Origin: Burkholderiales bacterium
Lineage (GTDB): Bacteria > Pseudomonadota > Gammaproteobacteria > Burkholderiales > JABEVD01
Assembly: GCA_019753155.1 (NCBI GenBank)
Contig: JAIELG010000009.1
Span: 1-47,743 of the forward strand
DNA: 47,743 nucleotides
Reading direction: 5' to 3'
Part shown: positions 1-47,743 of the stretch, piece by piece
Position numbering within the stretch: position 1 is the first letter of the stretch
Layout of the letters: every line of letters starts with the position of its first letter
The notes under the pieces: generated by a model
What the model saw: only the letters and a program-made list of their open reading frames with translations
What the model was told of the DNA's origin: nothing
Databases searched by the model: none
Translations under genes and position numbers: made by a program

Positions 1-54
1 GGGGATTTCCCCGAAAAATCGGCATATTGCCGGGCAGTAAACCGAAAATTCGCT

Positions 55-81
55 GAAAAATTTACCCGCCAGAGCGGGTAA
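55..81 (-). terminator. Possible intrinsic terminator, minus strand
   Basis: TTACCCGC (62-69) and GCGGGTAA (74-81) form a perfect 8-bp stem with a 4-nt loop. Read on the minus strand the stem is followed by ATTTTTC, which fits a Rho-independent terminator. No minus-strand gene is visible to its right, so it may equally be the end of an element lying off the left edge. Confidence 0.35.
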
Positions 82-116
82 GGGAAAATACATCAGCGTT
101 TTTCAGCAGCCTGTTA

Positions 117-344
117 ATGCAGGAAGAAAAGGAAACCGCGAGAATCGAAGCATTTAGCGATGGCGTCTTCGCCATCGCCATCACGCTCCTTGTGCTCGAG
201 ATCAAGGTGCCGAGTCGTGAAATGGTCTTGGGACATGGACTCACTTACTCGCTTTTCGCGCTCTGGCCCGCTTTTCTGGCTTTTTTTACCAGCTTCTCCA
301 CGATCCTCGTCCTCTGGGTGCACCCAGAGGACATTCCAGCGTAA
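117..344 (+). pseudogene. TMEM175-family (DUF1211) channel fragment
   Basis: The 75 codons encode the start of a TMEM175-type potassium channel. The N-terminal helix with its FSD signature (RIEAFSDGVFAIAITLLVLEI) is clear, followed by part of the next helix (LWPAFLAFFTSFSTILVLWV). Bacterial members are about 200 residues with six helices. Here similarity stops near residue 68, where family members normally continue WVNHH; this one reads HPEDIPA and ends. I see no continuation in any frame before the next gene. There is no convincing ribosome-binding site. I call it a truncated, probably non-functional remnant. Confidence 0.6.
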
Positions 345-539
345 AGCTGGCGGCGGTGAGTGTTGCAGGATTCATCGCCTTGCTGAAGGTTGCAGAGTTT
401 GAATAGCTCCGAATCCATGAGCTTCGCCGCAAGTTGCCAGTCTTGCGACCGAATTTCGATCTCACCTTGACCATTGGTGAAGATGGTCTACCCTGATGAT
501 AGGGCGACTGACCCTGGAATCACTTAAGGGAGTATGACC

Positions 540-725
540 ATGAACAAGGATCAAGCCAAAGGGACTGCAAAAGATATTGCCGGGAAAATTCAGGAAGAAG
601 CCGGAAAGTTGACTGGCGACAAAGCGCAGCAAGTCAAAGGCATCGGCAAACAGATATCCGGGAAAGCCCAGAAAATCTATGGTGACGCCAAGGAAGCCGT
701 CAAGAAAGCCACAAAACACGGTTGA
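540..725 (+). CDS. CsbD family stress protein
   Basis: A small charged protein of about 61 residues (MNKDQAKGTAKDIAGKIQEEAGKLTG...) matching the CsbD/YjbJ family, which is induced by general and envelope stress in many bacteria; its biochemical role is unknown. The helical Lys/Glu/Ala pattern and the GKIQEEAGKLTGD motif are diagnostic. I start at 540, not at the in-frame ATG at 534, because GGGAG at 528-532 lies seven bases before 540 but only one before 534. It is followed by other small stress genes (YSC84 and lmo0937 families), suggesting a stress-response locus. Confidence 0.9.
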   Translation: MNKDQAKGTAKDIAGKIQEEAGKLTGDKAQQVKGIGKQISGKAQKIYGDAKEAVKKATKHG

Positions 726-936
726 ATATGCTGGAGACACAAACTGTCTTTGGGTAGACGGGTAGAAGGTACAGGGCACGCTCATCCCAGACTCGGCATT
801 GCCCAGTTCGAAATTGTTTTGCCGGATACACGCAATGAACAAGATACTTATGCCACCTGTGTAGCGGCATCGGCATCTGCGCAGCCGTATATGGGAGCAG
901 GTTCCATAGGTGTCATTAATAACCGAGGAGAATGAA

Positions 937-1500
937 ATGACCAGCATACTACGCATCATGCACAACTTCCTTCTTGTGGCTGCAGCCACATTATCCCTGG
1001 GCGCCATCATCGCCCCGGCGAATGCGGCCACCGCGGAGGACCTGAACAAGGATGCCGCCCAGGCGCTGCAAACCCTGTACAAGTCCCAGCCTGTTGCGGA
1101 AGACCTTGCGAAAAAAGCCAGGGGGATACTGGTATTTCCCAAAATCATCAAGGCCGGACTGGTATTCGGCGGAAGCTATGGTGAAGGCGTGCTGTACAAG
1201 GGCTCGCATGTCGCCGGCTACTACAATTCCGTATCCGCATCCTGGGGCTGGCAGGCAGGCGCCCAGTCGTACAGTTACGTCCTGTTTCTCATGAGCAACA
1301 AGGCTGCCAAATACCTCAACAAGTCGAACGGATGGGAGATCGGCACCGGGCCGACGGTGGTCGTGGCCAACGAAGGCGTTGCCAAGAATCTGTCGACTTC
1401 CTCACTGAAGGACGATGCCTACGCCTTCATTTTCGACCAGCAGGGCCTCATGGCGAGCCTCAGCATCGAAGGCACCAAAATTTCCCGCATCAAGCGTTGA
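937..1500 (+). CDS. YSC84/SYLF-domain lipid-binding lipoprotein-like secreted protein
   Basis: The 187-residue product begins with a Sec signal peptide (hydrophobic VAAATLSLGAIIAPANA, likely cleavage after ANA) and then a SYLF/YSC84 domain (DUF500), known from yeast Ysc84 to bind lipid and actin and common as a periplasmic protein in betaproteobacteria. Diagnostic stretches are KARGILVFPKIIKAGLVFGG and DAYAFIFDQQGLMA. GAGGAG at 925-930 precedes the ATG at 937 by six bases, so I prefer it to an upstream in-frame start at 910. The bacterial role is unclear, probably envelope stress. The gene appears intact, unlike the decayed gene after it. Confidence 0.88.
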   Translation: MTSILRIMHNFLLVAAATLSLGAIIAPANAATAEDLNKDAAQALQTLYKSQPVAEDLAKKARGILVFPKIIKAGLVFGGSYGEGVLYKGSHVAGYYNSVSASWGWQAGAQSYSYVLFLMSNKAAKYLNKSNGWEIGTGPTVVVANEGVAKNLSTSSLKDDAYAFIFDQQGLMASLSIEGTKISRIKR

Positions 1501-1551
1501 GCTGGGAGACGACTAAAACTGCACGCCAGCAATTGGGCTGGAGACCGGGAA

Positions 1552-2062
1552 ATGCTGAAAATTCGCCATGTCGTCACCGTACTGGGGACGATGTTATGCT
1601 CGGCAGCTTCTTTTGCGCAGGTGAGCATCGGGATCAACCTGCCGGCATACCCGGAGTTCGTTCCCGTGCCGGGTTACCCGGCCTACTACGCGCCACAACT
1701 GAATGCAAACCACTTTTTTATGACGGCATGTACTTGGGTCTACCAGGATGATAACCGGTACGAGAGCCGCCTGGCACAACGGTCCCTGGTGGGTCGTGAA
1801 TCCGGCGGTTGTGCCGGCGTTCATTCTGAGAATTCCGGTGCGCTACTACCTGCCGCCGGCCTCCCGATTACTTTTACGGGTAGCGACCCGATGCGCCGCC
1901 GCGTTGGGGTGATCGCTGGGGCCGGGATCAGGAGCAGCGCAAGGATGAGGATCGCGGGAGTGATCAGGGCAGCGAGGCGGCCATGGCAACCAGAGCGCGC
2001 ATGATTGTCGAGGGGATCATGGTGGGCGTGACGACAATCACGACCGGGGGCGTGGTCACTAG
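1552..2062 (+). pseudogene. Secreted Tyr/Trp-rich protein, multiply frameshifted
   Basis: The start is intact: a signal peptide (MLKIRHVVTVLGTMLCSAASFA) followed by VSIGINLPAYPEFVPVPGYP, a beginning I recognise from a family of secreted betaproteobacterial proteins rich in Trp, Tyr and Pro with a His/Gly/Asp tail. After NHFF the family sequence jumps between frames. One T seems lost from the T-run near 1715, an extra T sits near 1735, an extra C near 1770, and a Trp codon appears as TAG near 1888. The His/Asp/Gly-rich tail is readable only in a third frame, ending in TAG at 2060-2062. With at least four lesions this is a decayed gene, unless the assembly here is poor. Confidence 0.7.
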
Positions 2063-2086
2063 GTTACGTGGTCATCGGAGAATGGA

Positions 2087-2233
2087 ATGCTAGAAACCAT
2101 TGCGGTTACTCTGATCATCCTGTGGGTACTGGGCTTGGTTTCCTCGTACACCATGGGCGGATTCATACACATACTCTTGGTCATCGCCGTCGTGGTGATA
2201 TTGCTGCGACTTATTCGAGGCCGGCAACTGTGA
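2087..2233 (+). CDS. lmo0937 family small membrane protein
   Basis: A 48-codon gene encoding a very hydrophobic protein (MLETIAVTLIILWVLGLV...GGFIHILLVIAVVVILLRLI). It has two transmembrane helices and the GGFIHILLVIA signature of the lmo0937/DUF5670 family, a group of tiny membrane proteins often found beside CsbD and other stress genes. GGAG at 2077-2080 is six bases before the ATG. The function is unknown. The full family pattern, the ribosome-binding site and the neighbours all support it despite its small size. Confidence 0.85.
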   Translation: MLETIAVTLIILWVLGLVSSYTMGGFIHILLVIAVVVILLRLIRGRQL

Positions 2234-2626
2234 AGATCCTGAGCCTTTCAGATATCTGTTGTACACCGAAGTGCGATCCGGCTGCATGGATATGGCTTAA
2301 CCATATGAAAAATTACACATTCAAGACTGACGCAATTTGTATCAGGGGAGGTGCTTCTCGTTGATGTCGATCATCCCAATTCAAGTTTCCACTGTTTTCG
2401 GGGACGATGGATATCATGAGACGGGCAACCATGATCATGGGCCGGAAGCTTTTGATCCCGCAAGCCGCGCCGCTCGCAAGAAGGATATGCAGGGATGTTG
2501 ACCCCAGGGCGGCAACCACCCAAGTGTCCGAAATGTTTACACTTTCGGCATATCAAAAATATTGCATTCATCCCCTTTACCCGCAACATCCCGCTTCCAT
2601 TAAGTAATTTTATAAATTTAGTTAAA
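2234..2626. other. Gene-free stretch
   Basis: About 390 bases between the small membrane gene and the promoter of the PEP-CTERM gene. I see no reading frame with a family pattern, no ribosome-binding site followed by a credible protein, and no strong hairpin. The right part becomes AT-rich towards the promoter at 2627. Confidence 0.5.
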
Positions 2627-2641
2627 TGGAACGATTTGTGC
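2627..2641 (+). promoter_or_regulatory. Sigma-54 (RpoN) promoter candidate
   Basis: TGGAACGATTTGTGC matches the -24/-12 consensus TGGCACG-N4-TTGC at 9 of 11 defined positions. GG (2628-2629) and GC (2640-2641) are separated by exactly ten bases. It lies 140 bases upstream of the PEP-CTERM gene. RpoN together with the PrsK/PrsR two-component pair is known to control PEP-CTERM genes in floc-forming betaproteobacteria, which makes the match more credible. Confidence 0.6.
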
Positions 2642-2781
2642 TTATAATGGAACATCCCCGCAATAGGGACGATTTTCCCCGCAGAGAGGTATCGGGTGAG
2701 CCGCTCTGATCGATCCCGGTTTCTGTCGTGACAGGCTTTGCCAAATTTTGTGTAACGAATACTACTTTAGGAGCTTGCGAG

Positions 2782-3687
2782 ATGAAAATATCAAGATGCC
2801 TGTCGATCCTGTCATGCGCAGTAATCGCTACGCTTTACGGCGCGAGTCCCGCATTGGCCGGGCCATTGCTGGGCCCCGATTTGAGTAGCTTCACGGTTCT
2901 GGGATCGTCCACGGTGACCAATACCGGCACGAGCACCATTAGCGGCAATGTCGGCGTCAGCCCGGGAACCTCGATCACCGGCTTTCCTCCCGGAGTGGTG
3001 ACCGGGGGGACGGTACAGGCCCATACGGCGAGCGCGATTGCAGCCCAGTCCCAACTTACCACGGCGATAACGGGCCTGGGCTCTCTGGGCCCAGGCACCG
3101 CATTGGGTGCGAATCTGGCTGGACTCACGCTGACTCCGGGCGTCTATACCGTTGCTGCTGGAACGACCAACTTGTCCGGGACGCTCACTCTCAATGGGCA
3201 GGGTAACGCCAACGCGGCTTGGGTTTTTCAGATGCCGAGCACGCTGATCACATCAAGCAACTCCGTCGTGAACGTGATCAATACGGGTTCCGGCGCCGGC
3301 GTGTACTGGAATGTCGGCAGTTCTGCGACCATCGCTGTGAACACGACATTCATCGGCAACATACTCGCGCTCGCCAGCATCACCATGAACACCAGCGCAA
3401 CCGATCTTTGCGGCAGAGCCCTGGCGAGCACGGCTGCGGTGACCCTGGACACCAACAACCTGTCGGGTACCTGCACGAGCCAACTCGCCGGCAGCAATGG
3501 CTTGAGCGGCGGCCTTTCAGTTTCGGGCACCACGGTCTCCTTTCTTCCCTACGCCCCCGTTAATGTTCCCGAGCCATCCACGCTGCCGCTCTTGGGACTC
3601 GGGTTCGTGGGGCTGGGATTATTTGGTCTACGTCGCACGGTCGAGACTAACGGTTTGCAACGCATACCAATGATCGTGTCCGCCTGA
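2782..3687 (+). CDS. DUF3494 (ice-binding-like) protein with PEP-CTERM sorting signal
   Basis: A 301-residue secreted protein. Residues 1-26 are a signal peptide ending in SPALA. The body is a DUF3494 beta-solenoid, the fold of bacterial ice-binding proteins and related adhesins (SSFTVLGSSTVTNTGTSTISGNVGVSPG, then GVYTVAAGTTNLSGTLTLNG and AAWVFQMPSTL). Near the C-terminus VPEPSTLPLLGLGFVGLGLFGLRR is a complete PEP-CTERM sorting signal, so the protein should be processed by exosortase and exported with exopolysaccharide. About 15 residues follow the basic cluster. The start at 2782 has AGGAG upstream; an in-frame start at 2728 would bury the signal peptide. Adhesion or matrix function is likelier than ice binding, but that is inference. 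Confidence 0.9.
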   Translation: MKISRCLSILSCAVIATLYGASPALAGPLLGPDLSSFTVLGSSTVTNTGTSTISGNVGVSPGTSITGFPPGVVTGGTVQAHTASAIAAQSQLTTAITGLGSLGPGTALGANLAGLTLTPGVYTVAAGTTNLSGTLTLNGQGNANAAWVFQMPSTLITSSNSVVNVINTGSGAGVYWNVGSSATIAVNTTFIGNILALASITMNTSATDLCGRALASTAAVTLDTNNLSGTCTSQLAGSNGLSGGLSVSGTTVSFLPYAPVNVPEPSTLPLLGLGFVGLGLFGLRRTVETNGLQRIPMIVSA

Positions 3688-3713
3688 GGGGGTATTCGAT
3701 GGCAGCGATGTCC

Positions 3714-4151
3714 CTAAAACACGGCGCTTTTTACCGTGCCGTCGAAAGACAGGCAATCCTCCACCCTTTTTCTCTGGGTGGGATTCATTTCATCGAGCGT
3801 TCTGTAGCGCCATTCCGAATGCTCTTCGCTCAACCTGATTTCAGCGTTCTCGGGCAATTCGCACCTGAAAATGAGAGCATGGGAATTCACGCCGGAATGG
3901 TGGTATATTCCGCTCAGATAACGGATGCCGACTTCGCACAAGAGTTCCTCCATGCATTCCCTGAGAAGAGCTTCATGTATCGTCTCGCCCGGGTCCAGCG
4001 CGCCGCCCGGAAACCCCCAGCCGAGATTGCCGTAAGTCGCCTTCAGCATGAGAATTTCTCCCCTGCCGTTGGTGATGACCGCATGCGAACTCATCCTGTA
4101 CGTGTCGTCAAACCCCATTTCGCGAATCCGAAATAAAATTGGAAAAATCAT
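3714..4151 (-). CDS. Nudix hydrolase
   Basis: A 145-residue Nudix-fold protein. The Nudix box is visible as GGALDPGETIHEALLRECMEEL, with the REcmEE metal-binding glutamates intact; the usual glycine after EE is replaced by leucine. Such enzymes hydrolyse nucleoside diphosphates linked to another moiety, and the substrate cannot be told here. The start is uncertain. ATG at 4151 overlaps the upstream EAL gene by 44 bases, ATG at 4118 by 11, and neither has a clear ribosome-binding site. The overlap with the cyclic-di-GMP gene suggests co-transcription and perhaps coupling. Confidence 0.85.
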   Translation of the reverse strand: MIFPILFRIREMGFDDTYRMSSHAVITNGRGEILMLKATYGNLGWGFPGGALDPGETIHEALLRECMEELLCEVGIRYLSGIYHHSGVNSHALIFRCELPENAEIRLSEEHSEWRYRTLDEMNPTQRKRVEDCLSFDGTVKSAVF

Positions 4152-6186
4152 CTGCAGGCATCGGCCTGCCGAAATAATAACCCTGCGCCTCGTCACAATG
4201 TTGTAGTCGCAACACTGCAAGTTCCCGCTCGTTTTCCACCCCTTCCGCGATAGCCCTGAGATTCAGGCTGTGCGCCATCTGGATAACTGCCCTGACTATG
4301 GCCGAATCGTTCGGGTCGGACGCAATGTCCCGAACGAAGGACTGGTCGATCTTCAATTTATCGACTTCGAAGCGCTTGAGGTAGGACAGGCTGGAATAAC
4401 CCGTCCCGAAATCGTCTATGGCGAGCTTTACCCCGAGAGCCTTGAGTTGCCTGACCGTCCCGAGCACATTCTCGGTATCCTGGATCAGGATCGATTCGGT
4501 GAGTTCGAGTTCGAGCAATACGGGATCGAGTCCGGAATCGAAAAGCGCGCTCGAAACCGTCTTTACCAGATCTCCCCGCTTGAACTGGACGGCGGACAGG
4601 TTGACCGCAACGGCTATATTCCACGATGCCGCCTGTCGGCAGGCTTCCCGTATCACCCACTCCCCGATATGCACGATGAGTCCGCTGTCCTCCGCGACGG
4701 GGATAAAACGCGAAGGCGGAATCAGGCCAAGTTCGGGATGGTTCCACCGGATCAGCGCTTCCGTCCCGACAATACCTCCGTCGGCAAGATCGACCTGGGG
4801 CTGATAATACAGGACGAATTCTCCGCGCTCCAGGGCCTTTCTCAAATTGTTCCTGATCTGCAGATACTCGATCGCATCGATGGTCATCTCGTCGGTATGG
4901 AAGCGGTAAGTGTTTTTCCCCGCGTCCTTGGCCTTGTACATCGCGGTGTCCGCCTTTTTGAGCAGCGTTTCGAAATCCCTTCCGTTTTCCGGATATACGG
5001 CAATTCCCAGAGAAAATGAAGTGGACAATTCCACCCCATGGACGATGAAAGGATCCGACAGGCGCTCCAGTATGTTTTCGGAAACCTCCGTGATGACTTC
5101 CGTATCCTGTACATGGGGAAGCAGGATCAGGAATTCGTCCCCGCCCTGGCGGCTGATCATATCCGTATCGCGCACGCACTCCTTCAGCCTCGATGCGACA
5201 GCCTTGAGCAGTTCGTCGCCCACGGGATGTCCGAGGGAATCATTGACCGTCTTGAAATTGTCCAGATCCAGGAAAAGCAGTGCTATCCTGGTCTTGGCGC
5301 GCTCGGCGAAAGGAATCGCCATTTCCACGTGCTCCTTCACCAGGAGTCGGTTCGGCAATCCCGTCAATGCATCGTGATAGGCCAGAAACTCGATCTTCGC
5401 CTCAGCCGCCTTGCGTTCGGTGATCTCGCGCGCAGAAGCATATAGCAGCATCCTGCCTTCGATCCTGACCCCGACCGCATTGATTTCGACATCGATCACG
5501 CAGCCGTCCTTCCGGCGATGAAGGGTCTCGAAAACCACGCTTTCGCCTTCCCTCACCAGCCTGTCTATCCTCGATTTCAGCTCAATTGCCGACCACTGCG
5601 CATCCCAATGGGATACGTTCATGCCCTGCATCTCGTCCATCGTGTAACCGAGCATGTTGCAAAAAGCGTCGTTCGCCAGAACGACATTGCCTTCGATATC
5701 CATGATATGGATGCCGTCGCTCGCCATGCGCAACAGCATGCTGTTCTTGCTGCTTTCCCGCTCGAGCGCTTCCTCGATCTCCTTGCGCTGCGTGATGTTG
5801 TCGAAAACAGCGACGAAATGATTTCCTGCAGGGCTGTAAACGGATATAGAAAACCAGATGCCCAGCGTCTCGATATGCGTTTCGAAGTGTTCCGGCGCTC
5901 CGCCCGCAGCCACCCTGCCGTAAATGGCAAAAAGCTCCGGATTGGATTTCCGTATCCCCGGAATGACCGAACCGACCTTCTTCCCGACGACATCCTTCAA
6001 TCCGGTCAGCCTTTCGAAAGAAGCATTGACATCGAGATAAACGAAATCCACGGGCTCTCCGTTTTTATAGATCATCCTGCAATAGGCGAGGCCTTCGAGC
6101 ATGTTGTCGAAAAGCGAACGGTAGCGCTTCTCGCTTTCCTGAAGCGGATCAAAATCTATTTCTGGACCCTCGTTTTCGTTCGGCAT
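4108..6186 (-). CDS. PAS-PAS-GGDEF-EAL cyclic-di-GMP protein
   Basis: A 692-residue cytoplasmic signalling protein with no transmembrane segment. Two PAS domains (about 20-135 and 150-262) precede a GGDEF domain (265-430) with intact GGDEF at 348-352 and an RxxD inhibitory site at 339-342. The EAL domain (440-685) has EAL at 476-478, ELTES near 561-565 and DDFGTG at 591-596. Both catalytic motifs look competent, so it could make or degrade cyclic-di-GMP; PAS input presumably decides. It is followed by an overlapping Nudix gene and lies divergent from an aldo-keto reductase gene. Cyclic-di-GMP control of matrix or motility would fit the nearby PEP-CTERM gene, but this is inference. Confidence 0.95.
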   Translation of the reverse strand: MPNENEGPEIDFDPLQESEKRYRSLFDNMLEGLAYCRMIYKNGEPVDFVYLDVNASFERLTGLKDVVGKKVGSVIPGIRKSNPELFAIYGRVAAGGAPEHFETHIETLGIWFSISVYSPAGNHFVAVFDNITQRKEIEEALERESSKNSMLLRMASDGIHIMDIEGNVVLANDAFCNMLGYTMDEMQGMNVSHWDAQWSAIELKSRIDRLVREGESVVFETLHRRKDGCVIDVEINAVGVRIEGRMLLYASAREITERKAAEAKIEFLAYHDALTGLPNRLLVKEHVEMAIPFAERAKTRIALLFLDLDNFKTVNDSLGHPVGDELLKAVASRLKECVRDTDMISRQGGDEFLILLPHVQDTEVITEVSENILERLSDPFIVHGVELSTSFSLGIAVYPENGRDFETLLKKADTAMYKAKDAGKNTYRFHTDEMTIDAIEYLQIRNNLRKALERGEFVLYYQPQVDLADGGIVGTEALIRWNHPELGLIPPSRFIPVAEDSGLIVHIGEWVIREACRQAASWNIAVAVNLSAVQFKRGDLVKTVSSALFDSGLDPVLLELELTESILIQDTENVLGTVRQLKALGVKLAIDDFGTGYSSLSYLKRFEVDKLKIDQSFVRDIASDPNDSAIVRAVIQMAHSLNLRAIAEGVENERELAVLRLQHCDEAQGYYFGRPMPADDFSNFISDSRNGV

Positions 6187-6311
6187 GGTATAAGGCTACC
6201 ACTTAGACTATTTCCATACAACAGCCTTTATCATGGCGGAATGATGCTGTATCTTTACCAGGCATTACCGTTCGAAAAATTCGCAACCCTGATGCAGCGA
6301 AAGGAAAATCC

Positions 6312-7337
6312 ATGAAGTACAACAGCTTGGGGGACATGGCCGTCTCCGAAATCTGCCTCGGCACAATGACATTCGGCGAGCAGAACAGCATACGGGAAGC
6401 GCACGAGCAGCTCGATCATGCCGTATCCAGAGGGATCAATTTCATCGACACTGCGGAGATGTATCCCGTTCCGGGAAAGCCCGAAACTCAGGGCAAGACC
6501 GAAGAATATATCGGGCAATGGCTGAAGCATCAGTCCCGCGATAAACTCTTCATCGCGACCAAGGTCGCCGGGCCATCCAGGGGATTTTCCTGGATCAGGG
6601 GCGGCCCTCTGGCGGTCGACCGGAAAAACATGACGGTCGCGCTGGAAACGAGCCTTGCGCGGCTACGGACGGATTATGTCGATCTCTACCAGATCCACTG
6701 GCCGGACAGGAACGTCCCGATGTTCGGGCAGAGCTTCTATGACCCTGCTCTCGAACATGCTGCCGTTCCAATTCTCGAACAGTTGACCGCGCTCTCCGAG
6801 CTCGTGCAGGCAGGAAAGGTGCGACATATCGGACTCAGCAACGAAACCCCCTGGGGACTTTCGGAATTCCTGAAAATTTCGGAGCAATGCGATCTTCCCA
6901 GAGTGGTCTCCATCCAGAACGCCTACAACCCCATCAACCGCGTTTTCGAATATGGGCTCTCCGAACTCTGCCACAGGGAAAAAGTCGGGCTTCTCGCCTA
7001 CAGCCCGCTTGGATTCGGCATGCTCTCGGGAAAATACCGCCATGGCGGGGAAGGCAGGCTCACGCTTTTCCCCCAGTTCGGTCAGCGCTACCACAAGCAG
7101 AACGTGCCGGAGGCAGTCGCCGCCTATTGCAGGCTTGCGGAAGAACACGGAATGCCGCCATCGAAGTTGGCGCTTGCATTCATCAGAAGCCGCTGGTTCG
7201 TTTCATCCACCATCGTAGGCGCGACATCGATGGCACAGCTGAAGGAGAACATCGAAAGCCTGGATGTGACGCTGGACGAGGAAACGCTGAAGGAAATCGA
7301 TGCCATCCATTTCCGCTATCCCAATCCCGCTCCCTGA
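6312..7337 (+). CDS. tas: NADPH-dependent aldo-keto reductase, Tas type
   Basis: A 341-residue TIM-barrel oxidoreductase of the Tas branch of aldo-keto reductases. The catalytic tetrad is visible as D and Y in NFIDTAEMYP, K in IATKVAG and H in YQIHWPD. The Tas-specific insertion (YPVPGKPETQGKTEEYIGQWL) and the C-terminal NADP-binding region (STIVGATSMAQLKENI) are present. In E. coli Tas was found as a suppressor of tyrosine auxotrophy; its physiological substrate is unsettled. Length is normal for the family. It is transcribed away from the cyclic-di-GMP gene, and an S4-domain gene follows after 62 bases. Confidence 0.92.
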   Translation: MKYNSLGDMAVSEICLGTMTFGEQNSIREAHEQLDHAVSRGINFIDTAEMYPVPGKPETQGKTEEYIGQWLKHQSRDKLFIATKVAGPSRGFSWIRGGPLAVDRKNMTVALETSLARLRTDYVDLYQIHWPDRNVPMFGQSFYDPALEHAAVPILEQLTALSELVQAGKVRHIGLSNETPWGLSEFLKISEQCDLPRVVSIQNAYNPINRVFEYGLSELCHREKVGLLAYSPLGFGMLSGKYRHGGEGRLTLFPQFGQRYHKQNVPEAVAAYCRLAEEHGMPPSKLALAFIRSRWFVSSTIVGATSMAQLKENIESLDVTLDEETLKEIDAIHFRYPNPAP

Positions 7338-7399
7338 TCTCGTGGACCGGACTTCGAGCCGCCGGTATACAATGCCCCTTTCCTTTTACGAATGAACCC

Positions 7400-7621
7400 A
7401 TGCAGCAACTTGAATTCACCCTGACGCAGGAATTCGTCGAACTCAACGCACTCCTGAAACTGACCGGCGCGTGCGACAGCGGAGGCGCCGGCAAGGTTCT
7501 GGTCGCCGCAGGCGAAGTTTCGGTGGACGGCAAGCCTGAGTCGCGCAAGACCTGCAAAATTCGCGCCGGACAGGTAGTCAGTTTCGGCGATGTCAGCATC
7601 CGGGTCGTCGCGGCGGCATAG
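7400..7621 (+). CDS. S4-domain RNA-binding protein (YbcJ-like)
   Basis: A 73-residue protein that is essentially one S4 RNA-binding domain: LNALLKLTGACDSGGAGKVLVAAGEVSVDG followed by KTCKIRAGQVVSF. It resembles E. coli YbcJ, a single-domain S4 protein thought to bind structured RNA and associate with ribosome biogenesis. The ATG at 7400 is the only start giving the standard length, though the ribosome-binding site is poor. It lies between tas and rpoH; whether it is co-transcribed with tas is unclear. Confidence 0.85.
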   Translation: MQQLEFTLTQEFVELNALLKLTGACDSGGAGKVLVAAGEVSVDGKPESRKTCKIRAGQVVSFGDVSIRVVAAA

Positions 7622-7774
7622 CAGGCCGCCGAAAGCCTGGATGATTGCCAAATGGGAGCAGGCGGAATGGGTGCGTATAAGAACTGTGCTTTGTAGCACC
7701 TTCACATTTGAGGCCGTTCAAAGCTGCATCTGCGTCTCCAGTCGGCAAATCGATAGGGAAACTTTTTCCGGGTA

Positions 7775-7804
7775 TTGGCACTCTTAAACTTCGAGTGCTA
7801 GAAT
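7775..7804 (+). promoter_or_regulatory. rpoH promoter with embedded CIRCE (HrcA operator)
   Basis: TTGGCACTC (7775-7783), nine bases, then GAGTGCTAG (7793-7801) matches the CIRCE consensus TTAGCACTC-N9-GAGTGCTAA at 16 of 18 arm positions. The same bases form a housekeeping promoter: -35 TTGGCA (7775-7780), an 18-bp spacer and -10 TAGAAT (7799-7804). An HrcA dimer here would block RNA polymerase directly. AGGAGG and the rpoH start at 7825 follow immediately, so the transcript leader is short. Confidence 0.85.
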
Positions 7805-7824
7805 TACCCCTCAGGAGGAACTTT

Positions 7825-8673
7825 ATGACGGATACCGTGTTACCGGCCCAGATCACGGGCGGCAGCCTGCAAAGCTATATCCAGGCCGTGAATCGCCTGC
7901 CCTACCTGACCCAGGAGGAGGAGCTCGACTACTCCCGCCGATTCAATCGCGACAACGATCTGGAAGCTGCGCGCCAGTTGATCCTGTCGCATTTGCGCGT
8001 GGTCGTTTCCATCGCCAGGGGGTATCTGGGCTACGGACTGCCCCAGGCAGACCTGATCCAGGAAGGAAACATCGGGTTGATGAAGGCGGTGAAGCGCTTC
8101 GATCCGGATCGAGGCGTTCGCCTCGTCTCGTTCGCCATACACTGGATCAAGGCGGAAATACATGAATTCATCATCCGCAACTGGCGCCTGGTGAAAATCG
8201 CAACGACCAAATCCCAGCGCAAGCTTTTCTTCAATCTGCGCAGCCTCAAGGAAGGCTTCGACACGCTGAACCGGGAAGAAATCGGCAACATCGCAAAATC
8301 CCTCAACGTGAAGCCCGAAGAAGTCTCGGAGATGGAAACACGCCTGAGCGGCAGGGATATTCCGCTCGAACCCGTCGGCGAGGAAGACGAAGGCATCGCT
8401 CCTATCAACTACCTGATCGCCGAGCATGCGGAACCCGCGCAACTGCTCGAAGCGCGGCAGAAGGAGAAAATGCTGGGGGAAGGGCTTTCCACTGCGCTCG
8501 CCAGCCTCGACGAGCGCAGCCGAAGAATCATCGAAGCGCGCTGGCTGACGGAGAACGAATCCGCGACGCTGCATGAACTTGCCGCCGAATTCAATGTTTC
8601 GGCGGAGCGCATCCGCCAGATCGAGCAGAAGGCGATGCAGAAAATGCGCAGCAACATGCAGCAGGGAAGCTGA
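7825..8673 (+). CDS. rpoH: RNA polymerase heat-shock sigma factor RpoH (sigma-32)
   Basis: A 282-residue group-3 sigma-70 family factor. Region 2 ([41 protein letters not shown]...FAIHWIKAEIHEFI) is followed by the RpoH box QRKLFFNLR, which is specific to sigma-32 and involved in core binding and turnover. Region 4 ends with the helix-turn-helix LHELAAEFNVSAERIRQIEQKAM. The start at 7825 is set by AGGAGG seven bases upstream; an in-frame start at 7708 would lie upstream of the promoter. It directs heat-shock gene transcription. The CIRCE element over its promoter implies repression by HrcA, linking the two heat-shock circuits. Confidence 0.97.
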   Translation: MTDTVLPAQITGGSLQSYIQAVNRLPYLTQEEELDYSRRFNRDNDLEAARQLILSHLRVVVSIARGYLGYGLPQADLIQEGNIGLMKAVKRFDPDRGVRLVSFAIHWIKAEIHEFIIRNWRLVKIATTKSQRKLFFNLRSLKEGFDTLNREEIGNIAKSLNVKPEEVSEMETRLSGRDIPLEPVGEEDEGIAPINYLIAEHAEPAQLLEARQKEKMLGEGLSTALASLDERSRRIIEARWLTENESATLHELAAEFNVSAERIRQIEQKAMQKMRSNMQQGS

Positions 8674-8679
8674 CCGCAG

Positions 8680-9405
8680 TCACCTGCTGTAGCGGAGTTT
8701 CCTCGAAGGCAACCCGAGCCAGTATTTGCGGAACATCTCCAACTTCGCCCCCACGGAAAAGCCGTACTTTTCGGCATCAGGAATATACCAACTGTTGAGC
8801 CCCGTCCTGAATATCAACAGGTAGCCGTTTGCTGTCATATGGTTGTGCTTGTCGTGGCCGACCACGTGATCCTCCAGCAGAACGAGCCGCGGCTGCCATT
8901 TGCTCAGCGTGAACCCCTTGAACATTTCCATCTCGTGGCCCTCTATGTCGATGGAAATGAATTCGAAACCTGGCTTCACGCCGTATTCTTCCAGAACCGA
9001 ATCGAGGGTTTTGCAGGTCACCTCGATGGTGTCCTCACCATGTGCGCCCAGAGCAATCGGACTCGGGTTGAGCGTCGAATGCACCCCGGCCGCGATCAAC
9101 TTGAGCCTTTTGTCGTGGTTCTCCGGGCTGGAGCAGGCGTACTGCGCTACGGTGCCGCGCCGCTCGCGCCTGAGCATCTCGCAATAGGATGGGGTAGGCT
9201 CGATGAGAAGCCCCGTCCATCCCATCTCTTCCAGATGCCGGCTCTGCGAATCCAGGGTGGGATGATTGGCGCCGACATCGACGAAATAGCCGTCCCTCTT
9301 GTTACCGAAAAATTTCCGCACCAGCGCCTGCTCGATCTCTGGCGGATTGCTGAACCTGTAAACCCGTCTGTTTTTGAAGTCTATCGGGGAAGCCGTCGAT
9401 TCCAT
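8680..9405 (-). CDS. FkbM family methyltransferase
   Basis: A 241-residue FkbM-type SAM-dependent methyltransferase. The glycine-rich SAM motif is GYFVDVGANHPTLDS, followed by LLIEPTPSYCEMLRRE and the family signature LDSVLEEYGVKPGFEFISIDIEGHEMEMFKGF. These enzymes usually O-methylate sugars in surface glycans or secondary metabolites. I choose the ATG at 9405 because AAGGA sits six bases upstream; starts at 9429 and 9441 lack a site. It ends 6 bases from the convergent end of rpoH and is the last gene of the minus-strand envelope cluster, so a surface sugar is the likely substrate. Confidence 0.88.
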   Translation of the reverse strand: MESTASPIDFKNRRVYRFSNPPEIEQALVRKFFGNKRDGYFVDVGANHPTLDSQSRHLEEMGWTGLLIEPTPSYCEMLRRERRGTVAQYACSSPENHDKRLKLIAAGVHSTLNPSPIALGAHGEDTIEVTCKTLDSVLEEYGVKPGFEFISIDIEGHEMEMFKGFTLSKWQPRLVLLEDHVVGHDKHNHMTANGYLLIFRTGLNSWYIPDAEKYGFSVGAKLEMFRKYWLGLPSRKLRYSR

Positions 9406-9482
9406 TTCATTCCTTGCATGCAGGGCCATCGGCCCGCTCAAAAGTCGTGGACGATGCTACATTCATCCCGCGCCAATCGCAA

Positions 9483-10859
9483 CTATCTGGCGCAGGCGCT
9501 TCCCCTGCAAAGCAGAAAAATCCTGTCTCCGCCGAGCTTGAAAGCCTTCCAGGTTTTCCCGAGAGCGGGGTTTTCGGCATAGGAAATGGCAAATCCGGAA
9601 TCCCATTTTCCAGGCGGGTAAGTCAGCGGCGCCGCAGGCAGTCTCAAAACGTCGAGATACCCCGTCACAGAAAGGCCGCTTGCGCTCACATCGGCCGTAT
9701 AGAGCGGAAACCCGGCAGTCTCCCGCATCATTTCCTTCGCCGTGACCAGATAATTCTCCCCCCTGTAATGGCTCTGGTACCAGGGAAACAGAACAAGCAT
9801 GAAAACAAGCTTGAACGCCAGGAATATGCCCAGCACCCGAAGCGCAAGCTCCATCGCCTCGCTTCCGCAATTGCGGATCAACCTGGAAAAGGCAAGCGCG
9901 GCAAAAGGATAAAGCGGCATGATGTAGCGGATGCCGCTTTGCGGCGAAAGCCAGTAGGGCAGGAAATTGACGAGTCCGATCCAGAACAGCATCATGAAAC
10001 GCCCGTCTCCTTCCCGGACCGTCCTGCCGCGCAAAAAAAGATAAAGAACAAGAGCCGCGATGGGCGCCATCCTCAACATGACTTCCAGCGGAAAACCCAG
10101 AAGCTGCGAGAAATAAGCACCGACACCGGGAACGACGAGCTTGCTTCCGACCTCGGAGAGCATCCTTCCGCCCTGCCCCTGCGAGGGCAGGATGGAAAGC
10201 CACCAAAACGGGAAAATCAGCGCAATCGCGCCGAGAAAAAGCGAAGGAACGGCCAGCAGGAAGCTGCGCTGCCGCCTTTTGGCGAGGAGAACCAAAGCTG
10301 CCAGTCCGAAAAAGACATAGGCCGTGAATGCCTTGGAAAGAAATGCGAGGCTGACCGCGATTACCGAAACGAAAAGCCACGCCAGGGACGCCTCCTCGGC
10401 CGCCACCCATAAACAGGCGATGGAAGAAAACACGAAGAAGGAAAAAAGCGGGTCGACATAGGCGAGCCAGCCATGGTAGAGCGCCACATCGGAGAGCGTC
10501 AGATAGACCAGCGCGGAAAAAACGGAAAATATCCGGTCGCCCGCGATGCGCATGGTCAGCCAGAAAATGACCAGGCTGCTGCCCAGAGTCGACAGTATGG
10601 CAAGCGCGCGGGTTACGACAAGCACGTGAGGCCAGCCGAAAACATCCGAAAACAGGATGATCAGCCAGTTGAAGAGCGGATTGTGCCTGACATCGCCCCC
10701 ATACATGATCTGCATCAACCAGGATTTCGCGTGATGCATCTCCAGGGAAGAGATCGGGAATATTGCCTCTTCCCCGACATAATAGAAACCCAGCGCGGGA
10801 AGAAAGCCGAGCGCGGCAACAGCATAGAAAAGCCAAAGCGTCCTTTCCATCTTTTCCAA
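9483..10859 (-). CDS. ArnT-like membrane glycosyltransferase (GT-C, GT39/GT83 type)
   Basis: A 458-residue polytopic membrane protein with roughly ten to twelve hydrophobic helices and the GT-C arrangement seen in ArnT and protein mannosyltransferases. The first periplasmic loop carries acidic residues (YYVGEEAIFPISSLEMHHAKSWLMQIMYGGDVRHNPLFNWL), where ArnT has its catalytic acidic residues, followed by a WLAYVDPLFSFFVF helix. Such enzymes move a sugar from an undecaprenyl-phosphate donor onto lipid A or another envelope acceptor on the periplasmic side. The neighbouring aminotransferase, lipid-linked sugar transferase and flippase genes give it a donor. Acceptor unknown. Confidence 0.85.
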   Translation of the reverse strand: MEKMERTLWLFYAVAALGFLPALGFYYVGEEAIFPISSLEMHHAKSWLMQIMYGGDVRHNPLFNWLIILFSDVFGWPHVLVVTRALAILSTLGSSLVIFWLTMRIAGDRIFSVFSALVYLTLSDVALYHGWLAYVDPLFSFFVFSSIACLWVAAEEASLAWLFVSVIAVSLAFLSKAFTAYVFFGLAALVLLAKRRQRSFLLAVPSLFLGAIALIFPFWWLSILPSQGQGGRMLSEVGSKLVVPGVGAYFSQLLGFPLEVMLRMAPIAALVLYLFLRGRTVREGDGRFMMLFWIGLVNFLPYWLSPQSGIRYIMPLYPFAALAFSRLIRNCGSEAMELALRVLGIFLAFKLVFMLVLFPWYQSHYRGENYLVTAKEMMRETAGFPLYTADVSASGLSVTGYLDVLRLPAAPLTYPPGKWDSGFAISYAENPALGKTWKAFKLGGDRIFLLCRGSACAR

Positions 10860-10870
10860 GGACTATCCCC

Positions 10871-12004
10871 TCACAGGCCGAAAAAGGACTTCACGCTGTC
10901 CGTGATGTGCAAAAGCTCCGCTTCGCTCAATTCGAAGTAAACCGGAAGGCGCACCAGCCTGTCGCTCAGGCTCTCCGTCACATCCATTCCGCCATGTGTC
11001 CTGGCGTACTTTTTCCCGGAGGGGGAAGCATGGAGCGGAACATAATGAAAAACAGCCAGTATGCCCGCATCTTTCAGATGGCGGATCAGGCTACCCCTGA
11101 TTTCGAGATGGGGAAGAATCAGGTAGAACATGTGGCCGTTGCCCCTGATGCCCTCCGGTTCCTGTTGCGGCAGACGGCAGAGTCCTTTCTCTTCGAGCAC
11201 GGAGAGCAATTGCGCATAGCGCGAGCAGATGCCTCTTCTTTTTGCGATAATGGCATCGCACTGTTCGAGCTGGGCATAGAGGAAAGCGCCGATCAACTCG
11301 CTCGGCAAATAGGACGATCCGACATCGACCCAGGTGTATTTGTCGACCTGCCCGCGAAAGAACTGGCTGCGGTTCGTCCCCTTTTCACGAACGATTTCCG
11401 CGCGCTCGACAAAGCGTCTGTCGTTGACGAGAAGCGCACCGCCTTCTCCGCTGATGACATTCTTGGTCTCATGAAAGCTCAGGCAGCCGAGATGCCCGAT
11501 CGTGCCGAGAAACTTCCCCCCGTAGGTCGAGAGCAGCGCCTGGGCGGCGTCCTCGATCACGACAAGCCCATGCCGATTCGCAATATCCATGATCCTGTCC
11601 ATCTCGCAGGCGATCCCCGCATAATGCACAGCGACGATGGCGCGGGTTTTTTCCGTTATCGCCTCTTCGATCAGGTTTTCGTCGATATTGAGGGTGTCCT
11701 CCCTGATGTCGACGAAAACCGGAATCGCGCCCCTCAGGACGAATGCGTTGGCGGTGGACACGAAGGTATAGGAAGGCATGATCACCTCATCCCCCGCTTC
11801 GAGATCGCACAGGATAGCCGCCATTTCGAGCGCTGCCGTGCAGGAATGCGTCAGAAGCGCCTTGACCGTGCCCAGCTTTTCCTCGAACCATGCATTGCAT
11901 CGTTTGGTGAATGCTCCGTCGCCGGCAAGGTGCCCCCCGGCATGGGCTTCCGATATGTAGTCGAGCTCCCTGCCGGTCATGTAGGGTTTGTTGAATGGAA
12001 TCAT
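10871..12004 (-). CDS. wecE: dTDP-4-amino-4,6-dideoxygalactose transaminase (WecE/RffA type)
   Basis: A 377-residue PLP enzyme of the DegT/DnrJ/EryC1/StrS sugar aminotransferase family, closest by eye to WecE/RffA. IPFNKPYMTGRELDYI at the start and LAGDGAFTKRCNAWFEE are WecE-like. The cofactor lysine is in SFHETKNVISGEGGA, and VVIEDAAQAL provides the pyridine-binding aspartate. WecE makes dTDP-4-amino-4,6-dideoxygalactose (Fuc4N) from the 4-keto sugar using glutamate. Its start overlaps the stop of the preceding methyltransferase gene as ATGA. Another 4-amino sugar is possible; the family, not the exact substrate, is certain. Confidence 0.9.
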   Translation of the reverse strand: MIPFNKPYMTGRELDYISEAHAGGHLAGDGAFTKRCNAWFEEKLGTVKALLTHSCTAALEMAAILCDLEAGDEVIMPSYTFVSTANAFVLRGAIPVFVDIREDTLNIDENLIEEAITEKTRAIVAVHYAGIACEMDRIMDIANRHGLVVIEDAAQALLSTYGGKFLGTIGHLGCLSFHETKNVISGEGGALLVNDRRFVERAEIVREKGTNRSQFFRGQVDKYTWVDVGSSYLPSELIGAFLYAQLEQCDAIIAKRRGICSRYAQLLSVLEEKGLCRLPQQEPEGIRGNGHMFYLILPHLEIRGSLIRHLKDAGILAVFHYVPLHASPSGKKYARTHGGMDVTESLSDRLVRLPVYFELSEAELLHITDSVKSFFGL

Positions 12005-12858
12005 GGCCGTCTACCCACCATCAACAAGGATCCGCCGAAAGGCAGTTGAATTTCCATCTCGATCAGCTTCCTCTCCAGCTTCATGACCGACTCGAACAGC
12101 GTATTTGCAAACTTTCCCAGTCTCAACTCCGACATGGGATCCGAGGCTTCCCGCTTGGCGATGCGGGAAAGCATCATGAGGGGGAAAAGAAGACATACGA
12201 AGGAAGTCGCCATCTCCACGCTGAATCCCGCATTTTTCAATTTCCCGGCCAGCTCCCTCCTGGTGTAGCGCCTTACATGGCAGGCAGCCGCATCCTGCCG
12301 GCTCCACATGAAAGGATGCTGCGGCACGGTCAGGATGATCCCGCCTCCGGGCTTCAATGAATGGAACATCTGCCCAAGCACGAGTTCGTCCTCCTCGATA
12401 TGCTCCAGCACGTCGAATGCGCCGATCACTTCGAATTCATCCCGAAAAGGCATGCGCCTCGCATCCATCTGGATCAGTTCGGCGTCTTTCGCGCGCAATG
12501 CGGCGAACCCCAGTCCGGCAGCAAAAATCTCGCTTCCCCATAATTTCATCTCGGGATGGGCGCGCCTGATGCCTGAAAGCACATAGCCCGTGCCGCATCC
12601 CACTTCCATGAAGTCATGAGCGCCTGAAAAAAAGGCATCCAGCGCCCACAGGATGAGACGATTCCTCGCTCGAAACCAGAAATTCTTCTCTTCGAGCGCA
12701 GCGAGTTCCGCGAAATATTCCGTCTTGAATCCGTCGTTGCCCAATGCAAGGGCGAGCGCAAACGCGGGGTAGCCTTCCATTTTTCCGGCTTCCCATCCGC
12801 AGGACCGGCATGTCCATTCATCCGATGCAACGCTTCCGCAGGCAAGGCATATTTTCAA
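12001..12858 (-). CDS. Class I SAM-dependent methyltransferase with N-terminal zinc-ribbon-like motif
   Basis: A 285-residue protein. It opens MKICLACGSVASDEWTCRSC, two CxxC pairs that look like a small zinc ribbon, then a long helical linker and a Rossmann methyltransferase core with HDFMEVGCGTGYVL (SAM motif I), AFDVLEHIEEDELVLGQM and LKPGGGIILTVPQH. I use a TTG start at 12858. It overlaps the stop of the upstream gene (TTGA), has GGAG six bases before it, and every longer reading simply runs through the upstream transporter gene in another frame. The target is probably a sugar or lipid-linked intermediate of the surrounding cluster. Downstream it overlaps wecE by four bases. Confidence 0.85.
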   Translation of the reverse strand: MKICLACGSVASDEWTCRSCGWEAGKMEGYPAFALALALGNDGFKTEYFAELAALEEKNFWFRARNRLILWALDAFFSGAHDFMEVGCGTGYVLSGIRRAHPEMKLWGSEIFAAGLGFAALRAKDAELIQMDARRMPFRDEFEVIGAFDVLEHIEEDELVLGQMFHSLKPGGGIILTVPQHPFMWSRQDAAACHVRRYTRRELAGKLKNAGFSVEMATSFVCLLFPLMMLSRIAKREASDPMSELRLGKFANTLFESVMKLERKLIEMEIQLPFGGSLLMVGRRP

Positions 12859-13217
12859 CCCTGGCTCCCTATGGCAAGTCCCAAAACGACGAGCGCTATC
12901 CCCGCCACTTTGAGCGCAGTAACCTGTTCGCCGAAAAAGATATTGCTGAACAGGATCACCAGAACGAAAGCGAGGCTCATGAAGGGATAGGCGTGGCTCA
13001 ACTGAAGTTTCGTCATCGCCGCCATCCAGGTGACCGAAGCCAGCAGCGCCGCGGCAAACGCGCTGATCACCCAGAAATTCAGCAGCAGATGCAGGAGAAA
13101 GTACGCTTTCCCGAGTCCGTCTTCCGGAAATGCGCCCGCCTTCAGTACCTGCCACTTGATGACGATCTGCCCGTAAACAGTCAGGATGATCGTGAGAAAA
13201 ACATATAGATAACTCAT
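12855..13217 (-). CDS. SMR/EamA-type small transporter, ArnE/ArnF-like flippase candidate
   Basis: A 120-residue protein with four hydrophobic helices, ending ALKVAGIALVVLGLAIGSQG. The pattern is that of the small multidrug resistance fold, including the ArnE/ArnF subunits that flip undecaprenyl-phosphate-aminoarabinose. ATG at 13217 overlaps the acetyltransferase stop as ATGA, and its own stop overlaps the next start as TTGA. There is only one subunit here, where Arn uses two, so it may work as a homodimer. Position between a lipid-linked sugar transferase and an ArnT-like transferase supports a flippase role over drug export; this is inference. Confidence 0.82.
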   Translation of the reverse strand: MSYLYVFLTIILTVYGQIVIKWQVLKAGAFPEDGLGKAYFLLHLLLNFWVISAFAAALLASVTWMAAMTKLQLSHAYPFMSLAFVLVILFSNIFFGEQVTALKVAGIALVVLGLAIGSQG

Positions 13218-13876
13218 TTTACCCAAAGGTGGTAAACATCGACAGCGTTCCTGAATCCGAACCCGAGGGAGGCATAAAGATTCAGCACGGCAAGATTGGA
13301 CGCGGATATGGAACTCGTGATTTCAGGAGCGCCCCGATCGAAAATCACCCTGCATGCCGCGCTCCATAAATATTTCCCATACCCTCGGCCCCGGTATGTT
13401 TCGTCTATCGCATGCAGCACGAGGCGGCTTCCGGAATAAGCGACAAATCCGGCCAATGTTTCATCATGATAAAGACCCAGCACGTTGCCTTCCCGGTAAA
13501 GCGACGCAAGCCAGTTGTCGTATCGCCTGTCGGCGAGTTCAGGAGATAGGTTGAAATCCCTGTGGAAGCGGCCATGGGAGAAAGCGCCGTGGCAAATCCC
13601 CAGCAATGCTTCCAGGCCGGTTTCCTTCGAAACACGACAATCGGCGCAATCGTAAAACCTGAACCGCCCCAGGCTGCACCAGGGCTCGATCAGGGTATCG
13701 CAATAATAGAAACCGTATGCATCGAGCATTTTCTTGTCTGCAAGCGGGTCGACCTTGATGGTGTAATGTCCGCTCGTCCTGGAAGCAAACCCCAAATTTT
13801 CCTCTGAAAGCGCGCTGATCTCGAATGTCGGGATCCCGAAAGCTGCGGCATCCCATGGGGTTTCCTTAATGCTCAT
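13214..13876 (-). CDS. GNAT acetyltransferase, WecD-like
   Basis: A 220-residue GNAT protein. The acetyl-CoA loop is visible as LHAIDETYRGRGYGKYLWSAA, followed by a typical C-terminal motif (NLAVLNLYASLGFGFRNAVDVYHLWVK). The N-terminal half (SIKETPWDAAAFGIPTFEI) resembles WecD, the dTDP-Fuc4N acetyltransferase. With WecE encoded three genes downstream, N-acetylation of the 4-amino sugar nucleotide is the obvious role, but sequence alone does not prove the substrate. The start overlaps the end of the glycosyltransferase gene by 11 bases, continuing the chain of overlaps. Confidence 0.87.
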   Translation of the reverse strand: MSIKETPWDAAAFGIPTFEISALSEENLGFASRTSGHYTIKVDPLADKKMLDAYGFYYCDTLIEPWCSLGRFRFYDCADCRVSKETGLEALLGICHGAFSHGRFHRDFNLSPELADRRYDNWLASLYREGNVLGLYHDETLAGFVAYSGSRLVLHAIDETYRGRGYGKYLWSAACRVIFDRGAPEITSSISASNLAVLNLYASLGFGFRNAVDVYHLWVK

Positions 13877-14795
13877 CGAAAGTGGTATGGCTGATGATGT
13901 AAAGGGGACGCCTTTTCGCCTCGTCGAAGGTCTTGCCGAGGTAAATGCCTATTACGCCCAAAATGGATATGATGATTCCGCCCAGGAAATAAAGGGACAC
14001 GATCAGGCTGCTCCAGCCCATGATCGCAGCGCCGTGAAACAGCGCATGATATACGATATAGAGGCCATACAGAAAAGACAGGAAGGAGATCGTGAAGCCG
14101 AACCTTATCGAAAGTCTCAGTGGTTTGTCCGAATAGGCGATGATCGTGTCCGTTGCCAGATGCATAAGCTTTTTGAAAGTGTAGGTCGATTTGCCCTCGA
14201 AACGTTCCGCATGCCGAACATCAATGCTGGCTGAGGCAAACCCGGCCCAGCTTATGAGTCCCCCGAAAAACCGCAACTGCTCGCGCATCAGCCTGAAGCT
14301 TTTCACCACCTTTTTCGAAATGATCCTGAAATTTCCGGTCTGACCGTCGTATTCCATGTCGGAGAGATAGCTGAATATTTTGTAAAAAGCCCAAGAAGCA
14401 AGGCGCTTCAGAAAAGGATCTTCCCTGTGCCCGCGTCTGGCGAGCACGACATCGAAGCCCTCTTGCGCCTTGGCGTAAAGCCTCGGAATTTCCTCCGGCC
14501 TGTCCTGGAGGTCGCAATCCATGACCACCACCCAGTCCCCGCCTGCATGATCGAGGCCCGCCGTGATTCCGTAATGCTGGCCGAAATTGCGGCTGAACTG
14601 TAGCCCTTTTACCCTGGGGTCTTTTTTTGCAAGTTCCCCTATCAAGTCCCAGGAACGGTCCCCCCCGCAATCCTCGACGAGCAGGATTTCGAAATCGCCG
14701 CTGATCGGCTCGATGGCTGCCTTGAGGCGGGCATAAAGCTCATCGAGACAATTTTCCGCCTTGTAGACGGGAATGACGACCGAGATATGCGGCAT
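13866..14795 (-). CDS. Family 2 glycosyltransferase, GtrB/ArnC-like, membrane anchored
   Basis: A 309-residue GT2 enzyme of the dolichyl-phosphate mannose synthase/ArnC/GtrB group. The GT-A domain begins ISVVIPVYKAENCLDELYARL, with LVEDCGGDRSWDLI and the metal-binding VVVMDCDLQDRPEEI. The QFSRNFGQHYGITAGLDHA stretch is typical of polyprenyl-phosphate transferases. Two transmembrane helices lie near the C-terminus (about 230-255 and 265-290). It should load a sugar from its nucleotide carrier onto undecaprenyl phosphate at the inner membrane face, upstream of the flippase and ArnT-like enzyme in this cluster. Confidence 0.92.
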   Translation of the reverse strand: MPHISVVIPVYKAENCLDELYARLKAAIEPISGDFEILLVEDCGGDRSWDLIGELAKKDPRVKGLQFSRNFGQHYGITAGLDHAGGDWVVVMDCDLQDRPEEIPRLYAKAQEGFDVVLARRGHREDPFLKRLASWAFYKIFSYLSDMEYDGQTGNFRIISKKVVKSFRLMREQLRFFGGLISWAGFASASIDVRHAERFEGKSTYTFKKLMHLATDTIIAYSDKPLRLSIRFGFTISFLSFLYGLYIVYHALFHGAAIMGWSSLIVSLYFLGGIIISILGVIGIYLGKTFDEAKRRPLYIISHTTFDEH

Positions 14796-14798
14796 GTC

Positions 14799-15356
14799 TC
14801 AATGCTCCTCATGAACCTTGGGTTTGGATTCCGCCGCATGCGTGAGATAAAGGGAAAGCCCCACCAGCGCGATGGCGCCGCCCAGATACAGGAGATCGAG
14901 CGGTGTTGCGAGCCTGATCTTGAGCGCCTGCTCGAAAAGGGTCACGATCAGAATCATCAGAATCACCTTGGCGAGCCTCGCCTTGAGGTCGTCCAGGCTT
15001 TCTATCACGAGGATTTTGCTCGATCTTTCCTCCCCTTTCGCTTCGTCTATGTCGCTCACGAAAAGCTCGTAAAGCCCGAGCGAAAAAATCAGCATGACGG
15101 TTGCAAGGAGATAGCCGTCGACCACTTCGACGAGATGGGTGATGGTATCCTCGTGGAGCACCCGCCTCGCTTCGGGAGCCATGCCGGGATCGGCATAGTG
15201 CAGGATATGCGCAACCAGATACACCACATCCACGGTCGCCATGTAGAAAATGGAAAATCCCGCGGCGATGCTCGCGATCACGGCGAAGACCACGACAAAG
15301 CGGCTGCGCCACAAAGCGCCCTCGAACAGTATTTCAATCCATTTCATCACGTCCAT
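14799..15356 (-). CDS. YqhA family (UPF0114) membrane protein
   Basis: A 185-residue inner-membrane protein with three to four helices (VVVFAVIASIAAGFSIFYMA, LLATVMLIFSLGLYELF, LAKVILMILIVTLFEQAL, LDLLYLGGAIALVGLSLYL). The motif DLKARLAKVILMILIVTLFEQALK is the hallmark of UPF0114/YqhA. Function is unknown; membrane stress or transport has been suggested for the family. ATG at 15356 shares one base with the msbA stop (TGATG). It ends three bases before the GT2 gene. Nothing ties it to glycan synthesis except position. Confidence 0.9.
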   Translation of the reverse strand: MDVMKWIEILFEGALWRSRFVVVFAVIASIAAGFSIFYMATVDVVYLVAHILHYADPGMAPEARRVLHEDTITHLVEVVDGYLLATVMLIFSLGLYELFVSDIDEAKGEERSSKILVIESLDDLKARLAKVILMILIVTLFEQALKIRLATPLDLLYLGGAIALVGLSLYLTHAAESKPKVHEEH

Positions 15357-17122
15357 CAACTCCTGACCGGCTCATACTGAATCCGGTAAAGATTGGCATA
15401 GATGCCGTTCATTTCAAGCAATTCGGCATGCCTTCCGATCTCCATGACTCTGCCCTTCTGCATCACGACGATCCTGTCGGCCTTTTCTATGGTCGAAAGC
15501 CTGTGCGCAATCACGATGGTCGTCCTGCCCTGCATCAGGGTTTCGAGCGCCGCCTGGACATGTTTTTCAGACTCCGAATCGAGGGCGGAAGTCGCTTCGT
15601 CCAGGATCAATACCGGCGCATCCTTGAGCAGCGCCCGCGCGATCCCGAGCCGCTGGCGCTGTCCGCCGGAGAGTTTCACGCCGTTCTCGCCTATGAGCGT
15701 ATCCATGCCCTGCGGCATCTCGCCGATAAATTCCATGGCATGAGCCGCTTTTGCCGCTGCCTCGATTTCAGACCTGCCCGCCCCACCCATTTTGCCATAG
15801 GCGATGTTGGCCGAAACCGTATCGTTGAACAGGACGACATTCTGGCTCACGAAAGCGATGTTGTCGCGCAGGCTTTCCAGGGTCAGATCCCGTATGTCGC
15901 GCCCGTCGAGCAAAATTCGCCCGCTGGTCGGATGATAGAAGCGCGGGATCAGGTTGGCAAGCGTGCTTTTCCCGCTCCCCGACGAACCCACCAGGGCGAC
16001 CGTCTCGCCGGGACTGATGGAAAGCGAAAACTGGTCCAGGGCGAGTCTGGATTCGTTCCCGTAGGAAAAACTCACCGCCTCGAAAATCAATTCGCCTCTG
16101 GCGCCCTTCAGGACGGCTTTTCCCTCGTCCGGCTCGATCGCTTCGTCGATCAGCCCGAATATGCTCTCGGCTGCGGCGAGCCCCCTTTGCATGAATTCGC
16201 TGACGCTGGTGATCCGTTTCAGCGGCGCAGTCAGCATCATCATCGCAATGATGAACGAAACGAAGCCGCCCACGGTCGTCTTGTCGGCCTGGGACTGCAG
16301 GGTGGCGAAATAAATGATGATCGCGACGGAGATCGACGCGATCAGTTGCACAATCGGGACATTGGCTGCAGCAGCTGCGGCCTGTTTCATATTGAAACGC
16401 CTGACCAGGTTGGCGCTGTCATGGAATCTTTTCGATTCGTATTCATGCCCGCCGTAAAGCTTGACCACGGGGTTGCATTCTATCCCTTCTTCAAGAACCT
16501 GGGTGATCTCCCCCATAGCCGCCTGCATCGCACGGCTCGATTCCCTGAGTTTTTTGCTGATGACCCTGATCACCAGCGCAATCGCCGGCCCCATGATCAG
16601 GGACAGCAAGGTCAACTTCCAGTTGAGGTACACGAGCCATCCCAGCAAACCCGCGATGATCAGCGTATCCTTGACGGTGATCACGACAACATTGGTTGCC
16701 GCGGCGGAAACCTGGGTCACGTCGTAGGTCAGCTTCGAAATCAGATTCCCGCTGACATGGTCGTCGAAATAAGCGTTGGGCAGCCTGATCAGCTTGCCGA
16801 ACATGTCCACCCTCAAGTCCATCACGAGCCTGTTTCCGACCCAGTTGATTGCATAGGCGCCGACGAACGTGGCGATGCCGCGCACCAGAAACAGGAGCAC
16901 GATATAAAGGGGAACCATGCGCATGATCCCTCCGTCCTTCTGGACGAAGCCGCCGTCGAGCATCGGTTTCATCAAGGCAGGCAGCAGCGGCTCGGTCGCA
17001 GCCGCGACAGCGATGCCCAGAATGGAAAGCATAAAAACCCGCCAGTGCGGTGCGACATACCGCATCAGTCGCCGGTAAAGCGTCAGGCTGCCCATCGTTG
17101 CGTCATCCGGGATCTGGATCAT
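15356..17122 (-). CDS. msbA: Lipid A export ABC transporter MsbA
   Basis: A 588-residue half-transporter with a six-helix membrane domain (about 20-320) fused to an ABC ATPase. Walker A is GSSGSGKST, the Q-loop follows at VSQNVVLFNDTV, the signature is LSGGQRQR, Walker B is LILDEATSALD and the H-loop is IVIAHRLST. It flips lipid A-core across the inner membrane in Gram-negatives. The start at 17122 has no ribosome-binding site; ATG at 17095 (MGSLTLYRRL) is the more usual beginning for betaproteobacterial MsbA and may be the true one. It leads the overlapping envelope cluster. Confidence 0.94.
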   Translation of the reverse strand: MIQIPDDATMGSLTLYRRLMRYVAPHWRVFMLSILGIAVAAATEPLLPALMKPMLDGGFVQKDGGIMRMVPLYIVLLFLVRGIATFVGAYAINWVGNRLVMDLRVDMFGKLIRLPNAYFDDHVSGNLISKLTYDVTQVSAAATNVVVITVKDTLIIAGLLGWLVYLNWKLTLLSLIMGPAIALVIRVISKKLRESSRAMQAAMGEITQVLEEGIECNPVVKLYGGHEYESKRFHDSANLVRRFNMKQAAAAAANVPIVQLIASISVAIIIYFATLQSQADKTTVGGFVSFIIAMMMLTAPLKRITSVSEFMQRGLAAAESIFGLIDEAIEPDEGKAVLKGARGELIFEAVSFSYGNESRLALDQFSLSISPGETVALVGSSGSGKSTLANLIPRFYHPTSGRILLDGRDIRDLTLESLRDNIAFVSQNVVLFNDTVSANIAYGKMGGAGRSEIEAAAKAAHAMEFIGEMPQGMDTLIGENGVKLSGGQRQRLGIARALLKDAPVLILDEATSALDSESEKHVQAALETLMQGRTTIVIAHRLSTIEKADRIVVMQKGRVMEIGRHAELLEMNGIYANLYRIQYEPVRS

Positions 17123-17232
17123 TGCGGGAAAGCTGGATATTATGGGGCATAGACACCAAAAAGCAAATTGACGCCCTCCTTAAGGAGCGGATAAGAAAAC
17201 TGCTCTAATATCCGAACCGTACCTCCCCCTTT

Positions 17233-17260
17233 CACCCGCGCTTGTCGCGGGTGTTTTTTT
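17233..17260 (+). terminator. Plus-strand-oriented intrinsic terminator at the metH stop
   Basis: CACCCGCG (17233-17240) and CGCGGGTG (17246-17253) form a perfect 8-bp GC-rich stem with a 5-nt loop, followed on the plus strand by seven T residues. Both flanking genes run on the minus strand. On that strand the hairpin follows the metH stop but has AAAGGGGG instead of a U-tract. It may end an antisense transcript, or act as a 3' stabilising hairpin for metH. Confidence 0.7.
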
Positions 17261-20200
17261 ACTGGAGTACGGGGGCAAGCCAGCGCTCCACCGTCTCGAT
17301 ATCCATTCCCTTGCGTCTTGCATAATCCTCGACCTGATCCCTGTCGATTTTTCCCGTTGCAAAATAGGAAGATTCGGGATGGGAGAAATAGAATCCGCTG
17401 ACCGAGGAGGCAGGCAGCATCGCATAACTTTCCGTGATCGTGATTCCCGCGTTTTTCGGGGCATCGAGCAGCCTGAAAAGCGCCTCCTTCTCGGTATGAT
17501 CCGGGCAGGCCGGATAGCCTGGAGCCGGCCTGATTCCCCGGTATTTCTCTTCGATCAGCGCTTCGTTGTCGAGTCCTTCGTCTTTCGCATAAGCCCAGAA
17601 CTCCCGCCTCACCCTCATGTGGAGATGCTCGGCGAATGCTTCGGCGAGCCTGTCTGCGAGCGCCTTGAGCATGATGCTGCTGTAGTCGTCGAACTGCTCG
17701 TGGAATTCTCCGAGCTTCGTTTCCATCCCAATCCCCGCCGTCACCGCGAACGCCCCAATATAGTCCTTCACGCCTGTCGGCGCGACGAAATCCCCGAGGC
17801 AAAGGTTCGGCCTGCCGGGCGGTTTGATCATCTGCTGCCTGAGGTTGTGGAACACCATCGCGACCTCGCTCCTGGATTCGTCGGTATAGATTTCGATGTC
17901 ATCCCCGCCTTCCACGCTGTTCGCGGGGAATAGGCCGAAAACCGCGTTCGCAGTCAGCCATTTTTCCGAAACGATTTTCCCCAGCATCGCCTTCGCATCA
18001 TTGAAGAGTTTTCTTGCCTCCTCCCCGACGACTTCGTCTTCCAGAATTTTCGGATAGCGCCCCGCAAGCTCCCATGTCTGGAAAAAAGGCGTCCAGTCGA
18101 TACAGCGCGCAATTTCCTCCAGAGGATAGTCTTTCAGCACCTTGAGTCCAATGCAGGCAGGCACCGGCGGGACATAATGCTCCCAGTCGGTCTTGAGTCC
18201 GTGGCGCCTTGCCTCTTGAAGAGGATGATGCGGCCCCTGCCCCTTCTTCCCCTTGTGAAGCTGCCTGACTTTCTCGTAATCAGCCTTGATTCCGGCGACA
18301 TATTCATCCTTGAGCGCATCGCTCAACAGATTGCTGCACACCCCGACTGCGCGCGAAGCATCGGTTACGTACACGGTCGTTCCGCTGTATCCCGGCTCGA
18401 TCTTGACGGCCGTATGGACGCGCGAAGTCGTGGCCCCCCCGATCAGAAGTGGTATGGTGAAGCCTTCGCGCTCCATTTCTTTCGCAACATGCGCCATTTC
18501 CTCCAGGGAAGGCGTGATGAGCCCGGAAAGCCCGATGATATCCGCTTTCGTCTCCCGCGCCGTCTGCAGGATTTTCTCGCAGGAAACCATCACGCCAAGA
18601 TCCACCACATCGTAATTGTTGCACTGCAACACGACCCCCACGATGTTCTTGCCTATATCGTGCACATCCCCCTTGACTGTCGCCATCAGAATCTTGCCTT
18701 TCGCCTGCTGCGCCCCATTCTTTTCGGCCTCGATATAGGGAATCAGGTGGGCGACAGCCTGCTTCATGACCCTTGCGCTTTTGACGACCTGCGGCAGGAA
18801 CATCTTTCCCGAGCCGAAAAGATCCCCGACCACATTCATGCCGTCCATGAGCGGCCCCTCGATCACGCTGATCGGGTGCGTCGCCTGAAGCCTCGCTTCT
18901 TCCGTATCTTCCACGATATAGGTCGTGATGCCGCGCACCAGGGCATGAGTGAGTCGCTCGCCCACGGGCGCATCGCGCCAGGCCAGATCCTCGACTTTCG
19001 CCTTTCCCTGTCCCTTCACGCTTTCCGAAAATTCCACGAGGCGCTCCGTGCCATCCATCCTCCTGTTGAGGATCACGTCCTCCACGCGATCGAGAAGATC
19101 CTTAGGGATATCCTCGTAAACGCCGAGTTGCCCCGCATTCACGATCCCCATGGTCATTCCGGCGCGTATCGCGTGATACAGGAACACGGTATGAATCGCC
19201 TCCCGCATCGGTTCGTTGCCGCGAAATGAAAAAGAGACGTTACTCACCCCGCCGCTCACCTTGGCATGGGGGAGCGTCCTGCGGATTATCCCGGTCGCCT
19301 CGATGAAATCGACTGCGTAATTGTTGTGCTCCTCTATTCCGGTCGCAACCGCGAAAATGTTGGGGTCGAATATGATATCTTCCGGGGGGAAGCCGACTTC
19401 ATCGACCAGAATGTTGTAGGAGCGGGTGCAGATTTCGATCTTCCGCTCTTTCGTGTCCGCCTGGCCCTTCTCGTCGAAAGCCATCACGATCACCGCTGCC
19501 CCATAGCGTCTCGCAAGACGCGCGTGCTTCACGAACGCATCCTGCCCTTCCTTCATGCTGATCGAATTGATGACCGGCTTGCCCTGAACGCATTTCAAAC
19601 CTGCCTCGATCACCGACCACTTCGAGGAATCGATCATGACCGGAACCCGGCTGATGTCGGGTTCGGATGCGATCAGGTTGAGGAAAGTCACCATCGCGCG
19701 CTCCGAATCGAGCATCGCCTCGTCCATGTTGATGTCGATGATCTGCGCCCCGTTTTCGACCTGGGTTCTCGCGACATTCACCGCTTCAGGATAATCCCCG
19801 TTCAGGATCAATCTTGCGAACATCTTCGATCCCGTCACATTGGTGCGCTCTCCGACATTCACGAACAGGGAGTCTTCCCCTATGTTGAACGGCTCCAGCC
19901 CGGAAAGGCGACATTTTTTTTCTATGACGGGAATGGCGCGGGGTGCGACATCGACCACCGCGTCATGGATCGCCCTGATGTGAGCCGGGGTCGTCCCGCA
20001 ACACCCGCCCACGATATTGAGAAAGCCGCTTTGGGCGAATTCCCGGATGAGTCCTGCCATGTATTGCGGACTCTGGTCGTATTCGGCGAATTCGTTGGGC
20101 AACCCCGCATTCGGGTGAGCGCTCACACACACATCAGCCACGCGCGAAAGCTCCTCCACATAAGGCCTCAGTTCCTTCGCCCCCAAAGCGCAATTGAGTC

Positions 20201-20918
20201 CGATCGAAAGCGGCCTGCAATGGGAAACCGAATTCCAGAAAGCTTCCGTGGTCTGCCCGGAGAGCGTTCTGCCGCTCGCATCCGTGATGGTCCCGGAAAT
20301 CATGATGGGAAGCCTGAAACCATGCGCATCGAAATAGCTTTCGATCGCGAACAGGGCCGCCTTGCAGTTGAGGGTATCGAACACGGTCTCGACCATCAGG
20401 ATGTCCGCGCCGCCTTCGACGAGCCCATGGATCGCATCCATATAGGCCAAAACCAGTTCGTCGAAGGAGACATTCCTGAAACCGGGGTCGTTCACATCGG
20501 GGGAGATCGAAGCGGTCCTGTTCGTCGGCCCCAGGACGCCTGCGACGAATCTCGGTTTTTCCGGGGTGCTGTATTTTTCCGCAGCCTCTTTCGCCAGTCT
20601 CGCTCCTGAAAAATTCAGTTCGTGGACAAGATGCTCCATCCTGTAGTCGGCCATCGCAATCGATGTCGCATTGAAGGTATTGGTCTCCAGAATGTCCGCC
20701 CCCGCATCCAGATAGGCCTCGTGGATGGCGCGGATGATTTCGGGCCGGGTCAGGGACAACAGGTCGTTGTTGCCCTTGAGGTCGCACCCGAAATCGGCGA
20801 AGCGCGCCCCCCGGTAATCCGCTTCTGTAAGCTTGTAGGTCTGGATCATCGTTCCCATCGCGCCGTCCAGGATGAGGATGCGGCGAGCCAGGAGGGAACG
20901 CAATAGTTCTTCGCGCAT
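17259..20918 (-). CDS. metH: Cobalamin-dependent methionine synthase
   Basis: A 1219-residue MetH, the normal length. Domains in order: homocysteine-binding barrel (1-325, [10 protein letters not shown], zinc cysteines in GLNCALG and [11 protein letters not shown]); pterin barrel for methyltetrahydrofolate (about 345-610, INIDMDEAMLD and [13 protein letters not shown]); cap and B12 domain (640-890, with the cobalamin-ligating DVHDIGKN); and the C-terminal AdoMet reactivation domain (900-1219, [15 protein letters not shown]). It makes methionine from homocysteine and regenerates tetrahydrofolate. AAAGG lies six bases before the ATG. Only 74 bases separate it from the divergent rhodanese gene, and I see no cobalamin or SAM riboswitch there. 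Confidence 0.98.
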
Positions 20919-20979
20919 ATGGAGCCTTTGTAAAGAGTTTTCGCGATTTTAACATGTCCTTCACCAGTTCGGCTTAGGC

Positions 20980-20985
20980 TATAAT
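20980..20985 (+). promoter_or_regulatory. -10 element upstream of the rhodanese operon
   Basis: TATAAT (20980-20985), a consensus -10 hexamer, lies 8 bases before the rhodanese ATG at 20993. No clear -35 is visible at the right distance, so the start site is uncertain. If used, the first gene would be translated from an almost leaderless message. Confidence 0.35.
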
Positions 20986-20992
20986 CACCCTC

Positions 20993-21380
20993 ATGAGATC
21001 GTTCAAACCAGAGGAAGCTTTTCAGTTTCTGAAAAACAATCCGAGCGCCGTGCTTATAGACGTGCGCAGCGAAATCGAATTTCTTTTCGTGGGACATCCC
21101 GTGGGCGCTATCCATGTCCCCTGGAACGACGGACCGGACTGGGAAATCAACCACGGATTTCGTGGCCCACACGAAAAAAATAGCGAGCGAAACCCGGCCC
21201 ATCCTGCTCATCTGCAGGAGCGGCGTCCGCTCCCGCGATGCAGGCCTGGCACTCGAAGAAGCCGGTTTCAAGGATATCTACAACATATTGCACGGCTTCG
21301 AGGGCGACCTCGACGAAGCCCACCGGAGAAGCAGTCTGAACGGCTGGCGCCACGCTGGGCTTCCCTGGGAACAATGCTGA
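20993..21380 (+). pseudogene. Rhodanese-like domain protein, frameshifted
   Basis: The first frame gives SAVLIDVRSEIEFLFVGHPVGAIHVPWNDGPDWEIN, a rhodanese N-terminal half. Without its frameshift the family sequence would continue FVAHTKKIASETRPILLICRSG and VYN-type ILHGFEGDLDE in the +1 frame, ending EQC at 21380. Removing one C at about 21151-21152 restores a full-length gene of about 128 residues including the active-site cysteine loop CRSGVRS. The stop overlaps the next ATG by seven bases, as expected for an intact operon, so a sequencing error is as likely as real decay. Substrate unknown; probably sulfur transfer. Confidence 0.8.
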
Positions 21381-22918
21381 TCTTCCGCCTTTTTCCGGCA
21401 ATGCTTCTGATCTTCACGGAGGTCGCAAACGCCGGCTCTTTCGAACTTGCAGCGAAAATGCAGAATGCAGGCGCAAACGAACTCGCGCTCTCCTATATGC
21501 AAAGGAACGCGCCCCCCCCGGACGCAACACGGGAGCTATGGGGGGCGCTCGAAATCAGGCTCCTTTCCCGGTTCAGCAGGGACAGGGCCGTGCTGGATAT
21601 CGCGGCAAGCCTGCCCTTCTCCAGGGAAACCGCACTTCTCGCCGCAAAATCCGCTTTCAACCTCGGCAAACCTTCCCTTGCCAGAGACTGGCTCGCGCAG
21701 CTCATCTGGCATGGAGATCTCTCCAAAACCGAGTTGAGGCAGGCAAGGCTCCAGGTCATCGAAAGCTATGCCGGGGAAAAGGATGGGAAAAGCGCCTATT
21801 ACGCGATGCTGCGCTTCGATCAGGATTACCGGCCACTGACGAAAATAGAGACATCCAAGTTCGTGGATGGACTGCTTTCCACAGGCATGGCTAAGGATAG
21901 CGCCGCCTGGCTCACGCTCCTCGACGATGCAGACCCGCTGAAACTCAGGGCCGAACTCGAAACCGGATTGATGTCTCCCGACGATGTCATTTCGGCGGCA
22001 AAAGGCAATCCCGACATTCTCCTCGAAGCCGCCAAAATGAAGGGGGATGCTTCGCTTGAAATAAAATCGCTTGAGGCGCTTGTTTCTGCCGGTAAAATTC
22101 CTGCCGAAGCACTCTGGAAAAGCTACCTCGGCAATGCGATCGCCTTTTCGAACCGATATGCGCTTTTGCAGGGGGACTATGCAGCCTGGTTCGATGCAAT
22201 TGCGAAAATGGACGATGCTTCCGCCCGAAGATCCCTGCTCGCCCACCTTTCCCTTCATGCGGAAAATATCGAATCGAGAAACAGGGCGGTACTGCTCATG
22301 ATCGCATCCCTGAAGGATTCCCCTAAAATCGCAGTCGGTATTTTTTCGAAGTCATCCGACATCCCTCCCGAAGCAAGACTTGCACTGGGGAACATGGCTT
22401 TCCAGAGCGGCAATTATGCGGACTGCACGCATTTCTGGGACGCCCTTCCGGGCGCGGATGCCCTCGATCTCGCCCTTGCATGGCTGAAAACCGGACAGTC
22501 GGCAAAAGCCGCCTCCGCCCTGGATCAATACCTCGGGACCGTGAAGGCGCTGGATCCCGCCACATCGAGCCGCATCCTCGCCCTTGCAAAACTAATGGTT
22601 TCCATGAACGAACCCGCTTCGAACAAGCTTCTGTCGGCGCTCACGCCGCTCGTCGACATCGAGACAAGACGCGAGTTTCTGGTGCTGCTGGGGAAAACCT
22701 CCACCGATCCGCAAACTGCAGCCGCCTATTATTTCGAAGCCGCGACATCAATCGAAGCGAAGCAGACCGACGATCTCGCCAGAAGCGCGCGACTCTCCTG
22801 CGCCGAGAGCCTGCAACAGGCGGGGTTCGTCCAGGATGCCAGGGCCCAGTACAAGTGGCTGCTCTCAAGAACCAGGGATCCCGCGGGCATCCGTGAACTC
22901 AAAAGGAGGCTGCAATGA
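21374..22918 (+). CDS. Secreted helical-repeat (TPR-like) protein
   Basis: A 514-residue protein with a signal peptide (MLIFRLFPAMLLIFTEVANA) followed by almost entirely helical sequence with TPR-like spacing, for example LALGNMAFQSGNYADCTHFWDAL and LAWLKTGQSAKAASALDQYL. No catalytic motif is visible. It is probably a periplasmic scaffold. ATG at 21374 overlaps the end of the rhodanese frame; reading the two as one protein is an artefact of the upstream frameshift. Its stop overlaps the ogt start by four bases (ATGA). I do not recognise a named family. Confidence 0.82.
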   Translation: MLIFRLFPAMLLIFTEVANAGSFELAAKMQNAGANELALSYMQRNAPPPDATRELWGALEIRLLSRFSRDRAVLDIAASLPFSRETALLAAKSAFNLGKPSLARDWLAQLIWHGDLSKTELRQARLQVIESYAGEKDGKSAYYAMLRFDQDYRPLTKIETSKFVDGLLSTGMAKDSAAWLTLLDDADPLKLRAELETGLMSPDDVISAAKGNPDILLEAAKMKGDASLEIKSLEALVSAGKIPAEALWKSYLGNAIAFSNRYALLQGDYAAWFDAIAKMDDASARRSLLAHLSLHAENIESRNRAVLLMIASLKDSPKIAVGIFSKSSDIPPEARLALGNMAFQSGNYADCTHFWDALPGADALDLALAWLKTGQSAKAASALDQYLGTVKALDPATSSRILALAKLMVSMNEPASNKLLSALTPLVDIETRREFLVLLGKTSTDPQTAAAYYFEAATSIEAKQTDDLARSARLSCAESLQQAGFVQDARAQYKWLLSRTRDPAGIRELKRRLQ

Positions 22919-23362
22919 GATACGCTGCAAAAATCGAAGCGCCTTTCGGATTTCTGGGAATCAGGACGGAAGGGGCATGTCTTGCCGGAATCGAATTTCT
23001 TCCGTCTCGCGAAGAACCGCTTGCGCCTTCGGATGCTTTTGCGGAAAAAGTCTGCCTGCAACTGGCCGCCTATCTTGCCGACCCGGATTTCGATTTCGAT
23101 CTTCCGTTGCAGCTTCATGGCACCGAATTCCGGAAAATGGTCTGGGGGAAAATCGCGAAAATCCCGCGTGGAAAAACAAGACTTTACGGTGAGATCGCGC
23201 AGGAGCTTTCCTCCGCCCCGCGCGCAGTCGGGCAGGCATGCGGCGCCAACCCGCTACCCATCGTGATCCCCTGCCACCGCGTCGTCGCGAAAACGGGACT
23301 AGGCGGTTTCATGCATCACGGCGAAGGAGATCCGCTCCTCATCAAGAAATGGCTGCTCGCGC

Positions 23363-23376
<14 letters not shown>
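22915..23376 (+). CDS. ogt: Methylated-DNA--protein-cysteine methyltransferase
   Basis: A 153-residue O6-alkylguanine-DNA alkyltransferase. The acceptor site IPCHRVV is intact, preceded by the Arg-finger/helix-turn-helix region (GTEFRKMVWGKIAKIPRGKTRLYGEIA) and GQACGANPLPIVIPCHRV. It repairs O6-alkylguanine by irreversible transfer to its cysteine. The short N-terminal domain is of the Ogt kind without an Ada domain. It overlaps the upstream gene by ATGA and xerD by 14 bases, so all three are probably one transcript. Confidence 0.96.
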
Positions 23377-24250
<874 letters not shown>

Positions 24251-24363
24251 TCCGCGACTCATGATCGGGCGTCATGGAGAACTGCGACGCTGAGGATTTT
24301 TATCCTGTTGCAGCTGGCCCACAAAGCCTCGTCGCACCCGCGCAGGAATACATCAGCGGCTCC

Positions 24364-24708
24364 CTAACAGCCCCGCTCGATGCGGATGCCGAGGCGCCTG
24401 ACTCCGCTCATCGCGTCGATTTTGGCGACAGAAAGCCTGACCCAGGGCGAGCCGAATTCCACGAGGATAATTCCGGCAAGATGTTCGGCAAGGGCTTCCA
24501 GAAGGGAAAAGTTGTGGGATGAGAGCACTTCCCTGATCCGCTCCACGACCCGGCCATAGTCTATGGTGTCGGCTATCTCGTCGCTTCCCGCGTTTCCGGG
24601 AATCCCGATCTCGATATCGATCTCCACAGGCTGGCGGATTTTTCTTTCCCAATCGTAGATCCCGATCAATGTATCCGCGCGGAAAGCCTGTATGAAGATG
24701 ACGTCCAT
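24364..24708 (-). CDS. folB: Dihydroneopterin aldolase
   Basis: A 114-residue FolB. Family residues are visible: the glutamate-containing GIYDWERKIRQPVEIDIEIGIP, the tyrosine in TIDYGRVVERI, the SLLEALAEHLA helix and the catalytic lysine in VAKIDAM. The enzyme cleaves 7,8-dihydroneopterin to 6-hydroxymethyl-7,8-dihydropterin in folate synthesis. ATG at 24708 gives the usual length; a longer version from 24744 would reach into the divergent promoter region. It is divergent from plsY, 51 bases away, the standard betaproteobacterial arrangement. Confidence 0.95.
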   Translation of the reverse strand: MDVIFIQAFRADTLIGIYDWERKIRQPVEIDIEIGIPGNAGSDEIADTIDYGRVVERIREVLSSHNFSLLEALAEHLAGIILVEFGSPWVRLSVAKIDAMSGVRRLGIRIERGC

Positions 24709-24759
24709 TTTTCGTTGAGAGCAGGTAGAATTGCGGTTCGACATTTTAGAATATTTGGC

Positions 24760-25344
24760 ATGCTCAAGATAGCGGTAATTCTTCTCTCCTACCTCGCAGG
24801 CTCTGTTTCATTCGCGCTCATCTCAAGCAGGCTGTTCAAGCTTCCCGACCCCAGAACCTATGGCTCGGGCAATCCGGGCGCGACGAACGTATTGAGAACG
24901 GGAAAAAAAGCAGCGGCAGCACTCACCCTGATCGGGGACGGCGCAAAGGGAACCGTTGCCGTCCTGATTGCCCAGCATTACTTCCAGGCGCCTGCCGTCA
25001 TCGCCGCCTCAGCGCTTGCGGTGTTTCTCGGCCACCTTTTTCCGGTTTTCCTCGGCTTCAAGGGGGGGAAAGGCGTTGCTACGGCGCTCGGCATCTGCTT
25101 CGCGCTCGACTTCTGGCTGGGCGCCGCCGTTGCCGGAACATGGCTCATCGTCTTCTTCATATCCAGGATTTCTTCCCTTTCCGCGCTCGCCGCGGCAGGG
25201 CTTGCGCCCCTCTATGCCTTCTTCATTCTGGGATCCAATATCCTGACGCTCGGCGTTTTTGCCATGTGCCTGCTGCTCATATGGCGCCACAAGACCAATA
25301 TCGCCAAGCTCCTCAAGGGGGAGGAAGGCGCTTTCAAGGGCTAG
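24760..25344 (+). CDS. plsY: Acyl-phosphate glycerol-3-phosphate acyltransferase PlsY
   Basis: A 194-residue inner-membrane protein with about seven helices. Conserved PlsY motifs are clear: [47 protein letters not shown] and [21 protein letters not shown]. It transfers the acyl group from acyl-phosphate to glycerol-3-phosphate, the first step of phospholipid synthesis. I use the ATG at 24760; an extension to 24715 adds a polar stretch that would overlap the folB start region. It ends overlapping tsaD tail to tail by four bases. Confidence 0.96.
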
Positions 25345-26372
25345 GGAAGCGCTTGCGTTAAATCAGCGCTTCCCTGGAGAAATTCGAGATCCCACCTCGC
25401 CCTGACCTTGAATCCCGTCTCCGGAGTCGCCCCGCGGAGAAAACGCATCGCCCCTGCGAATGCGATCATCGCCCCGTTGTCGGTGCAGAATTCGAGATCG
25501 GGGTAGAACACTTCGATTCCGGCAGCCTTCTCGGACAGGATGCGCCGCAATTCACTGTTAGCGCTCACTCCGCCCGCAACAACCAGCCTTTCGAGGCCGC
25601 ACTTCCTGGCAGCGAGCAGGGATTTTTTCACCAGCACTTCGACTATCGCATCCTGGAATGCGCGCGCGATATCCGCATGGGTCTCTTCGTCGTTTTCCTG
25701 ACTCCTGACAAGCGTGAGGGCGGCGGTCTTCAGGCCGCTGAAGCTGAAATCGAAATCAGGGCTGTTCAGCATCGGACGGGGAAGACGGAAGCGCCCCGGT
25801 CTGCCTTTTTCCGCAAGCGCCGAGAGCGCAGCCCCCCCGGGGTAGCCGAGTCCAAGGAGCTTTGCAGTCTTGTCGAAAGCCTCCCCTGCCGCATCGTCCA
25901 GGGTATCCCCGAGCAGGGTATAACGCCCTATGCCGTCCACCCTGATCAATTGGGTATGTCCGCCCGAGACGAGCAACGCAACGAAGGGGAAATCCGGAGC
26001 GGGACTGGAGAGCAGGGGGGAGAGCAGATGCCCTTCGAGATGATGCACGCCTATCACCGGCTTTCCGAGGGCAAACCCCAGGGATGCGCCGACCGAAGCG
26101 CCCACAAGGAGCGCCCCGGCAAGGCCCGGCCCCTGTGTGTAGGCAATCGCATCGACCTCGTCCAGAGCCTTGCCCGATTTACCGAGGACTTCGCCCACGA
26201 GCGGAAGCACGCGCCGGATATGGTCGCGGGAAGCGAGTTCGGGCACGACCCCGCCGTATTCCCTGTGCATCGCGATCTGGGTGTAAAGCCCGTGTGCGAG
26301 AAGCCCACACTCCGTGTCGTAAAGCGCAACGCCGGTTTCGTCGCAGGACGTTTCGATTCCGAGTACTAGCAT
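25341..26372 (-). CDS. tsaD: tRNA N6-adenosine threonylcarbamoyltransferase TsaD
   Basis: A 343-residue TsaD (YgjD/Gcp) of the ASKHA superfamily. [16 protein letters not shown] at the start, the metal-binding [12 protein letters not shown], the [11 protein letters not shown] phosphate loop and [12 protein letters not shown] are hallmarks. With TsaB, TsaE and TsaC it adds threonylcarbamoyl to A37 of ANN-decoding tRNAs. ATG at 26372 gives [13 protein letters not shown]; a longer reading to 26432 lacks family support. It is divergent from rpsU with about 110 bases between, a common arrangement in proteobacteria. Confidence 0.97.
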
Positions 26373-26436
26373 GATGGGTGTAGTGTATCCCGAACTCGCA
26401 CCCAGGTAAAATTCGGATGCAAAGGCGGCCATAGTC

Positions 26437-26445
26437 TGGTATGAT
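26437..26445 (+). promoter_or_regulatory. Extended -10 promoter candidate for rpsU operon
   Basis: TGGTATGAT (26437-26445) is an extended -10 element (TGn-TATGAT) about 37 bases upstream of rpsU. There is no good -35 hexamer, which an extended -10 can tolerate. It would drive the rpsU-yqeY-dnaG-rpoD macromolecular synthesis operon. Confidence 0.45.
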
Positions 26446-26481
26446 TCGAGGTTTTCAATTCCAGAACAAGGATATCAGCCG

Positions 26482-26694
26482 ATGCCAAGCGTAAGGGTCA
26501 AGGAAAACGAGCCGTTTGAAGTTGCAATGAGGCGTTTCAAACGCACGATCGAAAAAACCGGTCTTCTGACCGAACTTCGCGCACGCGAATTCTATGAAAA
26601 GCCGACCGCAGAGCGCAAGCGCAAGATGGCGGCGGCGGTCAAGCGTCATTACAAGAGACTGCGCAGCCAGGTTCTCCCCCCCAAGCTGTATTGA
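26482..26694 (+). CDS. rpsU: 30S ribosomal protein bS21
   Basis: The full 70-residue S21: [28 protein letters not shown] followed by the basic [19 protein letters not shown] and ending LPPKLY. It binds the 30S subunit near the anti-Shine-Dalgarno region and helps initiation. AAGGAT lies shortly upstream of the ATG. It starts the macromolecular synthesis operon; its TGA shares one base with the yqeY ATG (TGATG), which suggests translational coupling. Confidence 0.98.
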
Positions 26695-27140
26695 TGAGCC
26701 TCAAAGAAAGGATCGTCGAGGACATGAAGGCTGCGATGCGCAGCCGCGATGCCGCTCGACTTTCCGCGATCAGGCTGCTTCTCGCAGCGATCAAACAGAA
26801 GGAAGTGGATGAGCGCCGCGACCTCGAAGACGCCGATGTGGTCTCATCCATAGAGAAGATGATGAAGCAGCGGCGCGATTCGATCTCCCAGTACGAGAGC
26901 GCTTCCCGCCCGGATCTGGCGGAAGCCGAAAAATTCGAGCTTTCGGTTTTGCAGGCTTACATGCCGCAACAGCTTGACGCCTCGGAAATCGAAGCCGCAG
27001 TCGACGAGGCAGTTCTTTCGACCGGGGCATCCGGTGTTGCCGACATGGGCAAGGTCATGGCCGCCCTCAGGGCCGGCCTTGCCGGACGCGCCGACATGGG
27101 CGCCGTTTCGGCTCTCGTCAAGACCAGGCTTTCCAGGTAA
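26694..27140 (+). CDS. yqeY: GatB/YqeY domain protein
   Basis: A 148-residue YqeY protein, made only of the tRNA-binding tail domain found in GatB. Family stretches include LKERIVEDMKAAMRSRDAARLSAIRLLLAAIKQKEVD, a basic MMKQRRDSISQYESA helix, and the C-terminal GKVMAALRAGLAGRADMGAVS. Its role is thought to be tRNA-related but is not settled. Placement between rpsU and dnaG is standard for betaproteobacteria. ATG at 26694 overlaps the rpsU stop by one base. Confidence 0.95.
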   Translation: MSLKERIVEDMKAAMRSRDAARLSAIRLLLAAIKQKEVDERRDLEDADVVSSIEKMMKQRRDSISQYESASRPDLAEAEKFELSVLQAYMPQQLDASEIEAAVDEAVLSTGASGVADMGKVMAALRAGLAGRADMGAVSALVKTRLSR

Positions 27141-27155
27141 ATCCTCCCGGCGGGC

Positions 27156-28928
27156 ATGATTCCGCAATCTTTCATCCAGGATTTGCTCAGTCGCCTCGAT
27201 ATCATCGAGGTGGTGGGACGCCATGTCCACCTCAAAAAAGCCGGAGCGAACTATGCGGCCTGCTGCCCTTTCCACGACGAAAAAACGCCGTCCTTCACGG
27301 TAAGCCCCACCAAGCAGTTCTATCATTGTTTCGGCTGCGGCGCGCACGGCAACGCCATCGGCTTCGTCATGGCTCACGGCGGACTGAATTACGTCGAGGC
27401 GATAAAGGATCTTGCCGGACAACTCGGCCTTTCCGTGCCTGACGAAACGGGGGTGCGCGTCGAGAAACAATCCCCGGATCTCGCCGGGATCATGCAGAAG
27501 GCGGCCAAATTTTACAAGGATGAACTCAAAAAATCCGAGACCGCGATCAGCTATCTCAAACAGCGCGGGCTTTCCGGCGAAATCGCATCCCGTTTCGGAA
27601 TAGGCTACGCGCCTTCCGGCTGGCGCAATCTGGAAGGCATTTTCCGGGATTACGAAGCGGCCGAACTCGTGGAAGCCGGACTCGTGATTGCGGGAGAAGG
27701 AAAAAGGTACGACCGCTTCAGGAACAGGATCATGTTCCCCATAGTAGATGCAAGGGGGAGAATCATCGGTTTCGGAGGAAGGGTGCTGGGGGCAGGAGAA
27801 CCCAAATACCTGAATTCCCCGGAAACGCCGCTTTTCGAAAAGGGACGCGAACTCTACGGCCTCTTCCAGGCGCGGCGAGCGATCCACGATGCATCGAAAG
27901 TCGTGGTGGTGGAAGGATACATGGATGTCGTCGCGCTCGCACAGCACGGCATCGATTACGCCGTGGCAACGCTCGGCACGGCAACGACGCCCGCACACGC
28001 GCAAAAGCTGCTCAAACAGTCGGACCATGTCATGTTCTGCTTCGACGGTGACAATGCCGGCAGGCGGGCTGCCTGGCGGGCGCTTGAAAACAGCCTTCCC
28101 CTGCTGTCGGACGAGAAGGAAGTCTCCTTCCTCTTCCTTCCGCAAGGAGAAGACCCGGACAGCTTCGTGCGCAGCCGCGGCAAGGCCGAATTCGAAACGC
28201 TCCTGGGTCAGGCGCAAGCGCTTTCGTCCTTCCTGACCGGCGAGCTTTCATCGCGAGTCAACCTGGGCAGCGAGGAAGGCAGAGCACGTTTCCTGCATGA
28301 CGCAAAACCCTATCTTTCACAGATCCGGGCCCCGAATCTGGGGCTGATCCTGAGAAAACGCATCGCCGAGCTCGCAAGGGTGGAACTCGCGGAACTCGAA
28401 ACCCTTTTCCAGATCAAACCATCGGGAGGATACCGGAAAGCCCCTCCCAGAAAAAATCCCGGAAAAAGGCCCAGCGTCGTCAGAAAACTGCTCGAAATGC
28501 TCATGCATTCTCCGTCGCTTGCTAAACTTGTTGATATGGGCGAGATGGATTTCGAAGCAGACGGCATACGGGGAAATGATGCCGCGGCGCTTGGAAAGTT
28601 GATCGATTTCCTCGCGGCGACCCCCGTGAATACCGCCGCGATCATCGAGCATTTCAGGGGCAGCGAAGAAGGCGCCCTGCTCGAAGAAATCACCCCCGGC
28701 CTTTTCGGCATCGAAGAAGCCGGGCTGGGGGCAGAGGAGATCGAAAAGGAATTCTGCGGGGCATGGAAACAGCTTCAGGCCATGCAGTGCAAGGCAAGGA
28801 TGGACCATCTGCTCGAAAAGTCGAAATCGGGCGCATGGACGGACGAAGACAAGGCGCAGTACGGACTTTTGCAGCAGAAATTAAATTTTCTGTCCAAAAA
28901 CGAAACGGCAACAGATTTTAGGGTATAA
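27156..28928 (+). CDS. dnaG: DNA primase DnaG
   Basis: A 590-residue primase. The N-terminal zinc-binding domain has [12 protein letters not shown] and FHCFGCG-type [14 protein letters not shown]. The TOPRIM core (about 255-340) shows [16 protein letters not shown] and [17 protein letters not shown] with the metal-binding acidic residues, preceded by the basic [21 protein letters not shown]. The C-terminal helical domain should bind DnaB. It synthesises RNA primers. It lies in the usual rpsU-yqeY-dnaG-rpoD order and 38 bases upstream of rpoD. Confidence 0.98.
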
Positions 28929-28929
28929 T
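28924..28929 (+). promoter_or_regulatory. -10 element inside the dnaG 3' end, upstream of rpoD
   Basis: TATAAT (28924-28929), a consensus -10 hexamer, overlaps the dnaG stop codon 38 bases before rpoD. The -35 region is weak. An internal promoter giving rpoD its own expression is known in other macromolecular synthesis operons, so this is a reasonable candidate. Confidence 0.4.
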
Positions 28930-28966
28930 TTTCGGTTTTATTCCGCATTTTGACAGGGAATCGGTA

Positions 28967-30856
<1,890 letters not shown>

Positions 30857-30880
30857 GCTTCGACCAAGCTTGAAGTTTTC

Positions 30881-30957
<77 letters not shown>

Positions 30958-30960
30958 ACA

Positions 30961-30996
30961 AAACCCCTGATAATCAATAGATTGCAGGGGTTTTTC
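30961..30996 (+). terminator. Intrinsic terminator after tRNA
   Basis: AAAACCCCTG (30961-30970) pairs with CAGGGGTTTT (30986-30995) as a 10-bp stem with a 15-base loop and a run of T residues. It ends transcription of the rpoD/tRNA unit and marks the last core-genome feature. Confidence 0.88.
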
Positions 30997-31284
30997 GTTT
31001 CTGCCCAAATCTTAATATATCTTAAAATGTCTGTATTTGTCGTAACGGTTACGACAAATTTACGACAAATATCGACCCGGTTAAGGCTACAAAATTTTAT
31101 AATTCGGTGCCCGACACCGGACGCTCGTGAATGGCAGGCCCCGACCCGTTGCAGTCCTTGGCGAACGGCAGCTATCCGGCAAGCAATTTGGCAGGGCTAA
31201 TTTCTCCTAATAACCCAAAGCTGACCAACCGTATTCTCGAAACAAGACGTTTAGATGGGAGAACCGTGGATTCGTCGGCACGAC
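30997..31284. other. Island junction region without a gene
   Basis: AT-rich sequence after the tRNA terminator followed by about 150 bases of higher GC. It holds the inverted and direct repeats at 31035-31070. I see no coding frame with family character, no integrase fragment and no second copy of the tRNA 3' end. Confidence 0.5.
31035..31070. repeat. Inverted plus direct repeat next to the tRNA
   Basis: ATTTGTCGTAAC (31035-31046), one G, then GTTACGACAAAT (31048-31059) is a perfect 12-bp inverted repeat. The half-site TTTACGACAAAT recurs directly at 31059-31070. Three copies of TACGACAAAT in two orientations, 78 bases beyond the tRNA, look like recombinase arm sites or an operator left behind at an integration site. 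Confidence 0.6.
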
Positions 31285-32091
31285 TCAGTCGTGGAAATCG
31301 TAGAGTTCATTCTGATTTGTTGACGCGGCAGGAAGGTGCGGTGATATGTCTATCGCGAATCCAGTGTGATGCTCGACACCTGCCATATCCTTATAGGTTA
31401 ACTTACCAAAAATCGTGTACTGCACATCCTTACCTGGCGACGGACCTACCTTATTTGATTCAAACTCTCTCCCTGACGCTAGTGTTGCCGGACATATGAG
31501 TTTGCTTTCACAAAGAGAATAGTCTGGAACTGCGGGCAGTTCGTTTGTCTCGATTATTTTGAAAACCAAATTGGTAATGCGTGCCGGTGAGCGACCATTA
31601 TTCTTAAATAGGAGTGAAATCCAATAGTTGTTTAAAAGCGATGGCTGAATTGGCGCTCCTTCGCGTCGAACAATCCGATGCTTTTCAAGAAAAACCCATG
31701 GTCGTTCGAGCGTTGTAAAGGTATCTATTGCTACTTTTGCACTGTCCCGTGCAGCATTCGCAGCAGTTGAAGCATCATTCGCTGATTGCCGCATTAGACG
31801 CAACTGCCATACGAACAGAAACATCTGAATGAACGCAATAATGCAGAGTAATCCGGTGAAAATCGCTGTCCATGCGGCGTATTTCACCATTGCATCATCG
31901 ATTGACGCTTTAGCTTTATCAGCTTCTGCATCGCGCTGCATGTCAACTTTGGATTTTTCAGTAGTAACGGTGCCTTTGATTTCGAGGGAAGATTGTTGCT
32001 TGTCGCGCAAATCTTGGGTTAATGGAAAATTGCTTGCATACGTATCACTGGAAAGTACCAAGGCAACAACAAATAAGAGAGTTTTGAGCAT
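31285..32091 (-). CDS. Membrane protein of unknown function
   Basis: A 268-residue protein. It starts with a signal-like hydrophobic stretch (MLKTLLFVVALVLSSDTYAS), then a charged helical linker (VDMQRDAEADKAKASIDDA), one strong transmembrane segment (FTGLLCIIAFIQMFLFVWQL), a likely coiled coil with SANDASTAANAARDSAK, and a C-terminal domain of about 150 residues containing LERPWVFLEKH. Proteins of this layout occur scattered in prophages and islands without known function. An ATG at 32112 in the same frame is possible. Base composition is more AT-rich than the core genes to its left. Confidence 0.7.
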   Translation of the reverse strand: MLKTLLFVVALVLSSDTYASNFPLTQDLRDKQQSSLEIKGTVTTEKSKVDMQRDAEADKAKASIDDAMVKYAAWTAIFTGLLCIIAFIQMFLFVWQLRLMRQSANDASTAANAARDSAKVAIDTFTTLERPWVFLEKHRIVRREGAPIQPSLLNNYWISLLFKNNGRSPARITNLVFKIIETNELPAVPDYSLCESKLICPATLASGREFESNKVGPSPGKDVQYTIFGKLTYKDMAGVEHHTGFAIDISPHLPAASTNQNELYDFHD

Positions 32092-32427
32092 CTTGGAACC
32101 CTGAAATAGCATAGCGTCTACATCTCGCTTTAAGTGCAGGTTTGCATCAATCTCGAACGGCTGATATTGGCCGATTGTCACCTGTCGCGACTGACTGCTT
32201 TCTCGCTGGATATTCTACACCTCGACCGACAGCAATTGGCACACAGTTGCCATGCAATTTCAGAATTACGCTTCCAGGCAGCGGACATTCGGAAGGGCGA
32301 CCCCGTCCAACACTATACCCGTTCACGAAGCGGGTTTCCAAGTAGTTGCCGATTGCCGCCCGTCGATCGCGCGTTGCCGTATTTTCCGTATATCGCTGCT
32401 TTTCCTGACACTTCTGCATCGATTTTA
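32092..32427. other. Intergenic region between divergent genes
   Basis: About 340 bases between the membrane protein gene (minus) and the HTH gene (plus). It should hold both promoters. I see no coding sequence of quality and no clear promoter pair; the right end merges into the conserved repeat at 32428. Confidence 0.4.
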
Positions 32428-32457
32428 AAATTTCCGCCCTTGCTGAATGGAGATATG
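32428..32457 (+). repeat. 30-bp direct repeat, copy A
   Basis: These 30 bases match 44508-44537 at 27 positions (core TGCTGAATGGAG). Here it lies directly upstream of the HTH/Rep-like operon; the other copy lies directly upstream of the oriT and relaxase gene. Only the second copy has the matching left arm that makes a hairpin. Confidence 0.75.
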
Positions 32458-32478
32458 AGCCCAATCAAGGAGCATATC

Positions 32479-32808
32479 ATGCAGCCAAACCCAATCAGCC
32501 CACTCCTCGCGGAACTGCTGAAGCAATATCCGCCCGTGCTCGACCTCGAGCAGGGCGCTCAAATCCTGAAATATCCAACAGTCAACAGCGTCAGACTGGC
32601 ATTTTGTCGAGGGCGTCTCCCTGTTCGACTCCGGTCTATTGGCGGACGGTATGTTTTCTTTCTGTCCGATATCGTGGAATTCCTTGAAACCGGACAGCCA
32701 CAGGAACAAATCCTGAAGCCGCACCCGACCCCAGCGCCAACCGCAGGCAAGCGGCCCGGCAGACCAACCAAAGCGCAGCAAATCGCCAGGCGTCAGGCCG
32801 AGGCCTGA
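32479..32808 (+). CDS. Small HTH DNA-binding protein of plasmid type
   Basis: A 109-residue protein. Residues 18-60 (PVLDLEQGAQILKYPTVNSVRLAFCRGRLPVR...GGRYVFFLSDIVEFLE) resemble the MerR/excisionase-like winged helix fold used by plasmid and phage regulators. The C-terminus is Pro/Lys/Arg-rich (GKRPGRPTKAQQIARRQ), suiting non-specific DNA contact. AAGGAG lies seven bases before ATG 32479. It is followed closely by the Rep-like gene, so a control or accessory role in plasmid replication is plausible. The exact family is not recognised. Confidence 0.75.
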   Translation: MQPNPISPLLAELLKQYPPVLDLEQGAQILKYPTVNSVRLAFCRGRLPVRLRSIGGRYVFFLSDIVEFLETGQPQEQILKPHPTPAPTAGKRPGRPTKAQQIARRQAEA

Positions 32809-32840
32809 TCATGGGCTGCGGCTGCAATGGGAGCAGGCAG

Positions 32841-33404
32841 ATGGAGCTTTTCAAGGCGGAAACGACGTGGTTTCATGTCTTTCGGGACATGATCGAATCG
32901 GGTGACGTGGCGAAAATGGGGTCGTATGCGGCAACTGTTTATCTTGTCATCAAGGCACATACCAACTTCAGCACTGGACGCTCTTTTCCCGAGATCGAAA
33001 CGATCGCCGAGAAGTCCGGCGTATCGATCGCGCAGGTCAAGCGTGAACTGAAGGTTCTCGAAGGAATGGGGTACATCTCAAAGACCAGGAAAGGGCGCAG
33101 CAACGTCTATACGTTGCGCGAAAAAGTTTCGATCACGGGGGGTGATGGCAGGCCGGAGGCCGTGGCGACCTGGGATTATCTGCCGTCAAGCGTGCAGCAT
33201 GCTGTAGCGGATTTGAAAAACGTGCTCATTACCGGCGAGTTGGCTGGAGCGAAGATCGTTCACATCGAGCGGCTACAAGTCAACGTCCAGAACAATTACG
33301 AGGGTGGGAATATCCAGTTCAATGAAGCCGATCTTGCCAAGCTTCCAAAGGACATGCAAGAGACGTTGGAGCGTATGAGGTCAAGGCGAAATAGGGAGGT
33401 CTAA
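32841..33404 (+). CDS. Plasmid Rep-like winged-helix protein
   Basis: A 187-residue protein. Residues about 15-100 form a winged helix: AATVYLVIKAHTNFSTGRSFPEIETIAEKSGVSIAQVKRELKVLEGMGYISKTRKGRSNVYTL, a pattern shared by small plasmid replication proteins and by GntR-like regulators. The C-terminal part is unassigned. ATG 32841 has GGGAG seven bases upstream; ATG 32811 is an alternative that touches the preceding stop. Iteron-like repeats follow 20 bases after its stop, the usual place for a plasmid origin, which supports a replication role. No polymerase or helicase motif is present. Confidence 0.65.
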   Translation: MELFKAETTWFHVFRDMIESGDVAKMGSYAATVYLVIKAHTNFSTGRSFPEIETIAEKSGVSIAQVKRELKVLEGMGYISKTRKGRSNVYTLREKVSITGGDGRPEAVATWDYLPSSVQHAVADLKNVLITGELAGAKIVHIERLQVNVQNNYEGGNIQFNEADLAKLPKDMQETLERMRSRRNREV

Positions 33405-33425
33405 GTTTTATACACAGCTCTACCT

Positions 33426-33508
33426 GATACGTATCCCGCAGACACCTATTTTTCAGAACAGGTGTCACCCAGACACTTATTCGGCATGAACAGGTATCAC
33501 CCAGATAC
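33426..33508. repeat. Iteron-like array, candidate replication origin
   Basis: Three copies of GTRTC-N5-GAYAC occur at 33431-33445, 33462-33476 and 33494-33508, starting 31 and 32 bases apart, about three helical turns. Copy 2 is GTGTC/GACAC and copy 3 GTATC/GATAC: the arms change together, so the inverted repeat is conserved. An extra GATAC half-site abuts copy 1. Copies 2 and 3 share a longer 21-bp match. An AT-rich stretch follows at 33510-33535. The position just behind a Rep-like gene suggests iterons. Confidence 0.65.
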
Positions 33509-33625
33509 GCTAACTAGACAGATATTATTTTAACAAGATGCCAAAACATGACCATGATGTCCATGGTTTCTTGTAAAAGTCCCGGATCCAGAGCAGCGTA
33601 ATTGATCTGACTCGCGCGATCTTGA

Positions 33626-33659
33626 TGCGTCATATTATGACGCATATGTCTGCTATCCT
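33626..33659 (+). promoter_or_regulatory. WYL-regulon promoter 1 (nuclease-WYL operon)
   Basis: TGCGTCA (33626-33632), five bases, TGACGCA (33638-33644), nine bases, then -10 TATCCT (33654-33659). The palindrome extends to ten perfect base pairs per arm around one central base. It replaces any recognisable -35. The operon that follows encodes the WYL regulator itself, implying autoregulation. Confidence 0.75.
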
Positions 33660-33688
33660 GCTATCACGAACACCACAAAAGGAAAACC

Positions 33689-35182
33689 ATGTCTGGATAT
33701 GGACTCTCGAAATCGCGCATCGTCGCCTGGAAGCAGTGCCCGAAGCGGTTCTGGCTGCAGGTCCACCACCCCGATTTTCTTGAAGTTTCGAATGAGGCAG
33801 AACGGGGTTTCCAGGTCGGCTTTGAAGTCGGCGAAGTGGCGATGAAACTCCATCCCGGAGGCATCCTGATCGACGACGAAGACCTCTCCAGGGCACTCGA
33901 TTCGACCAGGAAAGCGCTGGAGTCCCATCCGGACCGACCGGTCTTCGAGGCCACCTTCCAACACGACGGCGTTCTGGTGCGTGCGGACCTGATGCTGCCG
34001 ACTCGAAAAGGCTATCGCATGATCGAGGTAAAATCCGCCGCCAGCGTCAAGCCCTATCATGTTGACGACTGCGCGATCCAGGCTTGGGCGATCGGAATGA
34101 ATGGAATCGTTCTTCGTTCCGTCGAACTCGCCCATGTCGACACCTCCTTCGTTTATCAGGGAAAAGGCGACTACCATGGTCTATTCCAATACAGGGAACT
34201 CGACGAGGAAATTTCGCCCCTGATCGAACAGGTGCCGAAATGGGTTGCCGAGGCAAGGCTCACCTTGTCGGGAGGCGAGCCCTGCATCGAACCTGGAGAA
34301 CAATGCATGGCCCCCTTCGAGTGCCCGTTCAAGACCTACTGCGAAAGGAACATGGTCCTGCTTGAAGAGCCGAAATACACGCTGGACATCTTTTCCAGGA
34401 TGCGCGAATCGACAAAACAGGAACTTCGCGGCATGGGATACGAGGATGCGCTTGACGTGCCGCAGGAATTGCTGAACGAGACACATAAACGGATTCAGCG
34501 CATCAGCCGCACCGAAATCGCCGAACTCGATCCTGATGCGGGCAGGATGCTCGATGCGCTGCTCTATCCGCGCTACTATCTGGATTTCGAGACGATCAAC
34601 TTCGCAGTTCCCCGCTGGGCGCAGACCAGCCCCTATCGAACCCAGGTGACGTTCCAGTGGTCCTGTCATGTCGAGGAAGAACCCGGGAAGATTCGCCACG
34701 AGATGTTCCTGGACGTGTCCGGGGAAGATCCGAGAAGAGCCAGCGCGGAAAGGATGATCGGGACACTCGGAGCGGAGGGCCCCGTTTTCGTCTACAATCA
34801 GGTTTTCGAGAAGGGGAGGATAACGGAGCTGGCCGAGCTTTTCCCGGATCTCGCCGATGAACTCCATGCCCTCAACGGCCGGATCGTCGATCTGCTTCCC
34901 ATTGCGAGGGCGCACTACTGTCATCCGGACATGAAGGGTTCCTGGTCGATCAAGGCGGTGCTGCCGACCGTCGCTCCGGATCTCGACTACACTGCACTGA
35001 CAGTCGGAAACGGCGGGGATGCGCAGGAAGCCTTCCGGGAGATCCTGCATCCTGAAACACAAGACGAGCGCAGAAATCTGCTGACTGAAGGATTGCGCGA
35101 ATACTGCAAGCTGGATACCCTTGCCATGGTAAGGCTGGCTTGGTTCTTCCAGGAAATGAGCGACATCGGGAAGAAAAGCTAA
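33689..35182 (+). CDS. DUF2779 protein: Fe-S PD-(D/E)XK nuclease fused to DEDD-type exonuclease fold
   Basis: A 497-residue protein. The N-terminal third is a Cas4/AddB-like nuclease: LSKSRIVAWKQCPKRFWLQ (Cys17), catalytic D100 in RADLMLP and E113-V-K115 in MIEVKSA, Q131, then cysteines 206, 212 and 218 that with Cys17 could hold a 4Fe-4S cluster. The C-terminal half starts YYLDFETI (D299, E301), an RNase-H-like exonuclease motif, with VYNQVFEKGRI and YCKLDTLAMV further on. This two-domain layout is DUF2779. It presumably cuts or trims DNA; the partner is unknown. Its TAA overlaps the WYL gene start (TAATG), so the two proteins are made together. Confidence 0.85.
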   Translation: MSGYGLSKSRIVAWKQCPKRFWLQVHHPDFLEVSNEAERGFQVGFEVGEVAMKLHPGGILIDDEDLSRALDSTRKALESHPDRPVFEATFQHDGVLVRADLMLPTRKGYRMIEVKSAASVKPYHVDDCAIQAWAIGMNGIVLRSVELAHVDTSFVYQGKGDYHGLFQYRELDEEISPLIEQVPKWVAEARLTLSGGEPCIEPGEQCMAPFECPFKTYCERNMVLLEEPKYTLDIFSRMRESTKQELRGMGYEDALDVPQELLNETHKRIQRISRTEIAELDPDAGRMLDALLYPRYYLDFETINFAVPRWAQTSPYRTQVTFQWSCHVEEEPGKIRHEMFLDVSGEDPRRASAERMIGTLGAEGPVFVYNQVFEKGRITELAELFPDLADELHALNGRIVDLLPIARAHYCHPDMKGSWSIKAVLPTVAPDLDYTALTVGNGGDAQEAFREILHPETQDERRNLLTEGLREYCKLDTLAMVRLAWFFQEMSDIGKKS

Positions 35183-36210
35183 TGCCGCAAGTCGACAAGA
35201 AATCCACCCTGCTTCGCCAGTGGGAAATGCTCAAGCTGGTGCCTTCCGGCGGCAGCCCCTGGGTAAAGGCGAGCGAAGTCGCCTCGAAGCTGAAAGATGC
35301 GGGCTACGAAGTCTCGGTACGAACCGTGCAGCGCGACCTGAAGGAGCTGAGCACAGTCTTCCCGATCGAACTCAACGACAAGAATCTCCGCGATTACGGC
35401 TGGCGCTGGATGAGGGGGACGCATCTCAACGTACCCGGATTGAGCGCATCTGAAGCGCTCGCCATGCGGCTGGTCGAAACGCACCTGAAGCAATTGCTGC
35501 CGTCCTCCATGCTGGAAGCGCTCCGGGGCGTATTCGGCCAGGCGAAATCCAGGCTGGAAAATACCGCTGGCCAGAACGGCAGTCAGCCTGCAGGTTGGCT
35601 GAACAAGGTCAAAGTGGTGCAGCCGACGCAGCCCTTGATCCCGCCGAAGGTTGACAAGACCGCACAGGACGCCATCTACCTCGGCCTGCTGGAGAACCGC
35701 CAGCTTTCGGCGAGCTATCACTCCATAGGCGGTGAAGAATCCAGGGAATATGTTCTGCATCCACTCGGGCTCGTCATGCGGGGTTCTGTTTCCTATCTCA
35801 TCGCAAGCGCATGGGATTACGATGACGTGAGGATGTACGCACTGCACCGCTTCGAAAAGGCGGAGGTGTCGATCGATGCGGTCAGGGTTCCGGAAGGATT
35901 CGACCTGGAAAAAAGCATCGCTTCCGGCTTTGCGGATTTTTCGAACCAGGAGGAGCCCATCCGCCTCGAAATCCTTTGCGAGGACTCACAGGCAGCCTAC
36001 CTTGCCGAGACGCCATTATCCCCCGACCAGAAAATCGAACCGGATGAGGAAGGATGGGTCAGGCTCTCTGCCACCGTCAACGACACATGGCAGCTGCGCT
36101 GGTGGCTGCTTTCCCAGGGGGCGAGCATTGAAGTGCTTGCCCCTGAAAGCCTTCGTGCAGGGATCGCGAAAAGCCTCGAAGAAGCGCTTTCAAACTACAG
36201 GGAAGGTTGA
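35182..36210 (+). CDS. WYL-domain transcriptional regulator
   Basis: A 342-residue regulator: winged helix (about 8-77, PWVKASEVASKLKDAGYEVSVRTVQRDLKELS), WYL domain (about 160-232, LSASYHSIGGEESREYVLHPLGLVMRGSVSYLIASAWDYDDVRMYALHR) and a WCX C-terminal domain (about 258-335). The WYL tripeptide itself reads SYL. WYL proteins sense ligands such as single-stranded DNA or nucleotides and control DNA-damage (PafBC, DriD) or defence genes (BrxR, CapW). Its start shares a base with the nuclease stop. I infer that it binds the five palindromic promoter sites of this island, the first of which drives its own operon. Confidence 0.9.
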   Translation: MPQVDKKSTLLRQWEMLKLVPSGGSPWVKASEVASKLKDAGYEVSVRTVQRDLKELSTVFPIELNDKNLRDYGWRWMRGTHLNVPGLSASEALAMRLVETHLKQLLPSSMLEALRGVFGQAKSRLENTAGQNGSQPAGWLNKVKVVQPTQPLIPPKVDKTAQDAIYLGLLENRQLSASYHSIGGEESREYVLHPLGLVMRGSVSYLIASAWDYDDVRMYALHRFEKAEVSIDAVRVPEGFDLEKSIASGFADFSNQEEPIRLEILCEDSQAAYLAETPLSPDQKIEPDEEGWVRLSATVNDTWQLRWWLLSQGASIEVLAPESLRAGIAKSLEEALSNYREG

Positions 36211-36233
36211 GGCGGCATGATCGGGACAGCCCG

Positions 36234-36850
36234 TCATTCGGGGGAGATGATCAGATTCATGACCAGCCTGACCATCAGATCCTTGTTCGCCGGGTTGCTT
36301 TCAGCGATCAGGAGGGCGAGCGCCGTCAGCGCATTTTCGTTCAGCCTTGTCACCACGTTTTCGCATACCTCACGATGATGGAAAGAACGTCCTGCCCCTG
36401 TTCCGTGACCAGCGCCCGGCTTTCGAGCGTTCGTGAAAGGAGCTCGATGGCTGCCTGCATTTCTGAAACGCCCCGCTCGGCGATGCGGGACTGATTGATC
36501 GTGAACCCCTTGACCAGGTGGTCGCGTAAAATGCGGGTGGCCCATTGGCGAAACTGGACACCGCATTTCGAATGGACGCGGTAGCCTACCGAAATGATAA
36601 CATCGAGGTTGAAATATTCGACCTGGTAAGTTTTGCCGTCGGCGGCAGTTGTTGCTAATTTTGCAACAACTGCATCACGAGCCAACTCGCCGTCTTTGAA
36701 TATATTGCCGATATGGCGCGAAATCACTGATTTGTCACGCTGGAACAGGGCAGACATCTGCGCCAATGCAAGCCACACGGTTTCCCCTTACAGACGGACA
36801 TCAACGCCGGGTTTCCCGGTCTCAATCTCGTAAATCAGCACTTCGCTCAT
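36234..36850 (-). pseudogene. RhuM family protein, inactivated
   Basis: Read on the minus strand from ATG at 36850, the sequence gives SEVLIYEIETGKPGVDVRL, then an in-frame TAA where the family has Tyr, then the conserved RhuM core ETVWLALAQMSALFQRDKSVISRHIGNIFKDGEL...NLDVIISVGYRVHS...FRQWATRILRDHLVKG. It stops after RYAKTW at 36350. The C-terminal LNENALTALALLIAESNP segment of RhuM is present in another frame down to 36234, but roughly 150 residues between are gone. With a nonsense codon and a deletion this is clearly dead. RhuM genes are common passengers of islands. Confidence 0.85.
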
Positions 36851-37033
36851 GGGTTCGTTCCTGCTTGCCGCAACGGATGATTGTGTCCGATTTTCTTCCG
36901 TATTCAGCGAACAAGGGGGCATCCGCACATGAAGCGCCGCATTCTGTCGCTTCATGCTGGTTTAATGGACCCGACAATCGATGCGCAAAGCGCCTCGATT
37001 GATCCCACCCCAATCAAGCTGAAGGAGGAAATA

Positions 37034-37576
37034 ATGATATTTTGTCGCCAATGCGGTAAGGAAATCCATGAAAGCGCGTCAATCTGCCCGAATTGCGGCG
37101 CCCCGCAACGGGCGCAGGGCGGCGCGAAAAGCCAGAATGTCGCGCTGGTGCTTGCGGCATTGCTGGGCCCGCTCGGCGCGCACCGTTTCTATCTCGGTAA
37201 AATCGTTAGCGGGATCTTTTACCTTCTCTTCTGCTGGACAGGCATTCCGGGACTGATCGCCCTCGTCGAATGCTTCGTCATCGCCTTTACCGACCAGCTG
37301 AGCTGGGCACGAAAATACAACTACGGCATGCTGGTTCCTCCCGTTCACATCGCATTGAAGCTCCTGCTGCTGATGTTCCCGTTCATGATCATCGCGGGAT
37401 TGTTGACTGCCGTCGTGATTCCCCAATATGAGCGCTATGAGAAAAACAGAATCGAGCACAGCGCCGAAGCGCCCCCCGAGCAGGCACCGCAGGTTCAGGA
37501 GCCGACCCAACCGGAAAACCCCGAAGATGCGGCCTCCGCCCCGCAGCCCGGAAATGTTGCCCCGAATTTCAATTGA
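37034..37576 (+). CDS. Zinc-ribbon TM2-domain membrane protein
   Basis: A 180-residue protein. A zinc ribbon (CRQCGKEIHESASICPNCG) is followed by a TM2 domain (ALVLAALLGPLGAHRFYLGKIVSGIFYLLF...GIPGLIALVECFVIAF) with its Gly-x-His-Arg-Phe-Tyr-Leu-Gly motif. A third hydrophobic segment (LLLLMFPFMIIAGLLTAVVIPQYERY) precedes a Pro/Gln/Glu-rich tail (about 140-180). GGAGG lies six to seven bases before ATG 37034. TM2 proteins are small membrane proteins without one agreed function. Composition matches the core more than the AT-rich genes next to it. Confidence 0.85.
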   Translation: MIFCRQCGKEIHESASICPNCGAPQRAQGGAKSQNVALVLAALLGPLGAHRFYLGKIVSGIFYLLFCWTGIPGLIALVECFVIAFTDQLSWARKYNYGMLVPPVHIALKLLLLMFPFMIIAGLLTAVVIPQYERYEKNRIEHSAEAPPEQAPQVQEPTQPENPEDAASAPQPGNVAPNFN

Positions 37577-37824
37577 CGCGGAAATGATGACCGGGAGCTT
37601 TAACCTGCCCGGCCATTGCGAATTGCCCCCCGCGCTGCCGCCAGCGAGAGCAAAAACGGTCGCTATTGCCGGGTAAAAAGAAAATGTCATCGAACCGACA
37701 GAAGCGAATTTGCAGCAAATTTTGTACTTGACCCCGCCACGAGATGAGAATTCGGCATAGAATGCAAAAAAATCGCTGATTTAATCCGTGATACATTTCT
37801 AAACATCAAACTAAGCAACAGGAG

Positions 37825-38556
37825 ATGACTATTTTGGTTAACAATGAATTTGCAAAATGGGCAACAGGATTTTCTGGATTCGATGGTGGAAATCCAAAGG
37901 GTTCAGTATGGCTATGCGGCTTCGAATGCGCCGGCACACCCAACGAAGATGATTTGGTTTTCGAAGATGTGACGACCCCTGGTTATGTTGCCGAAAATAG
38001 GGGGCAATTTCTTCGCGGCTCCCAATATAACTTGAAAGCAGTAAAACTTCTTGCTGCATTGGCAGGTAGGGACACAAGAGATTACGAACCTTTTTTTAAC
38101 GAGGAATCATGCTTTAATCGTGATTCAAATTACTTTAAGCTCAACCTTTATCCAATTGGTTTCAAGAATACCAAGCATGAACACTGGGCAGATTGGATTA
38201 CGCAAAAGACGGGGTTTACTACAAAGCAAGAGTATCTGGAATGGTGCAGAGAAAAGCGGTTTCCAATGTTCAGAGACTGGATTTTGACGTATTCTCCCTC
38301 TTTGATTATTTGTACCGGAAAAACTTACGCGACACAATTTCAATCTGCTTTTGGTTCGGGTACTGAAAAGGTTTTCACCGAGGAGGTTGCTGGAAAGGAA
38401 ATTAAATATTTCAGGACAAATGACAACAAAACAACGGTTGTAATAATTTATTTTCTTGGCACTCAATATGGACTGAAAAGTGATGAGGAAATTTCACTGA
38501 CAGGTAAAAAAATTGCCGAACTGGTAGAAAAGCATGGGGAATTTGATATCACTTAA
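37825..38556 (+). CDS. Unknown AT-rich gene, possible uracil-glycosylase-like fold
   Basis: A 243-residue cytoplasmic protein I cannot assign. The opening SVWLCGFECAGTPNED and later SPSLIICTGKTYATQF have the look of uracil-DNA-glycosylase-superfamily strands, but no catalytic motif is certain. The gene is distinctly AT-rich compared with its neighbours, suggesting separate acquisition. The start is uncertain: AGGAG directly abuts ATG 37825, while TTG 37834 would have better spacing. TAGAAT at 37758 could serve as a -10. It lacks the palindromic site found upstream of the next gene. Confidence 0.65.
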   Translation: MTILVNNEFAKWATGFSGFDGGNPKGSVWLCGFECAGTPNEDDLVFEDVTTPGYVAENRGQFLRGSQYNLKAVKLLAALAGRDTRDYEPFFNEESCFNRDSNYFKLNLYPIGFKNTKHEHWADWITQKTGFTTKQEYLEWCREKRFPMFRDWILTYSPSLIICTGKTYATQFQSAFGSGTEKVFTEEVAGKEIKYFRTNDNKTTVVIIYFLGTQYGLKSDEEISLTGKKIAELVEKHGEFDIT

Positions 38557-38557
38557 T

Positions 38558-38591
38558 TGCGACATATCCTGTCACATTATTGGCGTATTCT
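38558..38591 (+). promoter_or_regulatory. WYL-regulon promoter 2
   Basis: TGCGACA (38558-38564), TATCC, TGTCACA (38570-38576), nine bases, then -10 TATTCT (38586-38591). One mismatch from a perfect palindrome. It lies immediately after the stop of the preceding gene and 30 bases before the next start. Confidence 0.7.
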
Positions 38592-38621
38592 GAGCATGTC
38601 AATAAAAAAGGAGCAACAAAA

Positions 38622-39284
38622 ATGAGATGTTTCGCAAGGTGGCATAAAGATAATGAATCGGGAGCATTTTTCCGTGACCAGACCATTCTTCAATTTGGTG
38701 ATAGCTGGGAGCTTCGCGCAAGCTTTGTACTGTTGAATCCCGGTAGCGCAGTGCCGTTGAATGAGACGGATCAAACCGGTTTTCTCAGATCACAATCACT
38801 GCCATTCTTTGTCGAACCGACTGGCGGCGAAACCTATGTGGAATTTTCCATTGATCGCCTGATGAACGATGTCATCAGGCTGTTTACCAGCGGGCATTCC
38901 GGCGGAACGATAAAACTGTACAACCTGTTTAATCTAAAGAATCAACATTCCGGCGAGGCAATGGAACAGTTTTCAGAGAATCAGTCACACCCCAAAATGT
39001 TCGCTACAGATCAGGAAATCAAGTTCTACAATGCTCCTGTCATCATCGCGTCCGGCGGAAAAGCATTTGAAAATGCCAGACTTGAACGAGAACTTGCCCG
39101 CTATATTTCACTAGCTAATGCGAGCAACCTTTACAAAATCGCGAGTGTCGGCAAAGAATCATATTCGATAGCCAAGGCAATGCCGGATAAAAATGGCCTC
39201 GTCGATAGCTACCATCCCTCATTCACCTTCAAGTACGGCAACTCAACCATCCTTGGCGATTTGAGTCATAACGACATTTCGTAA
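38622..39284 (+). CDS. Unknown protein, DUF1643-like features
   Basis: A 220-residue protein. LRASFVLLNPGSAVPLNETDQTGF followed by IKLYNLFNLKNQHSGEAM recalls DUF1643, whose members have a LNPS-type strand and a NLFA-type strand, but the match is partial. PVIIASGGKAFENARLERELARYI gives a third strand of the same kind of fold. No function is known. AAGGAG lies nine bases before ATG 38622. It is controlled by palindromic promoter site 2. It shares low GC and a similar fold pattern with the gene before it, hinting at distant relatedness. Confidence 0.7.
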   Translation: MRCFARWHKDNESGAFFRDQTILQFGDSWELRASFVLLNPGSAVPLNETDQTGFLRSQSLPFFVEPTGGETYVEFSIDRLMNDVIRLFTSGHSGGTIKLYNLFNLKNQHSGEAMEQFSENQSHPKMFATDQEIKFYNAPVIIASGGKAFENARLERELARYISLANASNLYKIASVGKESYSIAKAMPDKNGLVDSYHPSFTFKYGNSTILGDLSHNDIS

Positions 39285-39319
39285 TTCGTGCCGTTTAAAC
39301 TGTTGGCAATAATTTATTT

Positions 39320-39448
39320 TTAAACGCGATTTTCCGCCGCCACATACACAGCCGAATCCTTGCGCTGACCTATGGCGATGATCAAAACCTCGATAACATT
39401 CGCGTTGATACGGTACACAATCCGCGTGCTGCCGGTGCGGATGCGGCG
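39320..39448 (-). pseudogene. C-terminal remnant of a RelE/ParE-type toxin
   Basis: On the minus strand these bases encode RRIRTGSTRIVYRINANVI followed by EVLIIAIGQRKDSAVY and a stop at 39320. This is the last third of a RelE/ParE toxin (the VYRI strand and the IGQRKDSAVY end are typical). There is no start codon or N-terminal half, and no antitoxin gene beside it. Confidence 0.7.
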
Positions 39449-39455
39449 ACAGGAA

Positions 39456-39552
39456 CTACACTTTCAGCACGGTCACCGAGCTGGGTTTCAGCAACTTGCG
39501 AAAATCCTTGTCGAACGTCACCAGATGCAGGCGATTGCTCAAGGCAAGTCCT
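39456..39552 (-). pseudogene. C-terminal remnant of a PIN-domain (VapC-like) toxin
   Basis: On the minus strand the bases read LALSNRLHLVTFDKDFRKLL then KPSSVTVLKV and stop at 39456. LVTFDKDF is the last conserved acidic motif of PIN-domain ribonucleases. The rest of the gene is missing; a stop in frame lies just upstream at about 39557. It abuts the RelE/ParE remnant, so two toxin genes were eroded side by side. Confidence 0.6.
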
Positions 39553-39593
39553 CATCAAATTGCGTGAATATGAGTAAATTTTTCTCAATTGAA

Positions 39594-39627
39594 TGCGACA
39601 CATAATGTCGTTTCAAGGGGGTATGAT
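39594..39627 (+). promoter_or_regulatory. WYL-regulon promoter 3
   Basis: TGCGACA (39594-39600), CATAA, TGTCGTT (39606-39612), nine bases, then -10 TATGAT (39622-39627). Two mismatches in the right arm. The gene it can serve starts 163 bases further on, giving this promoter a long leader. Confidence 0.65.
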
Positions 39628-39792
39628 CTGTAATTGCACATGAAGCAACGGGGACCGTCATCTGCCCCACTAAAATTTGAGGTAAACCATGCATTCCTGA
39701 AAATTTGACTTCGCCTGTTGATTCCGGAAAACCCGATGGATTGGTTCGTCCGGAGGAAACATACAGGCAGTCAACTTTAAAAGGAGAGCATG

Positions 39793-40032
39793 ATGAAATG
39801 CAACAACCCATCTGAACGCAACGCGCGTCCCTACCAGATCGTTACCATCGTTGAAGTTCGCACCATCCGTATCAAGGCAGCAAATGACAGATGTGTAATT
39901 GCAGGCATGGATACTCAGAAAGACATCCGGCGCACCGAGCGCATAGTCGGTAAGGGCCAGTATCTTGGGTTCGGGAATACCATCACTGCCTTCATCTGGC
40001 TGGATCAGCCGCAAGTCATGGAAGCTGCATAG
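39793..40032 (+). CDS. Small unknown protein
   Basis: A 79-residue basic protein (MKCNNPSERNARPYQIVTIVEVRTIRIKA...IVGKGQYLGFGNTITAFIWLDQ) with an alternating pattern suggesting a small beta-rich fold. I do not recognise it. AAAGGAG precedes two adjacent ATG codons at 39790 and 39793; the second has the better spacing. The leader from promoter 3 is about 155 bases long and holds a possible 22-codon frame (39640-39708) without a ribosome-binding site. A GC-rich hairpin follows the gene. Confidence 0.6.
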   Translation: MKCNNPSERNARPYQIVTIVEVRTIRIKAANDRCVIAGMDTQKDIRRTERIVGKGQYLGFGNTITAFIWLDQPQVMEAA

Positions 40033-40035
40033 GCA

Positions 40036-40062
40036 GGGAAGGGTGGCGATCCCGCCCTTCCC
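40036..40062 (+). terminator. GC-rich hairpin after the small gene
   Basis: GGGAAGGG (40036-40043) pairs with CCCTTCCC (40055-40062). The T-run (ATTTTTG) comes only about ten bases later, so termination efficiency is uncertain; it separates this gene from promoter 4. Confidence 0.4.
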
Positions 40063-40079
40063 CCTCAACAGTATTTTTG

Positions 40080-40113
40080 TGCGACATGAATTGACGCACA
40101 TGCCCCGTATAGT
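40080..40113 (+). promoter_or_regulatory. WYL-regulon promoter 4
   Basis: TGCGACA (40080-40086), TGAAT, TGACGCA (40092-40098), nine bases, then -10 TATAGT (40108-40113). The left arm has the A form and the right arm the T/A-swapped form seen in site 1, so this site is a hybrid of the two arm types. The gene starts 24 bases after the -10. Confidence 0.7.
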
Positions 40114-40137
40114 CGAAACCTTTCGAAGGAGACCGCC

Positions 40138-40584
40138 ATGCCCATGCTGATCGAACATATCGACGCCATTGCCAGAAAAAAGCAGCGCGATGTGCTGTGC
40201 GTCGCGTTCGAGCCGGACAATCCTTCAGGATCTCCCGAGGACGACGATTACGACCCTTTCCAATGGGTTTTCATCGATTGGGAAAACCTTCCGGTGCGGC
40301 AGCAGATCATCGATTGGCTGGATGGTAACGGGATCGAATGGCAACCCTGCGCCCATATCGCCAACCCAAATACGATGCTTCCCTATCGGGGGTGGATCTA
40401 CATTGACGTGCCTTACGATACCTCTTTGCCGGAATACAGGAAGCTTGCCGACTTTCTTGAAAATCCGGACGGCAGCATGCGCCTGCAGCATGCGGTTTTC
40501 TGCTTTGTCCCGCTCGAAAAGGCGATGGAAAACGCCCACCACGACGAGCCCGGATTCTGGGAAAAGTGGGCAGAGAACTTCTGA
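40138..40584 (+). CDS. Unknown acidic protein
   Basis: A 148-residue acidic protein rich in Trp and Asp (DDDYDPFQWVFIDWENLPVRQQIIDWLDGNGIEWQPCAHIANPN...LPYRGWIYIDVPYD). It contains no membrane segment or known motif that I can name. AAGGAG lies six to seven bases before ATG 40138. It is driven by palindromic promoter 4 and so belongs to the presumed WYL regulon. An acidic, small, single-domain protein in such a setting could be a DNA mimic or inhibitor; that is speculation. Confidence 0.7.
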   Translation: MPMLIEHIDAIARKKQRDVLCVAFEPDNPSGSPEDDDYDPFQWVFIDWENLPVRQQIIDWLDGNGIEWQPCAHIANPNTMLPYRGWIYIDVPYDTSLPEYRKLADFLENPDGSMRLQHAVFCFVPLEKAMENAHHDEPGFWEKWAENF

Positions 40585-40596
40585 TCATGCCTGGCA

Positions 40597-40911
40597 TCAT
40601 GGGCGCATTCTCTTGTTCATGGCGCAGAAGGCATCCCGGTCGATCTCGGTCAGTTGCCAAACGCTGTCCAGCCGGGAAGACTGCATGCCGAGCGGATTGG
40701 GCACCTGCTCGCCGCTAGCCAGTTCGAAATGCAGCCTTTTGTGGCAAACGACTGGATGGCAGAATTTGATGTCCAGCGCGGCTTCGTCCGCCCGATCCAT
40801 GTCTTCCCGTGTCACGAATCCCGATGACACGGCGACCATGCCCGTGGTGCGGAAAGTTCTCGTCAATTTATCGTACAGATATTTCCTGCATTGTTCATCC
40901 GTGGACGGCAA
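40597..40911 (-). CDS. Unknown small protein with TTG start
   Basis: A 104-residue protein (PSTDEQCRKYLYDKLTRTFRTTGMVAVSSGF...DEAALDIKFCHPVVCHKRLHFELASGE) without a recognised family. It contains CHPVVCHK, a possible metal-binding cluster. The TTG at 40911 has a strong GGAGG six bases upstream, the best reason to choose it; the next in-frame ATG at 40839 would remove 24 residues. It is convergent with the preceding gene, leaving 12 bases between stops, and has no palindromic site upstream. Confidence 0.55.
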   Translation of the reverse strand: MPSTDEQCRKYLYDKLTRTFRTTGMVAVSSGFVTREDMDRADEAALDIKFCHPVVCHKRLHFELASGEQVPNPLGMQSSRLDSVWQLTEIDRDAFCAMNKRMRP

Positions 40912-41070
40912 AGCATTCCTCCATCGTTTACCCGATTCGCAAAGGATAAAGGCAAGGTGCGACGGAATGCTTCGCAGCCGCCCCAGGGTTGTGATCCCGT
41001 TGCCAGCGAAGCCTGGAAAATACGGTTATTCGGATAGAATGGCGTATCAATCAATGGATAGGACTTGCCC

Positions 41071-41583
41071 ATGCAAAAGATTGCGCTTGCCATAGAGACC
41101 ACAGGGCTGGCCCCCTATTCAGGAGCCAGACTGGTGGAATTCGCCTGCATCGAACTGGACGATCGAGGCGAATTTGGAAGGGTCTTGCATAGACGTGTAA
41201 ATCCCGAAATGGTTTTGTCTACGGAGGATGAGAAATCCCTCGGCCTCACCAACGAGGAGCTCTCCGAACAGCCGATTTTTTCGGAAGTCGCTGATGAGTT
41301 GGCCGAATTCATCGAAGGCTCGGAACTGATCATGCACAATGCGCCCTTCGCCCTCGGGTTTCTCGATCATGAATTTTCGCTTCTCGGCAAGAACCCGGTT
41401 TCTGGAATTTGCGTCGGTGTGATCGATATCATGGCAATGGCGAAAGAATTGCGTCCGGAAGGAAGATACACCCTCGAAGCCCTGGCTGGCAAATTGACGG
41501 AATTTCTGACGGGCCCCGTTGGCCCGCTGAGGGATGCGATTTTCACTGCGGAAGTGTACCTTTCTCTCACCGTGGCGCGCTGA
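41071..41583 (+). CDS. DnaQ-like exonuclease homologue with lost catalytic residues
   Basis: A 170-residue protein that aligns by eye with the exonuclease domain of E. coli DnaQ along its length (IETTGL, FSEVADELAEFIEGSELIMHNAPF, GFLDHEFSLL, DAIFTAEVYLSLT). The canonical motifs are altered: LDTETTG reads LAIETTG (Asp12 to Ala), HNAAFDIGF reads HNAPFALGF (Asp103 to Ala), and HGALLDA reads VGPLRDA (His162 to Val). Glu14 and Asp167 remain. It should therefore not be an active nuclease. It lacks the DnaQ tail that binds polymerase III alpha. TAGGA lies nine bases before ATG 41071. No palindromic site precedes it. Confidence 0.8.
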   Translation: MQKIALAIETTGLAPYSGARLVEFACIELDDRGEFGRVLHRRVNPEMVLSTEDEKSLGLTNEELSEQPIFSEVADELAEFIEGSELIMHNAPFALGFLDHEFSLLGKNPVSGICVGVIDIMAMAKELRPEGRYTLEALAGKLTEFLTGPVGPLRDAIFTAEVYLSLTVAR

Positions 41584-41604
41584 AAATCGACTCCATTCCC
41601 GGAT

Positions 41605-41638
41605 TGCGACTTATTCTGTCGCATCAAAACCGGATAAT
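41605..41638 (+). promoter_or_regulatory. WYL-regulon promoter 5 (AAA+ ATPase gene)
   Basis: TGCGACT (41605-41611), TATTC, TGTCGCA (41617-41623), nine bases, then -10 GATAAT (41633-41638). One mismatch from the perfect palindrome. It drives the largest gene of the block, 39 bases downstream. Confidence 0.7.
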
Positions 41639-41676
41639 GCTCCTGTACTCGACAATAGAACCTACAGGAGAACGAC

Positions 41677-43857
41677 ATGAACAAGCTTCCGGCATTCCTG
41701 AATCCAGGATCGAATCGGCGCGGCAGCCCCGAAGATTCGACGGAATCCTACCGCCCGCTTCTGGCCTGCTGGCTGATCGAACTGGTTCTGCTGTTCGGAT
41801 GGCACAAAGGAGCACGGGGAATCAGGAGTCATAAATTCATATTCGGCGACGATCATTTCCTGGAGGTCGCGGGAATGAATGTCGAACTGGATACCTCGGA
41901 GGGCGAGTTTCTGGTGGTTTCAGGAAAGAAAATCCAATACACCGAAGCTGAATGCGTAAAGCTGTTGAAAGACCGGCTGGATGGACTCCACAAGGAGTGG
42001 ATTGAAGACAGCCTGTCTCTCTTCGCCAACATCGAACTCGTCGGAGAAGTAATCGGGCTGAGCCAGGCAGCCAAGGCTATCCTGAGCTATGCTGCCGTCA
42101 TGGAAATCTTTCCTGCCTTCAGGAGCGTCATTTCCAGCCGGAGCGAAACCATCCAGATTCAGCGCCTGGCGCAAGTCATCGCCCACCTGACCGGGCACAA
42201 TGAATCCGAAATACGCTCCGAACTGAGCAGGAACGCGCCATTGGCGGCCAGCGGAATCATCAGCATTGCGGATCGAGCCTGCGATTTGGAGGACAAGATT
42301 TCCCTGCTCGACGGGTTCGGCTCGCTTCTCATCCAATCCCACGAAAGTGCGGATACCTTGATCGAAAATCTGCTAAAGAGGGCTGGGCAGTCGAATCTGG
42401 TTCCCGGGGATTATCCCCATCTGGCAGGCGACATTTTGGCGCTGAAATCCTATCTTGGCAACGCATTGATTCATGGGGAAAGGGGTGTAAACATCCTGCT
42501 CTACGGTATCCCCGGGACAGGCAAGACCGAATTCGTCAAGGCGATTTCAACCGAGCTCGGGGCAGAATTGTACGAAATCGCCTATTCCGATGAGGATGGC
42601 AATCCCCGCAAGGGAAGATCCCGTCTCCGCGCCTACAGTCTGTGCCAAAGGATATTGACGAAAAAGGATAATACGCTCCTGATGTTCGACGAAATCGAGG
42701 ACGTGTTCCCGAGTCATGGCGGCATGCTCGTCTTTCTCGATTCATCCGAGGATGACGGGGGTATGGGTTCCTGCAAGGCCTGGATCAATAGAACCCTGGA
42801 AACCAATGCCACCCCGGCGATCTGGATCACCAACGATGCCGACATCGATCCGGCCTACCTGCGCCGCTTCGACTATTCCGTACGATTTTCGGTTCCACCC
42901 AGGCAGGTTCGCATGAGCATAGCCCGCCGTTACCTCGGGCAGTTTAATCCGGCGGAGGAATGGCTCTCCAAGATCGCATCCTGCGAGCAGATGACGCCTG
43001 CGCAATACGAGCGGGCAGCGAAAGTAGCCAGGCTTAGCAGCGGAGGGGACGATATCATGGCGCGCAGGCTGGTCGAGCAGGCCCTGGACAGAAGCGCCAC
43101 GCTGCTGGGGCAGAATCGCACCCCTGCGCGCAACATTATGCATACCAGCTACGATCCTCGATTCGTTAACACCGACATGGACATCGGAAAGATCGTCTCC
43201 GGCCTGAAAATTAGGCGCCGCGGTACCTTTTGCTTCTACGGGCCTTCCGGAACCGGAAAGAGCGAGTTCGCCCGCCACATCTCAGACGAGATTGGCATGC
43301 CTATCCTCGTCCGTCGGGCTTCAGATATTTTGAGCATGTGGGTGGGGGAAGCCGAGAAGAACATCGCCAAAATGTTCGCCGATGCCCGCCAGCAGGAGGC
43401 CGTTCTCGTGCTGGACGAAGCGGACAGTTTTCTTGCCGACAGGCGGGATGCCGCCCACAGTTGGGAAGTAACGCAGGTCAACGAGCTTCTCACCCAGATG
43501 GAGTCGTTCGACGGCATTTTCATCTGCACCACCAACCTGATAGACAAGCTGGATCAGGCGAGCCTGCGCCGTTTCGCTTTCAAGGTCAGGTTCGACTATC
43601 TGACGCCTGACCAGGGCTGGGCCATGTACCTGAAGGAATTTTCCAGACTTGGAGGCGATCCGGAATCCGCAGCGGTATGGGAGAAATCCGTCAGGGGCCT
43701 GCGCAATCTCACCCCGGGCGATTTTTCCGTGGCCGCGAGGCAGTTCGGACTGATTGAGGAACCGGTTACCCCAGGCGAACTTTTCAGGCAGCTTCGGGAA
43801 GAATGCGCAATAAAACGGGGAACCCCGAAAAGGATAGGGTTCTTTCTGGATTCGTGA
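41677..43857 (+). CDS. Tandem AAA+ ATPase
   Basis: A 726-residue protein with a unique N-terminal domain (about 1-235) and two AAA+ modules. Module 1: Walker A GIPGTGKT (277-284), Walker B LLMFDE (334-339), sensor Asn386, Arg finger RR396-397. Module 2: Walker A GPSGTGKS (522-529), Walker B VLVLDEAD (576-583), Asn620, RR631-632. Both sites look active, so it should assemble as a double-ring or hexameric remodelling ATPase of the classic (spastin/CDC48-like) type; the substrate is unknown. CAGGAG lies before ATG 41677. It is under palindromic promoter 5. No protease or nuclease domain is fused. Confidence 0.9.
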   Translation: MNKLPAFLNPGSNRRGSPEDSTESYRPLLACWLIELVLLFGWHKGARGIRSHKFIFGDDHFLEVAGMNVELDTSEGEFLVVSGKKIQYTEAECVKLLKDRLDGLHKEWIEDSLSLFANIELVGEVIGLSQAAKAILSYAAVMEIFPAFRSVISSRSETIQIQRLAQVIAHLTGHNESEIRSELSRNAPLAASGIISIADRACDLEDKISLLDGFGSLLIQSHESADTLIENLLKRAGQSNLVPGDYPHLAGDILALKSYLGNALIHGERGVNILLYGIPGTGKTEFVKAISTELGAELYEIAYSDEDGNPRKGRSRLRAYSLCQRILTKKDNTLLMFDEIEDVFPSHGGMLVFLDSSEDDGGMGSCKAWINRTLETNATPAIWITNDADIDPAYLRRFDYSVRFSVPPRQVRMSIARRYLGQFNPAEEWLSKIASCEQMTPAQYERAAKVARLSSGGDDIMARRLVEQALDRSATLLGQNRTPARNIMHTSYDPRFVNTDMDIGKIVSGLKIRRRGTFCFYGPSGTGKSEFARHISDEIGMPILVRRASDILSMWVGEAEKNIAKMFADARQQEAVLVLDEADSFLADRRDAAHSWEVTQVNELLTQMESFDGIFICTTNLIDKLDQASLRRFAFKVRFDYLTPDQGWAMYLKEFSRLGGDPESAAVWEKSVRGLRNLTPGDFSVAARQFGLIEEPVTPGELFRQLREECAIKRGTPKRIGFFLDS

Positions 43858-43858
43858 G

Positions 43859-44050
43859 ATGCCCGTTTCGGATCAAGCATCAAGGTCCGCTACCGGCCAG
43901 CTTAGAGACAATCATATTATTTCCGGAACTTCCGAAGTGGATTGGCTCGATATTTTACGAGTGACACCAGCGGATAAAAGCTTTTTGACACTGCTTCGCA
44001 TGTTTGAGGCCGGGCGTGCCGAAGGTAAGGCTTTTCCACAGAATACCTGA
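43859..44050 (+). CDS. Possible small protein after the AAA+ gene
   Basis: A 63-codon frame starting one base after the ATPase stop (MPVSDQASRSATGQL...SEVDWLDILRVTPADKSFLTLLRMFEAGRAEGKAF). The ending forms a plausible helix. There is no ribosome-binding site, so it could only be translated by reinitiation. I do not recognise it and regard it as tentative. Confidence 0.35.
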   Translation: MPVSDQASRSATGQLRDNHIISGTSEVDWLDILRVTPADKSFLTLLRMFEAGRAEGKAFPQNT

Positions 44051-44107
44051 GCGGTTCTGTGAACAAGTCGGAAAAGTCTTTGGCCGGAATAGACTTTTTT
44101 GCAGTGC

Positions 44108-44380
44108 CTATTCTTTGTGCGCACCCAGGCCAAATAAGGCGCGGTCATCGGCGCGCGTGAGCGTCTGACTCAGCATCTCAAGCAGTCTGGTTTCGGGCCA
44201 TTCGCCGCGCTCGACTTTGCCGAGGATGACCGCCCCGACCAGTATCTTGCGGCGCGTGTCCTCGTTGCGCTTGCGTTTGGTCTCGATAGCCCGCTTGCGG
44301 GCCTCGATCTGTTGCTTCCTTGCTTTCTCCTGCTTGAGACTGGCTTCGAGGGCGGCTATGCGCTCTTCTATATTCCTCAT
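44108..44380 (-). CDS. TraD-family mobilization accessory protein
   Basis: A 90-residue protein: a charged N-terminal coiled coil (IEERIAALEASLKQEKARKQQIEARKRAIETKRKR) followed by DTRRKILVGAVILGKVERGEWPE and ending LTRADDRALFGLG. This is the conjugal transfer TraD/MobC-like family (small, not the coupling ATPase) encoded beside MobA/MobL relaxases, and thought to help relaxosome assembly at oriT. It is divergent from the relaxase gene, with the oriT region between them. The gene is complete. Confidence 0.85.
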   Translation of the reverse strand: MRNIEERIAALEASLKQEKARKQQIEARKRAIETKRKRNEDTRRKILVGAVILGKVERGEWPETRLLEMLSQTLTRADDRALFGLGAHKE

Positions 44381-44421
44381 GTCGTTTACTCCCTGTGGTT
44401 AAACCTGATCCTGATACCGCT

Positions 44422-44538
44422 GGTATGGCCGTGCTGTTGTAGCCATACCTATTCAGCGCGAGCGGAAATCCTGAGAAGCGAAATGCCGAGAGGGGAAGCC
44501 CATTTCGAAATTTCCACCCCTGCTGAATGGAGGTATGG
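44422..44538. repeat. Compound inverted repeats beside oriT, including 30-bp repeat copy B
   Basis: GCCATACC (44442-44449) can pair in two ways. Upstream it matches GGTATGGC (44422-44429) as a perfect 8-bp stem. Downstream CCATACCT-ATTCAGC (44443-44457) pairs with GCTGAAT-GG-AGGTATGG (44522-44538), continued after an internal loop by GGAAAT (44464-44469) with ATTTCC (44510-44515). The two hairpins exclude each other. The right arm is the 30-bp repeat (44508-44537) also found at 32428-32457. Confidence 0.7.
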
Positions 44539-44545
44539 AAGACCC

Positions 44546-44583
44546 GAAGGGCGCACTTAGGAGTCACTACGTGACTCGTGCGC
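44546..44583 (-). other. MOBQ-type origin of transfer (oriT) with nic site
   Basis: Read on the minus strand, TAAGTGCGCCCTT (44559-44547) matches the nic region of MOBQ/IncQ-like plasmids, where the relaxase cuts TAAGTG^CGCCCT; here the cut would lie between 44554 and 44553. On the 5' side of nic the inverted repeat GAGTCAC-TAC-GTGACTC (44561-44577) provides the relaxase recognition hairpin. Outer arms GCGCAC (44551-44556) and GTGCGC (44578-44583) extend it. The relaxase gene starts 34 bases away. Confidence 0.82.
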
Positions 44584-44616
44584 TCCTGCGGAGGGCAAAC
44601 CCACAAAGGCAAAGGC

Positions 44617-46119
44617 ATGGCCATCTACCACCTCAGCGTGAAAGCGGTATCCCGTTCAGTCGGTCGCAGTGCGACCGCTGCCGCCGCTTATCGTGCCGGC
44701 TGCGAGATGGCCGACGAGCGTACCGGCGTGATTCATGACTATCGCCGCAAGGGCGGTGTCGAATCCGCCGAGATCGTCTTGCCCGATGGGGCACCCGAAT
44801 GGGCGACCGACCGGGCAAAATTATGGAACGCTGCCGAGCTTGCCGAGAAGCGCAAGGATGCCTGCGTGGCAAGGGAATATGAGGTGGCCCTGCCCGCCGA
44901 GCTTTCCCCCTCAGAACGACGGCGGTTGGCTCTCGATTTCGCCAGGGACATGGCGAACCGGGAAGGGTGCTCGGTGGATGTCGCCATTCACGCCCCTGGC
45001 AGGGGGGGTGACAACCGCAACCATCACGCCCACCTCCTGCGCACGACCCGCAAGGTCGAAGCCGAAGGCATGGGCGCGAAGCTGGATGCCGAAAAAGCCG
45101 GGCGCAACCGAACCGCCGACCTTGAGGCAGTCCGTGTTCGCTGGGCTGAAATGGCCAATATCGCCCTGGAGCGGGCAGGTCATGCTGCCCGCGTCGATCA
45201 CCGCAGCCTTGAGGCGCAACGCGAGGAAGAGCGGCTGGGCGACTATCTGCGGCGGAAGATTGAGCACGCCGAGCGTCTTGAGGCGCTTTCCCGCGAGCCG
45301 ACCCGGCACCTTGGGCCCACGGCGACCGCTTTCGAGCGGCGTACCTGGGAGCCAAGCCGCTTGCGGCTGGACTTCGAGCGGGAAGCCATGGAACGGCTGG
45401 AGCGGGCCAGGGAGGCGGGCGACCTGGAGCGCCAGGGGAAGGCGCTCGATCGCGCCATTCTCGACTTGTCGGGCGACCTCAACGCGGCCAGGGCCGAGCG
45501 CGACCGCCAGCAACGGGACGCCGAGCAGAAGCGGCAGCGCATTGAGATGGAGCGGGTGAAACCGATCGAGAAAGACAGGCGCCAGGCACAGGCCGAGCGT
45601 GAGCGCGAATTCGAATCGAGGCCGATAAGCCTTCCGGCGGATCGATTCACCATCGAAGTCGCCGCGTCTCTCGGCCTCGAACGGGCAACCGAACCAGGAA
45701 GGGTGTCCATGCCGCAGGGTCGGTACTTCGACGCAATGCAAGGTGGCTCTGCGCTCCCTTTCAATGCTAAGGGTATCTTGGTCGGGGTCGATCTGCGCCG
45801 ATGGGACGGCGGGCTGAGCAGCGCAGACCAGCTTGCCTTGATCGGCATGGAAGGACTACTGAGCAATGGCCATTTAACGCGCCTAGCCACCGATATTGTG
45901 GTGGTGCGTGATGCTCAATTTCTGGAGGCGCGGGAAAGGGGCGGACTATCCGTGCAGACCAGCGGCGAGCGTGTCCGGGAGAGGGAATCGGCAATCGAGG
46001 CAGATCGGCAGCGCGCCACTGCCGCCACGACGATATCCGTCACCCGGGAAGAATGGAAACCCGAAGTGTCGAAAGAGCAGAAACCCGAGATCAACGACGG
46101 GAAGGACTTCGGTCTATAG
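44617..46119 (+). CDS. mobA: MobA/MobL family relaxase
   Basis: A 500-residue MOBQ relaxase. AIYHLSVKAVSRSVGRSATAAAAYRAG opens the MobA/MobL domain with the likely catalytic Tyr25. The metal-binding histidines are H125 and HHAH (136-139) in VAIHAPGRGGDNRNHHAHLLRTTR. The middle (about 200-340) is a long charged coiled coil; the C-terminal part is unassigned and has no primase. It nicks oriT and leads the strand into a recipient, using another element's type IV secretion system. ATG 44617 follows AAAGG; an in-frame start at 44578 would lie within the oriT hairpin region. It is divergent from the TraD-like gene. Confidence 0.92.
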   Translation: MAIYHLSVKAVSRSVGRSATAAAAYRAGCEMADERTGVIHDYRRKGGVESAEIVLPDGAPEWATDRAKLWNAAELAEKRKDACVAREYEVALPAELSPSERRRLALDFARDMANREGCSVDVAIHAPGRGGDNRNHHAHLLRTTRKVEAEGMGAKLDAEKAGRNRTADLEAVRVRWAEMANIALERAGHAARVDHRSLEAQREEERLGDYLRRKIEHAERLEALSREPTRHLGPTATAFERRTWEPSRLRLDFEREAMERLERAREAGDLERQGKALDRAILDLSGDLNAARAERDRQQRDAEQKRQRIEMERVKPIEKDRRQAQAEREREFESRPISLPADRFTIEVAASLGLERATEPGRVSMPQGRYFDAMQGGSALPFNAKGILVGVDLRRWDGGLSSADQLALIGMEGLLSNGHLTRLATDIVVVRDAQFLEARERGGLSVQTSGERVRERESAIEADRQRATAATTISVTREEWKPEVSKEQKPEINDGKDFGL

Positions 46120-46142
46120 GCGGCGAGGGGCGTGGATATGTC

Positions 46143-46436
46143 TCAGGCTGCGTGTAGTTCCTGCCGTATTGTTTCCCTCACGACATCTGCCAGCGTTTGT
46201 CCCACTGCAACCTGTTTCAAGGCTTCATTGATGAGAGTTTGATAATTTCCCCCAGTCATCTCCGCTCGGGCCTTGAAAATAGCAAGCACGTCATTGTCTA
46301 CGCGCATGGTAATGCGGGTTTTCCCTCCTGACTCAGCCTGGAGCTTCGCCAGGGCCGGGATGGCCGATACTGGCTTCGCATCAGAAAAGTCCATGTCTTT
46401 GTATTGCTCGTGCATTGCATCAGAACTGTTCTTCAT
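46143..46436 (-). CDS. brnA: BrnA family antitoxin
   Basis: A 97-residue BrnA antitoxin. The N-terminal part (MDFSDAKPVSAIPALAKLQ) is the toxin-binding segment; TRITMRVDNDVLAIFKARAEMTGGNYQTLINEALKQ is a ribbon-helix-helix DNA-binding domain. It neutralises BrnT and represses the operon. AAAGGA lies six bases before ATG 46436, inside the toxin gene, which it overlaps by 17 bases. The C-terminal extension (TLADVVRETIRQELHAA) is common in the family. Confidence 0.93.
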   Translation of the reverse strand: MKNSSDAMHEQYKDMDFSDAKPVSAIPALAKLQAESGGKTRITMRVDNDVLAIFKARAEMTGGNYQTLINEALKQVAVGQTLADVVRETIRQELHAA

Positions 46437-46695
46437 ATCGCTTCCTTTGCCGTTGGTTTGCCTTCCATGCCGAAATCAGCCGGATACTCTCTCCCCTATG
46501 AGTCCATACCACGATCAAAATACGACCTTTTGCCCCCATTCTCAGAGATACGAATCTCTGCTCCTCTTGCGCGTCCCGATCTTCTTTCGTGAGGGCGTAA
46601 GGATCGAGCAATACAGGCTTGGCCTCATCGAATGTCACCCCGTCATGGTTGAGGGGGTTGGCCTCGGCTTTCCTCGGGTCGAACTCGATTTTCAT
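46420..46695 (-). CDS. brnT: BrnT family ribonuclease toxin
   Basis: A 91-residue BrnT toxin of the RelE-like fold: MKIEFDPRKAEANPLNHDGVTFDEAKPVLLDPYAL, then RFVSLRMGAKGRILIVVWTHRGESIRLISAWKANQRQRKRYEE, with the conserved RLISAxxA-type end carrying catalytic Arg residues. It cleaves RNA to stop growth and is counteracted by BrnA. ATG 46695 is close behind a strong promoter and has no ribosome-binding site, so translation is probably leaderless. The frame extends upstream to 46773 but beyond the promoter. Confidence 0.92.
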   Translation of the reverse strand: MKIEFDPRKAEANPLNHDGVTFDEAKPVLLDPYALTKEDRDAQEEQRFVSLRMGAKGRILIVVWTHRGESIRLISAWKANQRQRKRYEEQF

Positions 46696-46702
46696 ATTAG
46701 GA

Positions 46703-46731
46703 ATTGTACATACCAATGTGCATACAGTCAA
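46703..46731 (-). promoter_or_regulatory. brnTA promoter
   Basis: On the minus strand -35 TTGACT (46731-46726) and -10 TACAAT (46708-46703) are separated by 17 bases. Transcription would start at about 46696, one base before the brnT ATG. The spacer holds an imperfect inverted repeat (TGTATGCAC and GTATGTACA) that could be the BrnTA operator. Confidence 0.75.
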
Positions 46732-46754
46732 CCCAGCTGTGGAGAACAAATAAA

Positions 46755-46787
46755 CTGTCCGGTGTAGTAGCACGTAATCTGTCCGGT
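46755..46787. repeat. Left terminal region of the IS element
   Basis: CTGTCCGGT occurs at 46755-46763 and again at 46779-46787, followed by a TTTATCC stretch, just before the transposase ribosome-binding site. Such repeats mark the left end of IS elements of this group. The exact tip is not definable here because the other end is outside the window; it lies within about 25 bases of the brnTA -35. Confidence 0.5.
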
Positions 46788-46815
46788 TTTATCCAATTCC
46801 CAAAAGGAGGTTGGA

Positions 46816-47743
46816 ATGAAACGGACGGAATGGCTACAGGAGACACGGAAGATGAGATTTTTGGAAGCATTATCAGGTTGGCGGGAAGGACGACTGACCC
46901 AGGAAGAGGCGGCACGATTGCTCGGGGTGTGCGAGCGGTCGTTTCGGCGGTATTTGAACCGGCACGAGGAAGCCGGGCTGGAGGGGCTGATCGACAAGCG
47001 CCTGAGCCAGGTATCGCATCGGCGGGCGCCGGTAGATGAAGTGCTGGCGACAACGGCGCTGTACCAGAAGCATTACGCGGGCTGGAATGTCAAACACTTC
47101 CATAGCTGGTATCAGCGGGAGCATAAAGGCAGCCGGAGCTACAGCTGGGTGAAGAGTGTGCTGCAGTCACAAGGCGTCATTGCCAAAGCGCCGGGACGCG
47201 GCAAACACAGAAAGCGCCGCGAGCGCTCGCCGCTACCCGGCATGATGCTGCATCAGGACGGCAGCACGCATGAATGGGTGCCGGGTCAACAATGGGATTT
47301 GATCGTGACGATGGACGACGCCACCAACGCGCATTACTCGATGTTCTTCGTCGATGAAGAAGGCACACAAAGCAGTCTGCAGGGGGTGCGCGATGTGATC
47401 GAGCAGCATGGGCTGTTCAGCTCATTCTACTCCGATCGCGGCAGCCATTACTGGACCACGCCGGAAGCAGGCGGCAAGGTGGACAAGGAACATCCCACCC
47501 AGTTCGGGCGGGCCATGAAGCAACTCGGGATCACCATGATCGCAGCTTACTCGCCGGAGGCCAGGGGGCGCTCCGAGCGCATGTTCAGTACCCATCAGGA
47601 GCGGTTGCCCAGGGAACTGGCGCTGGCTGGGATCACCGATATGGCCGCTGCCAACCGCTACCTCGCCGAGCATTATCGCCAGAACTTCAATGCTGAATTC
47701 ATGCAGCCTGCCATGGAAGAAGGCGGCGCCTTCGTGCCATGGA
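46816..47743 (+). mobile_element. ISNCY (IS1202-like) transposase, cut by the window edge
   Basis: An open frame of 309 codons that continues past the window. AAAGGAGG precedes ATG 46816. The N-terminus has a helix-turn-helix (GRLTQEEAARLLGVCERSFRRYLNRHEEAGLEGLID), followed by an rve/DDE integrase core with QQWDLIVTMDDATNAHYSMFFVDEEGTQSSL, FYSDRGSHYW and YSPEARGRSERMFSTHQERLP supplying the three catalytic acids. This is the ISNCY/IS1202-type transposase layout. No frameshift is visible in the part present. It sits just upstream of brnTA on the opposite strand. Confidence 0.88.

Follow-up and report, generated by a model that had tools for sequence, protein, structure and literature searches.

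What does the short hairpin and conserved block at positions 44546-44583 do for the DNA that carries it, and what would set it to work? The sequence lies in a 47,743-nucleotide stretch of DNA from a Burkholderiales bacterium (the window, by which we mean that whole stretch), and an earlier note had read it as the nicking site of an island that may still be mobile. We believe, with a probability of about 0.6, that it is the origin of transfer (oriT) of an integrative and mobilizable element (IME) of the MOBQ type, and that the element belongs to a regulon driven by a helper.

The layout of the site is clear. On the minus strand, 44583-44547 reads GCGCAC-GAGTCAC-GTA-GTGACTC-C-TAAGTGCGCCCTT: a hairpin with a 7-bp stem (GAGTCAC-GTA-GTGACTC, 44561..44577, minus strand) followed by the nic block TAAGTGCGCCCTT (44547..44559, minus strand). 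The nic block was located by a pattern scan and the hairpin by a fold test, and both were followed in relatives. The 12-base core TAAGTGCGCCCT matches the window exactly at a single place, minus strand 44548-44559; it is still unique when one mismatch is allowed, where 0.12 matches are expected by chance. As single-stranded DNA the oriT region folds at -17 kcal/mol, compared with a mean of -7.4 for shuffled sequences (z -5.1; 0 of 200 shuffles equalled it). The hairpin also has an outer arm, absent from the earlier note, in which GCGCAC (44578-44583) pairs with GTGCGC (44551-44556). The core agrees with the MOBQ oriT consensus NWACCNNTAAGTGCGCCCTYNN as it stands in the accessible part of PMC3832669, and two of the four specified flank bases deviate by eye. 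In RSF1010, the nick falls at TAAGTGCG/CCCT according to the portion of PMC4814116 available. By analogy with that cut, the nick is expected here between 44552 (G) and 44551 (C) of the minus strand, two bases away from the 44553/44554 that had been proposed earlier.

Comparison with related loci points the same way. Relatives of the mobilization module were found in 195 plasmid records by blastn and in 4684 by tblastn, none covering 80% of the query, and the relaxase was matched in 9 of 200 genomes of the same order, its own genome included. The nic block was located in 16 loci: one is the window, nine are plasmid records, five come from three genomes of the same order and one is on a contig of the same genus. 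Of these, 13 have exactly TAAGTGCGCCCTT and three have a variant (L023, L024 and L044). A perfect stem of 6-8 bp lies 0-2 nt ahead of the block in 16/16, a count that took in solely loci where the block had been located, compared with 0.7% of shuffled flanks. The stems have six different sequences, and because six loci have the same stem, GCAAAC, the 16 loci are not independent. The hairpin sequence of the island is its own, shared by one same-genus contig. Among the other MobQ relatives scanned, the block was not seen in L042, L047, L025, L026, L031 and L034; the record of L043 ends inside it; and L048 is diverged, with AAGTGCGCCCTT alone and a clear stem missing. Loci L027-L029, L035 and L049 were left out of the scan. 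The uniqueness of the core, the fold score and the stems at all 16 related loci argue against a chance match as the source of the site. They support the claim that 44546-44583 is, as predicted from sequence, a MOBQ oriT within the island, where TAAGTGCGCCCT follows an inverted repeat and adjoins a MOBQ relaxase gene.

The MOBQ relaxase gene (44617..46119, plus strand) encodes a protein of 500 aa. It scores 198 bits against PF03389 MobA_MobL and 246 bits against NF041496, the NCBI MobQ equivalog (cut-off 200), and is the sole PF03389 match in its own genome. The protein has Y25, E87, E89, H125, H137 and H139 in addition to the MobA/MobL domain, an N-terminal tyrosine, glutamate pair and histidine triad that, when the motifs are read, match the catalytic residues of MOBQ relaxases given in the accessible part of PMC6856555. 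Among solved structures, NES (4ht4, E 5e-22) scores above R1162 MobA (2ns6, E 8e-13). Therefore the label ‘IncQ’, which the earlier note had attached to the site together with MOBQ, fits the nic layout but not the lineage of the relaxase. Two further stretches resemble the end of this protein: an ORF past the insertion sequence (L009:2022-2678, C5 at about 48.0-48.7 kb) is like the relaxase C-terminal region (window 45500-46119) and has a similar tail at its end, and C1:179726-179842 matches part of the tail as well.

On the other side of oriT, and divergent from the relaxase gene, lies an accessory gene (44108..44380, minus strand) for a protein of 90 aa that protein comparison identifies as a mobilization protein of the MobS-like kind. 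Of the 11 accessory proteins compared with it, 8 score above all shuffles, the best being a MobS-like protein with 63 of 87 residues identical; it has no Pfam match. The gene had been called TraD-type. That name has to be given up: Agrobacterium TraD scored 47, compared with 50 for the best of 200 shuffles, and Agrobacterium TraC did not rise above shuffles. The position of the oriT between a MobA/MobL relaxase gene and an accessory gene stands.

The same arrangement is familiar from small plasmids. RSF1010/R1162, pSHINM1 and a Nitrotoga 5.4-kb plasmid likewise have a hairpin followed by TAAGTGCGCCCT, and in RSF1010/R1162 and the small MobQ plasmids the relaxase gene is on the opposite strand and the accessory gene is divergent. 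In an IncQ1 record the strand that carries the nic block is oriented towards mobC, with the mobB/repB side behind it. The island has the same layout, and this homology agrees with the earlier proposal of a leftward leading strand, in which the relaxase gene would be the last to enter. In contrast to these plasmids, the oriT of the island is integrated, is accompanied by a tyrosine integrase and has its own hairpin sequence. Taken alone, the oriT is one more case of a well-known kind.

The island around it can be delimited. The 3' end of a tRNA-Met gene forms attL (30909..30957, plus strand) and is repeated outside the window at C5:50651; the repeats are 19,742 bp apart and agree at all but one of 49 bases. 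Just beyond the window, C5:49494-50549 encodes a tyrosine integrase (PF00589, E 4e-24). Near the left end lies a small HTH gene (32479..32808, plus strand) that is weakly excisionase-like (HTH_17, 24.1 bits with a cut-off of 27; phrog_66, E 0.006), followed by a replication-initiation-like gene (32811..33404, plus strand; HTH_36, 41 bits; phrog_270, E 5e-10; phrog_28562, E 3e-30). Between the repeats there are also a gene for a WYL/WCX protein (35140-36210, profile match); an ORF of the RhuM type (36350-36778; PADLOC candidates PDC-S05/S23) that matches only the initial part of the Pfam family and looks truncated; a BrnT/BrnA toxin-antitoxin pair (46143..46773, minus strand); a DUF2779 protein, an exonuclease-like protein and a double-AAA protein; and the mobilization module. 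At 46816..47743 (plus strand) starts a gene that runs past the window (L009:817-2025), matches HTH families alone and is labelled by eye as an insertion-sequence transposase.

The host genome has no match to PF03135 (VirB4), PF04335 (VirB8) or PF02534 (VirD4/TraG), the three secretion-system families covered. As integrase, att repeats, relaxase and oriT are all present and these families are not, the 19.7-kb island in tRNA-Met is almost certainly an IME with a MOBQ oriT, and its need of a helper is supported as far as these three families go. The earlier claim that the parts for mobilization are intact agrees with these features and with the accessory gene, as judged from sequence. Among relatives a clean empty site was not seen: the tRNA-Met 3' end is there and the sequence beyond it is different. 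In the relative G003 (C11, L120:2028-10187), the tRNA-Met 3' end occurs a second time at a distance of about 8.1 kb, which suggests that another island occupies the same site. Repeats of TTACGACAAATTTACGACAAA occur near both ends of our island (window 31045-31070 and C5:50562-50582) and also near tRNA-Met in G002:C170; they are possible arm sites of the integrase.

If the oriT is of a known kind, what lies ahead of it is less familiar. When the oriT region was compared with the rest of the genome, short matches turned up unexpectedly near other integrases, and the core common to these matches is a 21-bp motif, AAATTTCCGCCCCTGCTGAAT. In the island, one copy with one mismatch (44508..44528, plus strand) lies ahead of oriT and the relaxase gene, and a second, also with one mismatch (32428..32448, plus strand), lies ahead of the excisionase-like/replication-like pair. 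A degenerate copy with five mismatches (44451..44471, minus strand) faces the accessory gene and is not secure alone. Three further matches with six mismatches are probably due to chance; shuffled islands average 0.6 matches at up to six mismatches.

The motif is narrowly distributed. When its 20-mer was searched at up to two mismatches, the host genome had six copies and none of the reversed pattern. The 20-mer search of 300 genomes gave 13 copies in three genomes of the genus, with two matches for the reversed control, and one two-mismatch copy in each of nine genomes outside the genus. Within the genus, three of nine genomes carry the motif, with one control match. The exact 19-mer was found in four contigs of the genome_contigs collection, namely the same-genus contigs G004:C65 and G002:C96 and two others. 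The viral_contigs collection gave six matches, and no transfer gene was recognised in the 200-400 unannotated bases after each. We considered whether the motif is a constant component of MOBQ oriT modules and rejected this: at up to five mismatches it is missing from all 21 relative loci, a difference between the island and its MobQ relatives. We found no literature on the motif or on islands carrying it in a search that left most subscription journals outside.

The genes that follow the motif are mutually unrelated in sequence: a MOBQ relaxase, an HTH/replication pair, integrases, a serine recombinase, a NikA/MOBP pair and virB8. In the host genome, two tandem copies on C47 and one copy on C20, beside tRNA-Arg, are followed by a small gene and a tyrosine integrase; the copy on C25 faces no intact gene. 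On G004:C65, one copy lies about 340 bp ahead of a serine recombinase gene and a second points towards a MOBQ oriT where the contig ends. On G002:C96, the motif precedes a NikA-like gene and a TraI-type MOBP relaxase (NF041893, 357 bits, cut-off 250); other copies lie ahead of two small genes of unknown function, and another sits towards the 3' end of an ORF, followed by a gene that matches TraL very weakly. On G002:C181 it precedes virB8/trbF (PF04335, 134 bits). Of 14 aligned sites, one (C25) faces no intact gene, two face the small unknown genes and one faces the oriT at the contig end; these sites speak against a common regulon, as do the copy inside the ORF and the distance of about 340 bp to the serine recombinase. 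The alignment has 12 of 21 core positions invariant, partly by construction as the sites were picked by similarity, and downstream a less strictly kept GGTAT, which might serve as a -10 element.

Could the motif simply be a stretch of promoter, spread by descent or recombination within one genus and without a common activator, so that the island is an ordinary MOBQ IME? At some copies the similarity does exceed the core, reaching 82% over 50 bp between L118 and window 32405-32454 and 84% over 356 bp between C47 and C25, as shared descent also would give, and the restriction of the motif to three of the nine genus genomes agrees with this explanation. Against it, the genes after the motif come from unrelated families and from different types of element, and the flanks of many copies differ, yet the invariant positions of the core are kept in the 14 sites, chosen by similarity as they were. 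We therefore regard an ordinary IME as unlikely, though it is the alternative that survives best.

We slightly favour, by analogy with known helpers, the explanation that the motif marks a helper-driven regulon with a putative activator. It lies ahead of recombination and mobilization genes of islands and also ahead of transfer genes, and for the latter the helper is represented by two short contigs, G002:C96 and G002:C181 (5.7 and 3.3 kb), which need not be one element. Genome G002 has an estimated contamination of 6%, and one of the two contigs is named with a coverage of 1.46; PF03135 (VirB4) was not found in G002. Two adjacent genes directly ahead of the motif and virB8 on G002:C181 (L118:340-1497) are candidate activators. 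Apart from a very weak HTH hit, neither matches a family, and neither has a plasmid match or a relative among viral contigs. The second has no PDB match, finds only itself (G002) among the nine genus genomes, and by eye gives the impression of being sigma-like.

A second feature connects the helper contig with islands. The stretch 5' of the NikA-side motif on G002:C96 recurs twice in C47 and once each in C25 and G004:C65, and in these islands the copies adjoin copies of the motif. All five have GCGCCGA, GGGTGTCGGGCG and CTACCTTGTACCnTATTT in common, and in 5/5 a 6-bp hairpin ends 14 nt ahead of the last common block, whereas 4.6% of shuffles pass a looser criterion. The hairpins use three stem sequences, TTTGGC, TTTCGG and TGGCGG, with their complements. 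By analogy we read this oriT-like region as the oriT of the helper, copied by islands in which no relaxase was seen; for the islands on C47 and C25 the relaxase search covered only PF03389, which has one match in the genome. A search of the window and of L009 for the full block came back empty. Plasmids lend this reading little support: 181 records matched the region only at a limit of E 10, the best at 1e-3 over 18% of the query. Of these records, 137 are typed mobilizable; two that we inspected are typed non-mobilizable, have no relaxase annotation nearby and have ATCTTG after the block. Near the C47 sites lie genes for a C5 methylase, HATPase, AlbA and AAA_21 proteins, and near that of C25 a gene for an SNF2-type helicase. 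The short contig G004:C65 (L123 34-350) carries a MOBQ oriT and a helper-type oriT side by side, with the motif at each and a serine recombinase.

A different source for the activator would be the host or the island itself. The motif might be bound by a regulator such as the WYL protein of 35140-36210, and mobilization would then answer a signal of the cell and not a helper. The island does encode this WYL/WCX protein, and three motif-bearing elements share the genome in which the secretion-system families searched have no match. Among the ORFs read on the other, partly annotated motif contigs there is no WYL gene, and a conjugative element is suggested by the motif copies that G002 has ahead of virB8 and of the MOBP relaxase operon; we judge such a regulator improbable. 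Last, it is very improbable that the oriT is a decayed relic or a fortuitous match in an island that is now immobile, since, judged by their sequences, the block, the hairpin, the relaxase frame with its catalytic residues, the accessory gene, the integrase and the att repeats are all intact, although an insertion sequence lies inside the island and its transfer is predicted from sequence alone.

Based on these comparisons, we propose a model for the helper-driven regulon. An activator encoded by a helper conjugative element would bind the 21-bp motif and switch on, at one time, the relaxase gene and the excisionase-like/replication-like pair, possibly along with the accessory gene. The island would thus excise and mobilize once a helper is present. 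The relaxase would bind the hairpin and cut TAAGTGCG/CCCT on the minus strand, and the cut strand would be piloted leftward; on the excised circle, by homology, the accessory gene and the cargo would go in first and the relaxase gene last. The chances seem to us evenly balanced that one candidate activator, from a helper with MOBP relaxase and VirB8, drives two kinds of satellite: an IME that encodes a MOBQ relaxase and has an oriT of its own, and relaxase-less islands with copies of the helper oriT.

Activators of the AcaCD/SetCD kind are encoded by the helper and are homologous to FlhC/FlhD. The closest parallel in layout comes from these systems. In the accessible part of PMC4207636, AcaCD of IncC plasmids has sites ahead of xis, rep and transfer genes of SGI1, and in SGI1 and MGIVmi1, as in our island, one motif stands before excisionase-, replication- and mobilization-type genes. 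The motif of the island differs by eye from the sites in that part of the paper; by this comparison the island has no AcaCD-type DNA site, and we therefore class it as working like AcaCD but not as a member. It also differs from SGI1 and MGIVmi1 in having a MOBQ relaxase with its own oriT. The mobilizable islands that depend on SXT/R391 have no relaxase, a copy of the helper's oriT and recombination genes under helper control through SetCD, according to the part of PMC4344509 available. The islands on C47 and C25 are comparable, with a copy of the helper oriT and no relaxase seen, whereas the helper-type relaxase here is MOBP (NF041893); the likeness to SetCD covers layout and not the motif. 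In the accessible part of a 2017 review (PMC5704250), relaxase-encoding IMEs of the canonical sort were, as of that year, undescribed in Proteobacteria.

Once the motif common to these elements and the copies of the helper-type oriT are added, the oriT becomes part of a candidate network of helper and satellites outside the IncC and SXT systems, legible from sequence. The 21-bp motif is a means of listing the satellites of one helper. It also opens the question of how satellites may sense their helpers to reporter testing.
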